From Sedimentisphaerales bacterium (lineage in GTDB: Bacteria > Planctomycetota > Phycisphaerae > Sedimentisphaerales > Anaerobacaceae): a DNA stretch of 64,000 nt. The translations under genes and the position numbers were made by a program. Shown here piece after piece: positions 1 to 64,000 of the stretch. Positions within the stretch are counted from its first letter, which is position 1; each line of letters starts with the position of its first letter. Where the stretch lies: contig JAFGEF010000017.1 in the NCBI GenBank assembly GCA_016931715.1, positions 1 through 64,000 of the forward strand. The letters are read 5' to 3'. The notes under the pieces were generated by a model. The model saw only the letters and a program-made list of their open reading frames with translations. It searched no databases and was not told the DNA's origin.

Positions 1-1
1 A

Positions 2-283
2 CTGAATACTTTCTCGTTCACAATGGGACCGGACGGCAATCTTTCTGATGGCAGGCTGTTTGTCAATGAAGGCGGCGAAAGCATAGCAATCGATGAAAAA
101 GGCAATGTTTACCTTGCAGCCGGAAATATTCTTGTTTTTGATCCGTCGGGCAAACAAATCGATACAATCAAAGTTCCGCAAAGACCCATCAGTATTGCTT
201 TCGGCGGAAAGGATAAGAAAACGCTATATATTACAGCAAGGTCATCACTTTATAGTGTACGCACGAAATTTGCAGGACGATAG
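2..283 (+). CDS. SMP-30/gluconolactonase-like beta-propeller protein, C-terminal part (5' truncated by window edge)
   Basis: Frame open from window start; 'GESIAIDEKGNVYLAAGNILVFDPSGKQIDTIKVPQRPISIAFGG..KTLYITARSSLYSV' resembles gluconolactonase C-termini. Confidence 0.7.
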   Translation: MNTFSFTMGPDGNLSDGRLFVNEGGESIAIDEKGNVYLAAGNILVFDPSGKQIDTIKVPQRPISIAFGGKDKKTLYITARSSLYSVRTKFAGR

Positions 284-591
284 TTAAATCATCCATTTAT
301 ATAAGAATGAGAAATATTCAAGCTAAGACAAAAATATCTTGAATTAAAAAATGTGCAAAAATATTTTTTGATGACATTCTTAACAAACTATAGAATAGCA
401 GCCTGTATTTTTAATCAATACAGGCTGCCTGTTTATTTCGTCTTTCTGAATCAACAAATAAATTACTGAACCTTCTTGCCAGTATTTTTCTATTATTCTC
501 CTCTTGCTCATCAACAGGAAAAATGTTATTCTGTCATTTTCCTGAATGATTATAAAATTTGTTGATTTAATTGATAGCAGGAGAAAAAATT

Positions 592-1917
592 ATGATTGGT
601 TGTCATATTGGACGTTGTTTTCAGGTAACAGTAGGCGGTGGTTCATATCAGGAAGGATTAACATCTGTTCTGCAGGGCGTCCCCCCGGGAATGCTTTTAA
701 GCGAGCAGGAAATATACGGTGATTTGCTTTTGCGAAAGCCCGGCGCCGATGAGTTAAGCAGCCCGAGAAAAGAGCCTGACCTGCCGGTTATTTATACAGG
801 CCTGAACGCCGCTGATACAATCGAAAATGCGGGCAATCGCAACCATACGAACGGCACACCTCTGACAATCCTGATTCCCAATCTCGACAGGCACTTTATA
901 CATATAAAGCAGTACCAGGACACGAACCGCACACCAAGACCGGGACATGCTTCGTATGCTTCTTTTGTAAAGTACGGGCCGGACGACGATTCAATCGGCG
1001 CCGGTATTTTCAGCGGACGATATACTTCGACCATAGTCGCGGCGGGATATGTTGCGAAGAAAGTTCTGAAAAAATGCGGCATCGAAGTATTTTCCTATGT
1101 GAAAGAAATCGCAGGTGTTCGCTGTCCTGAAATAGCCGCAGAAAAAGCACTTGAATATACCGATAACTACAAACGCATGCGTCGTGACCTCGACCCGTTC
1201 TATCAGGAAATCTACATAAAAGGACGAGTTACAATGGAAATGAGATTTCTTGAGAAATTGAAGGTTTTTGCAGAAATTGAAAAGGAAATTGATGCAATTC
1301 GCGATAAAGCGCCGAAAAGCTCACCAAAAACAATTCGCGAAAAATATGGTGTTCATGCCGTCGTAAATTGTCCCGATATAGAAGCTGCAGGAGATATGGT
1401 TCAGGCGTGCAGCAAAATATCAGCAACAGGCGACTCTGCCGGAGGTCTGGTTGAAGTTGTTGTAACAGGAGTTCCTGCAGGTTTAGGTGAACCGGTATTC
1501 AACAAGCTCGACGCCGAATTGGGAAAGATGCTCGGAATAGGAGCTGTAAAAGGTGTCGAAGTCGGAGCAGGTTTCAGTGTTAAAGACATGACCGGCTATA
1601 AAAACAACGACCAGATGCATTCAGAGAACGGAAAAGTCGTATTCGATTCCAACAATGCAGGCGGCATAACAGGCGGTCTGGCTACCGGACAGCCAATCGT
1701 AGTGCGTCTTGCGGTAAAGCCAACGCCGACTATCGACAAAGCCCAGCATACAATAGATAAGTACACTTTGGAAAATAAGCAGTTAGCCGCTATAACAAGG
1801 CGTGACCCAACTATTGTTGCACGTATCTGGCCCGTAGCGGAAAATTATACTGCTTTAGTTATCCTTGACAATCTGATTATGCATTACGGCTACCAAATGC
1901 TGAAACAAAAAGTTTAA
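592..1917 (+). CDS. aroC: Chorismate synthase homologue (divergent active-site region)
   Basis: '[23 protein letters not shown]', '[17 protein letters not shown]', '[20 protein letters not shown]', '[16 protein letters not shown]'; ATG at 592 preceded by caggag is preferred over 571. Confidence 0.8.
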
Positions 1918-2179
1918 CGCTTTTCATACGTTTGTATTTGAACCTCAGAATGTTGATTTTTTTCAACATAAGCATAAATATGCCCGAATAAGGCTGTTAT
2001 ATGCGGCGTTTTTAACCTGTAAAAAATCGCGTGTTCATTTTTTTCAACATATAGTTCCAATCCATATAACAGTTGGCCTCCGAACAGTTATAACAAAGCT
2101 TATGGGCCGAAATTGCAAAAGCGAGAAATTTAAGTAAAAAGGCATATTCCTCACCAAATTCAACTCCCTGATAACAAAA

Positions 2180-2300
2180 AAATTATCCAGGCACGGCGTT
2201 TGCTCTATACCAGATATGTGGTTTTTGCTGTTCCGTAAAGCAGCACTCGCTGCAAGGCACGAGGGGGAAATTCCACATTACAGGGTGAAGAAAAGTAGAG
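2180..2300 (+). ncRNA. Possible structured RNA/leader upstream of the coiled-coil ORF
   Basis: ATGTGG...CCACAT closing pair around an inner GCAGC-actc-GCTGC hairpin in a ~400-nt gap without a convincing ORF. Confidence 0.2.
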
Positions 2301-2324
2301 GCATTCATTGAGGAGAGTGATTAA

Positions 2325-2588
2325 ATGGAAGATTCAAACCTGGAAGACAAATTGAACGAATTAGTCAAGGAATTTGGTGAGGCGGCGGACCCTCAGCACA
2401 AAAAACTGGCTCAACTCGCACAACAGGCTCAGGCAAATCGAAAAAAGCTGGAAAAAAGCATAAACAGCCTGCAGGAATCCCTGGATTACCTGCGCGTCTG
2501 CATTAAATACCAGGTCTTCGACCTCGAAGCGACACGCAGGGAAAACGAGTACCTCAGAAAAATGCTTGAGGACAATAACAACAGTTAA
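2325..2588 (+). CDS. Small coiled-coil hypothetical protein
   Basis: 87-aa ORF rich in K/E/Q/L, upstream gaggaga SD. Confidence 0.65.
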   Translation: MEDSNLEDKLNELVKEFGEAADPQHKKLAQLAQQAQANRKKLEKSINSLQESLDYLRVCIKYQVFDLEATRRENEYLRKMLEDNNNS

Positions 2589-2775
2589 TTAGTGACTTAG
2601 CGAATTGATAAATCAGGCAATTAAGCTAATAAGCTGAAATAACTGCATTTATTGTATCGTACATTTTTAAATGATGCGCACATCGAATACAAAAAATTAC
2701 AATCCCTGCAATCCATTCTTGAGATTCTGATATTAGTGTTTTGAATTTACTGATAAACGCTTATAATGAGACCTG

Positions 2776-3912
2776 ATGTCAGAATTGAAAAAACACTACC
2801 GAATCTTTATCAGCGCTGCTGAACCCAGCGCCGATGCCCATTGCGCGAATCTGATAACAGAGTTGAAAAACCGGGACAGCAACATCGAATTTGTCGGCGT
2901 TGGCGGACCAAAAATGCAAAAGTCAGGCTGCGAACTGCTCGAAAACACCGCGGCAAAAGCTTCAATGATTTATAATGCCCTTGCGAATATAACTTATTTT
3001 CACAGGCTGATTAAACGAATCAAACAATACTTTACAAGCAATAAAATCGACCTTGTCATTGTCTGCGACTCCCCCGCTTTCAATTTTCACATCGCCAAAG
3101 CGGCTAAACAGGCCGGTATAAAGACACTCTTTTATGTGGCACCGCAGCTTTGGGCATGGGGTGCATGGCGAATCGGAAAACTAAAAAAGAACTGCGATAA
3201 GCTCTGCTGCATCCTGCCGTTCGAGCAGGAATGGTTTTCTTCCAGAGGAATCGATACCACTTTTGTGGGCAATCCATTATTCGATAACTCTAAAGTTCAA
3301 AATAATGTACGAGCATCGAGGGACCAGCGGCGAGCAGCGAAGATGATTGCTCTCATGCCCGGCTCGCGCGAGGCTGAAATTAAGTCACTCTGGCAGCCGA
3401 TGCAGCAGATTGCGCTCGCCTTAAAGAAAAAACACCCGGAAACAATCTTTACCGCGGTAGCGTTAAATTCAAAAAAAATGGAAGATTTACAGGCTTTACA
3501 AATTCCCGGCTTCGAGTGTGAATATGCAATAGATTCAGTCGCAAAAACAGCAAGCTCAGTCGATTTTACGATAGTCGCCAGCGGCAGCGCTACACTCGAA
3601 GCGGCTTCTGCCGGCTGCCCCATGGTGATTATGTATCAATCCAGCATGATTTTGTGGCATCTGTTCGGCAGGAGGCTCATAAAAACAAAATACCTTTCCT
3701 TAGTGAATATATTAGCGGGACGACAGTTAGTGCCTGAATTCATGCCCTGCTTCCGTTCTGTGGAACTGATTATCGAAACAATCGATGCTTTATTAAATGA
3801 TAATAACCAACTGAAACAAATCAGCATTTCCCTTCGCGAATTAGTCGAGCCGCTAACTAAAAAGAAAGCCCGCGAAGAAGTCGCGAAAATAGCTCTTGAA
3901 ATGCTTGATTAA
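2776..3912 (+). CDS. lpxB: Lipid-A-disaccharide synthase
   Basis: 'RIFISAAEPSADAHCANLI', 'FVGVGGPKM', 'APQLWAWGAWRIGKLKK', 'LMPGSREAEIKSLWQP', 'ASGSATLEAA'. Confidence 0.93.
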   Translation: MSELKKHYRIFISAAEPSADAHCANLITELKNRDSNIEFVGVGGPKMQKSGCELLENTAAKASMIYNALANITYFHRLIKRIKQYFTSNKIDLVIVCDSPAFNFHIAKAAKQAGIKTLFYVAPQLWAWGAWRIGKLKKNCDKLCCILPFEQEWFSSRGIDTTFVGNPLFDNSKVQNNVRASRDQRRAAKMIALMPGSREAEIKSLWQPMQQIALALKKKHPETIFTAVALNSKKMEDLQALQIPGFECEYAIDSVAKTASSVDFTIVASGSATLEAASAGCPMVIMYQSSMILWHLFGRRLIKTKYLSLVNILAGRQLVPEFMPCFRSVELIIETIDALLNDNNQLKQISISLRELVEPLTKKKAREEVAKIALEMLD

Positions 3913-3940
3913 AAGATAGATACATTGTTAGGATTTTTTT

Positions 3941-4864
3941 GTGAATGTACATAGAAGTATCAAAAAATTTGACATTACTGCAACACTCGAATGCCTTACG
4001 ACCCTGCTTTTCTGGTCACTTGGCCCCATTTTTATAACGTACCTGGCGGTGTATATAGATTCTTTTACACAGAACTTTCTTCGCTATTTAATCTCATGTA
4101 TATTCTGGTTTCCGTTTCTGATATTATCAATCAGGAAAAAACATTTCGACAGGAGTATCTGGCTCAAAGCAATATTTCCGGCAGCCGCAAACCTCACAAT
4201 GCAGAGTTTATATGCCGGCGCTTTCTATTGCATAAGTCCGGCATTCATGATTCTCCTGATGAAATCATCCATAGTTTGGACTGCTCTGTTTTCACTTGTC
4301 TTTTTTCTCGATGAAAGACCGCTCGCGAAAAGCAAACGCTTCTGGATCGGCATGACTTTATCTGCCGCAGGAGTAATAGGTGTTACGTATTACAAGACAG
4401 ATTTCGCAGCAGTGAAAACAATAACAGGCATAATTCTCGCTTTCGGAGCAAGCCTGGCTTTCGCTGTTTACGCGATTTCGGCAAGATATTTTTTTAAGAA
4501 TAACGACTCCCGTCAGGCTTTTTCCGTAACAAGCATATATACAACTCTCGGACTTGCAATCCTTACATTTGCATTTGGTGATATTAAAAGCAGTCTTGCA
4601 CTTAATACATGGCAATGGTCATGTATTGTAATTTCTTCGATAACAGGAATAGCGCTGGGACATACTCTATATTATGCAGCAATGAGACGAATCGGAGCAA
4701 CAATACCATCACTGCTAATACTGGCACAGCCTTTTGTCGTACTTGCGTTTTCACATATTATTTTCGAAGAATCGATGAACATTCAGCAAATAATATCCGG
4801 CGGAATCCTGTTAACAGGCTCGGCAATTGCAATCTGGGCACAGGAACATTTAAATAAAACTTAG
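3941..4864 (+). CDS. EamA/DMT-family transporter
   Basis: ~10 hydrophobic segments, internal duplication, 'SLAFAVYAISARYFFK', GTG start. Confidence 0.8.
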   Translation: MNVHRSIKKFDITATLECLTTLLFWSLGPIFITYLAVYIDSFTQNFLRYLISCIFWFPFLILSIRKKHFDRSIWLKAIFPAAANLTMQSLYAGAFYCISPAFMILLMKSSIVWTALFSLVFFLDERPLAKSKRFWIGMTLSAAGVIGVTYYKTDFAAVKTITGIILAFGASLAFAVYAISARYFFKNNDSRQAFSVTSIYTTLGLAILTFAFGDIKSSLALNTWQWSCIVISSITGIALGHTLYYAAMRRIGATIPSLLILAQPFVVLAFSHIIFEESMNIQQIISGGILLTGSAIAIWAQEHLNKT

Positions 4865-4994
4865 CAATATCTGTCTTTATCATTGTTTATTCGCCGCTTA
4901 AAAATAATTCTATAATTGACAAATACTATTCATGAACTTTACAATACACAAAACTGTACATTGTTTTGATTTTGTATTTTTTAAGGAGAAAAAA

Positions 4995-6875
4995 ATGAAT
5001 AATTTATCCAGGACAGTCATTCCCCTGTCAGCAATACTTATGATATTTTCACAGGCACAGGTTTCAGCACAAACTCGTGAACGTTCTGAAATTGCAGTTG
5101 AGTATAAATGGAATCTCGATGACCTTTATCCATCCGTAGAAGCATGGAACGATGCAAAGGAAAAAGCCGCTTCGCAGTTCGATGAAGTGGAAAAATTCAG
5201 GGGCAAGCTGGGCAAATCGGCATCGAAGCTTCTCGAATGCCTGGAATTCAACAGTAAGCTCTCGAAAGAATTCGGGAGACTGGCAAGTTACGCCTCCATG
5301 AAGTCCGATGAGGATACGCGTGATTCCAATAGCCTGTCGCTGAAGCAGGAATTGCAGCAGCTCGCTACTGACTACAGTTCCAAAGCGGCGTTCATCACAC
5401 CTGAAATCGTCCAGATGAGCAAAAAGAAAATAGATTCCTTTATCAAAAAGGAACCTAAGCTCAAAATTTATAAATTCGCATTGTACGATGCACTGCGGAC
5501 CAAAGAACATACTTTGTCGGATAAGGAGGAAAAAATACTCGCCGAAGCAGGACTATTATCCGATGGACCTTATTCCATATTCAGCATATTCAGTGACGCC
5601 GAAGCGCCGTACCCGGAAATAAAACTCAGCGATGGCAATGAAGTGAAACTGACCAAGCCCGCTTATACCATGTATAGAGCCTTGCCGAATCCGGCCGACC
5701 GCGATGCAGTTTTTAAGGCTTTCTTCGGGATGTATGACAAGTTCAAAGGCACTTTCGGAGCCCAGCTTTATGCTAATGTAAAAACAGACATGTTTTATGC
5801 TCGAACGAGAAATTATGAATCATCACTTCAAAGTGCGCTCAATTCGGATAATATACCTACGGAAGTTTATAAAGCTCTCATTAAAAATGTAAATGACAAT
5901 CTCGATACATTTCATCGCTACCTGAACCTTAAAAAGCGGATGATGAAACTGGAGACATTGAAATATTCGGATGTTTACGCTCCGGCTGTGGCAGGTGTCG
6001 ATTTAAAATATACGTACGAAGAAGCTCAGAAACTAATTCTTGATTCGCTCGAACCTTTGGGAGAAGATTACAAAAACACAGTCGCCAGGGCATTTAAGGA
6101 ACGATGGCTCGATGTTTATCCCACCCCCGGCAAACGTTCAGGAGCCTACTCGAACGGAAGCGCATACGACGTTCATCCATATATGCTTTTGAACTATAAC
6201 GGCCAATACGAAGATGTAAGCACAGCAGCTCACGAGTTGGGCCACACAATGCATAGCTATTATGCGAATAAGACGCAGCCTTATCCAACAGCCGACTATT
6301 CTATTTTTGTCGCTGAAGTTGCTTCGACGTTTAACGAGGCGCTGTTGATTAATAAAATGCTCGAAACAATCAAAGACGACAACATCAGGCTGTCTTTGTT
6401 AATGAACTACCTCGAAGGAGTAAGAACCACTGTTTTCAGACAGACACAATTCGCGGAATTCGAGCTTGCGATACATGAAAAAGCCGAAAAAGGCGAGCCG
6501 CTGACGGGTGACATACTCACCGGAATATACGGCGACATTCTCAGAAGATATTACGGCCATGAAAAAGGCGTATGCCATATTGACGACCTGTATGCAGTCG
6601 AATGGGCTTATATCCCGCATTTCTACTATAATTTTTATGTCTATCAATATGCGACATCCTTCGCGGCTTCAACCGACCTTTCTCAAAGAGTACTCGCGAA
6701 AGAAGATGGGATAGTTGAAAAATATATGAATATGTTATCTTCAGGCGGTTCTGATTACCCAATCGAGCTTCTTAAAAAAGCCGGCGTTGATATGACTACT
6801 TCTGAGCCAATTAATAAAACTATGGCGGCTATGAACCGCGCAATGGATGAGATTGAGAAGATACTTAATAAATAG
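4995..6875 (+). CDS. pepF: Oligoendopeptidase F-like M3 peptidase with N-terminal signal peptide
   Basis: HExxH in 'AAHELGHTMHSYYA'; 'FAEFELAIHEKAEKGEPLT'; signal-like 'LSAILMIFSQAQVSAQ'; aaggag upstream of ATG 4995. Confidence 0.9.
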   Translation: MNNLSRTVIPLSAILMIFSQAQVSAQTRERSEIAVEYKWNLDDLYPSVEAWNDAKEKAASQFDEVEKFRGKLGKSASKLLECLEFNSKLSKEFGRLASYASMKSDEDTRDSNSLSLKQELQQLATDYSSKAAFITPEIVQMSKKKIDSFIKKEPKLKIYKFALYDALRTKEHTLSDKEEKILAEAGLLSDGPYSIFSIFSDAEAPYPEIKLSDGNEVKLTKPAYTMYRALPNPADRDAVFKAFFGMYDKFKGTFGAQLYANVKTDMFYARTRNYESSLQSALNSDNIPTEVYKALIKNVNDNLDTFHRYLNLKKRMMKLETLKYSDVYAPAVAGVDLKYTYEEAQKLILDSLEPLGEDYKNTVARAFKERWLDVYPTPGKRSGAYSNGSAYDVHPYMLLNYNGQYEDVSTAAHELGHTMHSYYANKTQPYPTADYSIFVAEVASTFNEALLINKMLETIKDDNIRLSLLMNYLEGVRTTVFRQTQFAEFELAIHEKAEKGEPLTGDILTGIYGDILRRYYGHEKGVCHIDDLYAVEWAYIPHFYYNFYVYQYATSFAASTDLSQRVLAKEDGIVEKYMNMLSSGGSDYPIELLKKAGVDMTTSEPINKTMAAMNRAMDEIEKILNK

Positions 6876-6893
6876 TGCCTAAAGTGAGCTAAA

Positions 6894-7604
6894 GTGCCTA
6901 AAGTTGAAAATGTTCCTGAATATTTTGTCGAAGCACATAATCTGAGCAAGATATATTCGTCCGGCAAAATTGAAGTCGCAGCACTGCGTGACATTAATCT
7001 TGCAGTCAAAGAAGGGACATTCTGCGGAATTACAGGCACTTCAGGCTCCGGTAAATCCACTCTTATGAATTTGCTCGGAGGACTTGATACTCCCACATCA
7101 GGAAGTATAAAAGTTCAGGGTAAAGTTATATCGGAACTGAATTCAGATGAGCTTGCCCTTTACAGGCGATTCGAGGTCGGAATGATTTTTCAGTCATTCA
7201 ATCTTATCGCGTCCTACAGCGCGATGGAGAATGTCGCTTTCCCGCTGCTTTTTGCTGATGTCCCGAAAGCTGAAAGAACCAGGCGGGCGGAAGAATTACT
7301 CGAAAAAGTCGGACTGCTCGCCCGAAAAAATCACCGCCCTTCCGAACTATCAGGCGGTGAGCAGCAGAGAGTCGCTATCGCACGTGCATTGATAAATAAT
7401 CCGAAGCTGCTTCTTGCAGATGAGCCGACAGGAAACCTCGATAGTAAAACATCCCTGCAGATTGTTCAGACTCTCTCTGACCTGAACAAAAATCACGGCC
7501 TGACTATAATTATGATTTCACACGAAGAAGATTTACTGAACGAATTTGCGGACGATATAATTCATCTTCGCGATGGAAAATTTGTCGATAATAAGGAGTT
7601 TTGA
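6894..7604 (+). CDS. ABC transporter ATP-binding protein (LolD/MacB type)
   Basis: Walker A '[18 protein letters not shown]', signature '[15 protein letters not shown]', Walker B '[12 protein letters not shown]'. Confidence 0.95.
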
Positions 7605-7774
7605 AAAAATGGGAAAAGGCATATATTATTTAAGAAAATCGATGAACGATTTTCTTAAAATAATAAGTTTGAGCTTTGACAGGTCAGTTACATATAATAT
7701 CTTTCGTTTGAAAAGAAAAAATAACGATAAATATTTTTTCTTTTCAAAGTATGCCTTTTCCCATTTTTTCAAAA
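7599..7774. repeat. Nested-stem palindromic element A (outer 25-bp perfect inverted repeat enclosing two hairpins)
   Basis: ttttgaaaaaatgggaaaaggcata (7599-7623) / exact reverse complement 7750-7774; inner stems 7624-7641/7647-7665 (one-base bulge) and 7707-7723/7732-7748. Confidence 0.9.
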
Positions 7775-7794
7775 GCTTAACGAATGAGAAATAA

Positions 7795-9168
7795 ATGCGA
7801 TTTACAGATTACATAGAAACATCTTTTTCCAATTTATGGAAGATGAAGCTTCGCACGTTCCTTACAACGTTCGGCGTAGTAATCGGAATCGGTGCGCTCG
7901 TTTCCATGTTCGCATTCGGCAAAGGTGTGCAAAAAAACATTACCGACACTTTCAACGAGCTTGGCTTGCTAAACTATATCAGTGTCTATCCGCGTTCAAA
8001 CAGATACCGCAGCCCGACAATACCAGATGACCCGGATGCACCGGGTTATGTCCCCCCTGTGGAAAATAAGAGCGAAAAAGCCCGCCTGCTTGATGAAGAT
8101 TTCGTAAAAGAGCTTTCTTCTTTGGAAGGCGTAGAAGCCGCATTTCCGGAAATCCGCTTTCCCGCTATGGTCAGATTCGATGATAAAGAAAATTTCGAGA
8201 TGGTACAGGCTTTGCCGGCCAAAATCTGCAACTCAGGATTTCTCAAGCTCCGGGAAGGCTCGTTTTATAATTCCGACGACGAATATTCAATCTTAATAAG
8301 CGATTCTCTGCTGCGGCGGATGGGCATTAAAGATATGAAATCCGTCATAGGCAAAAAAGTTGAGATTTCCACGATGGCGTTCGATGTGAGCATCGAGAGC
8401 ATCCCGAATATCATCTCTTTTTTGCAGGGCAAGGGACTTCCATTTACAAGTAAAAATTACCGGTTCACTATCTCCGGCGTGATTGAACTGATGGGAATGT
8501 CCGGACCTATACCAATGAGAACAAATATCCTAATCCCGTCAGGCATCTCGGAAAAGATGAAGAAAATACAAATCACAAGCATTTCAGATATTTTTCAATC
8601 CATAACGCAGCCTAAAGGCTATTCCATGGTCGGCATAAAACTTAAGGACCCGAAACACATCGATTCGGTAAAAAAATGGGTTGAAGATGCAGGCTTCAGG
8701 ACGTTTACGCTCATCGACCAGTTACAGGAAATAAAGACCGCTTTTATATTTATGGACTTGTTCCTTTTCGCGGTCGGAATGATAGCTATTACTGTCGCGT
8801 CACTGGGAATTATAAATACGCTCGTAATGTCAATCCTCGAAAGATACAGGGAAATCGGAATAATGAAAGCGGTAGGTGCAAGCAGCGCGGATGTAAAAAA
8901 AATATTCCTGTTCGAGGCAGGTCTTATCGGCTTTCTTGGCGGCGTGCTCGGACTTGTGCTCGGATGGATAGTTAGTACGATAATAAACTTTATCGCAAAT
9001 CAAATCCTTATCAGACAGGGTGTCCCGCACATGAGCTATTTCAGCTTCCCGTTATGGCTTTGCTTCGGCTCAATTATTTTCTCCATTCTAATCAGTCTCC
9101 TCGCCGGAATATATCCCACAATCCGCGCCTCACGCGTCGATCCAGTCGTAGCTCTGAGGCATGATTAG
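7795..9168 (+). CDS. ABC transporter permease (FtsX/MacB family)
   Basis: N-terminal 'LRTFLTTFGVVIGIGALVSM', C-terminal 'EIGIMKAVGASSADVKKIFLFEAGLIGFLGG', 'ASRVDPVVALRHD'. Confidence 0.93.
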   Translation: MRFTDYIETSFSNLWKMKLRTFLTTFGVVIGIGALVSMFAFGKGVQKNITDTFNELGLLNYISVYPRSNRYRSPTIPDDPDAPGYVPPVENKSEKARLLDEDFVKELSSLEGVEAAFPEIRFPAMVRFDDKENFEMVQALPAKICNSGFLKLREGSFYNSDDEYSILISDSLLRRMGIKDMKSVIGKKVEISTMAFDVSIESIPNIISFLQGKGLPFTSKNYRFTISGVIELMGMSGPIPMRTNILIPSGISEKMKKIQITSISDIFQSITQPKGYSMVGIKLKDPKHIDSVKKWVEDAGFRTFTLIDQLQEIKTAFIFMDLFLFAVGMIAITVASLGIINTLVMSILERYREIGIMKAVGASSADVKKIFLFEAGLIGFLGGVLGLVLGWIVSTIINFIANQILIRQGVPHMSYFSFPLWLCFGSIIFSILISLLAGIYPTIRASRVDPVVALRHD

Positions 9169-9296
9169 TCACTCGCAAAGAAATATTTTTCACGATGCAA
9201 AATATAAAAGGTGATATGCAGCACAGGAATAAGTGACAAAAACACACACTCTTAAATGGACCAAATCACTTTGTTGCTTTTCATTTAAGAATCCAG

Positions 9297-10823
9297 CTAT
9301 TGAGTGTTCCATGGCGGCCGGTATGATTCTGACCTTGGAAAATAAGAAATATTCAGCTCAGGCAAAGCCTTTATCAAATCATCTGCTTTCTCTTGTGTAA
9401 TATTATCGCAGTATATTAGTGAAAGATTTTTCAAATTTTTCATTTCCTTCACAGGCTCAAGGTCAGAAACAGGAGCATCAATAATCACAAGACGCTGCAA
9501 GTTTCCCAGTTCCCTGAGAGGTTCAAGGTCGATTATTTTTGTTCCGCTCAGTGAAAGAGTACGTAAATTCTTCAGATTTCGTAAAGGTTCAAGATTAGAG
9601 AGCGCCGTCACGCTTGAATTAGAAATTGAAAGCTCCTCCAGATTTGTCAGGTTCTTTAAAGGAGTAAGATCAGAAGCTTGTGCTTTATAGAGCACGAGCA
9701 TTCGCAGATTAATTAGATCGCTTAGAGGACTAAGGTCAGAAGCATCATTAACGGTAATAAATATTCTCTTCAGGTTCTTGAGTTTTTTAAGAGGGCCAAG
9801 ATCAGAAATCCCATTTGTTTTTGTCAAATTGATAAAATTAAACTCCTGCAGGCTTGTAAGCTCCTCAATCGGCTCAAGGTCACTAACCTCTGTTTCGAGC
9901 AGTGCGAGACTTTGAAGATTCTTCAATCCACGGAGTGACTCAAGTCCGGATATCGGAGTATCATTAATTTCAATTTTTTGAAGGTTAATCATTCCATCCA
10001 TCGAACCAGGATTAAAAATAGTAGATTTGCTAATCGTAAGCTCCTGCAGATTCATCATCTCATTTATATGTTCAAGGCTGGTAATCTCTGTACTACCAAG
10101 AGTAAGTTTTTTCAAATTATTCAGTCCCTTTATGGGTTCAAGATTGTTTACGGGAGCTTCATAAATATTAAGCTCCTGTAGGTTTATTAGTTTCTTTAAA
10201 GGCTCAAGGTCGCGAATCTTTCCGGAATTAAAAGCAAGCTTTTGCAGGTTTTTCAGGTTCTTAAGCGGCTCGAGATTTTGAACCTGAGATCCGTTAAAAT
10301 AGAGTTCCTGCAGCTTAGTAAGTTTAGCCAATGGCTTTATGTCACGAGCCATCAGCCATGAGATGCGAAGACTCTTCAAATTTTTAAGATAAGACAAAGA
10401 ATGGATATTTGTAATCTCAGAAAAACTAATATCAAGGATTTCAAGGTTTGGCAATTTTTTAATTGGGCTAAAATCAAATGTGTATTCCTGTGGAAGCTCC
10501 AAAATACGAAGCTTTGCGAGTATATTTTTCCATCCAGGTATATCGGCTTGTGAACCAACAAGATCTTTGAGATATAATTCTTTCAGATTCGTGTAATCAT
10601 CTGCTGTCAGCTTGTCTGGAGCTTTCTTTAATTGCAAGGCTATTTTCTGTTTAAAAACTGCCTCGCTTGCAGGGTCGCACTTCAATTTCTGTGAACGAAA
10701 AATAATCACCAAACCTGTGACGAATAAAAGCAGAAGAATCACAGCCGCAAGAAAATATCTCCGGCTATATGTTTTATTTTGTATAAACTCTTTCTTTTTC
10801 ATGGCTCCGCCAAACATATTCAC
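9297..10823 (-). CDS. Membrane-anchored leucine-rich-repeat (SDS22/internalin-like) protein
   Basis: N-terminal TM 'YFLAAVILLLLFVTGLVIIF' then many 'LKNLxxLxxLxLxxTxIxDLEP' repeats. Confidence 0.88.
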   Translation of the reverse strand: MNMFGGAMKKKEFIQNKTYSRRYFLAAVILLLLFVTGLVIIFRSQKLKCDPASEAVFKQKIALQLKKAPDKLTADDYTNLKELYLKDLVGSQADIPGWKNILAKLRILELPQEYTFDFSPIKKLPNLEILDISFSEITNIHSLSYLKNLKSLRISWLMARDIKPLAKLTKLQELYFNGSQVQNLEPLKNLKNLQKLAFNSGKIRDLEPLKKLINLQELNIYEAPVNNLEPIKGLNNLKKLTLGSTEITSLEHINEMMNLQELTISKSTIFNPGSMDGMINLQKIEINDTPISGLESLRGLKNLQSLALLETEVSDLEPIEELTSLQEFNFINLTKTNGISDLGPLKKLKNLKRIFITVNDASDLSPLSDLINLRMLVLYKAQASDLTPLKNLTNLEELSISNSSVTALSNLEPLRNLKNLRTLSLSGTKIIDLEPLRELGNLQRLVIIDAPVSDLEPVKEMKNLKNLSLIYCDNITQEKADDLIKALPELNISYFPRSESYRPPWNTQ

Positions 10824-11059
10824 AATAAAAGCTCGATATTCTGCCTTTATTACTTCGCATATACGAACTATATATTATAGACGGATTATTTTTGTAATTC
10901 ATTGCATAAATATCTTAAAACATTTTATTGTCGAAAAAACAGGAAATTATTGAGTTGCGTTTGTTATAAACGGATTTATAATTCTAAAAGCAATGGTAAT
11001 TGAATGAATACATTCAAATGTAACCGAAAGCATAAGGAACCATTTTAAGGAGGCAAAAA

Positions 11060-13084
11060 ATGAGAAAGACGAGTTTTACTTGTCACGGCACAAGCCTAAG
11101 CGGGATTATCGGAATTGCAGCGTTGATAATTATTTCCATTATCTTCACATCAGCGGGAGCGGCGGAAAAACAAATTTCGGCGGTAATAAACGCAGGTAAA
11201 ACAGGCGAACCCATTTCCAACAAAATTTACGGCCAGTTTCTCGAACATATTGGAGGTATCGTTACAAGCAATCTCTGGGCTGAGATGCTGAACGACCGGA
11301 AGTTTTATAATGTGATTCAGCCGCAGCAGACAGGAGGCAGCCGCCGGGGCATGGGCGCCAGAGGCGGCATGGGCGGCGGAAGATTCGGCGGCGGAGCTTC
11401 ATGGACTATAATCGGGCCTAATGACTGTGTCACTATGGACAAAGTCAATCCTTACGTCGGCGATCATACTCCTCTCGTTATGCTGAACGGCGCCGAAAAA
11501 AGAGGAATCAGCCAGGCGGGACTGTCAGTCACAAAGGGCAAAAGCTACACAGGGAGAGTAGTTCTTGCAGGCGACTCCAGAGCCAAAGTTACCGTTAGTC
11601 TCGCCTGGGGAGAAGAAGCAGGCAATCGCCAAAACACTGCCATCAGAAGAATCGGTCCCAACTATTATACGATTCAATTAAAGTTCACGGCTCGTGCAGA
11701 CAGTACCAATGCCCGTCTTGAAATTACAGGCACAGGAACAGGCTCGTTTCATATCGGAGCCGTCTCGCTTATGCCGGCAGATAACATCTATGGTTTCAAA
11801 CCGGAACCTGTCGAAACTCTTAAGTCACTGCGTTCAGGTGTTTATCGCTTCCCGGGCGGTAATTTCGTTTCAGCTCACGAATGGCGATATGCAATAGGCA
11901 ACCCGGACAAGCGCCCGCCTGTTTGGGACCCTGTCTGGAGTTCAATCCAGCAGAACGATGTCGGCACCGATGAGTTCCTGACACTTTGCAGGCTTCTTGA
12001 AGTAGAACCTTATATCACGGTCAACGCAGGTTACGGAGATGCATGGTCGGCGGCGGAATATGTCGAGTATTGCAACGGTGATGAGACTACGCCAATGGGC
12101 AGTCGGAGAGCAATCAACGGACATTCCGAACCGTACAACGTCAAACTATGGGGCATAGGCAATGAAATGTTCGGCATCTGGCAGAATGGTGTCATGCCGC
12201 AGAAACAGTACTGGATTAAACATAACCTCTTCGCAAAAGCGATGAAAAAAGTGGATCCGAATATCACAATTCTGTGCTCAGGGGCAATGCCTGACCACAT
12301 GACCGGCTCAGAGCTTTTGAAAATGTACACAGGCAGAGTATATCCCGAATATCTCGGCAAATGGGACTGGACGGGCGGACTGCTGAAAAACTGCCTTGAT
12401 AATATCGATATGATAAGCGAGCATTATTACGCGTACAGCAATCAGATTTTCGATTTCAATGAAGGAGACCGGGTGCGAGTCCAGAACCAGCCGCAAATCG
12501 AATGGGCAAGACAGTGCGCAATGTATGTTCGAGCCAAGTATGAGCATTACCAGAAATATCTCGAACTGATTCCGGAATTCAAGGCTAACCCGCGCCCTGT
12601 CAGTATTTCGGAATGGGCATATACAGGAGCGCAAACTGATTCACAAAACGCGGTACTGGCTTATTCGTGGGCGATTCAGGAAATGTTCCGTCACCCGGAT
12701 GTGTTTAAGATGGCAACTTACACTTTTGCTACCTCACTGCTGAATGCCGATGGAACAGGACTGAATGCATCCAGGAAAATGTTCAAGTTTTATCGTGACC
12801 ATTTCAGCTCGATACCAGTTGAAGTTTCCGGCGATTCACCCCAGCCAAAGCAGGAATATCATCCGGGTGAAGGCATATACCCGAAAGTCAATCCTGGAAG
12901 TGACACATATCCTCTCGATGTAGTCGCGGTGTTCAGCGATGATAAAAAGACATTGACAATCGCCGTCAGTGCAATGAGTGTGAATATTTACGAATTGCCG
13001 ATTTCAGAATTATTATTGCTGTACCAGTGGTCAATTGCATCGAGAAGCTCTTTGCCGCTTGACGCCGCAAGCAGACTTCTTTGA
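11060..13084 (+). CDS. Alpha-L-arabinofuranosidase-like glycoside hydrolase (GH51-type), exported, apparently shortened C-terminus
   Basis: Signal-like N-terminus; 'GKTGEPISNKIYGQFLEHIGG', 'YRFPGGNFVSAHEWRYAIG', 'WGIGNEMFG', 'ISEWAYTGAQ'. Confidence 0.85.
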   Translation: MRKTSFTCHGTSLSGIIGIAALIIISIIFTSAGAAEKQISAVINAGKTGEPISNKIYGQFLEHIGGIVTSNLWAEMLNDRKFYNVIQPQQTGGSRRGMGARGGMGGGRFGGGASWTIIGPNDCVTMDKVNPYVGDHTPLVMLNGAEKRGISQAGLSVTKGKSYTGRVVLAGDSRAKVTVSLAWGEEAGNRQNTAIRRIGPNYYTIQLKFTARADSTNARLEITGTGTGSFHIGAVSLMPADNIYGFKPEPVETLKSLRSGVYRFPGGNFVSAHEWRYAIGNPDKRPPVWDPVWSSIQQNDVGTDEFLTLCRLLEVEPYITVNAGYGDAWSAAEYVEYCNGDETTPMGSRRAINGHSEPYNVKLWGIGNEMFGIWQNGVMPQKQYWIKHNLFAKAMKKVDPNITILCSGAMPDHMTGSELLKMYTGRVYPEYLGKWDWTGGLLKNCLDNIDMISEHYYAYSNQIFDFNEGDRVRVQNQPQIEWARQCAMYVRAKYEHYQKYLELIPEFKANPRPVSISEWAYTGAQTDSQNAVLAYSWAIQEMFRHPDVFKMATYTFATSLLNADGTGLNASRKMFKFYRDHFSSIPVEVSGDSPQPKQEYHPGEGIYPKVNPGSDTYPLDVVAVFSDDKKTLTIAVSAMSVNIYELPISELLLLYQWSIASRSSLPLDAASRLL

Positions 13085-13986
13085 ACATGCTTGCGAAGAG
13101 GATGAAGTCTGCAATAGCGAACGGAAAATTTGCGGAAATACCAGACGGATTTTTTCTTGTCGTAGAGCCTGCAAATTATCTCGAAGTGCTTTCGTATTAT
13201 TTCAGCCTGCTCGTCAAGAGTCGGAGCATTCGGAACAGGTTTTCCTTCCAGGATAGCGTTAAGGCCCCTGTATATCCAGGGATTTCCGATTGCACCTCGA
13301 GCGATTTGTACGCCGTCAAGATTTGCCGTCTTGAGACGATTTATAATTTCCTGCGGCTCGAAAAGGTCGCCGCTCCCGATTATCGTTGTTTTCGGAAATT
13401 CATTTTTTATTTTTGCAATAATATCCCAGTTCCCGGGACCGGAGAATCTCTGAGCGACAGTCCTTCCATGAATTGTCAGGGCATCTATATTCAAACGTGA
13501 CGTCTCAGAAACAATATCGTAAAATTTATCATAGGATTCGCTGCTCGAATCGAAACCGACGCGAAGCTTAATTGTAACCGGACATGTCACTGCATCACGA
13601 ACGCTCTTATAAACCTGTATTACGTTCTCAGGGTCGGTCATCATCCATCCTCCCCGCTTGCGGCTGACAACTTTCGGAGTCGGACATGAAAAGTTCAAAT
13701 CAATTATATCGTAGCCGGCAGCCTGAAGGTCTTTTGCGGCTTTGGACATAATTGACGGGTCATCGCCGAAAATCTGAGCGCCGATAGGATGTTCGTCATC
13801 ATGCGGTTGAAATTCAGGCTTTTTCAAAATCTTGGGATGAGCCGCACTTTTGGCAAGCATAACGCCCGCGAAAGTCAGAGGCGCACCGAAATCGAGCGCA
13901 AGCCTGCGCATCGCATAATCGCTGTAGCCGCTCAGAGGAGCCTGAACGAAAGGCGCTTTAAGAACAAGATTTCCAATTTTTAACAC
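12988..13986 (-). CDS. dusB: tRNA-dihydrouridine synthase (DusB-like)
   Basis: 'APLSGYSDYAMRRLALDFGAPLTFAGVM', 'DLNFSCPTPKVVSRKRGG', 'LTIHGRTVAQRFSG', 'GVQIARGAIGNPWI'. Confidence 0.92.
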   Translation of the reverse strand: MLKIGNLVLKAPFVQAPLSGYSDYAMRRLALDFGAPLTFAGVMLAKSAAHPKILKKPEFQPHDDEHPIGAQIFGDDPSIMSKAAKDLQAAGYDIIDLNFSCPTPKVVSRKRGGWMMTDPENVIQVYKSVRDAVTCPVTIKLRVGFDSSSESYDKFYDIVSETSRLNIDALTIHGRTVAQRFSGPGNWDIIAKIKNEFPKTTIIGSGDLFEPQEIINRLKTANLDGVQIARGAIGNPWIYRGLNAILEGKPVPNAPTLDEQAEIIRKHFEIICRLYDKKKSVWYFRKFSVRYCRLHPLRKHVQRSLLAASSGKELLDAIDHWYSNNNSEIGNS

Positions 13987-14025
13987 AGTTGGATATAACC
14001 TAACTCAACCTGGCCGTCTCAAACT

Positions 14026-14095
14026 GTCATACCCGCGCAGGCGGGTATCCAGTTATCCTATCACAGTATTGGATTCCCGCCTGCGCGGGAATGAC
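14026..14095. repeat. Inverted pair of 'cccgcgcaggcggg' dispersed repeat units
   Basis: gtcatacccgcgcaggcgggtatcc (14026-14050) versus ggattcccgcctgcgcgggaatgac (14071-14095), 23/25 complementary. Confidence 0.85.
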
Positions 14096-14253
14096 AACAT
14101 ACGGAAACTATAATTTCAGGGGAATAGTTTAACCACAAATGAACACGAATGAACACAAAAAACTTTATTATTTTTTAAGCCACAGAGGTCACCGAGGCCT
14201 CAGAGAAATAATGAAGAATCTATTAACCAGATAAAAATCACAATGTACTTTTT

Positions 14254-14865
14254 TTAAGCTTTTAGCTTTTTTCTTGAAGCGGCGGTAGAAAATAAGCCAA
14301 TGGCCGCTAAAAGAAATGCGCCTGGAGCAGGGACAAATTTTACATTGTCTATTAAAACATACGTTATAATATCATCATCCAACTGATTCGCTAACTGAAA
14401 AGAAAGGGTATAGGGGGAGAAGGGATCAAGACCGGAATTCCAGCCTGTCAGGTCGATAATAATTGTTTCTGAATGTACAGAACTGGAAATAGATGAACTG
14501 GATATAGAACGTGAGTCAGAATATAATCCATTGCTGAAAGTTGCTGTGAATGTATCTGTTTCGCCACCAATGCTCGAATACATAACGACATCAAACATCA
14601 ACTGTGTTTCGTTAGGAAGTAGAAAAATACCATACTGAGTCAATGTGCTCTCTTCATAATCTGACAGCAAAACCGCAATTCCGTTACCCCCGGCTTCACT
14701 ATCACTATATACGTATGAATTGGAAAGTGTCCAACCGGAACCGTTAGGATCCTGTGAAAAATCGCCGTTTGTTATCCCTGCAAAGACAGGCTGGCTCGAG
14801 AAGAAAAATAATGAAAAAACAATAAATGCACAAAAGCTATATTTCGACCTGTCCATTTTCTTCAC
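14254..14865 (-). CDS. Exported protein with PEP-CTERM-like C-terminal sorting signal
   Basis: Signal peptide 'FSLFFFSSQPVFA'; C-terminal 'VPAPGAFLLAAIGLFSTAASRKKLKA'. Confidence 0.75.
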   Translation of the reverse strand: MKKMDRSKYSFCAFIVFSLFFFSSQPVFAGITNGDFSQDPNGSGWTLSNSYVYSDSEAGGNGIAVLLSDYEESTLTQYGIFLLPNETQLMFDVVMYSSIGGETDTFTATFSNGLYSDSRSISSSSISSSVHSETIIIDLTGWNSGLDPFSPYTLSFQLANQLDDDIITYVLIDNVKFVPAPGAFLLAAIGLFSTAASRKKLKA

Positions 14866-15030
14866 CCTTACAAAACCTCATTCTTGCGGCTTACAACTTA
14901 AATAAAGCAAAAATGCCGCACAAACCGAATAGGGAAAATAACAGAATTATCCGGAAATTGCAAGAAGGTTTTTTTATTTTTTTTCACTCCATAGTCATGG
15001 AAAAAAATATATAAGAGGCTTCCTTCGGGG

Positions 15031-15801
15031 CTATTCTCCGTAAGTTATTACTGTACTTTTTGTGCCAAGGTCAACATTCACAAATACTTCTCCACCAAGT
15101 GTATGCGGCCCTTCTGATGGGTCATCAGGTACTAATTCTTTGGGTTTGAAAGTAACTCGCCAGATATATTTTCCACCGCGGATATTTTGTTGAACCGCTG
15201 TTAAAATATACTCCGTCTTATTCGCAAGGACATCTTTTTTCAAAGCCGGGATGGCAAGATTAATCGCCTCCAGAAGATTTGTTGTATTAGTTGTAATTAC
15301 TGGTGTCGATTTCAATACAGGTTTGTTTTTATTTATTTCTATCAGAATTTCCTCTATCGCCTGGCTCGCGAAATCGCGGATTTGCGAGATTGTTAAATCT
15401 TCTGAAGGATGAGGAATAGAGACATTGATTACGTTTTTATCGGTAAACTCTATATAGCAGTACTGGTTCTTTCTTTGGGAATCGCGTATTACAAGAGTCT
15501 GGAAATCTGATTTGTCCAGCTCGCAGTTTATATTCGCTTGTCCCGTATCGGGATTTAAATAGAATGCGAATTGTTTGGAATGATACGCGGGATTATTATT
15601 GAACATCTGGCTGTACGTTTCGCGAAGGCCATTCTTGATAATAAACTCCTTTATGGTTGTCAGGCTGGCTCTGTTGATTATCTTTTCATCGTTCTTATCG
15701 TTACGTATTCGAAGATTTAGCTCTATTGTTTCAGCATAACTCTGGGATATACTCAAATACAAAACAATTAAAACTGCCTGAACTGCCTTTTTTCTAAACA
15801 T
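15031..15801 (-). CDS. Exported hypothetical protein
   Basis: 256-aa ORF, signal-like 'AVQAVLIVLYLSISQSYA'. Confidence 0.65.
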   Translation of the reverse strand: MFRKKAVQAVLIVLYLSISQSYAETIELNLRIRNDKNDEKIINRASLTTIKEFIIKNGLRETYSQMFNNNPAYHSKQFAFYLNPDTGQANINCELDKSDFQTLVIRDSQRKNQYCYIEFTDKNVINVSIPHPSEDLTISQIRDFASQAIEEILIEINKNKPVLKSTPVITTNTTNLLEAINLAIPALKKDVLANKTEYILTAVQQNIRGGKYIWRVTFKPKELVPDDPSEGPHTLGGEVFVNVDLGTKSTVITYGE

Positions 15802-16043
15802 AATTTTTCTCCTATCATTTATTAAACACCCACCATTATCCCCAAATAAAATCCTTCTACAAAGTAAAAAGTTTGTAAAATCTTTTAAGACCGTTTCGTA
15901 TGGTGCGAAGTTTCGTACCGTTAGACATTAATAGCATAAAAGGTTTAATCTTAAATGATTGGTACAATTCATCACGCCCGCTTTTTATAAATGATAATAG
16001 ATTGCCACGTCAGCCTTGCGGCTTCCTCATAGGAAACTAAGAC

Positions 16044-16132
16044 GGGTGGCATCTTCAAGCTCAGCTTGGAGATGGTTCGGTATGAGTTCACCATCCCCAT
16101 CCTGATAAAAAATCAGGATGAGGATGCCACCC
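16044..16132. repeat. Multi-branch palindromic element (outer GGGTGGCATC/GATGCCACCC with three internal hairpins)
   Basis: 16044-16053 and 16123-16132 exactly complementary; inner AAGCT/AGCTT, GATGGT/ACCATC, ATCCTGAT/ATCAGGAT. Confidence 0.8.
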
Positions 16133-16286
16133 ATTATTCCAGGAAGCTACGTTTCTTTCGCATGTATCCTGAGAATCAGTTGATGTGTTCGCAATTGACG
16201 CTGGGCAGTTCTAAATCCTCTCAAAAAAATATTATCCATTCAAAATGTTTGCTTAAGTTGAGGTTTTGGAGTACACTTCTTGTGAT

Positions 16287-17654
16287 ATGGATATCAAAAG
16301 ATTATTAACGTCTGTGTTTGGCTTAGGATGGCTGCCTAAAGCGCCGGGGACATGGGGTTCGCTTCCTGCGGCTGTAATATTTGCGCTAGTATGTCACTTC
16401 GCGGGGACGCCAATCTCAATATTAATTGCAATGGGAGCGTTGATAGTCGCAGGGTCAATTGTATGCGTGAAATTTTCTCCCGCCGTGATAATGCAGACTG
16501 GTAAAAATGACCCGGGCGAGATAGTAGCCGATGAGACAACCGGTCAGGCGGTAACTTTTTTAGCGGCTGTTTTTTTCAATTTTGAAAGTTTAAGCTTAAG
16601 TCAAATTCTTACAGCCGCCCTGCTCGGATTTTTGCTGTTTCGGATTTTCGATATTGTCAAGCCATGGCCAGTTTATAAACTTGAAAAATATCCCCAGGGA
16701 TGGGGCATTCTTTTAGATGATTTATTAGCGGGATTTTTCGCGGGCATCGTCCTGTTTCTCTGTTTTAAATTCGGCGCGATTGATTATATAAGCGGCCTGT
16801 TATTCAATCAGGAAAATGGTTCCGTTGGAATTGCACATGCTATTGCATTGGGCATTGTTCAGGGAGCAACTGAATTTTTACCTGTTTCCTCATCCGGTCA
16901 TTTGATTTTATTCGAGAATATTTTCAATTTCAATTCTGATACTCCCGAGATGCTGATGTTCGATTTGTGCGTTCACGTGGGAACGCTTGCGGCGATTTTT
17001 GTCGTCTTTCGCAAATCTATCCGCAATTTTGTGAAAAATCTGCTCGGTTCCCGAAAATACGGCACAAACGCACTCGAAATTTACCAAAAAAGTCCGGGCG
17101 TTCACATTTTCGTATTAGCAATCCTCGTAACGCTCATAACAGGTGTAATTGGTTTATTATTGGAGAAATATTTCGAGTCGGCGAGGGGTAGTTTGAAGTT
17201 CGTTGCGTTTATGTGGCTCATTACAGGCACGTTATTGATTATTACCGATATGAGGAAAAAAAATCGCATGGGTTTGCGTCAGTTCGGCATTCTTGCGGCG
17301 ATAATAGTCGCTCTTGCCCAATCTGTGGCGATTTTACCCGGAATATCGCGAAGCGGAGCTACTATCTGTGCGGCTATACTTGTGGGTCTGCATCGCCGCT
17401 GGGCAGTCGAATTCAGCTTTCTTATCGCAATACCGGCGATTCTCGGTGCGGCTATGATTCAATTAGTCAAGGATTATGCAGAAATAAGCGCGAGTAATTT
17501 ATCAATAGCTTCGGTCATCGCAGGCTCCATCGCGGCAGGCGCTACAGGCGTTATCGCTCTGAAACTGCTGATTAAGACATCAAGAAGAACCAACCTGAAG
17601 TATTTCGCGTTTTACTGCTATGCGCTGGCATGTATTGTTTTTATTTTCTTATAA
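16287..17654 (+). CDS. PgpA (phosphatidylglycerophosphatase A) - UppP/BacA (undecaprenyl-diphosphatase) fusion
   Basis: N-terminal 'GLGWLPKAPGTWGSLPAA..DPGEIVADETTGQ..GILLDDLLAG'; C-terminal 'GIVQGATEFLPVSSSGHLIL..LAQSVAILPGISRSGATI'. Confidence 0.92.
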   Translation: MDIKRLLTSVFGLGWLPKAPGTWGSLPAAVIFALVCHFAGTPISILIAMGALIVAGSIVCVKFSPAVIMQTGKNDPGEIVADETTGQAVTFLAAVFFNFESLSLSQILTAALLGFLLFRIFDIVKPWPVYKLEKYPQGWGILLDDLLAGFFAGIVLFLCFKFGAIDYISGLLFNQENGSVGIAHAIALGIVQGATEFLPVSSSGHLILFENIFNFNSDTPEMLMFDLCVHVGTLAAIFVVFRKSIRNFVKNLLGSRKYGTNALEIYQKSPGVHIFVLAILVTLITGVIGLLLEKYFESARGSLKFVAFMWLITGTLLIITDMRKKNRMGLRQFGILAAIIVALAQSVAILPGISRSGATICAAILVGLHRRWAVEFSFLIAIPAILGAAMIQLVKDYAEISASNLSIASVIAGSIAAGATGVIALKLLIKTSRRTNLKYFAFYCYALACIVFIFL

Positions 17655-17804
17655 TATAAAAAGTTAAGAGTTTGGCTGAAAACCTTTGGAAAAAGCAATT
17701 TTGTATGTATAATATTGAAGTTTTGTGACGGATTGCTGAAACTTAATATTTTAGTCGGCTCTCATGGATGAGTTTAAGAAACAGCCGCAGGAGAATTTAA
17801 TACA

Positions 17805-18566
17805 ATGAATTCTGACAGTTTTAATTTATTATGTGATGACCTTTATCTGGATATGTATATCAATACGGAACTGGAACTTCCAACCGAACGGGATACTATT
17901 CTGGCTTTTTTCGAGCGGATACGAAAAAAATATTCCTCGATGGGCTGTTTTTACAAACGTGAAAATAATGAATTTTGTCTTGAAGAGGACCGCGAACGCA
18001 GTCAATATCGATGGGTATGCCTTGAGACAGACCGCATCGGCTCCGGAGTAGTGAATCCTTCGGAGTTCGAGATGGCATACGAGCAGGACAGACTGGTTCT
18101 GGATTTGATTCCTTATATGCTCAGCGTCAGCTCTCTCGATATAGATTCTCTGGATGTAACTTTCGCAATGGATTTCGACTGTTCAGACAATCATGATGAA
18201 GTCATCGCCGAGGCTCTTTTGTCGCAGAGCTCATTCAACTGCGTCCTCGACTTGCCGGGCGCCAAACCGATAGGTGTTTCTCCTACGATAGTTGTTGCAC
18301 TTTCCAGTGATGAGCTGACCCAGGCGCGAATCAGCATAGAATCGAAAACAGGCGTTTACTGCCCAAAGAAAAAAGAGCAGACCATAGACGAAGCCATAAG
18401 CCTGTCATGCACGATACGACAATACCCGGAAACGTTTGAGAAATTCGACCTGATTAAATCCTTCAATCATCAATGCAGAATTGCAGAAGAATTGATGATA
18501 GAAAAAATAATCCCCGGTATTGTGCTGCCTTTGACGGAAACAATTGCACAAAAACGATTGACATAA
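17805..18566 (+). CDS. Hypothetical protein
   Basis: 253-aa ORF preceded by caggag. Confidence 0.7.
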   Translation: MNSDSFNLLCDDLYLDMYINTELELPTERDTILAFFERIRKKYSSMGCFYKRENNEFCLEEDRERSQYRWVCLETDRIGSGVVNPSEFEMAYEQDRLVLDLIPYMLSVSSLDIDSLDVTFAMDFDCSDNHDEVIAEALLSQSSFNCVLDLPGAKPIGVSPTIVVALSSDELTQARISIESKTGVYCPKKKEQTIDEAISLSCTIRQYPETFEKFDLIKSFNHQCRIAEELMIEKIIPGIVLPLTETIAQKRLT

Positions 18567-18587
18567 AATTAATGAAAGCGTTTTTAG

Positions 18588-19049
18588 ATGGCTATCGAGG
18601 CACCAATAAGTAAATTCAAAAAAAATAATATTTTAATTTACACAGGAATATGCATCATATTCGCCGCATGGTTTGGTTATGACGGATACTTCAACAGGAA
18701 TTTTATAAAGGAACACACTGACGAAAACGGTAAAGCGAACAGTACGCTGATTTTTAATCAGAAGTCACCTCCATTTTTCATGGCAGCAGCGGTTTTATTC
18801 GGAGTTTATTTCGCCATGATAAAAGGAAAGAAGCTGCTCGCCGAGGAAACTGAGCTTATAATAAGCAGTAAAAAAAGAATACCCTATAATTCGATTGAGA
18901 AAATTAATAAAACATGGTTTGAGAAAAAAGGGTATTTTATTATCACATATAAAGACGAAGCCGGAAAAGAAACCAGCCATAAACTAAGCGACAGAGCATA
19001 CGATGGATTGGAAAATATTCTTAATCATCTCATTAAAAAAATCTCCTGA
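18588..19049 (+). CDS. Hypothetical membrane protein
   Basis: Two TM-like segments followed by a PH-like basic domain. Confidence 0.65.
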   Translation: MAIEAPISKFKKNNILIYTGICIIFAAWFGYDGYFNRNFIKEHTDENGKANSTLIFNQKSPPFFMAAAVLFGVYFAMIKGKKLLAEETELIISSKKRIPYNSIEKINKTWFEKKGYFIITYKDEAGKETSHKLSDRAYDGLENILNHLIKKIS

Positions 19050-19128
19050 AAACACGAACGGAATTTAAGAATATCTTTCATACAATGAATAAGGCTGTTA
19101 ATAAGAATCTTGTAAAATAAGGATAAAA

Positions 19129-20403
19129 ATGAATAAATGTATTATCGGATTGCAATGGGGTGACGAAGGCAAAGGCAAGATTGTCGATATTCTTGCCGAA
19201 AAGAGTGATATAGTAGTACGATACGGGGGCGGCGCAAACGCCGGACATACAGTTGTCGTAGGAAACGATAAATTCGCACTGCACCTGCTGCCCAGCGGCT
19301 CTATCAGGCCTGATGTCAAATGCCTGATTACAAACGGTGTCGTGCTTGACCCTGAAGTTATTCTGGGTGAAATAGACAAACTTGCAAAAGCAAATATTTC
19401 ACTTAAAAACCGGCTCTTAATCAGTGAAAATGCCCACGTAGTTCTGGATTATCACAAAAAAGAAGACCAGCTTCGCGAAGAAGCCTTAGGTAAAAATAAA
19501 ATCGGAACAACTATTCGCGGCATCGGGCCATGCTACTGTGACAAAGTAGGAAGGAGTTTTGCAATTCGCATGGCGGATTTCCTTGACCTTGAAAGCCTCA
19601 AAAGCAAGCTGCAAGCTATTGTCGAATATAAAAATAAAGTTTTCAGCGCTATTTACAATGCAGCGCCCATGAGCAGTGACGAAATTTTCGATAAATGCAA
19701 ACTTTACGCAAAAAAGCTGAAACCTTTCATCACCGATACAACCGAATTTCTGCATAAATCCTTAACAGAAGGAAAATCCATTCTTTTCGAAGGCGCTCAG
19801 GGCTCTCTTCTGGATTTGGATCACGGCACGTTCCCGTTTGTGACAAGCTCCAACTCAAGCTCATTAGGCATGTCAGCCGGATGCGGCGTTCCGGCAAAAT
19901 ATGTGGATGAATTCATTGGAGTAATTAAAGCATACACAACAAGAGTAGGAGCAGGTCCATTTCCATCGGAGCAGGACAACGACACAGGCCAGTATATACG
20001 TGACAGAGGTCACGAATACGGCACAACCACGGGGCGTCCCCGCAGGTGCGGCTGGTTCGATGCAGTCGCGGTTGCGTATTCGATAACAATAGGCGGAATC
20101 GACTCTGTTGCACTGCTGCATCTTGATACACTTTCGGGATTGAAAGAATTAAATATTTGCAGGGCGTATAACATCGAAGGTAAAGAGACAACCTTTTTCC
20201 CGTCCAATATTAATAAACTTGCCAAAGCCGCGCCGGTTTATGAAACTATGCAGGGCTGGGACGAAGAAATTACCGAAGCTGAAACTTTCGATGATTTACC
20301 GGCTAATGCGAAGGATTATGTTTGCAAAATCGAAGAAATAATCGGCAAACCGATAACCATGATTGGAGTCGGCCCCAAACGCAGTCAGACAATATTCAGA
20401 TAG
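19129..20403 (+). CDS. purA: Adenylosuccinate synthetase
   Basis: 'GLQWGDEGKGKIVDILAEK', 'GGANAGHTVVV', 'GTTIRGIGPCYCDKVGR', 'FEGAQGSLLDLDHGTFPFVTSSN'. Confidence 0.97.
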   Translation: MNKCIIGLQWGDEGKGKIVDILAEKSDIVVRYGGGANAGHTVVVGNDKFALHLLPSGSIRPDVKCLITNGVVLDPEVILGEIDKLAKANISLKNRLLISENAHVVLDYHKKEDQLREEALGKNKIGTTIRGIGPCYCDKVGRSFAIRMADFLDLESLKSKLQAIVEYKNKVFSAIYNAAPMSSDEIFDKCKLYAKKLKPFITDTTEFLHKSLTEGKSILFEGAQGSLLDLDHGTFPFVTSSNSSSLGMSAGCGVPAKYVDEFIGVIKAYTTRVGAGPFPSEQDNDTGQYIRDRGHEYGTTTGRPRRCGWFDAVAVAYSITIGGIDSVALLHLDTLSGLKELNICRAYNIEGKETTFFPSNINKLAKAAPVYETMQGWDEEITEAETFDDLPANAKDYVCKIEEIIGKPITMIGVGPKRSQTIFR

Positions 20404-20413
20404 AAGATATTTT

Positions 20414-21187
20414 ATGAACAAAGAACTCGAAGAAAAACTGAAAAAAACCGCAGAGCGTCTCGGTCTTACTCTCGACCAGATGCCTCGTCATATTGCCATT
20501 ATAATGGACGGTAACGGGCGATGGGCACAAAGCCGGGGCCTGCCGCGAGTAGAGGGACATAACAAAGGCGGCCAGGTAGTCGAAACGATAGCTTTGGATT
20601 GTGTCGCTTTAGGAATTGAAGTTCTCACTTTATATTCTTTCAGCATAGAAAACTGGAAAAGACCGAAGGAAGAAATAGACGGGCTTATGCATCTTTATAT
20701 TCAATACCTTGTCGGGATTCGCAATATACTGATGAAAAATAACGTGAAGCTGATTCACCTCGGCAGGATGGCTACTTTGCCCGGCTCAGTGCGAAAAGAG
20801 CTTTTGGAAACCATGAGATTGACTGAATCCAATACCGGAATGATTCTTGCGCTTGCGCTCAACTATGCCGGCAGAGCGGAAATCGTGGATGCGACAAAAA
20901 AAATCGCGGAGGAATATAAACAGGGCAAAATTCAACTTGATGACATTAATGAACAGACAATAAGTAATAATCTATATACTGCCGGGCTGAACGATCCGGA
21001 CCTGCTGATTCGCACCGCAAACGAGCTTAGGGTCAGCAATTTCCTATTGTGGCAAATATCATACAGTGAATTCTATGTGACAGAAACTTATTGGCCGGAC
21101 TTTGTGAAAGAAGACCTTGAAAAAGCGATTGCAGCCTATGCAAACAGGGACAGACGCTTTGGAAACATCGGAACAATTCATAAATAA
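20414..21187 (+). CDS. uppS: Isoprenyl (undecaprenyl) diphosphate synthase
   Basis: 'MPRHIAIIMDGNGRWAQSRGLPRVEGHNKGG', 'LTLYSFSIENWKRP', 'DPDLLIRTANELRVSNFLLWQISYSEFYVTETYWPDF'. Confidence 0.96.
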   Translation: MNKELEEKLKKTAERLGLTLDQMPRHIAIIMDGNGRWAQSRGLPRVEGHNKGGQVVETIALDCVALGIEVLTLYSFSIENWKRPKEEIDGLMHLYIQYLVGIRNILMKNNVKLIHLGRMATLPGSVRKELLETMRLTESNTGMILALALNYAGRAEIVDATKKIAEEYKQGKIQLDDINEQTISNNLYTAGLNDPDLLIRTANELRVSNFLLWQISYSEFYVTETYWPDFVKEDLEKAIAAYANRDRRFGNIGTIHK

Positions 21188-21230
21188 CTGCCCAATTTCA
21201 CAAACTCTTAATTGAAAAAAGCGAAAAAAT

Positions 21231-22088
21231 ATGGTCAGAAACAGATTGCTTTTCGGAATATTGATGTCAGTGCTCTTTACAGGCATAGTCATTATAGACG
21301 GCTGGATGGATGGCTCCATTACCAAATCAGTCGATGACGACTCACAAGTAAAAGGAACTATTTTCTGTATCCTCATCTGCCTTTTAGCAATTCCTGCGAA
21401 CCTTGAATTAGCACAGCTTGCTTCAGCCAAAAACCTTAAAATATTTGTTCCTGTTTCCATTATTACGTCAATTTTACTTGCAGAATTGCCGTATCTGGCA
21501 CAATTCAAAAATTTCGATCAGACGCACTTTTTTCTTTTTGTGATGGTATTTTCTTTCTTAATAATATTCTTATTCCAATACCTTAACTTCAGCATATCTT
21601 CGGTTATTGCCAATTGCGGCGCAAACTGTTTCGTTATTTTATATCTTGGCTTATTAAGCTATTTCGCCTCAGCTATTCGCATTGATTTCGGCCTTTGGCC
21701 TCTGCTGATGTATATTTTTGTCGTAAAAGCCACTGATATTGGCGCTTATACCGCAGGAAGCCTCTACGGGAAACACAAATTTTCGCCTGCAATCAGTCCC
21801 GGCAAAACATGGGAGGGCATGGCCGGCGGAGCCGCATGCGCATTTTTAGTTGCTATTGGCTTTGCCGCTGGTTTTGGTATAATGGGCTGGATGACGGCTA
21901 TAGTTTTTGGTGTATGTCTTGCCTTTATTGGTCAGTTAGGTGATTTAATGGAATCCATGATGAAACGTGACGCCCGGCAGAAAGACTCGGCAAATAAAAT
22001 ACCGGGATTCGGCGGCGTACTTGATGTAATTGATTCGCCTTTGGCGACGGCGCCGTTCGCATATTTATTGTTTATGTGGGCTTCCTGA
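21231..22088 (+). CDS. cdsA: Phosphatidate cytidylyltransferase
   Basis: 'FAISPGKTWEGMAGG'-type motif and 'GDLMESMMKRDARQKDSANKIPGFGGVLDVIDS'. Confidence 0.95.
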   Translation: MVRNRLLFGILMSVLFTGIVIIDGWMDGSITKSVDDDSQVKGTIFCILICLLAIPANLELAQLASAKNLKIFVPVSIITSILLAELPYLAQFKNFDQTHFFLFVMVFSFLIIFLFQYLNFSISSVIANCGANCFVILYLGLLSYFASAIRIDFGLWPLLMYIFVVKATDIGAYTAGSLYGKHKFSPAISPGKTWEGMAGGAACAFLVAIGFAAGFGIMGWMTAIVFGVCLAFIGQLGDLMESMMKRDARQKDSANKIPGFGGVLDVIDSPLATAPFAYLLFMWAS

Positions 22089-22100
22089 GAAGAGGAAAAT

Positions 22101-23048
22101 TTGGAAACAACTATACAATTAGAACCAGCGCAAAAACAACTCGAATTATTCGGTCCCGGGGACAGCTTTCTGCGTTTAATACGCCAGTCTCTTGATGTGA
22201 AAATTTCTGCACGTCAGAACATATTGACTCTTTCAGGCAAAGAAAAAAACGTGAACAAAGCTGTCGAAGTATTTAACAAAATGCAGCAGCAGCTCTTCAA
22301 ATATCACTCGCTTAAATCCGAAGATATATCGATTTTTATCATGCAGGAGAATTCATATCCGGGCAATGACGATGACGATGTTATTTCTGTCTATTCACAC
22401 AGAAAAGCCATCAAGCCTACCACGAAGGGGCAGATAAAATATGTCCAGACAATGCTGAAAAACGACCTTACATTCTGTATCGGTCCTGCCGGAACAGGCA
22501 AAACATACATGGCGGTCGCTATCGCTGTTTCCATGCTGAAAAAAAGGCAAATAAGAAGAATTATTCTCGCCCGTCCGGCTGTCGAAGCCGGTGAAAAACT
22601 CGGTTTTCTGCCCGGCGACCTGCAGGCAAAAGTAAATCCCTATCTGCGCCCTTTATTCGACGCTCTCGAAGATATGCTCGAATTTACTCAAATGCGAAAG
22701 CTGATGGATCTGGATATTATTGAAATTATACCTCTTGCCTTTATGCGAGGCAGAACCTTAAACGAATCTGTTATTATCTGCGACGAGGCGCAAAATACTT
22801 CAGCCATGCAAATGCTGATGGTTCTCACCAGGCTGGGGCAAGGCTCAAAAATGATAATCACCGGCGACATAACACAAATTGACCTGCCCGCCGGACAAAA
22901 AAGCGGTATGATTGAAGCGATTGAAACACTCCGCAGAATTAAAGGTATAGGCTATGTAGAATTGAACCAGACAGATATTGTTCGTCATCGACTGGTTCAA
23001 AATATCGTTCAGGCTTATAAGAAACGTAATCCGAAAAAACAGTTGTGA
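22101..23048 (+). CDS. phoH: PhoH-family ATPase
   Basis: 'CIGPAGTGKTYMAVAIAV', 'LARPAVEAGEKLGFLPGDLQAKVNPYLRPLFDAL', 'VIICDEAQNTSAMQMLMVLTR'; TTG start. Confidence 0.95.
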   Translation: METTIQLEPAQKQLELFGPGDSFLRLIRQSLDVKISARQNILTLSGKEKNVNKAVEVFNKMQQQLFKYHSLKSEDISIFIMQENSYPGNDDDDVISVYSHRKAIKPTTKGQIKYVQTMLKNDLTFCIGPAGTGKTYMAVAIAVSMLKKRQIRRIILARPAVEAGEKLGFLPGDLQAKVNPYLRPLFDALEDMLEFTQMRKLMDLDIIEIIPLAFMRGRTLNESVIICDEAQNTSAMQMLMVLTRLGQGSKMIITGDITQIDLPAGQKSGMIEAIETLRRIKGIGYVELNQTDIVRHRLVQNIVQAYKKRNPKKQL

Positions 23049-23068
23049 GCAATCGCGGGAAATATTAG

Positions 23069-24631
23069 ATGCCTTTACTGAAAAAAATAAATCCCAGACG
23101 AAGCAGACTTCGCAAGAGTATGTTCACCGAGCGTTTTTCGCAGGCAGACAGCATTGTTAATACAGACAGTATAATTTCATTTTCCCTGCTGTTCCTGTTT
23201 ATATTCCTCATGGTTGGCATTCTTGCCTACCATCAAACCACATACTACAAAGTGCTTCCTGTTATAATTACTGTAACTTTGATTTCCATCGCCGGAGCCT
23301 TATATATTTATCACTATCAAAAACGGATGCTGAGAAGCCATATGAGAGTGGTCATTTTAATAATTCTGTTTCTGCTCCTTTTGATATCTAATAAACTCAT
23401 CGCATCCGAACTTATCTCATTAAAGACCAAATATACCCCAATGCCCTGGGCGACCGGTACCGCGGTTATTGTTGCTATAGTACTGACAATTGCATACGAC
23501 CAGCGTTTCGCTATCGGTATGAGCATATTTTATTGCATATTCGCCTGTCTTGCGGCGGAACCCGTAGAGACCGGCAGCCAATATCAATTATTAAATATCG
23601 ACCTTTTTTTAATAATGATGACCGGCGCTTTTACATGCTCGTTATCTTTGAAAGAGATACGAACAAGAATCAAACTGCTCCAGGTCAGCGCTTTGGCGGC
23701 GGTTCTCGTATTTATCATGGCGCTTTCTCTCGAACTTTTCAATAGTGACATTGCTGTTACTGCCGCTCTTGTCAATGCGGGCCTGCATGCAGGTGTTACT
23801 ATGGCGGTAGGATTAGTCATACAAAGCCTGCTTCCTCTTATCGAAAAAACTTTCCACATAGTAACAAGCATGACCCTGCTGGATTACAGCGATGCCAATC
23901 AGCCGCTGCTGAAAAAACTTGCTATGGAAGCGCCGGGAACATTCAGCCACAGCCTGCTGATAGGTTCTGTTGCGGAAGCCGCGGCTGAATCAATCGGACG
24001 AAACGGTCTTTTATGCAGGGTCGGCGCCTACTATCATGACATCGGCAAATTAAATAAAGCTGATTATTTTATCGAAAATGAAATCGGTTCGGGAAGCCGC
24101 CATAAAGAACTCGCACCGACAATGAGCCTTTTAATCATTATTGGACATGTTAAAGACGGAATTGAAATGGCCAGGGAGTACGGCCTGCCAAAAGTGCTGA
24201 GACAATTTATTGAAACACATCACGGAACCACATTAGTCGAGCATTTTTATAACGAAGCAAAAAAACTCAACAAAAAAAAATCAAAAGGCAAAAGTATCGA
24301 TGAGCCTTTTGAGAGCGAGTTCAGGTATCCCGGGCCAAAGCCGCGAACAAAAGAAGCTGCAATTATTATGCTGGCCGACACAGTGGAAGGCGCAGTCAGA
24401 AGTTTACAGGAAATCACTCCTACAAAAATCGATACCGTTGTACATAATATGGCCATGAGACGTCTCCAGGACGGGCAATTCGACGAATGTGACATGTCAC
24501 TTCGGGAGTTAAGCCAAATCGAAACGAGTATATCGAAAACGCTTGCCGCACATTACCACAGCAGAATTGCGTATCCGAAGGCGCCGGACGAACCATTTGA
24601 AACACTGCCGATTTCTCATAAGAACACATAA
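23069..24631 (+). CDS. 7TM-HD family phosphohydrolase (PgpH-like; no large extracytoplasmic domain evident)
   Basis: Seven hydrophobic segments then 'APGTFSHSLLIGSVAEAAA..AYYHDIGKLNKADYFIENE'. Confidence 0.9.
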   Translation: MPLLKKINPRRSRLRKSMFTERFSQADSIVNTDSIISFSLLFLFIFLMVGILAYHQTTYYKVLPVIITVTLISIAGALYIYHYQKRMLRSHMRVVILIILFLLLLISNKLIASELISLKTKYTPMPWATGTAVIVAIVLTIAYDQRFAIGMSIFYCIFACLAAEPVETGSQYQLLNIDLFLIMMTGAFTCSLSLKEIRTRIKLLQVSALAAVLVFIMALSLELFNSDIAVTAALVNAGLHAGVTMAVGLVIQSLLPLIEKTFHIVTSMTLLDYSDANQPLLKKLAMEAPGTFSHSLLIGSVAEAAAESIGRNGLLCRVGAYYHDIGKLNKADYFIENEIGSGSRHKELAPTMSLLIIIGHVKDGIEMAREYGLPKVLRQFIETHHGTTLVEHFYNEAKKLNKKKSKGKSIDEPFESEFRYPGPKPRTKEAAIIMLADTVEGAVRSLQEITPTKIDTVVHNMAMRRLQDGQFDECDMSLRELSQIETSISKTLAAHYHSRIAYPKAPDEPFETLPISHKNT

Positions 24632-24647
24632 AAGATTCTCTATAATT

Positions 24648-25181
24648 ATGGCTCCTGCTAAATTAGATCGGAATATCAAGATTCGGATTACAAAGCACTT
24701 CAGGGATATCGATTTCTCGCTGTCGAAGTTAAGGAAATTAATCCGAACAATCTGTCGGCGTTTCGAAAAAAATAAACCTGCTCATCCGGATAAATCCTCT
24801 AATAAATACGAAATCAGCGTTGTCGTTGTTGATAACGCGGAATTTAAGAAAATAAATCACCAGTTCCTGAGACGAAAATCGCTTTCTGATTGTCTTAGTT
24901 TCGATTTATCTGACGACAACGAATCCGGTTCACCTAAAAATTTCGAGCTGATTATTAATGGCCAAATGGCTGTCAGGCAGGCAAATTTACGCGGACATTC
25001 GGCAGAAGCAGAGCTTGCTCTTTATATAACTCACGGCCTGCTGCACAACTTCAATTTCGACGACTTAGAGCCGGTAAAAGCAGAAATTATGCACGCTAAA
25101 GAAGATGAAATTTTGCAGGAACTTGGTTACGGTTTTGTTTATAATACAAGTATAGAACCAGAAAATAATCGAAACAGATAA
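24648..25181 (+). CDS. ybeY: YbeY-like endoribonuclease (degenerate metal motif)
   Basis: 'LSDCLSFDLSDD', 'ITHGLLHNFNFDDLEPVKAEIMHAKEDEILQELGY'; position between HD-7TM and CorC-like genes. Confidence 0.82.
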   Translation: MAPAKLDRNIKIRITKHFRDIDFSLSKLRKLIRTICRRFEKNKPAHPDKSSNKYEISVVVVDNAEFKKINHQFLRRKSLSDCLSFDLSDDNESGSPKNFELIINGQMAVRQANLRGHSAEAELALYITHGLLHNFNFDDLEPVKAEIMHAKEDEILQELGYGFVYNTSIEPENNRNR

Positions 25182-25199
25182 ATACAGGAAACATAAATC

Positions 25200-26486
25200 G
25201 TGATAAATATGGGTTGGGCAATATTGCTGATTTGTTTTTGTGCCGCAGGGACATTATTTTTTTCGATAAATGCGGTTGCACTGAGAACTTTTTCTCATGT
25301 CAAATTGCAGGAAGCATTCAAAGAAATAAATAAAAAAGATAATTCCGAGGCGCTTGCTGTGTACATTTCCAAAAAAGCAGAACAGTTCATTCTTGCATGC
25401 TGGCTGTATCGTCTTGTTTTCAACATGTTCATTGTTGTGCTTCTGGTCGATATCTTTTTTGTGCTGAACTTATCTCATTACGCGTGGAGTTATCTTTTTG
25501 CGTCTATTATCGCAATTTCTATATTTTCAGCCTTCAGTCTTGCGATTCCGCAGGCATGGGCAAAATATTCCGGAGAGAAATTTCTAAGCAGGACATATAA
25601 GGTACTTATTATCGCAGCTTTTATATCCGCACCGGCGCTGTATATATTCAGATTATATGACAGGTTCGTGCGAAGACTTGCAGGCGTCGCCGAATCCACA
25701 CCCCAGGAGCAGCACGAAGAAAAACAGGAAGAATTCATAACCGAACTCGAGCAGCACAAAACCGAGGGAGCGCTCGACGAAGAAGAGCAGGAAATGATTG
25801 AGAATGTGCTGGAATTGAGCAGCAGTACGGCGATTGAAATCATGACGCCTCGCACTGACATAATAGCAATCGAGGTTAATTCGGATTTGCAGAAGGTTAT
25901 CGATACTATTACAGAAGCCGGTCATACACGTGTGCCCGTCTATGAAAACAATATAGATAATATTGTCGGTTTTATTTATGCGAAAGATTTACTTTCGGAA
26001 ATCGGTAAAAATCCGGCGGATTTCAAACTGCGCGACAAAATGAGAAATCCCTACTTTGTACCGGAAACAAAACCCCTGCGAGTTTTACTGCACGAGTTTC
26101 AGAACCAGAAATTGCATATAGCAGTCGTGCTCGATGAATATGGCGGTACCGCAGGAGTTGTAACTTTAGAGGATATTCTCGAAGAGCTTGTCGGGGAAAT
26201 AGCGGATGAATACGAGGACTCACCGAACAGACCAGCAAAAAAAATCGATGAAAATACAATCGAAGCTGATGCAAGAACTTCAGTTGACGATCTGAACGAC
26301 GAGTTTCAGCTCGACCTTCCCGAAGATGAAGATTACGAAACAATAGGCGGATTTATTTTTTCTCAGCTTGGTTATATTCCCAAAACAGGTGAAACCTTCG
26401 ATTATCAAAATATTAAATTCGAGATTACGTCTGCTGAAGCAAGGAAAATAAAACGAATTAAAATCAGCAAAATTTCTCAATCATAA
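25200..26486 (+). CDS. CNNM/CBS-domain transporter-associated protein (CorC/TlyC-like)
   Basis: 'EIMTPRTDIIAIEVNSD', 'AVVLDEYGGTAGVVTLEDILEELVGEIADEYED'; GTG start. Confidence 0.93.
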   Translation: MINMGWAILLICFCAAGTLFFSINAVALRTFSHVKLQEAFKEINKKDNSEALAVYISKKAEQFILACWLYRLVFNMFIVVLLVDIFFVLNLSHYAWSYLFASIIAISIFSAFSLAIPQAWAKYSGEKFLSRTYKVLIIAAFISAPALYIFRLYDRFVRRLAGVAESTPQEQHEEKQEEFITELEQHKTEGALDEEEQEMIENVLELSSSTAIEIMTPRTDIIAIEVNSDLQKVIDTITEAGHTRVPVYENNIDNIVGFIYAKDLLSEIGKNPADFKLRDKMRNPYFVPETKPLRVLLHEFQNQKLHIAVVLDEYGGTAGVVTLEDILEELVGEIADEYEDSPNRPAKKIDENTIEADARTSVDDLNDEFQLDLPEDEDYETIGGFIFSQLGYIPKTGETFDYQNIKFEITSAEARKIKRIKISKISQS

Positions 26487-26496
26487 TTCACATAAT

Positions 26497-27243
26497 ATGC
26501 TGACCAAAGATTTAGCAATTTGCTTACGTGCCGTTGATTACTCTGAAACATCGCAGATAGCCGTATTTTTTACCAGGGAGCACGGCAAAATCAGCGTTAT
26601 CGCCAAAGGCTCGAAAAGACCTAAATCAGCGTTTGGCGGCCCGATTGAAATTTTCTCTTTCGGAACAATCATGTTTACCGACTCTGATAGAGATAAACTT
26701 GCCGTTCTTGCTGAATTTGAATCCGATTGCAGCAGCATGACCGGCGCCGGATTATATGAGAACATTTTTGCATTAAACTGCTGTTTTTTTGCCGCTGAAC
26801 TGCTTGCCAAACTAACAGACGACTACGATTCTCACACAGAACTTTTCGACAGTTTCCTGGAATTTCTGAAAAATGTACACGGGCAAAATGCAAATCAAAT
26901 ATTATCGCTTTTAATTATATTCCAATTAACACTGCTCACAGAAGTCGGCTTGCAGCCTGTATTGAATTATTGTGTCAACTGCAAAACGAGCTTTGAGCCA
27001 CTGGGAACGAGTAATGAATATTACTTCAGCAGTTCCGCTAACGGCGTGGTTTGCAAAGACTGCGAAATGAGCTTTCCAGATAAAATCAGGCTGTCAAAAC
27101 AGGCTGCAGATTGCCTAACTGATTTGAAGCTACTTGCCCAGGCACATGAAAAACCGCTCAAAGAAATCGAAAAAATCCTGATTCGCCACTTCACCAGCAT
27201 ACTCGGCCACCAGCCCAAAATGGGAAAATATATATTGAAGTAA
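26497..27243 (+). CDS. recO: DNA repair protein RecO
   Basis: 'DLAICLRAVDYSETSQIAVFFTREHGKISVIAKGSKRPKSAF', Cys4 cluster 'CVNCK..CKDC'. Confidence 0.93.
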   Translation: MLTKDLAICLRAVDYSETSQIAVFFTREHGKISVIAKGSKRPKSAFGGPIEIFSFGTIMFTDSDRDKLAVLAEFESDCSSMTGAGLYENIFALNCCFFAAELLAKLTDDYDSHTELFDSFLEFLKNVHGQNANQILSLLIIFQLTLLTEVGLQPVLNYCVNCKTSFEPLGTSNEYYFSSSANGVVCKDCEMSFPDKIRLSKQAADCLTDLKLLAQAHEKPLKEIEKILIRHFTSILGHQPKMGKYILK

Positions 27244-27248
27244 AAATC

Positions 27249-28949
27249 TCAAGCCTTCATTTGAATTGAGTTTGAAGCAGAATAGTTATTTCTGATCCAT
27301 TTTAATGCATGCTGCAATGAGTTATATTCAACGCTTTCTCCATACTTGTTCTGCCAGCCGGCCTTTGCTACAAGGTCACGTACGGGACCTTTCATGGAAC
27401 AAAATGCAAACCTAATTCCCCTGCTGCCGTATGTCTTTATAATATCTTCAAGAGTGCTTATAGCAACAGCATCAATATCATTAACTCCGGAAAAATCAAC
27501 GAGAATCCATTTGATTTCAGAATTGCGTTCTATCCACAGCCGCAACTTGTCTTCGACGAATCTCATATTGGCAAAATATAATGAAGCATCGACACGAAAC
27601 ATCAGAATATCAGGATATGTTTGCGCTTCAGGATAACGCTCAATATTGCGAAATACATCTTCCCTTTGTATATATCCAAGCTGTACCATATACGGATGTG
27701 CACTTCGTCTGATAAACAGTCCTAATGAAAAAACAGCTCCAATAATAATTCCCCATTCTACTCCCCACAAAAGAGTTGAAAGAAAAGTCAACACCAAAGT
27801 CAAACCGTCGGCAGTCTTGATTTTAAACAAATAAATCGGCTCTTTTATATCGATAAGCACAACAACTGCAACAATAATAACAGCAGCCAAAACTGCATTA
27901 GGCAGATAATAAAACAGCGGCGTTAGAATAATCAATATGAGCACGACGACAGCTGCTGTGACAATCGAAGCCAGTCCAGTCCTGCCGCCAGCCTGATAAT
28001 TAACTGCAGTACGGGAAAATCCGCCAGTGACGATATAACCTGAGAATAAAGAACTTACAATATTAGCCAGGCCAAGACCACGGAGTTCTGAATCGGCATC
28101 GACTTTATATCTTTCCTTTGCCGCAATATATCTCGCTATTGAAATAGATTCCATATATCCAACAAAGACAATAGCTAAAGCTGCCGGAAACAGGCTGGAC
28201 AATTTGGCAATGTCAAAATCAGGCAGGGAAAAACCAGGCAATCCTCTGGGCAATTCCCCCACAGTTTTAACTCCAGCATCTGTTAACTTAAATAGATAAA
28301 CAATCACAGTCCCGGCAGCAACAAAAAACAAAGCGCCTGGTAACTTCGGATACTTTTGCCTCAAAATGAGTAAGCCTATAACCGAACAAACACCGATTGC
28401 CAAAGTTGCAGGATTCGTATGGCGCAGATTCTCTATTATTAATAATATCAAACGCAACGCCGAATTTTCATTCGATAGCTGGATTCCGAGAAAATGTTTC
28501 ATCTGACTGAGACAAATAATAATTGCGGCCGCTGATGTAAATCCGCTAAGAACTGCATGTGAAAAATAATTCGCCAGAAATCCAAACTTCAGCAATCCCG
28601 CAATCATTTGCAAGATACCAACCAGCATCGTAAGCATTAAGACTGTGGAAATATATTCCTGTGAACCTGCCTGAGCCTCTTTGGAACATACTTCATAAAT
28701 CAATAAGGATACAATAGCAACCGGCCCAACTGCCAAATGTCGGGATGAACCAAGCAAAATATAAGCAAGGATAGGAAGAGTGGACGCATATAATCCCATT
28801 ACCGGCGGCAAGCCCGCTATCATAGCATAAGCCATCGCCTGAGGTACGAGCATAACTGCTACAATTAATCCCGCTCCCAGATCACCTCGCAAATTCTCTT
28901 TGCGATAATCTCTAAGCGTACCTATTATTGGAAATATTTTCTCCCACAA
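27249..28949 (-). CDS. SulP family anion transporter with STAS domain
   Basis: 'GLIVAVMLVPQAMAYAMIAGLPPVMGLYAST', 'GYIVTGGFSRTAVN', C-terminal STAS 'WILVDFSGVNDIDAVAISTLEDI'. Confidence 0.94.
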   Translation of the reverse strand: MWEKIFPIIGTLRDYRKENLRGDLGAGLIVAVMLVPQAMAYAMIAGLPPVMGLYASTLPILAYILLGSSRHLAVGPVAIVSLLIYEVCSKEAQAGSQEYISTVLMLTMLVGILQMIAGLLKFGFLANYFSHAVLSGFTSAAAIIICLSQMKHFLGIQLSNENSALRLILLIIENLRHTNPATLAIGVCSVIGLLILRQKYPKLPGALFFVAAGTVIVYLFKLTDAGVKTVGELPRGLPGFSLPDFDIAKLSSLFPAALAIVFVGYMESISIARYIAAKERYKVDADSELRGLGLANIVSSLFSGYIVTGGFSRTAVNYQAGGRTGLASIVTAAVVVLILIILTPLFYYLPNAVLAAVIIVAVVVLIDIKEPIYLFKIKTADGLTLVLTFLSTLLWGVEWGIIIGAVFSLGLFIRRSAHPYMVQLGYIQREDVFRNIERYPEAQTYPDILMFRVDASLYFANMRFVEDKLRLWIERNSEIKWILVDFSGVNDIDAVAISTLEDIIKTYGSRGIRFAFCSMKGPVRDLVAKAGWQNKYGESVEYNSLQHALKWIRNNYSASNSIQMKA

Positions 28950-29021
28950 GGGCTGTTTCCCTACAAAATATCAGGTTGGAAGTATGATTTCATAACAGGA
29001 AATTATATACAATATCCACAA

Positions 29022-29579
29022 TCACCATCCCGCCTTATAAATCAGCAGCAAAAATACAATCAGCATTATCGATACTGGTATGACAACAATCCAACGATTT
29101 ACCTTAAAAAGTTCTGGCAGGGTCAATTCTCCGAAATTCATTTTGTTTAAGATGCTTTCCTGCAATTTCGGATACGCCAGCACAAATAACCAGGCGCCAA
29201 TCAGGATTCCAACAACTCCGCCAAGCAAGGCATCTATCGCTCCGGTTCCTGCAGCAGCAACAACTGTACCCGGACAGTAACCCAGAATGCCGAAACCTGT
29301 GCCAAATATCAAACCGCCGATAACAGAACTTCCGATGGAACCAGACTTCGGGTGTAATTTTGCCATACCGAGACTGCAAAGAAAATGGACGCCTAACATT
29401 CCGACAAGCACTGCGGAAAGCATAATTTTTAGAACAGTGAAATCCCTTAACAGGAGTTGACCAATAAGTATGTCATATTTTGTAACACCTCCTTTTTCAA
29501 GTAAAAATCCAAAAACAATGCCCATAATAAGACCGAGAACCAGTTGTATCTTTTTATTAACATGTAATGTACTGAGCAT
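29022..29579 (-). CDS. YeeE/YedE-family sulfur transport protein
   Basis: 'GTGFGILGYCPGTVVAAAGTGA'. Confidence 0.88.
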   Translation of the reverse strand: MLSTLHVNKKIQLVLGLIMGIVFGFLLEKGGVTKYDILIGQLLLRDFTVLKIMLSAVLVGMLGVHFLCSLGMAKLHPKSGSIGSSVIGGLIFGTGFGILGYCPGTVVAAAGTGAIDALLGGVVGILIGAWLFVLAYPKLQESILNKMNFGELTLPELFKVNRWIVVIPVSIMLIVFLLLIYKAGW

Positions 29580-29596
29580 TTTTTATCCTCTCGCAT

Positions 29597-30115
29597 TTAG
29601 ATTAAAACATGGAAAATCAACATAGCACTTGCTATCCCGCCGACAAAAAAACTTAAGGCGGCGAGCCAGCTGCTAACAGCCAATTGGAGTGTCCCGCTTA
29701 TACCATGGCCGCTTGTACAACCACCAGCCCATCGGGCTCCGAAACCCATTATTATTCCTCCTGATAACGCACACAACCATCTTACAGTTCTGCCGTTGCC
29801 AATTGTTTCACTCCAGAAATCCGGTACCCAGAGCCAGTTAAAACCGCCTGATAAACAGGAAGAAATAAATGACCCTATCACAATGCCAATAACCATCATC
29901 CATTCCCAGTCTATTGAGGGTGCGAATTTTTTATAGTATGGTCTATCTAAAACTTTGCTGCCGAACAAAAGTCTCTCTATCATTCCTCCTGTCCTGGAAA
30001 ATGCCGTAGAACACCCTAAAGGTTTGTCAGAGAGAACAAATGTAACCCAACTAAGCGCGCCAATCAATGCACCAGCCACATACGGCGACCATTGTTTTGC
30101 GGTGAGAAAATCCAT
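29597..30115 (-). CDS. YeeE/YedE-family sulfur transport protein
   Basis: 'LGCSTAFSRTGGMIERL', 'GFGARWAGGCTSGHGISGTLQLAVSSW'. Confidence 0.88.
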   Translation of the reverse strand: MDFLTAKQWSPYVAGALIGALSWVTFVLSDKPLGCSTAFSRTGGMIERLLFGSKVLDRPYYKKFAPSIDWEWMMVIGIVIGSFISSCLSGGFNWLWVPDFWSETIGNGRTVRWLCALSGGIIMGFGARWAGGCTSGHGISGTLQLAVSSWLAALSFFVGGIASAMLIFHVLI

Positions 30116-30143
30116 AATCTATCCTCCGTAACAATTTAGTTTT

Positions 30144-30193
30144 TATGAGTTCTGCAAAAATAAAGTATGTCTAACTACAATTTTTCAGAATCC
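30144..30193. repeat. Element C: apparent internally deleted relative of palindromic element B
   Basis: tgagttctgcaaaa + ataaagtatgtctaactacaatttttcagaatcc, matching the two ends of the 58.4-kb element. Confidence 0.7.
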
Positions 30194-30212
30194 TCGATTT
30201 AGTTTAAAAAAC

Positions 30213-31631
30213 TCAAATCTTTTCCATCAGAGGCAAATGCGGAGCTACACACATCGGACACTCAGTGCTAAAACCTGCTGCGCTATAACCTGTCATTCCG
30301 CCAGCTACATTATAAAGTTCACGGAATCCCTTCTGTTGCAGAATGCTTGCTCCAAGGCTTGAACGATGACCCGTACTGCAGAGAAGAAACACAGATTTGC
30401 CGTTATCTAACTCCTTATATCGAGTACGCAGTTCCGGAGCAGGAATATTGACAGCTCCTTCTATATGATTAGATTGATATTCTCCGATTGTACGAACATC
30501 AACTAATATCATACGTTCCGTCTTTTGTAACTTATTATGCAATTCTGAGGCACTTACCTGATAAATATGCTCTGTTGTTAATCCATCTTTCGCCCATGCA
30601 AACATTCCGCCATCCAAAAAACCTACTGCTTTGTCCAAACCCACTCTCTTGAGCAGGACATTGGCATCATGTGCCTGTTGAGCCGAATTCGCAACAAGCA
30701 GAATATCTTTATCAGGAGGAAGAATCCAGCCTGCAAATGTGGCAAAATTACCACCGAAGTCAATATGATATGCACCAGGTACATGTTGACCGCCAAAAGA
30801 TGTATAGTCTCTGATATCCAAAACAATAGTATTTTTCTTTTTCATCATCTGTGCGAATTTTTTCGTCGGTAAAGGAGCCAGTTTGGGCAGCCTGCTAACA
30901 AGAGCCGGACCTTTGCCATTTATTGCACTGCATCTGCTGAAATGATCCGGCGCTGCCGGCATATTGGTTGTTAATGACTCAATAAATTTTTCCTTGTTAG
31001 AAATCTGCAAAGCCGAATTATAGCGTCTTTCGTAACCAATTGTGCTTGTCCTTTTTGCCCCCATTGCTCTGCCGCATAAAGAACCGGCGCCATGAGCCGG
31101 ATATACTTCACAGAAATCAGGAAGATTGAATATCTTGTTATGAAGGTTATCATAAAGCTGCGAGGCAAGATACTTAGCTTTTCCGGGGAATAAGTCTGGT
31201 CTGCCTACATCTCCGACAAATAAGACATCGCCACAAAAAATACATACCGGCTCAGTACCCCTGGATTTATCCGTGACAACATATGTAATATGTTCCGGAG
31301 TATGACCGGGTGTATCAAGTACCTTAAAATGCATGTTCTCAATCTTAAACGTGTCGTCTTCAGCAACTGCTTTATGTTTAAATTTACATTTTGCAGATTT
31401 TGGCGCTACAATTATCGCACCAGTCTTTTCAGCAAGATCCAAATGCCCGGATACAAAATCCGCATGAAGATGCGTTTCCAGAATATGCGTGATTATCATC
31501 CCCATATCTTCTGCCGCCTTTAAATATAAATCCACATCCCTTTGAGGATCAATGATTGCACAATTTTTACTTCCGCCAAGCAAATAGGAACTATGTGCCA
31601 AACCTTTGACAAAAAATTGCTGAACAAACAT
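30213..31631 (-). CDS. MBL-fold metallohydrolase fused to two rhodanese domains (persulfide dioxygenase-like)
   Basis: 'ILETHLHADFVSGHLDL', 'DTPGHTPEHITYVV'; C-terminal rhodanese 'LLCSTGHRSSLGASIL'. Confidence 0.93.
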   Translation of the reverse strand: MFVQQFFVKGLAHSSYLLGGSKNCAIIDPQRDVDLYLKAAEDMGMIITHILETHLHADFVSGHLDLAEKTGAIIVAPKSAKCKFKHKAVAEDDTFKIENMHFKVLDTPGHTPEHITYVVTDKSRGTEPVCIFCGDVLFVGDVGRPDLFPGKAKYLASQLYDNLHNKIFNLPDFCEVYPAHGAGSLCGRAMGAKRTSTIGYERRYNSALQISNKEKFIESLTTNMPAAPDHFSRCSAINGKGPALVSRLPKLAPLPTKKFAQMMKKKNTIVLDIRDYTSFGGQHVPGAYHIDFGGNFATFAGWILPPDKDILLVANSAQQAHDANVLLKRVGLDKAVGFLDGGMFAWAKDGLTTEHIYQVSASELHNKLQKTERMILVDVRTIGEYQSNHIEGAVNIPAPELRTRYKELDNGKSVFLLCSTGHRSSLGASILQQKGFRELYNVAGGMTGYSAAGFSTECPMCVAPHLPLMEKI

Positions 31632-31805
31632 ATCTTACCTCCCATAGATAAAATCGAAACATGAAATTTATTTACTATAAAACATAATACAGTTCAATAT
31701 GATTAACTCATAAGCATAATCATAATATTATACTTTGTTAATGAGAACATATTATATATCAATATGTTAAAAACGACAAGGTTTTAACTTTTATCCTGCT
31801 TAATA

Positions 31806-32855
31806 TTAAAAGATTAAGTCCATGAAATTCCGCACGGATTGTTCGGTCGTCCAGGCAGGAGTAAAGCCGCTGAATTCCCTCGATTGTTCAATTGCTTCTT
31901 TCAGCTTAAGCCTGTACTGGCTAACATGGTGAAAATACTTCTGTTCATCGTAATAATTCGCCAGGTATTCCTGCTCACTCTGGCCGGGCGTAGGCATAAA
32001 CAAGACCTTTTTTTTGTTCAGTTCTGCAAGCTCCATGACAGTTGTATAGCCGGGCCTGCTTATTATAAACTGTGCCCGATTCATAATATCTTCCTGCTGC
32101 TGAGAATTTAAAAAGCCATGCACTGTTAAATTGCCCCGATTGCTTGTCTCCGTACTATCGGGATTGCCGCCTGCGATTACCACTTTACCTTCGAGCTGAT
32201 TTACCTGCGACATTATCTTCTTATAGAGTATGGACCTCTGAGGCTCCGGACCGGAAAGCGAAATAAAATAATCGATATCTTTAGGCACGTCTTTCTTCCT
32301 GACATGTGATAATATTCCAATGTATTTTATCCTGTCTTTACTTTCGTATCTTAAGTTGTGTGAGAGCCTGCCTGAAAGATTCGGCTGCTCGAAATCAGGT
32401 ACAATAATATGCTTATATTTATTCATCCTCAAATCAAGCCATTTCTCAATAATCCTTTCCGCTCCCAAAGGCGTTTTAAATCTTAGCTGATGATTTATCA
32501 GGTACGAATTATCATGCTTGTCATAAACATCGTACCTGCAATCGGAAATTACCTTGTCAAAGCCCTGATTTATAATAATTTTTGATTTCTGTCTCGCTTT
32601 TCGCAGCGTTTTTACCATCAAAGGCAATGCAAATGTGAATTTTGTTTTGAAAAAAGGTGTCTTTGTATAAGGCAGATATACACTTGGAACATCATAATAC
32701 GTGCATTTATCGCCAAAATACCCATTAGCAAGTTTCATCGCCCTGCCGGTCGATATGATATGCACTTCATTGCTTTTCAATAATTCCGTTATGAGCGGGA
32801 TGTCCCTCGTCGCGTGTCCCAGTCCCCAGTCAAAAATTCCAAAAAGAATCTTCAT
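31806..32855 (-). CDS. GT-B-like glycosyltransferase
   Basis: 'ILFGIFDWGLGHATRDIPLITELL', 'FIISRPGYTTVMELAELNKKKVLFMPTPGQSEQEYLA'. Confidence 0.82.
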   Translation of the reverse strand: MKILFGIFDWGLGHATRDIPLITELLKSNEVHIISTGRAMKLANGYFGDKCTYYDVPSVYLPYTKTPFFKTKFTFALPLMVKTLRKARQKSKIIINQGFDKVISDCRYDVYDKHDNSYLINHQLRFKTPLGAERIIEKWLDLRMNKYKHIIVPDFEQPNLSGRLSHNLRYESKDRIKYIGILSHVRKKDVPKDIDYFISLSGPEPQRSILYKKIMSQVNQLEGKVVIAGGNPDSTETSNRGNLTVHGFLNSQQQEDIMNRAQFIISRPGYTTVMELAELNKKKVLFMPTPGQSEQEYLANYYDEQKYFHHVSQYRLKLKEAIEQSREFSGFTPAWTTEQSVRNFMDLIF

Positions 32856-32869
32856 ACGGATTTACAATA

Positions 32870-33907
32870 TTAAAACAATTCCATCTCGCTGTCCGGCGGT
32901 TTCTTTTTCTGCACTTTAAGCCCAAGGTGCTCGCAGGCCTGCTGAGTGATTTCCCTGCCGCGTTTTGTTCTGCGTAAAAATCCTATTTGTAAAAGGTACG
33001 GCTCAACTACATCCTCCAGCGTGTCTCTTTCTTCACCGAGAGTAGCGGCTATCGCTTCTATTCCAGCGGGCCCGCCTTCGTAAACATCGACAAGAGCACG
33101 TAAAACCGCCCTGTCAAGCTCGTCCAAACCCAGCTTGTCGATTCGCTCCATTTTCAAAGAGCTTTCGACAATCTTCGTACTTAGCACGCCTGAGCCTTTT
33201 ACCTGTGCGTAATCGCGTACACGTTTGAGCAATCTATTTGCGACTCGCGGCGTACCTCGCGAACATGCGGCTATCAATTCGAGCGTTCCAGGCTCATATT
33301 GAAGATTAAGCATCTTTGCAGACCTTGCCACTATTTGAGTAAGGTCATCGACAGTGTAAAAATCAAGGTGATACATCATGCCGAATCTGCTGCGAAGCGG
33401 TGCGCTCAATAATCCTGCGCGTGTTGTTGCACCTATAAGAGTGAAGCGTTTGAGCGGGAAATTTATCGTTTTGGCATGTAAGCCGCTATCGACTGTATAA
33501 TCGACTTTGAAATCTTCCATAGCCGGATAAATAAATTCCTCGACAGGCGTACTGAGCCTGTGGATTTCATCTATGAAAAGCACATCCCCTGTATTAATAT
33601 TGCTCAACAAGCCCATTATGTCTCCAGCTTTCGCCAGCGCTGGGCCGGAAGTGCAGCGAACTTTCGCTTCCATCTCGTTCGCTACTACATTCGCTAATGT
33701 CGTTTTACCAAGCCCGGGGGGACCGTAAAACAATATATGTTCGAGCGGCTCCTGCCTTTTCTTGGCCGCTTCTATCGCTATGGAAAGTTTTTCCCGGACA
33801 TTATGCTGACCAATACACTCGGAAAGCAGTTTCGGCCTGAGCGACTGGTTGAAACTTTCTTCCTGATCACTTAATGGTTGTCCGCTGATTATTCTGCCAA
33901 TAGTCAT
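32870..33907 (-). CDS. ruvB: Holliday junction branch migration helicase RuvB
   Basis: 'LEHILFYGPPGLGKTTLANVVANEM', 'DVLFIDEIHRLSTPVEEFIYPAMEDF', 'LIGATTRAGLLSAPLRSRFG'. Confidence 0.98.
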   Translation of the reverse strand: MTIGRIISGQPLSDQEESFNQSLRPKLLSECIGQHNVREKLSIAIEAAKKRQEPLEHILFYGPPGLGKTTLANVVANEMEAKVRCTSGPALAKAGDIMGLLSNINTGDVLFIDEIHRLSTPVEEFIYPAMEDFKVDYTVDSGLHAKTINFPLKRFTLIGATTRAGLLSAPLRSRFGMMYHLDFYTVDDLTQIVARSAKMLNLQYEPGTLELIAACSRGTPRVANRLLKRVRDYAQVKGSGVLSTKIVESSLKMERIDKLGLDELDRAVLRALVDVYEGGPAGIEAIAATLGEERDTLEDVVEPYLLQIGFLRRTKRGREITQQACEHLGLKVQKKKPPDSEMELF

Positions 33908-33943
33908 TTTTAGTCGTTAGTTATTAGTTGTTAGTAATTAGTT

Positions 33944-34573
33944 TTAAACTTCAACGCCCTGCTTTAATCGATACACAAGAGGCACAAGCGCTTCGGCTGA
34001 AGTTATATCCGGATGCTTTCGCTTAGCCATTTCAATCAGCTCAATCGCTTCGGCACGCTTTTCGCCCCACGCTATTAAAATTTCGAGAGCTTCAACCTGG
34101 TAAGGCTTGAATCCGGCTCCCGTTTGTGAGCCGGCCTGAGATTGTTCTGCGAAATCCTGCAATTTACCCTTCAATTCAGCGATAATTTGCTGTGCCATCC
34201 TGCTTCCTATCGCAGGCATTGTGAGCAGGACTTTTTCGTCGCCGTTCTCTATCGCTGTTGCGATAGTCGCTATCGGAAGGTTTAGCGAACGCAGACCTTT
34301 TTTTATGCCGATTCCCTTCACGCTCGTATATTTTTTGAAAAAGTCTCTTTCGCCTTCATTCAAAAAACCAACCATTCTCGGAACGAGATTTCCGCCTCCA
34401 AGCGAACCTTCGTAATACTCCATCGTGCAAAGCGTAATATCCGAGCCGACCTTGCCTGAAAGCGCATCTGCGCAGTAGCTTGCAAGCATTACTTCATAGC
34501 TTACCGAACCAACCTTTACAAGGCAGGATTCAGCATCAAGTTTTATCAATTGTCCTTCTATTTGAGCTATCAT
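33944..34573 (-). CDS. ruvA: Holliday junction DNA helicase RuvA
   Basis: 'MIAQIEGQLIKLDAESCLVKVGSVSYEV', 'FFKKYTSVKGIGIKKGLRSL'. Confidence 0.93.
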   Translation of the reverse strand: MIAQIEGQLIKLDAESCLVKVGSVSYEVMLASYCADALSGKVGSDITLCTMEYYEGSLGGGNLVPRMVGFLNEGERDFFKKYTSVKGIGIKKGLRSLNLPIATIATAIENGDEKVLLTMPAIGSRMAQQIIAELKGKLQDFAEQSQAGSQTGAGFKPYQVEALEILIAWGEKRAEAIELIEMAKRKHPDITSAEALVPLVYRLKQGVEV

Positions 34574-34604
34574 AATTATCAGAAACTGATTTATTCCTTA
34601 TTTT

Positions 34605-34640
34605 ATCAGACACAGATTACACAGATTTCACTGATTGTAA
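34605..34640. repeat. Dispersed 'acacagattacacagatt' repeat unit
   Basis: agacacagattacacagatttcactgatt. Confidence 0.7.
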
Positions 34641-34646
34641 ATAAAA

Positions 34647-34715
34647 TTAAAATATCTTTCTTCTGATTTCAACCGATGTGCCAAAATTTATCAATAGCCT
34701 GACAGATATCAGTTT
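34647..34715 (-). pseudogene. C-terminal relic of a GxxExxY-type gene
   Basis: Minus strand reads KLISVRLLINFGTSVEIRRKIF*, matching GLQVGLLINFGQSVKVKRRVF of the intact gene at 37930-38310. Confidence 0.75.
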
Positions 34716-35219
34716 CTAACAATTTTTCATCTGTATCTGCAGCGAATTGGCACAGCACATAGCTGCGGCGACGGCATCCGCTACATCGTTGGGCTCGGGC
34801 AGTTCCGGCAGCATGAGAATCGTCTGAATAGTTCTCTGCACCTGCTCCTTTGACGCCCTGCCGTTGCCTGTTATTGATTTTTTTATCCGAGTCGCAGCAA
34901 AACTTTTCACTTCAATCAGCGACTGGGCACATTTTTGCAGTATAACACCTCTTGCGTGTCCCATCAATATCGCAGTTTTCGGATGTGCATAATGGGAGTA
35001 TAATTCCTCGACCGCGACAATATCCGGCCTGAAATTTTCGAGAATTTCACTTATATCACCGGCTATCCTGTTCAATCTTACCTCGAGCGGCAAATCGGTC
35101 GGCGTTCGCAAAACGCCCGCCTCGACAAGCTTTTCACCTTCGATGCTCGTTTCAAGGAAAGCATAGCCGCAAACCTGTAAACCAGGGTCAATACCAAGTA
35201 TTCTCATTTGGTTCTCCAT
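34716..35219 (-). CDS. ruvC: Crossover junction endodeoxyribonuclease RuvC
   Basis: 'MRILGIDPGLQVCGYAFLE', 'VAVEELYSHYAHPKTAILMGHARGVIL', 'NDVADAVAAAMC'. Confidence 0.95.
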   Translation of the reverse strand: MENQMRILGIDPGLQVCGYAFLETSIEGEKLVEAGVLRTPTDLPLEVRLNRIAGDISEILENFRPDIVAVEELYSHYAHPKTAILMGHARGVILQKCAQSLIEVKSFAATRIKKSITGNGRASKEQVQRTIQTILMLPELPEPNDVADAVAAAMCCANSLQIQMKNC

Positions 35220-36703
35220 GAGGTTCCATCAGGTTTATCTTCGAGCACGACTCCGGCTTCATCGATTTTTTTGCGAATCTCGTCAGCTCGCTTATAATCT
35301 TTCTGTTTTCTTGCTTCGTTTCGCTGTTCAATAAGAATCCTGACCAGCTTATCCATCAGTTCATTATCTACAGAACCAGTTTGCTCATATTCGTCCTTAA
35401 CAATTCCAAGCACATCGCCGCCAAGCAAGCTGAACAAGCCGTCAACTGCCTCCAAAGTCTGTTTTGTTGTTTTACTATCTTCAAGAAGTTTCTGCGTATC
35501 GCGTACGAACTCGAACATAACTGCCAAAGCAACAGAAGTATTCAGGTCGTCGTTCATCGCCTTTTCAAATTTCTCTTTCAAAACATCGAGCATCTTCGCG
35601 GCTTCTTTATCAACTTCGCCATCAGGAGCAGATTTTATTTTTTTTCTGACTTCAATCACGGCAGAAGTAATTTTGTCGAAGCCGCTCTGTGCGGCGTACA
35701 ATGCAGCATCGGAAAAGTCCAGAGGGCTTCTGTAATGGCTGTTCAAAACCAACTGCCGTATTGCCAGCGGGTCATATTGCCTTGTAAGCCTTTCATGCGA
35801 ACCAGAAAAAGCCTGTTTTAGAGTAATGAAATTATTGAGGCTCTTGCCCATTTTCTGGCCGTCAACTGTAACCATATTATTATGCACCCAGTATTTTACA
35901 AACGGTGCATCGTTGGCGGCTTCCGACTGGGCGATTTCACATTCGTGATGCGGGAATTTATTTTCCATACCGCCGCCGTGAATATCGATGGTCATGCCGA
36001 GATATTTCATACTCATAACCGAACATTCGAGATGCCAGCCGGGATAACCCATTCCCCACGGGCTTGGCCACTGCATGATATGGTTCGGTTCCGCTTTCTT
36101 CCAAATGGCGAAATCAACCGGATTTTTCTTTTCGGGTGAAACTTCCACACGTGTTCCCGCTATCATCTCATCAATATTTCTGCCGGAGAGCTTCCCGTAG
36201 TCCTTAAACTTCAAGACATCAAAATAAACCGAGCCGTTGACTTCGTAAGCATAGCCTTTTTCCAGCAGCGTTTTTACTAATTCAATCTGTTCGGTTATAT
36301 GGCCGCTCGCGCGCGGGCTTATATCAGGACGCACACAGTTCAGCATGTCCATATCCTCGAAATAGCTTCGTGTATAATATTCCGCTACTGCCATCGGATG
36401 CTTCTTTTCCTTGCGGGCTTCTTTCGCGATTTTGTCCTCGCCTTCGTCGGCATCGTCTGTGAGATGGCCCACATCAGTTATGTTCTGAACATAAGTAACA
36501 TTATACCCAAGGTAACGCAAGTAACGAACAAGTATATCGAAGCTGACATAACTTTTCGCATGACCGAGATGCGCATGACCATACACAGTCGGCCCGCAAA
36601 CATACATCCCGACACGACCTTCTTCCAGCGGCTCAAATTCTTCCTGCCGCCTCGTCAAACTATTATAAAGCTGCAATCCCATAATTCCCTTCTTCTTTGA
36701 CAC
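35204..36703 (-). CDS. cysS: Cysteinyl-tRNA synthetase
   Basis: 'MYVCGPTVYGHAHLGHAKSYVSFDILVRYLRYLGYNVTYVQNITDVG', 'GQKMGKSLNNFITL'. Confidence 0.97.
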   Translation of the reverse strand: MSKKKGIMGLQLYNSLTRRQEEFEPLEEGRVGMYVCGPTVYGHAHLGHAKSYVSFDILVRYLRYLGYNVTYVQNITDVGHLTDDADEGEDKIAKEARKEKKHPMAVAEYYTRSYFEDMDMLNCVRPDISPRASGHITEQIELVKTLLEKGYAYEVNGSVYFDVLKFKDYGKLSGRNIDEMIAGTRVEVSPEKKNPVDFAIWKKAEPNHIMQWPSPWGMGYPGWHLECSVMSMKYLGMTIDIHGGGMENKFPHHECEIAQSEAANDAPFVKYWVHNNMVTVDGQKMGKSLNNFITLKQAFSGSHERLTRQYDPLAIRQLVLNSHYRSPLDFSDAALYAAQSGFDKITSAVIEVRKKIKSAPDGEVDKEAAKMLDVLKEKFEKAMNDDLNTSVALAVMFEFVRDTQKLLEDSKTTKQTLEAVDGLFSLLGGDVLGIVKDEYEQTGSVDNELMDKLVRILIEQRNEARKQKDYKRADEIRKKIDEAGVVLEDKPDGTSWRTK

Positions 36704-36707
36704 TTAT

Positions 36708-36775
36708 TTTGACACTGATTAACACTGTTTTTTTAGACACGGATTTACACAGATAAACACGGATTTTATTATATT
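36708..36775. repeat. Dispersed 'gacacggatttacacagataaacacggattt' repeats
   Basis: Multiple imperfect copies, same family as 37843-37915 and 38325-38390. Confidence 0.8.
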
Positions 36776-36791
36776 TTTTAGAATTCTACAT

Positions 36792-37826
36792 TTACTCATA
36801 TTTTTTTACAAGTTGTTCTATTAATCTTCTAATTTCATCCCAATGATTAGCATCAACGATTTCAACCGAGCAATTTGGGCTATTTCCGCCCCAATAACGC
36901 CGAATGGATTCAGAATGACTACGGATATTATTATGTTCTGATCCTAAAATTTTTTGAACCTCTTTTTCTGTCATAAGTACAATAAGTCGGATTTTCTTCT
37001 TTTGAAGCTGTATGTATGCAATTTGTTTGGTATCGAGCACGCCAATATAATATTTAGTTGGATTGAACCTCAACGTTTCCTTAGTATTGATAAATGTTTG
37101 CTGGAGTTTTTTATATATTGCCACAATTTCCGATGGGCGGTCTTGGAGATGAAATTCTTCTGTGTATTTAAAGGATTCTGGCTTTTCCTTTTCAGGCAAA
37201 AGCGTAATGGCATCTTCAAACGACAAATTTTGTAAGGGCGGCTCGACTGTGATAATATCATTGTTGTTTTGTCGAAAATGATTGACTATTTCGACTTTAA
37301 CCATTTTTGCCCATGTATCTGTGTAAGTATCAATTATCTCTTTGAACTCTGCTTTTGGCCCGTCAATAATAATCAGAATATTCTGGCTATCATCCAACAT
37401 GTCTTTCAAGAACTTATATATTTCTCTCGATCCAATTGACTCTCTAATTTTATTTTCGAGATTTGCGTTTTCACGAAAAAGTCTGAATATAGCATCTATT
37501 AGTTTCTGTCGTTGTTTTGAGTCCCTGTAGAAAGCAAAGAATTTAGTAATCTGTGGGAAAATATGGTTGAAGAAATCGTGACTTTGGAGTTCAACTTCAA
37601 CGAGATAGAACTGCGGGTCATCAGAATCAGACATGTCGATTAAGAAGCCGTCAGGGATTGTTCCTCCCAAAGATGAGGTATTGACTTTTTTCTTAGTGTC
37701 GATATAAATCGCCTTGTCACCAAAGATGGTTTGGGCGTTCTGGGCGATGAGTTGTTCAAATGCATCTTCCTTGTTGTAAAGTACTTGCTCAAAATTATCC
37801 CCGTTAAGAGACACACCTATAGCCAT
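36792..37826 (-). CDS. Hypothetical protein with possible PD-(D/E)XK nuclease-like core
   Basis: 'IPDGFLIDMSDSDDPQFYLVEVELQSHDFFNHIFPQITKFFAFY'; flanked by dispersed repeats. Confidence 0.7.
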   Translation of the reverse strand: MAIGVSLNGDNFEQVLYNKEDAFEQLIAQNAQTIFGDKAIYIDTKKKVNTSSLGGTIPDGFLIDMSDSDDPQFYLVEVELQSHDFFNHIFPQITKFFAFYRDSKQRQKLIDAIFRLFRENANLENKIRESIGSREIYKFLKDMLDDSQNILIIIDGPKAEFKEIIDTYTDTWAKMVKVEIVNHFRQNNNDIITVEPPLQNLSFEDAITLLPEKEKPESFKYTEEFHLQDRPSEIVAIYKKLQQTFINTKETLRFNPTKYYIGVLDTKQIAYIQLQKKKIRLIVLMTEKEVQKILGSEHNNIRSHSESIRRYWGGNSPNCSVEIVDANHWDEIRRLIEQLVKKYE

Positions 37827-37842
37827 TATTAAATTCTCCTCC

Positions 37843-37915
37843 GTTTTATCTGTGTTAATCTGTGTAAATCCGTGTCTAAAATCATTACCGTGTTAATCCT
37901 GTGTAAATCCGTGCC
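37843..37915. repeat. Dispersed 'gtgttaatctgtgtaaatccgtgtctaaaa' repeats
   Basis: Two tandem imperfect copies. Confidence 0.8.
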
Positions 37916-37929
37916 TAAAAAGAGCCCTG

Positions 37930-38310
37930 TCAATCTGTGTCGTAACCAAAGACCCGGCGTTTTACTTTTACAGATTGTCCGAAATTTATTAATAAGCCCA
38001 CCTGCAACCCTGTAGCCTTCAGATAATTTACCAACTGCACCTCGTGGGCAGGCATAAGGTCGCTTACGGCCTTAACTTCTACAATAACTTTATCGTCAAC
38101 CACAATATCAACAAAGTAGTCGCCAATAATTTGCCCGTGATAAGAAACCTTAAGCGGAACTTCAGAATTACATTTTACTACATTTTCACTCAGTTCTATC
38201 TCAAGAGCTTTTTGATAGAGTTTTTCGACAAAACCCTGCCCAAGCTCTTTATGTACCGCGTAGGCCGCAGCAATAATTTTCTCCGATAACTCCTTATGCT
38301 TCAACATCAT
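37930..38310 (-). CDS. GxxExxY protein
   Basis: 'IIAAAYAVHKELGQGFVEKLYQKALEIEL', 'GDYFVDIVVDDKVIVEVKAVSDL', 'QLVNYLKATGLQVGLLINFG'. Confidence 0.92.
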   Translation of the reverse strand: MMLKHKELSEKIIAAAYAVHKELGQGFVEKLYQKALEIELSENVVKCNSEVPLKVSYHGQIIGDYFVDIVVDDKVIVEVKAVSDLMPAHEVQLVNYLKATGLQVGLLINFGQSVKVKRRVFGYDTD

Positions 38311-38324
38311 CGTTACTCAAATTT

Positions 38325-38390
38325 TAACAGTGTTAATCTGTGTTAATCCGTGTCTAAAAATAACCGTGTTAATCCGTGTCTAAAAAACAT
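38325..38390. repeat. Dispersed 'gtgttaatctgtgttaatccgtgtctaaaa' repeats
   Basis: Two tandem imperfect copies. Confidence 0.8.
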
Positions 38391-38392
38391 TT

Positions 38393-38908
38393 TTACAAGC
38401 CTCTTCTTTTTTTCTTTCTCAAAAGAGCTGTTGCAGTGGCGGCGATAGCCTGGCCTGCGCCGATGTCACCTAATCCTTCGTTGGTTTTGGCTTTGACATT
38501 CATCGCGGTAAAGTCAATTCCCAAAAGCCCTGCGACAATCCTTTTCATCTGTCCCTTATATGGACCGAGCCGGGGCATTTCCGCGTGAATAATCAAATCG
38601 ACATTTATTACCTGCCAGCGTTTTTCTTCGAGCTTTTCCTTAACAACTAACAGCAATTCCTTGCTGTCAATATCCTTCCATTTGTCATCGGTATCTGGAA
38701 ACAATGTCCCGATATCGCCCATGCCTGAAGCCCCGAGCAACGCATCTATCACGGCGTGAATGCCGACATCGCCGTCGCTATGCCCGAGCAGCCCAAGCGG
38801 AAAAGGAATATAAATCCCGCAGAGCATCAGCTTGCGGTTCTCGACGAGCCTGTGGATGTCCGTGCCAATCCCGATTCGATAATCAGGTTCGTTCTCCTCT
38901 GGTATCAC
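38393..38908 (-). CDS. ispF: 2-C-methyl-D-erythritol 2,4-cyclodiphosphate synthase
   Basis: 'RIGIGTDIHRLVENRKLMLCGIYIPFPLGLLGHSDGDVGIHAVIDALLGA', 'DIGTLFPDTD'. Confidence 0.96.
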   Translation of the reverse strand: MIPEENEPDYRIGIGTDIHRLVENRKLMLCGIYIPFPLGLLGHSDGDVGIHAVIDALLGASGMGDIGTLFPDTDDKWKDIDSKELLLVVKEKLEEKRWQVINVDLIIHAEMPRLGPYKGQMKRIVAGLLGIDFTAMNVKAKTNEGLGDIGAGQAIAATATALLRKKKRRGL

Positions 38909-39489
38909 AATACCCCCTTCGTACTTGGCACGTCAGAACCGCGAATTTTTATCGCTGCACTCAATGCCATGCCAAGCCCTTTGAAAATAGCTTCCGCTAT
39001 GTGATGACTGTTCGTGCCGTAAGGTACGTTTATATGAAGATTGAACCTGCCGTTATTTGAAAAACTTCGCAGCATTTCTTCGAGGCACTCGACATCGAAA
39101 TCCCCGATTTTGTTTGTCCTGTACTCAACATTATAAACGCACGCCGCCCTGCCCGACAAATCGACCGAGACATTCGCCAGCGCATCTTCCATAGGCACAG
39201 AACTGGAACCATAACGCACGATACCCTTTTTACCGCCGAGCGCTTTGAGAAGACCTTCTCCAAGGCATATTGCAATATCTTCTACGGTATGATGAGCGTC
39301 AACCTCGAGGTCACCTTTCGCTTTCACAACCAGGTCTATTCCGCTGTGCTTGCTCAAATGTGTAAGCATGTGGTCGAGAAAACCGACGCCCGTATCGATT
39401 TCATACCTGCCTGTCCCATCAAGGTTCATCTCCACGTGAATATCGGTTTCGTTAGTTTTCCTGTCTATCTTTGCAATTCTATCATCCAT
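38905..39489 (-). CDS. hisB: Imidazoleglycerol-phosphate dehydratase
   Basis: 'DTGVGFLDHMLTHLSKHSGIDL', 'DAHHTVEDIAICLGEGL', 'NSHHIAEAIFKGLGMAL'. Confidence 0.97.
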   Translation of the reverse strand: MDDRIAKIDRKTNETDIHVEMNLDGTGRYEIDTGVGFLDHMLTHLSKHSGIDLVVKAKGDLEVDAHHTVEDIAICLGEGLLKALGGKKGIVRYGSSSVPMEDALANVSVDLSGRAACVYNVEYRTNKIGDFDVECLEEMLRSFSNNGRFNLHINVPYGTNSHHIAEAIFKGLGMALSAAIKIRGSDVPSTKGVL

Positions 39490-39524
39490 AACAATACCCT
39501 TTTACAACTGTCCGCCAAACCAGT

Positions 39525-40580
39525 TCAGGCGGACTTAATTGCCAGAATTTCCTTCATGGCTGCTATTAATTTGTCATTCTGCTGCGGTTTTCCTACTGAA
39601 ATTCTCAGATTATTATCAATACCCGGATATGGGAAATATCTTACGTAAATATTTTTCTTTTTTAGTTCCTCATAAATTTTCGAAGCACTGCTGTTTCTGC
39701 ATTCGGCAAAAACGAAGTTTGAAGAACTGTCCGGAACCTTAAAACCAAGACTTCTTAACTGTTCCGTCAGCCTTGCTCTTTCAGATTTTATTTTCTCGAT
39801 ATTTGTTTTGAAATACTTCTGGTCTTTTATTGCTTCGGCTGCAAGTGCAATCGCTATCGAATCGACATTATAAGAATCCTTCACTTTTATCAGGCCTTCT
39901 ATCAGGTCCGGCTGTGCTATTGCGTAACCAAACCTCAATCCCGCCAGAGAGTATCCTTTGCTCAAAGAACGCAGAATTATTACATTATCGAAATCCTTAA
40001 CCAGAGCAGTACAATTTTTTTCGGCATAATCGACATAAGCTTCATCGACAAGCAGTACGCCGGTAATTTCATCAGCCAGCGAAGCCAGTTCTTCCGTATT
40101 AATAAAGCTGCCGCTTGGAGCGTTCGGATTACATACGATAGTTAAAGAAGCATTAGTCGCCGCCAGCTTTGCAGGCAGGTTAAACTCCTCGTCGAAAGGA
40201 ATTTCTATCACCTGGCAATTCTGAATTTTGGCAAGGACGGGATAAAGTGTATATGTCGGAACCGGATAAGCGGCCGGCCGATTCTCGTCGCAAAATGCCC
40301 GAAAAGCCAGGTTCAGCAGGTCATCACCGCCGTTGCAGCACATAATATTTTCAGCAGAAACACCATTCAGCTCTGCAGCCGCCTCGCGAAACTTGTTTCC
40401 GAGAGGGTCGGGATACCGCCGCAATTGCTCGGCTGTAATTTTGCCAAGCATTTCCATCACTTTTGGCGACGGCGGAAACGGATTTTCATTGGTATTCAGC
40501 TTGATTACATCTGTCTGTTTCGGCTGAAAACCAGGCTCGTAACCTTTTAATTTCTCTATATTTTCACGAAAATAACTCAT
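39525..40580 (-). CDS. hisC: Histidinol-phosphate aminotransferase
   Basis: 'KLNTNENPFPPSPKV', 'LLVDEAYVDYA', 'ILRSLSKGYSLAGLRFGYA'. Confidence 0.95.
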   Translation of the reverse strand: MSYFRENIEKLKGYEPGFQPKQTDVIKLNTNENPFPPSPKVMEMLGKITAEQLRRYPDPLGNKFREAAAELNGVSAENIMCCNGGDDLLNLAFRAFCDENRPAAYPVPTYTLYPVLAKIQNCQVIEIPFDEEFNLPAKLAATNASLTIVCNPNAPSGSFINTEELASLADEITGVLLVDEAYVDYAEKNCTALVKDFDNVIILRSLSKGYSLAGLRFGYAIAQPDLIEGLIKVKDSYNVDSIAIALAAEAIKDQKYFKTNIEKIKSERARLTEQLRSLGFKVPDSSSNFVFAECRNSSASKIYEELKKKNIYVRYFPYPGIDNNLRISVGKPQQNDKLIAAMKEILAIKSA

Positions 40581-40594
40581 AAACCACCAATATC

Positions 40595-40680
40595 GTCATT
40601 GCGAGACGTCTGAAAGACAACGCGGCAATCTGCAATCGTACGCTCTGAGATTGCTTCGTCGCTGCGATTCCGGCAATGAC
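40595..40680. repeat. Dispersed 'gtcattgc...gcaatgac' palindromic repeat
   Basis: gtcattgcgagacg...ccggcaatgac; related to 43568-43622 and 62240-62270. Confidence 0.8.
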
Positions 40681-41000
40681 GTGTTAAATAATACGCAATA
40701 AGATAAGATTATAAGATATTTTGCCAAAAGTGAAAGAGAAGATTTTAGGATAAATCAAAACATACTTCGGAAAGGAAATATTGAATTTGATAATTTTTTC
40801 TTTTTAAACCTAAAATACTATCTGCACAAGAGTTACGCAGGCGGCAATTTATTATTTTACTTGTGGATTTTACAAAACCATTCGTGTAAAATAATTGCTT
40901 CGTAAATATAAATGAATAGGCTGTTTTGCATTAGTGAATCTTTATCTGACAAAAGTTTTTAAGGATGAAGATTTCACGACATCTTTGAAAGGAGAAGAAA

Positions 41001-42542
41001 ATGAAAAATTCTGTTTTCGCAGTCCTCGCATTATGTTTTCTCTCATCAATTTGTACAGTTGCCGCGCAGGGAAATACACAACCGGCTCAAACGCGCAGGC
41101 CGGATGTTATCTATGTCCCTACACCGCAAAATGTAGTGGATAAGATGCTCGAACTGGCACAGGTCAAAAAAACCGACCTTGTTTATGACCTTGGCTGCGG
41201 CGATGGACGAATCGTGGTTACCGCCGCGAAAAAATACGGATGTAAGGCTGTGGGTTACGATATTGATCCTGACCGTATAAAAGAATCAAATGATAACGTA
41301 GCCAAAAACAATGTCTCTGACCTGGTAACGATAAAGCAGCAGGATATTTTTACGCTTGATTTAAGTAATGCAAATGTTATTACTTTATATTTGCTGCCAA
41401 GCCTGAATGTAAAGCTGATTCCTCAACTGGAAAAGCTTAAACCAGGCTCCCGGATTGTCTCGCATGATTTCGATATGGAAGGTGTTATACCTGACCAGGT
41501 AGTAGAAATTAAATCCGAAACTGGTTATGTTGAGCATACGATTTACTTCTGGACTACACCTTTGAAAAAACAATTGCGTGAGCCGGACGTAATTTATGTT
41601 CCCACGCCGCAGGATGTTGTCGATAAAATGCTTGAACTTGCCCAGGTTAAAAAGGATGACCTGGTTTATGACCTGGGCTGCGGAGACGGACGCATTGTAG
41701 TAACTGCCGCAAAAAAGTACGGATGCAAAGCAGTCGGATTTGATATTGATCCCAACAGGATTAAGGATTCGCTTGATAATGTGGCAAAGAACAATGTCTC
41801 TGACCTGGTTTCAATTGTACAGCAGGATATTTTTACCCTTGACCTGAGCAACGTGGATGTTGTGACACTTTATCTGCTTCCAAGCCTTAATGTCAAGCTT
41901 ATTCCCCAGCTTGAAAAACTCAAGCCCGGTGCAAGAATTGTCTCTCATAGTTTTGACATGGAAGGAGTTGAGCCGGACAAGGTTGTGACTGTTAAACCGA
42001 ATGATTCGAACTGGGAGCATACTGTTTATCTCTGGACTGCACCGATAACTAAATATCGCAAGCCGGATATACTTTATGTTCCTACACCGCAAAATGTGGT
42101 TGATAAAATGCTTGAAATGGCAAAAGTCAAAAAAACAGATTTGCTTTACGACTTAGGCTGCGGCGACGGACGAATCGTAGTTACCGCCGCACAGAAATAC
42201 GGCTGCAAAGCTGTTGGTTACGATATCGATCCCAATCGAATTAAAGAATCACGGGATAATGTCATAAAGAACAACGTCTCTGACCTGGTTATGATAAAAC
42301 AACAAGACATTTTTACACTCGACTTAAGTAATGTAGATGTTGTGACGCTTTATTTACTGCCGAGCCTGAATGTTAAGCTGATTCCGCAGTTGGAAAAGCT
42401 CAAACCCGGCTCGCGGATTGTCTCGCACGATTTCGATATGAAAGGCGTCATACCCGATGAAGTAATCACAATGACTCCCGGCGATGTCTATGGCGACCAT
42501 AAAGTATATCTATGGACTACGCCGCTTAAGAAGGAGAAATGA
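41001..42542 (+). CDS. Exported protein with three tandem SAM-dependent methyltransferase domains
   Basis: Signal 'VFAVLALCFLSSICTVAAQ' and three copies of 'PDVIYVPTPQ.VVDKMLE.A.VKK.DL.YDLGCGDGRIVVTAA.KYGCKAVG.DIDP.RIK'. Confidence 0.93.
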   Translation: MKNSVFAVLALCFLSSICTVAAQGNTQPAQTRRPDVIYVPTPQNVVDKMLELAQVKKTDLVYDLGCGDGRIVVTAAKKYGCKAVGYDIDPDRIKESNDNVAKNNVSDLVTIKQQDIFTLDLSNANVITLYLLPSLNVKLIPQLEKLKPGSRIVSHDFDMEGVIPDQVVEIKSETGYVEHTIYFWTTPLKKQLREPDVIYVPTPQDVVDKMLELAQVKKDDLVYDLGCGDGRIVVTAAKKYGCKAVGFDIDPNRIKDSLDNVAKNNVSDLVSIVQQDIFTLDLSNVDVVTLYLLPSLNVKLIPQLEKLKPGARIVSHSFDMEGVEPDKVVTVKPNDSNWEHTVYLWTAPITKYRKPDILYVPTPQNVVDKMLEMAKVKKTDLLYDLGCGDGRIVVTAAQKYGCKAVGYDIDPNRIKESRDNVIKNNVSDLVMIKQQDIFTLDLSNVDVVTLYLLPSLNVKLIPQLEKLKPGSRIVSHDFDMKGVIPDEVITMTPGDVYGDHKVYLWTTPLKKEK

Positions 42543-42551
42543 GTTTATTCT

Positions 42552-43457
42552 ATGGATAAATGGATAATTACTCGCAGAGAGTTTATGAAATCATCTGCAA
42601 TTGCCGGTATTTCAGCAGCGACGCTTTCCGGCTGTTTTCAGCAATCCGACTCGAAAAAAAGTGTGCGTTTCGGAATAGTTACTGATTCTCATTATGCCGA
42701 TACAGATATGAGAGAGAACCGGTACTACCGTGAATCTGCTGACAAAATGGCTGAATGTGTCAATTTGATGAACGACCAGAAGGTCGATTTCCTGATAGAG
42801 CTGGGTGATTTCAAAGACCAGGATAATCCGCCGGTCGAGGAAAGAACTATTTCGCATCTTCGGACCATTGAACAGGTTTTTCAGAAATTCAATGGCCCGA
42901 AGTATCATGTTCTCGGGAACCATGATGTTGACAGCATTTCAAAAGAGCAGTTTCTTGAAAATATAACGAATACGAAAATACCGGCCCGGTCAACATATTA
43001 CAGCTTCAACTGCAAAAGTATTCATTTTATTGTGCTTGACGCGAATTTTCTCGCAGACGAAACTCCCTACGACCATGGCAATTTTAGCTGGACTGATACT
43101 TATATCCCAAAAGCTCAGTTAAACTGGCTCACACAAGACCTCGCTAAATCCCAACTGCCAGCGATTGTATTTTGCCATCAGCAGCTTGGCGGCGAAAGCG
43201 GTACATGTGTTCGCAATGCAAAGGAAGTCCGTGATATTTTACAGAAATCGGGCAAGGTTCTCGCTTCCTTTGACGGCCATGAGCATAACGGCGGCTACAG
43301 ATTCGTCGAGGGAATACATTATTATACCTTAAGAGCTGTTGTGACCAATTCAGGTAAGGAAAACAGTGCCTATGCCATTGTCGAGGTCCTGCCCGATAAA
43401 AATATCATTGTTACCGGCTACTGCAAAGCACAAAGCATGGATTTTTCCATAGCCTGA
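42552..43457 (+). CDS. Calcineurin-like metallophosphoesterase with Tat/lipoprotein-like signal
   Basis: 'TRREFMKSSAIAGISAATLSGC', 'FGIVTDSHYADTD', 'ELGDFKDQ', 'HVLGNHDVD', 'FDGHEHNGGY'. Confidence 0.9.
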   Translation: MDKWIITRREFMKSSAIAGISAATLSGCFQQSDSKKSVRFGIVTDSHYADTDMRENRYYRESADKMAECVNLMNDQKVDFLIELGDFKDQDNPPVEERTISHLRTIEQVFQKFNGPKYHVLGNHDVDSISKEQFLENITNTKIPARSTYYSFNCKSIHFIVLDANFLADETPYDHGNFSWTDTYIPKAQLNWLTQDLAKSQLPAIVFCHQQLGGESGTCVRNAKEVRDILQKSGKVLASFDGHEHNGGYRFVEGIHYYTLRAVVTNSGKENSAYAIVEVLPDKNIIVTGYCKAQSMDFSIA

Positions 43458-43567
43458 CAATTTTTTCATCGCTGTTTCAATTGCTTTCTTGCAATTCCCA
43501 CGCTGGCGGATATAAATATATTCTTACGGCTGCCAAAGCAAAAACTTTGACAAGCGTACACAATGTT

Positions 43568-43622
43568 CTTCTGTCATTGCCGGGAAGCCAACAGGCTGAC
43601 GAAGCAATCTCAGAACGTGCAT
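43568..43622. repeat. Dispersed 'gtcattgccggga..gacgaagcaatctcaga' repeat
   Basis: Similar to the reverse complement of 40640-40680. Confidence 0.7.
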
Positions 43623-43665
43623 TTTCCTTTTTGTTTATGTTATTCTGTAAAGAAAGGCTTTATTT

Positions 43666-46600
43666 ATGATGATATCGTTTTTTCGTCGCTCTAAGCTGTG
43701 GGCGATTGAAGAAAAATCCTTGCTGCGGATTCTGCGTCAGAAAGTATCTCCCGAAATTAAAAATGTTGAACTCGAAAGGAGATTTCTTGTCGATTCAGTC
43801 CGGCCGCTGTCAAACGATGAGCAGGACAAGCTCAAATGGCTCCTGAAAGAAACGTTCGAGCAGGAATTATTCGATGAGCAGTCTATGCTCAAAACTCCTG
43901 TTTTAGAAGTCGGGCCAAGACTTGCGATAGTTACTCCGGGCAGCACAAACGCTGTTTCTATTTGTTCCGCCTGCGGGCTGGATTCCATAAAAAGAATCGA
44001 GCAGACAAGACGCTTGTCCATACAGATGGCAAACAACGCCGCTATTTCGCAGGAGCAGATTGATAAGATATATGCGATAGTTCACGACAGAATGACAGAA
44101 ATGCCCTATTTGGAAGTGCCTTCGACTTTTGAGCATGATGCACAACCAGAACCCATAAGACTAATCAACCTTCTGGAAAATGGAATCGATGTACTCAAAC
44201 AAGCCAATGAAACGCTCGGACTTGCTCTTGATAAACAGATGATGGAGTATGTCTTCGGTCATTACAGTAAAATCGGCCGCAACCCAACAGATGTCGAATT
44301 GTTCATGTTCGGCCAGCTCAACTCCGAGCATTGCCGCCATCATTTATTCAACGGCAACTTTGTTATTGACGGCAAACGAATGAAAAACAGCCTGTTCGAC
44401 ATGGTAAAATCGACTACAAAAGCTAACGCGGGAAACATCACTGTAGCTTACAAGGACAACGCCGCTGTTACTTTGGGCAGACCTGTCAAAATGTTCTATC
44501 CGTCCGACCCGGTAAATCCATCACTTTTCAAAACCAAGCAGGCTAACATAAGCGATACATTCAAGGTCGAGACTCATAATCACCCGACAACCGTCAGCGC
44601 ACATCCCGGCGCAGGAACTGGTCTGGGCGGCAATATACGTGACATTCAGGGCGTGGGCAGAGGCGGAACCGTCCTCGGCGCACTGGCAATTTATAACGTT
44701 GCGAATCTTCTCATCAGCGGCTACGAACTGCCATGGGAAAAAGAATACGCGCCACATCCATCGCGTTTCCAGACGCCGCTCGAAATCATCATCGAAGCCT
44801 CGAACGGAGCCAGCGACTACGGCAATAAGTTCGGTGTCCCGCTCACTACAGGCTCATGCACATCATTCGAGCTGATTATCGCCGGCGGCGAGCATTACGG
44901 CTGGAAAAAAACCTGCATGGTCGCGGGAAACTGGGGAGTTATAAATGAACAGCACGCGCATAAAAAAGAACTTAAAAAAGACTTCATAATCGTCCAAATC
45001 GGCGGAGACAGATACCCAATCGGACTAGGCGGCGGCTCCGGCTCGAGCAAGGACGCAGGAGGCCAGCAGGCAGACCTCGATTTCGATTCCGTACAGAGAG
45101 CAAATCCCGAAATGGAAAACCGCAACGAATCCGTAATACGTGCCTGTGCTGAACTTGGAAGCAAATCGCCGATTGTCAGTATGACAGACCTCGGCGCAGG
45201 CGGCGAATGTGTCGCCCTGCCGGAGATTGTCGATCCCTACGGCGCGAAATATGAGTTGAGAAATATTCCATGCGGCGATAAAACCATGAGCGTACTTGTC
45301 TATTGGTGCAACGAGTCGCAGGAAAGCATGGTAATGATTATCAAAAAGCAGTCGCAGGGAATTCTCGAGCAGATTTGCAGAAGAAACCGCTGCCCGATGT
45401 ACATCATCGGCACAGTTTCAAACGACGGCCAACTGATACTTACAGACAAGGACGCACCGCAAAACGCACCGAGAGAGCAGAAAGTCCCTATCGATTTGGA
45501 CATGGAATTTCTGCTTGCGAATCTGCCTGAAATGAAAATCGAATGCAAGAGCAAGGCTCGCAAACTGAAGCCTTTGAAATTGCCGAAGAATTTATCTGTC
45601 TGCGATGCTCTCGATAGAGTTCTTCGCCTGCTTAAAGTCGGCTCCAAACATTTCCTCACAAGGAAAGTTGACCGTTCAGTCGGAGGCTTGAGCGCTCGTC
45701 AGCAAACAGTCGGTCCGCTCCAGCTTACAATTGCGGATTGTGCCGTAACTGCAAGGAGTTTCTTTGAAACGACAGGAATTGCCACAGCGATAGGCGAGCA
45801 GCCTGTCAAAGGTCTCATCGAAACGCAGGCCGGCGGAAGGATGAGCCTCGCCGAAGCACTTACAAATCTGGTCTGGGCTCCGATAGAAGATTTTTCTTCG
45901 ATAAATTTCTCAGCGACATGGCAATGGCCATGCAAGCAGCCGGGAGAAGACGAGCGGCTTTATAAAACTGTGAAATCAACAACGGATTTATGCAAATCTC
46001 TCGGCCTGCGAATACCGGTCGGAAAAGATTCTGTTTCCATGACTGCATGGACAACGCTAAATGGCAAAAAACATCCAATAAAGTCACCCGGCTCGGTTCA
46101 GATAGTAAGCTGTGCCCCATGTTCAGATATAACAAAGGTCATCACTCCTGATATTAAAAAACCGTCCGAAAGCGTGTCGCGGGCATCTTGCCCGCGTATT
46201 CGAGGACGGGACGCCCAAGACACAAGCGTTCTGATTATGCTTGACCTTGCAGGAGGCAAAAAACGGCTTGGCGGCTCGGCTCTCGCCCAGGTCTATGAGC
46301 AGCTTGGCAATGAAACTCCCGATGTTCATTCAGCAAAACTATTGAAAAACGGTTTTGAAGCAGTCCAGAAATTAATAAAAGATGGTCTCATTCTTTCAGG
46401 CCATGATGTTTCCGAAGGCGGCCTTGTCACATGCCTGCTTGAAATGGCATTTGCAGGCAACTGCGGCCTCGATATAGACATAACTAAAATCTCAAACAAC
46501 GTTCTTGCATCGCTTTTCGCAGAAGAATCAACGCTCGTATTCGAAGTTCCTGAGAGCAATCTGAAAGAGGTCGAAAAGAGCCTCAAAAAATTCGGCTTCA

Positions 46601-47661
46601 AGTTCGACATAAATGCTTTCGTTCTCGGCAAGGCAACTGTCGAGCATCAAATTATAATTAAGCATAAAAACAAAGAAGTCCTCTCTGCCGACATGAAGCA
46701 ACTGCGTGACATATGGCAGGACACTTCATTCCGGCTCGATATGCTTCAGGCTAATCCTGACTGCGTGCAGGCTGAGCGCAAAGTCAATTACGACCGAAAA
46801 GGATTGAACTTTAGTCTTTCCTTCGAGCCTGCTCCCACTCCGAAGGAAAAGTTAAATTCCAGAAACAAGCCGAAAATCGCTGTTCTCCGCGAGGCAGGTA
46901 CAAACGGCGCACGAGAAATGGCGGGAGCGTTCTACGCCGCAGGCTTCGAGACGTGGGATGTCACTATGGCGGATATCGCCGAAGGCAGAATAAGCCTGAA
47001 AGATTTTCGAGGCATAGCGTTCTCCGGCGGTTTCAGCTTCGCGGACACTCTCGATGCGGGCAAAGGCTGGGCGGGCGTTATCCAATTCAACGATAAGATT
47101 CGCAAAGAATTCGATGCCTTCATCGAGCGAAACGACACGTTCTCTCTGGGCGTCTGCAACGGCTGCCAGGTAATGGCTCTGCTCGGCTGGATTCCCTGGC
47201 GAGGGATAGAGCTTTCACATCAGCCGCGCTTCGTGAAAAACGAATCGGGAATTTTCGAGTCGCGTTTCGTCTCAGTGAAAATCGAGCCGGGTCCGTCAAT
47301 CTTTCTAAAGGGAATGGAAGGCTCAAGACTCGGTATCTGGGTCGCTCACGGCGAAGGACGATGCTTCTGGCCCGATGAAAAAATACTCGAGCAGGTTACA
47401 AAGAACGAACCGGGACTTGCACCGATACGCTACGTCGATGATTCCGGCGAACAAACTGAAGCCTATCCATTCAATCCGAACGGCTCGCAGTTAGGCATTA
47501 CCGCCCTATCGTCTCGCGACGGCAGACACATGGTTCTCATGCCCCACCCGGAAAGATTATTCAATCTCTGGCAATGGCCATATTTACCTGATGATTGGAA
47601 AAACCTGAAAGCCTCACCCTGGCTCAAACTCTTCCAAAACGCCAGAGTTTGGTGTGAATAA
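43666..47661 (+). CDS. purL: Phosphoribosylformylglycinamidine synthase (large PurL with glutamine amidotransferase domain)
   Basis: 'NSEHCRHHLFNG', 'FKVETHNHPTTVSAHPGAGTGLGGNIRD', 'LGVCNGCQVMALLGWIPWRG', 'PHPERLF'. Confidence 0.97.
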   Translation: MMISFFRRSKLWAIEEKSLLRILRQKVSPEIKNVELERRFLVDSVRPLSNDEQDKLKWLLKETFEQELFDEQSMLKTPVLEVGPRLAIVTPGSTNAVSICSACGLDSIKRIEQTRRLSIQMANNAAISQEQIDKIYAIVHDRMTEMPYLEVPSTFEHDAQPEPIRLINLLENGIDVLKQANETLGLALDKQMMEYVFGHYSKIGRNPTDVELFMFGQLNSEHCRHHLFNGNFVIDGKRMKNSLFDMVKSTTKANAGNITVAYKDNAAVTLGRPVKMFYPSDPVNPSLFKTKQANISDTFKVETHNHPTTVSAHPGAGTGLGGNIRDIQGVGRGGTVLGALAIYNVANLLISGYELPWEKEYAPHPSRFQTPLEIIIEASNGASDYGNKFGVPLTTGSCTSFELIIAGGEHYGWKKTCMVAGNWGVINEQHAHKKELKKDFIIVQIGGDRYPIGLGGGSGSSKDAGGQQADLDFDSVQRANPEMENRNESVIRACAELGSKSPIVSMTDLGAGGECVALPEIVDPYGAKYELRNIPCGDKTMSVLVYWCNESQESMVMIIKKQSQGILEQICRRNRCPMYIIGTVSNDGQLILTDKDAPQNAPREQKVPIDLDMEFLLANLPEMKIECKSKARKLKPLKLPKNLSVCDALDRVLRLLKVGSKHFLTRKVDRSVGGLSARQQTVGPLQLTIADCAVTARSFFETTGIATAIGEQPVKGLIETQAGGRMSLAEALTNLVWAPIEDFSSINFSATWQWPCKQPGEDERLYKTVKSTTDLCKSLGLRIPVGKDSVSMTAWTTLNGKKHPIKSPGSVQIVSCAPCSDITKVITPDIKKPSESVSRASCPRIRGRDAQDTSVLIMLDLAGGKKRLGGSALAQVYEQLGNETPDVHSAKLLKNGFEAVQKLIKDGLILSGHDVSEGGLVTCLLEMAFAGNCGLDIDITKISNNVLASLFAEESTLVFEVPESNLKEVEKSLKKFGFKFDINAFVLGKATVEHQIIIKHKNKEVLSADMKQLRDIWQDTSFRLDMLQANPDCVQAERKVNYDRKGLNFSLSFEPAPTPKEKLNSRNKPKIAVLREAGTNGAREMAGAFYAAGFETWDVTMADIAEGRISLKDFRGIAFSGGFSFADTLDAGKGWAGVIQFNDKIRKEFDAFIERNDTFSLGVCNGCQVMALLGWIPWRGIELSHQPRFVKNESGIFESRFVSVKIEPGPSIFLKGMEGSRLGIWVAHGEGRCFWPDEKILEQVTKNEPGLAPIRYVDDSGEQTEAYPFNPNGSQLGITALSSRDGRHMVLMPHPERLFNLWQWPYLPDDWKNLKASPWLKLFQNARVWCE
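46171..46231. repeat. Palindromic repeat inserted in-frame in purL
   Basis: gtgtc GCGGGCatcttGCCCGC ... gacac; encodes 'SVSRASCPRIRGRDAQDTS'. Confidence 0.75.
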
Positions 47662-47677
47662 ACCAAAAAACGTAGGG

Positions 47678-47750
47678 AGGGGTTCTACCCCACCTTTTCC
47701 TTACAAATCACGAATTAATAAATCGGTGGGGCAAGCCCCACCCTACCTCA
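47678..47750. repeat. Dispersed 'ggtggggcaagccccaccctacc' repeat pair
   Basis: gtagggaggggttctaccccacc ... ggtggggcaagccccaccctacc. Confidence 0.75.
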
Positions 47751-47753
47751 TAA

Positions 47754-48566
47754 TTATTTGTATATTTTCAGATTCGGCAGAGCTTTTTGCAATTCATCAA
47801 CCTGCTGGTCCGAAATATTATTACAATCTCTTATATAAAACTCTCGCAGATTGGTTAATCCTTTGATAGGATCAAGATTTGAAATCTTGGTATAACTGAC
47901 ATAAAGTGACTGCAGATTTTTCAGGTTTTTGACGAGTTTGATTTCAAAACTTTTTATATTATTAATACGAAGAATTTCAAGTTTGTTTAACTTCTTTATA
48001 TATTTAAGGTTGGGTATCTGGATTTGTCTCGTTAATTGTTCACTTCCAAGTGAAAACTCTTTAAGATTTTTAAATGATAAAAGAGGTTTCAAGCTTTCAA
48101 TATCAGTATTATGAATTTTGAGTATTTGAAGTTTTTGAAGATTTGTAAGAGGGCTTAAATCAAGCACGCCCCAGTCCGGTTGTTTTATAATTCGACAAGA
48201 TACAAGAAAAGCTTTCCCCGTAGGTAAATCCGGTTGCGGCACTTTAATATTTTCGAGATATAATTTCTGAAGATTGGGAAATTTCATAATGTACTTGATA
48301 TGAGAGAGCGTTTTGTTACTAATCTCAAGTTCAGTTATTTTTACAAAGTCATCTTCTGTAAGTTCCAACCAGTCTTTATTGAGCGTTTTGGCAACCGCCT
48401 GACGAATAAAAACCTCTTCGCCCGGGATAGGCTCATCAAGATGGACATTAGAACCCCACGTTAAAAATCTGTAAATAAATACTGCAATAACAACACAAAG
48501 AAAGATAACAGCAGCAATTATGCATTTTGAACGAGATGTTTTTATTTGAGTGTAATTCATATTCAT
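47754..48566 (-). CDS. Membrane-anchored SDS22-like LRR protein
   Basis: TM 'CIIAAVIFLCVVIAVFIY', LRR units, C-terminal 'NISDQQVDELQKALPNLKIYK'. Confidence 0.85.
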   Translation of the reverse strand: MNMNYTQIKTSRSKCIIAAVIFLCVVIAVFIYRFLTWGSNVHLDEPIPGEEVFIRQAVAKTLNKDWLELTEDDFVKITELEISNKTLSHIKYIMKFPNLQKLYLENIKVPQPDLPTGKAFLVSCRIIKQPDWGVLDLSPLTNLQKLQILKIHNTDIESLKPLLSFKNLKEFSLGSEQLTRQIQIPNLKYIKKLNKLEILRINNIKSFEIKLVKNLKNLQSLYVSYTKISNLDPIKGLTNLREFYIRDCNNISDQQVDELQKALPNLKIYK

Positions 48567-49729
48567 CGTTCAATTATCAGGTTTGGGAGTGCTTTTTGCA
48601 AGTCTTCTACCTGCTGGTCTGTTATGTTCTCAGTTTCTTTCAAATAAAGATTTTGCAAATTTGTGAGATTATGGAGCGGCGTAAGGTCAGAGATAGAAGT
48701 ATTGTTAATACAAAGGCTGGTTAATTTTGTCAGGTATTTTATCGGTTCCAAATCACTAATGGGTGTTTGGTCCAAATTAAGACTTTCTAAGTTAATTAAT
48801 CTCTTGAGCTGTTCGAGGTCGGTTATTTGGGTGTTGTAAAGAAGAAGCGTTTTAAGATTAGTCATTTCCTTTATATGGCCGAGATATGATATTTTGATAT
48901 TAGCAACGTTAAGATAAGTTAGATTTTTAAGATCTTTGATTGGCTCAAAATCGGTTATCTGTGTTTGGTTAAGGTCAAGGTTTTGCAATTTTGTTAAATT
49001 TCTCAAAGGCTCGATACTGGTTATTTTTGTTGATTCTAAAAGAAGTGATTGTAAATTAACGAGCTCTTTTACAGGATCAAGCTCTGATAAATTACATCGT
49101 ATAACCGCAAGATTTCTGAGGTTTGTTAATTTACTTAAGGGTCTGATATCAGTTATATAAGTCCCGCAAAGCGCAAGACTCTCCAGGTTAGAGAGATTTG
49201 AGAGTGGTCCAATATTTTTAAAGGGTGCAAAATCAATAACAAATGTCCGAAGGTTATCAAGTTTCGAAATAGGGCTCAAATCAATAAAAAATCTTTCCTC
49301 AATATCGATAATGCCTGTTTTTGCTAATATTTTAATCCATTTAGGTTTTGCTTTTTCAGAAAAACGGATATGTGCTATATATAGTGTCTGTAGATTCGTG
49401 AATTTCTCAAGCATTTTGATTTCTGTGATTTCATCAAAATTAGCTTTATTGATAACACCTGAAAACTCAAGCAGTTTTGCAGGAATATAAAGCTTTGTTA
49501 TTTTAGCGAAATCTTCGCCGTTAAGTTCATTGGGCTCTTTATTTAGAACATATGCCGCTGCTTCTCGAATAATTTTTTCGCTTACGGTGTCGGGTTTTGG
49601 CTTCCAATTCAATAGCCAAAAAGCAAAGACAATTACTATTAGGAGAAGGAAAATCCCAGCCGTAATTATATTTCGCGTTCGCGAATATTTATTTTGAATT
49701 TTGTTTTTCTGTTCTTTTGTTTCATCCAT
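48563..49729 (-). CDS. Membrane-anchored SDS22-like LRR protein
   Basis: TM 'NIITAGIFLLLIVIVFAFW', many 22-aa LRRs, 'NITDQQVEDLQKALPNLIIER'; 4-bp overlap with next ORF. Confidence 0.88.
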   Translation of the reverse strand: MDETKEQKNKIQNKYSRTRNIITAGIFLLLIVIVFAFWLLNWKPKPDTVSEKIIREAAAYVLNKEPNELNGEDFAKITKLYIPAKLLEFSGVINKANFDEITEIKMLEKFTNLQTLYIAHIRFSEKAKPKWIKILAKTGIIDIEERFFIDLSPISKLDNLRTFVIDFAPFKNIGPLSNLSNLESLALCGTYITDIRPLSKLTNLRNLAVIRCNLSELDPVKELVNLQSLLLESTKITSIEPLRNLTKLQNLDLNQTQITDFEPIKDLKNLTYLNVANIKISYLGHIKEMTNLKTLLLYNTQITDLEQLKRLINLESLNLDQTPISDLEPIKYLTKLTSLCINNTSISDLTPLHNLTNLQNLYLKETENITDQQVEDLQKALPNLIIER

Positions 49730-49732
49730 TTT

Positions 49733-50803
49733 TTATCTTTCTATTTTCAGATTCGGCAAAGCTTTTTGTAAATCCTCTACCATTTTATCCGTTGTATTGG
49801 GACATTCCCTTAAATAAAGAGAATTAAGGTTTGTTAATTCCTTCAAAGATTCAAGATCAGATACATGAGTCATGGTTAAATAAAGTTCTTGCAAATTAGT
49901 TAATTCCTTTAATGGCTTAATGTCGGATATCTGTATGAATTCAAGGTGAAGTATTTGCAGGTTTATTAATTTCTTCAAAGGTCCAATATCAGATACCTGA
50001 GTTCTGGTCAAATTAAGTTGCTGCAAATTGGTTAAATCCTCTAATGGCTTAAGGTCGGATATCTGTGTGCCATTAAGTTTAAGTATTTGCAGGTTCGTTA
50101 ATTTTTTCAAAGGTTCGAGATCAGATACCTTAGTCTTGCTCAAGTATAGTTCTTGCAAATTAGTTAAATCCTCTAAAGGCTTAAGGTCGGATATTTGTGT
50201 GTTTTCAAGATGAAGTATTCGCAGGTTTATTAATTCCTTTAGCGGTTTAAAATCAGATACCTTAGCACTGCCAAGCCAAAGCGTTTGGAGGTTTTTTAGT
50301 TCCTTTAATTTCTCAATATGACTAATCTGACAATTCACAGCTATAAGAGTTTTTAGATTGGATAGATTCTCTAAAGGACTTAAATCAATGGGAATTCTAA
50401 TTGCTGGATCAATGATACCCAATTTATATAATATTAATTTCCATGTCGGTATAGTATTTACATAAACTTGACCTTTGGTAGATATAAAAAGCTTTTGCAA
50501 ATTCGTAAATTTATCAAGAAGCTTTATGTCGGTAATTTCTGAATCTTCAATCAAAAGTTCATTAATTGTCGCAAAATCTTCGTCCGTCAATTCGTTTGGG
50601 TCTTTATTAAGTTGTTTGGCAGCTATTTTACGAATTATTATTTTGCTTTGTTTTTGAGATTCATAGTAAACATGAGTATATGTCATTACCCAATAAACAT
50701 ATCCGGCAAGAACACAAAGAATAATACAAGCAGCGATTATGTATTTTCTGCGTGATGGTTTCTTTTCATCCGTTTGATTTTGTAATGTTTTTTCGTTTTT
50801 CAT
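49733..50803 (-). CDS. Membrane-anchored SDS22-like LRR protein
   Basis: TM 'YIIAACIILCVLAGYVYW', near-identical alternating LRRs 'LEDLTNLQELYLSKTKVSDLEPLKKLTNLQILKLNGTQISDLKP'. Confidence 0.88.
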   Translation of the reverse strand: MKNEKTLQNQTDEKKPSRRKYIIAACIILCVLAGYVYWVMTYTHVYYESQKQSKIIIRKIAAKQLNKDPNELTDEDFATINELLIEDSEITDIKLLDKFTNLQKLFISTKGQVYVNTIPTWKLILYKLGIIDPAIRIPIDLSPLENLSNLKTLIAVNCQISHIEKLKELKNLQTLWLGSAKVSDFKPLKELINLRILHLENTQISDLKPLEDLTNLQELYLSKTKVSDLEPLKKLTNLQILKLNGTQISDLKPLEDLTNLQQLNLTRTQVSDIGPLKKLINLQILHLEFIQISDIKPLKELTNLQELYLTMTHVSDLESLKELTNLNSLYLRECPNTTDKMVEDLQKALPNLKIER

Positions 50804-50966
50804 ATATAAAATCCCTGTTCAATCTCTGTCGAAGAGTATAACAGAAAATCATTTTATGAGGAAGTAAATAAAAACTTATATTTTATTTGAGGTTTTAAGC
50901 AGGATGTGCTTTGAATATTTGTTTCATTGGTGGGCACATCCCACCATACGGATTATGATTACATTT

Positions 50967-51293
50967 CTATCTTTTGGTGCGGCCGGAACGGAAATTCTGG
51001 ATGTCCCTTGCTACGATTTCAGAAATGATTTGGTCTTGGGAATTATCTTTTGCAGGGACAGGGATAGGATTAAGTGCACTTTGCTTTTTTATTTCAGTTT
51101 CAACATTACTATTCCTAATCCTGTTTTTTGACGGTGCTGTTCTTTTCATCGAAGCGAATTTTCGCTGGCCGGCGAGTATCTGCTCTGCAAGGTCGAATTT
51201 AGGGATTGCCTGCCTCGCATGGCTCTGCACAGGTGCGTCACCAGCTTTGTCCGCTGTATTTTCATCTCGAAGAGGTGCATCTTCACTTTTCAT
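50967..51293 (-). CDS. Small basic hypothetical protein
   Basis: 108-aa ORF, low-hydrophobicity. Confidence 0.45.
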   Translation of the reverse strand: MKSEDAPLRDENTADKAGDAPVQSHARQAIPKFDLAEQILAGQRKFASMKRTAPSKNRIRNSNVETEIKKQSALNPIPVPAKDNSQDQIISEIVARDIQNFRSGRTKR

Positions 51294-51307
51294 CTTTACT
51301 CACATCA

Positions 51308-51372
51308 CTATGTAGGGTGCGAAATTTCGCACCGTTCAATCATATCCAAAAAAGGTGCGATTCATTGCACTA
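51308..51372. repeat. Dispersed 'gtagggtgcgaaatttcgcacc' palindromic repeat
   Basis: ggtgcgaaatttcgcacc palindrome; related copy near 15898-15925. Confidence 0.7.
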
Positions 51373-52587
51373 CTTAGGTCCCATTGACATCTGCGTGAAA
51401 TCGCCTGGATTCAACTGCTTTATCAGGGATTGTATGTCGTCAACTGTTACATCTTTTATCGCCCTGATTTCGCCTTCGATTGTAAAATATTGTTTGAGAT
51501 AAATCCAGTTAAAACCGAGGTCAACGAGTCTTCCCATCGGCAGCTCATTTTTAATAACCAGCTCGCTCAAGACCTTGTTCTTCGCCTTGGTAAGCTCATC
51601 AGCCGTCACGCCGGAACTGGCAATATCCCGGAAAATGCCGTTCACGATATCGAGCACTTTTGCCATATTCTCGCTGCTGCACTGGATATAGCTGTTGAAC
51701 ATTCCCGTTCCATCCATCGCACCGAACTGCATCGAAGCGGACTCAGCCAGAGCCTTATCGACAAGCTCCCAGAAGAACCGCGAGCCGACATCATCGCCGA
51801 CAATCATCGCCAGAAGAGACGCTGCGAATCTTGACGGGTCCTGAGCCGATACGCCCGGGCTTATCAGGCATATATGCTCGCGTGTGATATTTGCTTTTCC
51901 GATTCTCTCTTTCTTTTTGCTTCCGTCATAATGCTTAAGCTCTCTTGCGGCGTCGGCGCGAGTCCACGGGCCGCAGTATTCTTCCGCAAACGAGCAGATT
52001 TGTTCCCATTTGAAATTACCTGAGCATGCAAGAGTTATATTATTCGGAGCATAACGGCTATCGAAATACGCTCGCATCTGGTTTGCAGTGAGCTTATCGA
52101 TGCTCTCGACGCTTCCGAGAACGCTGTTGCCGCACGGATGGCCGTCGAAATGCAGCGTTCTGCATTTTTCAACAACCTCGAAGTTCGGCATATCCTGGTA
52201 CATCGCGATTTCTTCCTTGATAACGTTTTTCTCGATATCGAAATCTTCATCGCGAAGTGCAGGTCTCATCAACTGTGACCAGAGTTTTGTTATCTCGACG
52301 ATATATTCAGGCAGAATCGCGGCGTAAAAAACTGTGTTTTCCTCGCTCGTAAAAGCGTTAAACTGTGCCCCTGTCCTGTCGAAAGCCTCGTTGACCTCGA
52401 AAGAATTTAGCTTGTCAGTGCCTTTGAAGAGCATATGTTCGAGAAAGTGCGATACGCCGTTTATTTCCTGCGTTTCATCCCGCGAGCCTGTTCTTACGAA
52501 AAATCCGACCGCCGCAGATTTTGCCGCCGGATTTACTTCACCGATTATGTTCAGACCATTCGATAGCTGTTTATGTTTAAATTCCAT
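51370..52587 (-). CDS. M16 family zinc peptidase
   Basis: HxxEH in 'GVSHFLEHMLFKGTDKLNSFEVNEAFDRTGAQFNAFTSEENTVFYA'. Confidence 0.94.
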   Translation of the reverse strand: MEFKHKQLSNGLNIIGEVNPAAKSAAVGFFVRTGSRDETQEINGVSHFLEHMLFKGTDKLNSFEVNEAFDRTGAQFNAFTSEENTVFYAAILPEYIVEITKLWSQLMRPALRDEDFDIEKNVIKEEIAMYQDMPNFEVVEKCRTLHFDGHPCGNSVLGSVESIDKLTANQMRAYFDSRYAPNNITLACSGNFKWEQICSFAEEYCGPWTRADAARELKHYDGSKKKERIGKANITREHICLISPGVSAQDPSRFAASLLAMIVGDDVGSRFFWELVDKALAESASMQFGAMDGTGMFNSYIQCSSENMAKVLDIVNGIFRDIASSGVTADELTKAKNKVLSELVIKNELPMGRLVDLGFNWIYLKQYFTIEGEIRAIKDVTVDDIQSLIKQLNPGDFTQMSMGPK

Positions 52588-52808
52588 AAAAGTTTATTAA
52601 AAACCGACCTTTAATAAAAATACATAAAGAAATATTGCAGAAAGAATACGCCACTTTGTTCCAACAAACAAATTTTTCTTTCAAAACGCAGGCTATTATA
52701 AATGATTTGCCGTAATTATACATTAATATTTTCAACTCATATTTATTATGGGAGAAGCAAATCAGCGAAGGAGTAAGTATTAAAAGCCATGCCGCAAAGA
52801 TTCTACTT

Positions 52809-52893
52809 AGACAAAATTGTCTGGGTAACATAGACAAAACTGTCCTACTTACTGCGACAAAAGATGTATTTCAAGTACGACAGAATTGTCTAC
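52809..52893. repeat. Three short palindromic sites of the form GACAnAAyTGTC
   Basis: agacaaaattgtct (52809), agacaaaactgtcct (52832), cgacagaattgtct (52878). Confidence 0.75.
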
Positions 52894-52934
52894 ATATTAA
52901 TAACACGATTAATAAAGATACTATAGAAAGGACT

Positions 52935-53081
52935 ATGGAGCAGCCTCCGCCTTTACCTGCCGGGGGGCAGGCTCCGGCTGCTCTGATAGAAAGAACACAG
53001 GCTCAGCAGGAAACGATTGATAATTTCAAGCAAAAGTTCGGAATCGGCAAAAAGGGAACATTTACTCCGATGCCGGAATGA
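52935..53081 (+). CDS. Putative 48-aa small protein (not in supplied ORF track)
   Basis: MEQPPPLPAGGQAPAALIERTQAQQETIDNFKQKFGIGKKGTFTPMPE*, preceded by gaaagg. Confidence 0.45.
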   Translation: MEQPPPLPAGGQAPAALIERTQAQQETIDNFKQKFGIGKKGTFTPMPE

Positions 53082-53280
53082 GATTTCCAGGACAAAGTCC
53101 GGCAGAAGAGAAAAGCCCTGCTTGCATTAAAATAGCTTATGAAAACAGTCTCCAAAATGATATGATACTCAATATTTTACCCATTTTAACAACAATACTT
53201 ATGCATACAGGCTTATATATTTTGATTATGCCCTCTTTATCCTTTGACAATCTGCAATTTTTTTTTTGTAATATACGACT

Positions 53281-53304
53281 GCCCTAAGTAAAGGGGCTTT
53301 TTTT
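53281..53304 (+). terminator. Intrinsic terminator-like hairpin plus T-run
   Basis: GCCCTaagtaAAGGGGC followed by ttttttt. Confidence 0.6.
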
Positions 53305-53341
53305 ATTTTCGCACTTTATTGTGTTTAGAAAGGATTATTTG

Positions 53342-54451
53342 ATGAAAAAATCAGCATATATTAGGCAAGCGTTTGCTTTTTTAATGATAGTTTCAGTTTT
53401 GATTGTTTCAGGCTGCAAAAAGAAAGACATGAAACCATCAGACGGCAATACCGTAATAGACACAGGCCAGAGACGCTCTTTGGACAAAATAATCAAGTTT
53501 GCCGATCCGAATGAAGTGGCGGCTACTGTAAATGACTTCAAAATCAGGGAAGGCCGAGTTCAGGAAATCCTTAATCCGGAGATTGCAAATATTAAAGAAG
53601 CCATGAAAAACGGAGAGGAGATGCCGTCAGACGCCATTATTACGCAGCATATAAAAGACAGAAGAGAAATGGTGCTGCAGCAGCTTATTATCGAGCAGTT
53701 GCTGGATGAAAAAGTAAAAGATTTGAATATAGTCGTTACAACAGAAGAAGCCGATGAGTTATTAAAAAAGCAGCTTTCAGAACAATCTTTAAGTATGGCA
53801 GATTTTAAAGAGACTCTTGAAAAAAATAACATCAGCTATAATGAACTTCTGGAAGAAGTCAAAAAGGAACGGATATATCAGAAATTTATGGACCAGCAAA
53901 TGGAAGGCAAGGTCAACGTTTCCGAAGAAGATGCAAAAAAATATTACGACGAGAATATAAAAGCATTCGACAGGCCGGAACAGGTAAGAGCAAGTCATAT
54001 TCTTGTTGCTGCTTCCAGGGATGAACCGAATGATGTAAGACAGAAAGCAAGAGCGAAAATCGAAGATATGCTCCGCCAGGTTAAAGAGGGCGCCGATTTT
54101 GCCGAACTGGCAAAGGCAAATCCGGACGCGACCGCATCGACTGGAGGTGACCTTGATTATTTCAGCAAGGGGAGAATGGTGGAAGAATTTGAAAAACCGG
54201 CTTTCGAACTTTCAGTCGGTCAGGTCAGTGACGTTGTAGAAACAGAGTATGGATATCACATAATCAAGGTAACCGACCACAAAGAAGCCGGAGTTATACC
54301 TTTCGATGAAGTCAAAGAAGATTTAACCAAGGCATTAAGCAATCGAGAAAAGTCAGAGTTCACCAGCAAATACATCGAATCGCTGATTAAAGAAGCGGCT
54401 ATAAAATTTCCCGAAGGCAAGGAAATAAAGTTAGAGCTTTCCGGGCAATAA
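53342..54451 (+). CDS. Peptidylprolyl isomerase lipoprotein (PpiC/SurA-like)
   Basis: Lipobox 'IVSGC'; 'PEQVRASHILVAASRDEPNDVRQKARAKIEDML..GADFAELAKANPDATASTGGDLDYFSKGRMV'. Confidence 0.93.
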   Translation: MKKSAYIRQAFAFLMIVSVLIVSGCKKKDMKPSDGNTVIDTGQRRSLDKIIKFADPNEVAATVNDFKIREGRVQEILNPEIANIKEAMKNGEEMPSDAIITQHIKDRREMVLQQLIIEQLLDEKVKDLNIVVTTEEADELLKKQLSEQSLSMADFKETLEKNNISYNELLEEVKKERIYQKFMDQQMEGKVNVSEEDAKKYYDENIKAFDRPEQVRASHILVAASRDEPNDVRQKARAKIEDMLRQVKEGADFAELAKANPDATASTGGDLDYFSKGRMVEEFEKPAFELSVGQVSDVVETEYGYHIIKVTDHKEAGVIPFDEVKEDLTKALSNREKSEFTSKYIESLIKEAAIKFPEGKEIKLELSGQ

Positions 54452-55267
54452 TCAGCGGCGCATCAGCTTTTGCGGGTCAAGGTTTACAGATTCGATATCT
54501 TTATAATATTTGAATGTGCCAAGCTTCAGCTCGATACATGCCTGCTCATCGCAGACAATAATTCCCCTCGGATGCATTTGCAGTGCGCTGATAGTCCACA
54601 TATGATTGACGCCTCCTTCTATTGCATGACGCAGAGCGCGTGCTTTATTGTGGCCGTTGACGATAATCAGAACCTCATCCGCGTCCATAACCGTTCCGAC
54701 ACCGACAGTCAATGCGGTTTTAGGCACTTTATTAACATCGCCGCCGAAGAATCGCGAATTGGCAACTATTGTATCGTAGGTGAGAGTTTTCACACGTGTT
54801 TTTGAAGACAGGGACGAACCCGGCTCATTGAAAGCCATATGGCCATCGGGTCCGATGCCGCCAACGAACAGCTTAATGCCGCCGTACTTTTTGATTTTTG
54901 CCTCATATTGGGCACACTCATCTTCGAGTTTTGGAGCGTTGCCGTTAAGGATATTAACGTTTTCTCTTTTTATGTCCAGATGACTGAAAAAATTGTTCCA
55001 CATAAAAGAATAATAGCTTTCGGGATGTTCTTTTGGAAGATTCACATATTCGTCCATATTGAAGGTAACAACATTTTCAAATGAAACGTATCCTTCCCTG
55101 TTAAGCTTAATCAGCTCCCTGTACATTCCCAGAGGGGAAGAGCCGGTCGGCAGTCCCAGAACGAAAGGATTCTTTTCGCCTGCTCCAAAATCCTTTATTT
55201 TTCCGGCAACATAATTAGCCGCCCATTTTGATACTAAATCATAATCAGGTTCTATTATCACTCTCAC
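54452..55267 (-). CDS. nagB: Glucosamine-6-phosphate deaminase
   Basis: '[17 protein letters not shown]', '[23 protein letters not shown]', '[18 protein letters not shown]'. Confidence 0.97.
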
Positions 55268-55278
55268 TTTTCAACTCC

Positions 55279-57291
55279 TTATTCAATTTTGTTCATACGA
55301 TTTATAAGGTCATTTGCCAGTTCTGTTTTTGTTTTTATGTGGTTTTCAATTTCTGAAACAAATCTGTCTTTCTCGAAAGTACCCCTGACCGCTGCGAAAT
55401 CGGCGTGCTTTGTTTCAGTGTCGCCGTCAATTCCGAATCCGGTTTGAGCGAGAGCGGCGAACTCTTTTCCTGCGTCTATATAAAGCTGATTATCAAGGCC
55501 AATTACTGCGTTTTTCCATTTTATTGTAAGCTCGATTATGTCGCCTGGCGTTATCTCCTCGATTTTCTTTCCTGCCATTTTCTGCATAACATCCGCCGCC
55601 CAGGTCCATTCGTAAACAGGATAATTTTCATGTATGGAAATAAAAGTTTTCTCAACCTGCACGAGCGAGTTCAAAACATCATTTTCAATATCATTAAGCA
55701 TGATTTCAATCAATTCTTCAGGTGCAAAAAGCCCTGCCATATCGAACCACTTCCCAGCTCCCACATCAGACTGCGGCTTCAACGCATCACGTAATTCATT
55801 CACATTGGAAATTTGCCTGTTCTGCAGACGATGAATCAGGCAGTTACCGATAAATTTGTAAATTCCGATTTCATATAAGCTGATTCCATGTTCCAGCGAA
55901 GATTTTTCAATTTTCACGCTGTGATATGTATAATAGTCGGAGGTTTCGCCTGAAGTTGCCTTGAGCTTTTTGAGTAAATCTCTGCCATTAAGCATTTTTT
56001 GTATCGTATATGGACTGAGAAGCTTGAAGTTTATCATGTCGAGCTTATCGGGATTTTTCCGCTTGTCGCGATTAGGCCATTTCCGGGCGTCACGAACCGT
56101 CCCCACGCTTCGGAGATTGATTCCGGGAACAAGAATGCTTTCGTCCTCATGCTCGATAAGATATGAGAAAGGCAAATCAGACGTATCGGAATTCCTGTAA
56201 TGCCTTCCCATAACAACAGTAAAAGCTCCGACCTTTGCGGGCCAGAGGATATATGAATCGCTTCCCGTTTTCGAGCCTCTCTCGACAACACCCTGGTGAA
56301 CCGGCCCGAGCTTGTACATGTGGTTGCTCTGGTTTGTTCCGCTTCCGGCATTCAGGAAAGAAAATAATCCCGCGATAAGCAGCGTAGATTTATGATGCGT
56401 TACGGTATATGGTCCTGCGAAAATAGCGCAGGCTTCACCATGAAAACCGCCGCAGTTGGCGAAAAATACGGAATTTTCGGCTGAATACTCTTTCGATAAT
56501 TCCGTGCTTTGCCCGATGAAGCATTTCGAGATCATCGTACCATCGGAAATTTTTGCACCGCTCGATACGATGAAATCTTCTGCAAAAACACCCGGTCCAA
56601 TATAAACCGGGTCTTCCGGGCAGCTATTGATAGAGCCGTTTTCGAGGCTTGCAGTGCACTCGATTTTAGCGGCAGGACCGATTTTAACGTTTTTCAAAAT
56701 CCTGCAGTTAATTATCGAAGCGCCTTTTCCAACAAGACCCATCGAAGACGTTACAGAGCGTGCGTAATCAGAAATCATTTTCTGAAGCTTTTTGATAACC
56801 TGCGGCCTGTGACGATAAAACGCCATAATATAGGCGGTATGAGCAGAAAGTCTGTCGTATATCGGTATCTCTCTCCCTCCTGCTTCATTAACTGCTGCCA
56901 CTTCAATTCCGTTGCCGAAGGAGCTTTCGCCTTCGACCGCCAGCAGGTCAATGTTATCAATAACCGCATCTTCCTCGATTGTGTAGTTTGCAATACAATT
57001 TTTTATATGACTTATAAATACATTATCCCCGATTATGCAATTATGAAGTGTCGCGTCGCTAATGCCGGCCGGAATGGTTATGCCTCCGAAAAAACTAACA
57101 TTTTTCGCAAATGCTCCCATTCTTATTCTCCCGCTGAAATGAGTAGAATGTACATTATCAGTATTGAAATCCGCAGTGACACAGACTTTAGACCAGTCAC
57201 CGCAGGTACAGCCCTGCTTCTGAAGAGCAGTAATTTGCTCAGGAGACAATGAATGATATTTTCCCTCTTGCCAAATAGATTCCGATGTCAT
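55279..57291 (-). CDS. DUF4954-like left-handed beta-helix protein
   Basis: 670 aa with hexapeptide-like region 'IGDNVFISHIKNC..', adjacent to nagB. Confidence 0.75.
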   Translation of the reverse strand: MTSESIWQEGKYHSLSPEQITALQKQGCTCGDWSKVCVTADFNTDNVHSTHFSGRIRMGAFAKNVSFFGGITIPAGISDATLHNCIIGDNVFISHIKNCIANYTIEEDAVIDNIDLLAVEGESSFGNGIEVAAVNEAGGREIPIYDRLSAHTAYIMAFYRHRPQVIKKLQKMISDYARSVTSSMGLVGKGASIINCRILKNVKIGPAAKIECTASLENGSINSCPEDPVYIGPGVFAEDFIVSSGAKISDGTMISKCFIGQSTELSKEYSAENSVFFANCGGFHGEACAIFAGPYTVTHHKSTLLIAGLFSFLNAGSGTNQSNHMYKLGPVHQGVVERGSKTGSDSYILWPAKVGAFTVVMGRHYRNSDTSDLPFSYLIEHEDESILVPGINLRSVGTVRDARKWPNRDKRKNPDKLDMINFKLLSPYTIQKMLNGRDLLKKLKATSGETSDYYTYHSVKIEKSSLEHGISLYEIGIYKFIGNCLIHRLQNRQISNVNELRDALKPQSDVGAGKWFDMAGLFAPEELIEIMLNDIENDVLNSLVQVEKTFISIHENYPVYEWTWAADVMQKMAGKKIEEITPGDIIELTIKWKNAVIGLDNQLYIDAGKEFAALAQTGFGIDGDTETKHADFAAVRGTFEKDRFVSEIENHIKTKTELANDLINRMNKIE

Positions 57292-57763
57292 CTTTCTTCC
57301 TTACGTTTTTTATACTGTTATTATATAAGGCAGGTATCTGAATAACTACCTGCAACTTTAAGGCAGATTATAATTTGAACCTATGCAGAATATCTTATAA
57401 AGCCTCAATGTAAAAAGCAATAAATTTGTAACATACTTTATGTGAATACTTTTTCGTATAAATTGGCAATTCTCATAAATATAAATTTATAAAACGATGA
57501 CCCCAAAAAATAAAAATACATTTTTGTTAAAAAAAATAAATTAATTTTTGTTTTTATAACAAAATTATTCAGTTAAAACTTGGCAGGTGCCGATGTTTAT
57601 ATTATAAAAGGATTTGTGCTTTCATCAGGCAATGACTTATCCTGTATCCGTCAGGAGAATATTGGATGTGACAGATGCAGGATGGGGACATAATAGTCTA
57701 TCGAGCCTTTTGTTCAGGGATGATGTTTTAAAGTTTGCAGTTATTACAATCAGGGACGTTGAT

Positions 57764-58312
57764 ATGCCGAACCAGGCGAGAGTAGTAAAAGTATTGGCAA
57801 TGCTTCTGGCTTCGATGACCATAGGCGCTATTGTATTGATGACAATGGGACATAATCCTCCTTCGGCGGGACCGTTTTCTTTATGGAGCTTTTACCGTCT
57901 GCCTCCGATAAGAGATGTGATATGCTCCAAAACATCGCAGTTAAGAGATCGCTGGAACTGGATCGAAATTTATTACAGCGGAACAAATTCCGGAAATATC
58001 GAGCAGCTTGCGGCTATTAACGGCCTTTCTAATTCACAGGATATAAATTGTCATTTCTGTATTTACAATGGTTTCGGCGGCAATGACGGCCAAATACAAC
58101 CCACAGAAAAATGGCAAAAGCAGCAATCCGCTCCAGGCTCAAATAAATGGAACGGAAGCGAGCAGGCTGTACGGATTTGCGTGGTAGCAGACGGAAGAAA
58201 CACACGTCCGACTGATTGCCAGATAAAAAGAATTCAGATATTGGTTGAGGAACTTTGCAGAACCTTCAATATCAAGCCGGAATCTGTTTTCTATCCCAAC
58301 GATTGGCGATAA
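57764..58312 (+). CDS. Amidase/PGRP-fold-like protein with N-terminal TM, apparently lacking zinc ligands
   Basis: 'RWNWIEIYYSGTNSGNIEQL', 'CHFCIYNGFGGNDGQIQPTEKWQKQQ', 'IKRIQILVEELCRTFNIKPESVF'; ATG 57764 is a likely start inside the longer ORF. Confidence 0.65.
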   Translation: MPNQARVVKVLAMLLASMTIGAIVLMTMGHNPPSAGPFSLWSFYRLPPIRDVICSKTSQLRDRWNWIEIYYSGTNSGNIEQLAAINGLSNSQDINCHFCIYNGFGGNDGQIQPTEKWQKQQSAPGSNKWNGSEQAVRICVVADGRNTRPTDCQIKRIQILVEELCRTFNIKPESVFYPNDWR

Positions 58313-58394
58313 TTGCCAAAAAAACATTTATTCCACTTGAAAAACCAATTCTGAAGTTCCCTGTTTGATAGAATTATTAATATTTACGATGAGT

Positions 58395-58581
58395 TCTGCA
58401 AAATTGAAGTTAGACATATATTGTATGAAGAAAATCAGTTTAAAAGATTTTCTTCATACAATCTGCCGCTTTGCTGTAACTGCTTATATATGAATAATTT
58501 AAGTTAATTGCTTAAGAAAGAAAAAATTAAACACAAGCAATTTTTTCTTTCTTAAAGTATGTCTAACTTCAATTTTGCAGA
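58395..58581. repeat. Nested-stem palindromic element B
   Basis: tctgcaaaattgaagttagacata (58395-58418) / exact reverse complement 58558-58581; inner stems 58420-58436/58446-58462 and 58512-58528/58539-58555. Confidence 0.92.
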
Positions 58582-58605
58582 TTCCTTGTATTTACCAAAA
58601 AAAAC

Positions 58606-58640
58606 TGGATGCGTATTTGTTTGAACACGCATCCAGCCGC
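58606..58640 (+). other. Strong stem-loop CTGGATGCGT/ACGCATCCAG in a gene-free gap
   Basis: 10-bp perfect stem with 12-nt loop followed by SD-like aaaggagg and ATG TAA. Confidence 0.7.
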
Positions 58641-58991
58641 TTAAAGGAGGGCGGTTATGTAAATAAATACGCCCGGTTTGCTTTTTCCACCTTTTTATTT
58701 CCCAACGTTTCTCTTTCTTATATACAAACGAGTTTTAGGAGGTCTATGTGTCAAATTTCTGAATAAACGCTTTAATGCCGATAAATTCTCCTCGATAATG
58801 AGCGAAACTGCTGTCTTCACTTCCGTATTTTCCTTCTTTCCCATATTCTTATTTCCCAAATTTTTCTACTTTCCTCACAGTTTCATATCATTGACAGAAA
58901 AGACGGACAGACAGCGGGATTTATTGCAGATTTTAAAAAATATTTTAAAAAAGTGAAAAAAAATGAATTGTATTAAAATAATTTGCTTATT

Positions 58992-60335
58992 TTATGCAGT
59001 TTTTCGACGGAAAACGAATATCCAGATATAATACACCGGAATTCCTATCAGAATACTTCCAATGCTGAATATTGAAGGCATTTTCCATTGAATAAACGCA
59101 AATATAGTCATAAAAATAACCGTAACCAAATAAATTGCAGGTACTATGGGGTATCCGGGCACACGAAAAGGCCTTTCCAGATTCGGCTGACGCCATCTAA
59201 GCACATATACTGCTGCTATAAACAAAAGTGCAAAGATAGACAAACCTACTGCGGCATACTTATATAGACTCTGAAAAGGTGTAATGAAAAGAATTATAAT
59301 AGCACAAATACTTTGCGCAGCCATTGCATATACCGGAATATGCCCTTTCTGACTAATACGCCCTGCTATTGAAGGAAATAAACCATCTTTCGCCATAGCA
59401 TAATAAACACGCGGTCCTGTGATAATAAAGGCGCTTACGGTAGCCAAAAACGTCAATCCGAGCAGAACAGAAAAAACGCTTGAAATGCGAGATCCGAACA
59501 GGTTTGCAACTGCAAGTTGCGGCAGCTTTTCGGCGTTATCAAATCCAATATCGCTTATAGGAACTGCATATGCGAATACGAGGTTAATAGCTAAATATAA
59601 GGCAATAACAAGCCCGGTACCGATTAAAAGTGAACGCGGAAGAGTTTTTCCCGGATTTTTTACCTCACCGGCAAGATAACTTGCTGCGTTCCAGCCGCTA
59701 TAGGCAAATAATACATAAAACAATTGTGTCGCCGCTGTTGCAATATCGACATTACCGTCAGAATTGCTTTCTGCAATGTTTGCCAGTTTCCCATTACCGA
59801 AAATAAAAGCAGATATTGCTAAAATTACGAAAATGCCAAATTTGATTATAGTCGTAATATTTTGCGTTAAGGCAGAAAAACGATGACCGACGAGATTAGG
59901 TAATGTAATCGCTATTATTATTACAGCGGCTGATATCTTAAAAATTATATTTGCATTTGCACTCTCGCTCGATATAAAAGGATTTAAAAGGTACATTGAA
60001 GCGATATAACCTGCCACCGCTAATGGAGCTGAAAAGCCGAGAAAAAACGATGTCCAGCCAGAAAGAAATGCAGGCATCGGTCCGTATGCCTGGCGAAGAT
60101 ATACATATTCTCCACCTGCCCTGGGCAATGCAGCGGCAAGCTCCGCTACGCATAACGCGCCGCAGATAGCGAGCAATCCACCAAATACCCACAGTCCGAA
60201 AATAACAGTATAATTTCCAAGAGATGCCATCATATATCCGGGAGAGATTAAAATACCTGTTCCAATCATGCTTGCGATAACGACATATATAGAAGTTGAC
60301 AGACCAAATCCGCGTTTAAGTTCTTCTTCCTGCAT
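58992..60335 (-). CDS. APC-superfamily amino acid permease
   Basis: 'VVIASMIGTGILISPGYMMASLGN', 'CVAELAAALPRAGGEYVYLRQAYGP'. Confidence 0.93.
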   Translation of the reverse strand: MQEEELKRGFGLSTSIYVVIASMIGTGILISPGYMMASLGNYTVIFGLWVFGGLLAICGALCVAELAAALPRAGGEYVYLRQAYGPMPAFLSGWTSFFLGFSAPLAVAGYIASMYLLNPFISSESANANIIFKISAAVIIIAITLPNLVGHRFSALTQNITTIIKFGIFVILAISAFIFGNGKLANIAESNSDGNVDIATAATQLFYVLFAYSGWNAASYLAGEVKNPGKTLPRSLLIGTGLVIALYLAINLVFAYAVPISDIGFDNAEKLPQLAVANLFGSRISSVFSVLLGLTFLATVSAFIITGPRVYYAMAKDGLFPSIAGRISQKGHIPVYAMAAQSICAIIILFITPFQSLYKYAAVGLSIFALLFIAAVYVLRWRQPNLERPFRVPGYPIVPAIYLVTVIFMTIFAFIQWKMPSIFSIGSILIGIPVYYIWIFVFRRKTA

Positions 60336-60467
60336 TCCATATACCCTTAAACAGAAGAAATATTTGTAGTTTTGAAAAGAACCGGTATCAATTTTTACTG
60401 CTCAAATTAGAGCTTAATATTTCCAGTACCGGCTATATAATCGCTTTATCTAAACATGCAGTCAAGA

Positions 60468-61259
60468 TTATTGTGCTGTTGTCACAGATGAAATTTCGAT
60501 TTTTTCGGGAGTTTTCTGCTCGCTCTGGCGTTTTTTAAGAGTCACTGTAACTCCTTCGAGCTGGACTGTTTCAAGATTAGGATTTGCAGTTATCGCATTA
60601 ATAAAGTCCCTGCCCACCTGGTCAATGTTATGAGCCAGGATAAGACCGCCCGGACGAACCAGAGGCATTAACTTGTTCAGATAGTCAAGATAACCCTCTT
60701 TATCAGCATCAAGAAACAGGATATCGATAGGCTCTTTCAGATTTTTAACTGTCTCATGAGCATCACCCATAACGAGCGTAACGATATTATCTACTCCCGC
60801 TCGTTTGAAGTTCTCCCGCGCAAGCGAAGCTCTGCCTTCGTCAATATCGTGTGTGATAAGCTTGCCGCCTGTTGCCTTCAGAGCCAGACAGAACCATATT
60901 CCGGAATAGCCGTTCGATGTCCCAATTTCGATGACATTTTGCGCATTTGTGGTTTCAGCAAGCATGCGCAGGATTCTGCCATCTAATGTTGGAACATTCA
61001 TCATTCCAGAACTCTGATTTCGATACATATCATCAAGCACACCGAGAATTTTCTTTTCCTGCTCGTTTAGCGGAATAGATGACTGCGGCGAAGTTAAAAC
61101 GCCCCTGCCTCTTGCACCGCCTCTTTGCATACCTGTTCCGAAATTACCACCACCGCCGCGACCCATCCTTTGAGCCGAAAGGCTCTGAGCCAATGTCAGC
61201 AGCAAAGCGACTGTCGCCACTAATAAAAATATTTTTCTGACCATCTTCAACTCCTTCAC
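60468..61259 (-). CDS. Exported O-methyltransferase-like protein with Gly/Arg-rich linker
   Basis: 'VIEIGTSNGYSGIWFCLALKATGGKLITHDID', 'ILFLDADKEGYLDYLNKLMPLVRPGGLILAHN'; signal peptide then 'MGRGGGGNFGTGMQRGGARGRG'. Confidence 0.9.
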   Translation of the reverse strand: MKELKMVRKIFLLVATVALLLTLAQSLSAQRMGRGGGGNFGTGMQRGGARGRGVLTSPQSSIPLNEQEKKILGVLDDMYRNQSSGMMNVPTLDGRILRMLAETTNAQNVIEIGTSNGYSGIWFCLALKATGGKLITHDIDEGRASLARENFKRAGVDNIVTLVMGDAHETVKNLKEPIDILFLDADKEGYLDYLNKLMPLVRPGGLILAHNIDQVGRDFINAITANPNLETVQLEGVTVTLKKRQSEQKTPEKIEISSVTTAQ

Positions 61260-61698
61260 AAAATGTTTTACTAAAATTTGTTATATAATTTCTTTACGTA
61301 TTAATCATAACAAATGTGCGAATCAATTTATATTAAAGTTTGCCTTATTGCAGAACATAATCATCAATAAGAAAGACGGACAAGCAAAAAGATTTATTAC
61401 ATAATTATGGATAATAATAAAAATCATGCACAGATATTAAATTGTTGATTCAGACACATTTTTTCTCTTGCTTGCCCGGCAGCCGAGTTGTATATTGCAT
61501 GTTGCGACGTACTCCATGATTTTCGAGCCGGCATTTAAGGCTCTCAGGTGTGTTCGTGTTTGCGTTACACCGGCAATGACGGAGTCCAGTTAGCAAAGCT
61601 AACTGTCCGCCATAGCCTTGTCGACGGTGGATGTACTTTTATCAGGCTGAAGGATGAAAACAAACTGCTAAATAGTTATACAGAAATTATAGAATAAT

Positions 61699-62001
61699 AT
61701 GTTGAAAGGCAATATGAAAAGAAAAACGGACAACCAGCAATCTCTACTTTCCTTACCAAATATTGGAGAAGAAATGGCTCGATGCCTTCATCAGGCCGGC
61801 ATCACCACTGCTCATGAATTAGCTAAAATCGGAAGTGTGGAAGCGGCTGTACTTGTGAATCCATATAAGCGATCCGGCCCTGTCTGCAGGAGTGCACTAT
61901 GTGCGATTGAAGGCGCCATTCGCGGCGTACGCTGGCACTCTATCCCCAAGTCAGAACGTGATGAATTGTGGAATAAATATCAACTGCGAATTAAGGGGTA
62001 A
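61699..62001 (+). CDS. TfoX C-terminal-domain-like protein
   Basis: 'LPNIGEEMARCLHQAGITTAHELAKIGSVEAAVLV..CRSALCAIEGAIRGVRWHSIPKSERDELW'. Confidence 0.85.
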   Translation: MLKGNMKRKTDNQQSLLSLPNIGEEMARCLHQAGITTAHELAKIGSVEAAVLVNPYKRSGPVCRSALCAIEGAIRGVRWHSIPKSERDELWNKYQLRIKG

Positions 62002-62039
62002 ATTCGGGAATACATAGCTATCCAGTACATTTTAGATAT

Positions 62040-62380
62040 TCAAAACCAAATAAACTTTATTTAACCACGACTCGACTGAGCTCGTCGAAGTCAGATTAAC
62101 GCCTATTTACACAGATAATTCATAATCACGACACTGTCATTCTCGCGCAGAGCATGCCCTGAGCGAAGCCGAATGGGCGGGAATCCATTTAAAAAGCAAT
62201 TCAAAACCACAAATGAACACGAATAAACACAAATAAAGATGTCATTGCGAACGAAGTGCGGCAATCTTCAAATTATTTTTTCGACACAGATTAACAGGAT
62301 TTACACGGATTTTTAATATTATTTTCTTTTTAATGTCATTCTGAGTGCAACGAAGAATCTATTTAAAAAAGAACTTCAAT
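62040..62380. repeat. Composite block of several dispersed repeat fragments
   Basis: ccacaaatgaacacgaataaacac; gtcattgcgaacgaagtgcggcaatctt; gacacagattaacaggatttacacggattt; gtcattctgagtgcaacgaagaatcta. Confidence 0.75.
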
Positions 62381-62576
62381 TTCTACTGTCTCCAGTATTT
62401 CCCTTGGGGATGGCCAAGCCACTGTGTTCTGTATTCTTCGTTTAGACTGGATAACAGGCTAAACAGGAATTATTTAGATACAAAATAACTTCATACTTGA
62501 CATAATCACACATCAATTATACCTTTTTAGAATGTTATATGAAAACCATTGAATAATATGATAGGCAAGAATTAGA

Positions 62577-63701
62577 ATGACGAATAAGAAGACATGTCTC
62601 ATTATCGGAGCTGGAGCTACATTTGCCGATGCAAATAAAAAAGGCTTTAGGTATGAACTCCCCCCTTTAGATAAGAACTTTTTTTGGAATCACCATATTT
62701 CATATTCGTATTCAAAGGCGAAAGATGGTAAAACATACAAAGCAAGTGGCTGGAATAGCTTTATTATGTATGACCTCAATAACTACTTTAGAAAGAAATA
62801 TGGCTATGACATATACACAAAAGATTCTCCAAATGATTCTTTAGAAAAAGTACTAAGAAATCTTTATACCGACATTTTTATCGCCGAGTCCACTAAGGAA
62901 GCCGAAGAATTGTTGGTTGGATTAATGACTCTACTAAACAATCTTATTTCCACATCAACGGCCAGAATAAAATTATCAATGAGGAACAAATTAATCAGAA
63001 TTATTAATAAGCTCATAAATGATTGTAAGTCGCAAGAAGACCTCACTATAATATCATATAATTTTGATTTGCAAGTTGAGAAATCATTGCATTACATAGC
63101 GAGTGTGTACCCAAGATTCAAGTCTTATTTTGATTTCCCAAATTGTTATTGTCTACCATCAAATAGTTATAAACTGACAGCACCTAAAAATGATAACTCC
63201 AAAATCTTTGATTCAGGCAAACAAGATACTCGTAAATTAAAAAGTATCAAAATACTAAAGCCGCATGGTTCACTGAATTGGTTTAGCCTTTATCCAGCGA
63301 AAAGTTCTTTACTTACACACATTATTAAATCTAAAAACATTATGATTTCAAGGCGGGTATTGCTTACCAAAAACTTAACATTCCAGGGAGAAAAAACCTT
63401 TCCTGTTGTCATACCACCACTCGTTAACAAAGGAACGTTTATAAGAAGCACAGTAATTAATAACGTTTGGAATAAAATGCGAAACGAGTTGAAAAAGTGT
63501 TCACGTTTGGTCGTATACGGATATTCTTGTCCTGAAGCTGATACAGAATCTTTTAATTTGTTGTCTCAGGTTTTTACAGAATCGCGATTGATCAAGGAGT
63601 TAGACATTATAAATCCAGATCCATCGATAATTACCAGATTGCAGGATGCTGTTAGATCGCCTATTATTCACTATTATAAAAACGCAGATAACTATGCATA
63701 G
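62577..63701 (+). CDS. SIR2-like domain protein
   Basis: 'CLIIGAGATFADANKKG', 'LTIISYNFDLQVEKSL', 'ILKPHGSLNWFSLY', 'SRLVVYGYSCPEADTESFNLL'. Confidence 0.72.
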   Translation: MTNKKTCLIIGAGATFADANKKGFRYELPPLDKNFFWNHHISYSYSKAKDGKTYKASGWNSFIMYDLNNYFRKKYGYDIYTKDSPNDSLEKVLRNLYTDIFIAESTKEAEELLVGLMTLLNNLISTSTARIKLSMRNKLIRIINKLINDCKSQEDLTIISYNFDLQVEKSLHYIASVYPRFKSYFDFPNCYCLPSNSYKLTAPKNDNSKIFDSGKQDTRKLKSIKILKPHGSLNWFSLYPAKSSLLTHIIKSKNIMISRRVLLTKNLTFQGEKTFPVVIPPLVNKGTFIRSTVINNVWNKMRNELKKCSRLVVYGYSCPEADTESFNLLSQVFTESRLIKELDIINPDPSIITRLQDAVRSPIIHYYKNADNYA

Positions 63702-64000
63702 AGGTGAGAAAACACGAACTACCATCTATTAATGGATGGTAATGGTACATAGAAAATAGTAACTGCTTACTATAAAGTCCATTTACTCAAAAAAAGGTGA
63801 GCTGCAACATTGTGATGCAGCCGCACCTGAATTTATTTATCGATAAATTTTTGTATTCTTTAATTTATACAACTATTTTAAAATCCGTTGTGCGAACCAA
63901 TAGAGACTGTTCTTCGGCGATTTTTAAAACCGCATGAAGAAATCCCAGGTTTCTTTTGCAATCCAGTTTACATTTGATCCGGGGTCTTTTTCGTTATTTG

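Follow-up and report, generated by a model that had tools for sequence, protein, structure and literature searches.

A probable MITE-like family of mobile elements with a conserved three-stem layout in Planctomycetota

Introduction

The stretch of DNA analysed here, 64,000 nucleotides of a Sedimentisphaerales bacterium (contig JAFGEF010000017.1, positions 1 to 64,000; hereafter the window), carries two elements, A and B, in which one outer stem encloses two hairpins while the outer stems are largely unrelated in sequence. The question raised by this locus is what kind of element keeps such a fold; the original prediction on element B had considered a mobile element, a regulatory element and an undescribed system. 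Overall, the analysis indicated that element B is probably a copy of a MITE-like non-autonomous DNA transposon which is moved in trans by a putative transposase.

Elements B and A in the window

Arm pairing computed in the window showed that element B occupies 58395-58581, with outer arms of 24 bp and two inner hairpins, H1 and H2, with arms of 17 bp each, all of them 100% complementary. These coordinates and stem lengths, together with the spacer of 49 nt, were exactly as predicted. The predicted layout also stood and only the extent of the element had to be corrected, as B is slightly longer and includes 6-nt tips (58389-58394 and 58582-58587). The features of element B with its flanks and the position of element A are as follows.

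58381..58387, no strand assigned: left copy of the target-site duplication (TSD), TATTTAC, with an additional G after it at 58388
58389..58394, + strand: left tip, ATGAGT, retained among the copies and reading ATGAG in those of normal orientation
58395..58418, + strand: left outer arm, terminal inverted repeat (TIR) of 24 bp that pairs perfectly with the right outer arm
58420..58462, + strand: hairpin H1, arms 58420-58436 and 58446-58462 (17 bp), loop of 9 nt, conserved through compensatory changes
58463..58511, + strand: spacer of 49 nt, the fastest-evolving part (11.6% divergence in family B), with a TAACT-type motif inside
58512..58555, + strand: hairpin H2, arms 58512-58528 and 58539-58555 (17 bp), loop of 10 nt
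58558..58581, + strand: right outer arm, TIR of 24 bp, pairing with the left outer arm
58582..58587, + strand: right tip, TTCCTT, which reads ATCCTT in most copies of family B and is unlike the left tip
58589..58595, no strand assigned: right copy of the TSD, TATTTAC, with an additional G before it at 58588
7599..7774, + strand: element A, second family, same architecture, with H1 at about 7624-7665 and H2 at 7707-7748

The outer arms of element A were 25 bp long (7599-7623 and 7750-7774), and the junction motifs expected to be common to both elements were present, with CATATATT after the left arm and AAAGTATG before the right arm. Element A separates an ABC-transporter ATPase ORF (6894-7604) from a MacB/FtsX-type permease gene (7795-9168), and the upstream ATPase ORF takes its stop codon from the left arm of the element (7599-7604). 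A structural finder which required an outer stem of at least 15 bp enclosing two hairpins recovered exactly two elements (A and B) in the window, and five shuffled versions of the window yielded none. In addition, a REP-like palindrome (TGTCATACCCGCGCAGGCGGGTATCCA / TGGATTCCCGCCTGCGCGGGAATGACA) was observed at 14025-14096 of the window, and a similar GC-rich repeat was nested inside another T-element (L139, 1839-2093).

Copy number and evidence of mobility

A search of element B against its own 4.5-Mb assembly showed at least 40 copies with 88-95% identity among the best 40 of 164 candidates. The actual copy number of family B is higher, as the ends of several contigs fall within a copy. Family A had about 17 full copies in the same assembly, most of them with 77-82% identity, and many half copies which, when read in context, were relics truncated on one side or the other, and several adjoined gene starts. 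In one chimera (L041; G000 C75) the left arm and body were of the A type and the right arm was of the B type. Elsewhere, a truncated right end (L115; G014 C461) directly abuts what is probably the start codon of a gene with an ArsA-type ATPase-like beginning. The elements were 176-199 bp in length, with perfect outer arms of 24-26 bp plus the tips, and did not contain any transposase ORF.

Aligned flanks showed that the conserved tips outside the arms are ATGAG on one side and AAGGA or AAGGC (read inward) on the other, with direct repeats farther out. Since the right tip differs from the left tip, the tips report the orientation of a copy. Of 185 flank pairs, in which most copies were counted in both orientations, 43% had a perfect repeat of 7 bp or more at the tips, no farther than a few bases from the expected junction, compared with 1.4% in shuffled controls in which left and right flanks of different copies were paired. 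The TSDs were 7-15 bp in length with one of 17 bp, an extra base was sometimes present, and the exact repeat was absent in about half of the copies. At one locus of genus g56, an empty site was found where an insertion common to G258 and G356 was absent from G221. In the two filled sites ATTTCTGACA flanks the element on both sides, whereas G221 has a single diverged target with almost contiguous flanks. The TSDs, which had been proposed as a check, and the empty site both indicate a MITE-like, non-autonomous DNA transposon, and the suggestion that A and B are related structured mobile elements was supported.

Conservation of the stems

Among 36 diverse copies, 97.6% of the cells in 46 pairs were able to pair and 20 of these pairs had double-sided changes compared with a shuffled mean of 9.2 (102 cells against 24.7 shuffled), while slid controls collapsed. 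These values agree with the expectation that the fold is kept while the sequence diverges. Since H2 was poorly aligned and only 6 of its pairs were modelled, the evidence for covariation comes from the outer stem and H1. The arm sequences were very different in distant hosts, with an H1 of GCTCAAGGAAATC in G258 and CAACCAAAGCCC in G099, and the three stems remain. Covariation alone does not prove folding, since two arms recognised by a single protein would covary as well.

Divergence in family B was 1-2.5% for the stems compared with 11.6% for the spacer, and in family A 0.5-1% compared with 10.8%. The stems of both families were roughly 5-20 times closer to the consensus than the spacer, which indicates that they are constrained in the copies that seed new ones. 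For the CSMAG_2034 family, the H1 and H2 stems showed 2.6-3.9% divergence against 5.3% for the spacer and only the outer stem was clearly better kept. Most stem changes in resident copies were one-sided, hence correction by template switching is not rapid. Compensated double changes numbered 7 in families A and B together, compared with about 0.8 expected under independence, and one double change was found between the orthologues of G258 and G356 (H2 GGAGG/CCTCC and GGAGA/TCTCC, respectively).

Interior inversion and proposed mechanism

The orientations of the tips and of the interior were independent; 56 copies had the tips of both ends in the usual order and in 14 both tips were inverted. 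The inverted state required 10 changes on the A/B tree (39 normal and 12 inverted copies) compared with 11.0 when labels were shuffled, so the inversion looks recurrent, though many forks are weakly supported. In two A copies, the H1 loop (L034) and the H2 loop (L036) matched the family loop only as a reverse complement. Template switching between inverted repeats during replication has arm homogenisation and spacer inversion as its reported signature (PMC8604942), and stems can be maintained by template switching via compensatory changes (PMC8794818). The two loop inversions favour a role of template switching, and the 'regeneration of the fold' that the original prediction had suggested fits the recurrent inversions and the homogenisation of arms by this process (PMC8604942).

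Each end of the element consists of a perfect TIR of 24-26 bp, a short asymmetric tip and a perfect palindrome just inside (H1 on one side and H2 on the other), and the whole element can hence fold as a T-shaped cruciform. In the proposed mechanism, the putative transposase supplied in trans would act on both ends and make a staggered cut of about one helical turn, which would produce the 7-15 bp duplications of AT-rich, mostly intergenic targets. The arms and palindromes would serve as cis signals read by the transposase and would hence be constrained in active copies. The arms would stay complementary while drifting because both must fit one recognition, either of sequence or of folded DNA, and template switching during replication may copy one arm onto the other and may also invert the loops and the whole interior.

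The perfection of the arms argues for folded-DNA recognition or template switching. It is unlikely that the moving enzyme recognises the three-stem fold rather than its sequence; it would then be a structure-dependent recombinase of an undescribed kind which excises or copies the element in the form of folded DNA and inserts it with a one-turn duplication, with the flipping of the interior belonging to the reaction. A similarly low probability was given to folded DNA, as a T-shaped cruciform or a single-strand hairpin like those of parvovirus terminal repeats, being the substrate of a structure-recognising recombinase with interior inversion arising directly from its rolling-hairpin-like replication. 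Such a substrate would suit the arms, which are far more perfect than usual IS ends, as well as a three-stem geometry that is kept across genomes while the sequence changes, interior flips relative to the tips that are scattered over the tree, and TSDs of variable length with an occasional extra base. However, template switching alone explains both the flips and the arm identity, the H1 and H2 loop inversions are not predicted by a terminal-resolution scheme, no candidate enzyme was found, and Y1 transposases occurred both with and without the element.

Alternative readings as RNA

The strong covariation could also reflect the function of each copy as a regulatory or other structured RNA, such as a 5'-UTR element, a terminator or an sRNA, which happens to be repeated, and 62 of 69 copies with assignable neighbours were located between tandem or divergent genes, often less than 100 bp from an ORF. 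This explanation is very unlikely. Across 123 copies, the outer stem was 95.6% Watson-Crick with 39 G.T and 39 A.C mismatches, and all stems together had 72 G.T and 91 A.C mismatches, with H2 favouring A.C. A selected RNA should favour G.U, so the lack of an excess of G.U over A.C gives no pointer to RNA. A search in Rfam produced no match at the gathering score and only chance-level matches at E ≤ 1. Moreover, uncompensated one-sided changes prevail in resident copies, the interior is present in both orientations, and the TSDs and empty site indicate mobility. The suggestion of a regulatory RNA was not supported, given the lack of wobble excess and of an Rfam match.

A retrotransposed, SINE-like RNA element inserted by target-primed reverse transcription would account for the variable TSD length and extra bases at the junctions but is extremely improbable, since the interior is inverted relative to the tips in about one quarter of the A and B copies, there is neither a tail nor a consistent 3' end, and relics without the left or the right half, with no TSD by eye in the few inspected, look like later deletions and not 5' truncations.

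Distribution in Planctomycetota

An exact-pattern scan of GTDB genomes showed that the T-shaped layout was present in the Planctomycetota MAGs CSMAG_2034, Phycisphaerae SM23_30, Sedimentisphaerales Zod_Metabat.96, RS_18_13, B3T3L8 and CSMAG_2123. The GC content of the elements ranged from 0.25 to 0.53 across Planctomycetota. Exact-pattern matches in Bacillota and other phyla were not recovered by the structural finder and were taken as chance matches of the short pattern. With the covariance model, 15 of 398 genomes of the class were positive, mostly from one family and many with as many copies as could be scored, including one (G098) that is probably false as its match (L208, 44.8 bits) seems to be an inverted repeat of another kind. 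A full copy was also observed on a 1.3-kb contig (L174, WVZO01000121) of a Ca. Aminicenantes bin, by misbinning or horizontal transfer. Three longer variants of 227-231 bp (L135, L175 and L159) were observed in Sedimentisphaerales Zod_Metabat.96 (JAFGTG01), with complementary tips (TTGAGTTTTG...CAAAACTCAA), and these are perhaps closer to the ancestral form.

Search for the transposase

A search with PF01609, PF03400 and PF01797 showed no transposase or autonomous copy with matching ends among the loci inspected. IS1 transposase (PF03400) was found in 0 of 18 genomes while positive controls were detected, so an IS1-derived origin is not indicated. The sole DDE_Tnp_1 element in the source genome was without the arm motifs and its ends appear unrelated. 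Y1 genes were present in 18 of 18 genomes, whether or not copies of the element had been detected there, and a Y1 gene located 117 bp from a copy in G408 was judged to be there by chance. Lone A ends were considered as termini of longer elements and proved to be truncated relics, and a junction scan of the loci showed end partners only about 150-260 bp apart. The original prediction had named simple MITEs matching a known IS, or a lack of covariation, as the outcomes that would count against it; the covariation was strong and no matching IS was found.

Comparison with known elements

Like bacterial MITEs, to which they are similar in size, the elements have long TIRs and short direct repeats, target AT-rich intergenic DNA, are present in many copies, lack an ORF and are able to fold. 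QMITE2 of Coxiella, for example, has TIRs of 23-29 bp, a core of 113-145 bp and direct repeats of 7-9 bp (PMC10969869). They differ from MITEs in that each end has a conserved perfect palindrome (H1 or H2), the three-stem layout persists across genera with different sequences, the TSD length is more variable (7-15 bp) and the interior is repeatedly inverted. For insertion sequences, IS231/ISH8-type ends begin with CAT. IS4-family insertion sequences have direct repeats of 8-13 bp (PMC2266710), and the duplication of about one helical turn that varies by a few bp makes this a plausible kind of mover, but no IS4-type element with matching ends was found.

Repeated intergenic palindromes and the presence of Y1 transposases in these genomes are also reminiscent of REP, BIME and REPIN sequences with RAYT (Y1). 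REPINs are shorter and have no TSD, whereas the elements here have TIRs, tips and TSDs, and Y1 genes were also found in genomes without detected copies. The ITR of parvoviruses (AAV-type) has one outer stem enclosing two hairpins and shows flip/flop inversion of its interior. Here, in contrast, the structure is the whole element, which is chromosomal and located between TSDs without a replication protein, and no homology is claimed. Finally, arm homogenisation, compensatory double changes and spacer inversion are shared with hairpins maintained by template switching (PMC8604942, PMC8794818), but those are single loci, whereas in the present case the process would operate on a mobile and multicopy family and on three stems together.

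Significance

The element behaves as a MITE-like family, since it has many copies and terminal inverted repeats, its targets are AT-rich and for the most part intergenic, and its distribution is patchy. An undescribed system of another kind was not supported. The 'undescribed system' reduces to a variant of the known MITE kind, unless the mover recognises structure. What emerges is an apparently new MITE-like family which is widespread and is distinguished by its conserved layout of three stems. No description of it was found in the literature searched.

Covariation as strong as this is usually taken to indicate a functional RNA and is here found in mobile DNA with no sign of RNA, which calls for caution in RNA discovery based on covariation. 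The missing transposase is a concrete target, and the family is widespread in uncultured Planctomycetota. Since arm sequence, pairing and interior orientation can each be read independently from the many copies, they provide a natural data set for weighing selection on the fold against template-switch repair.
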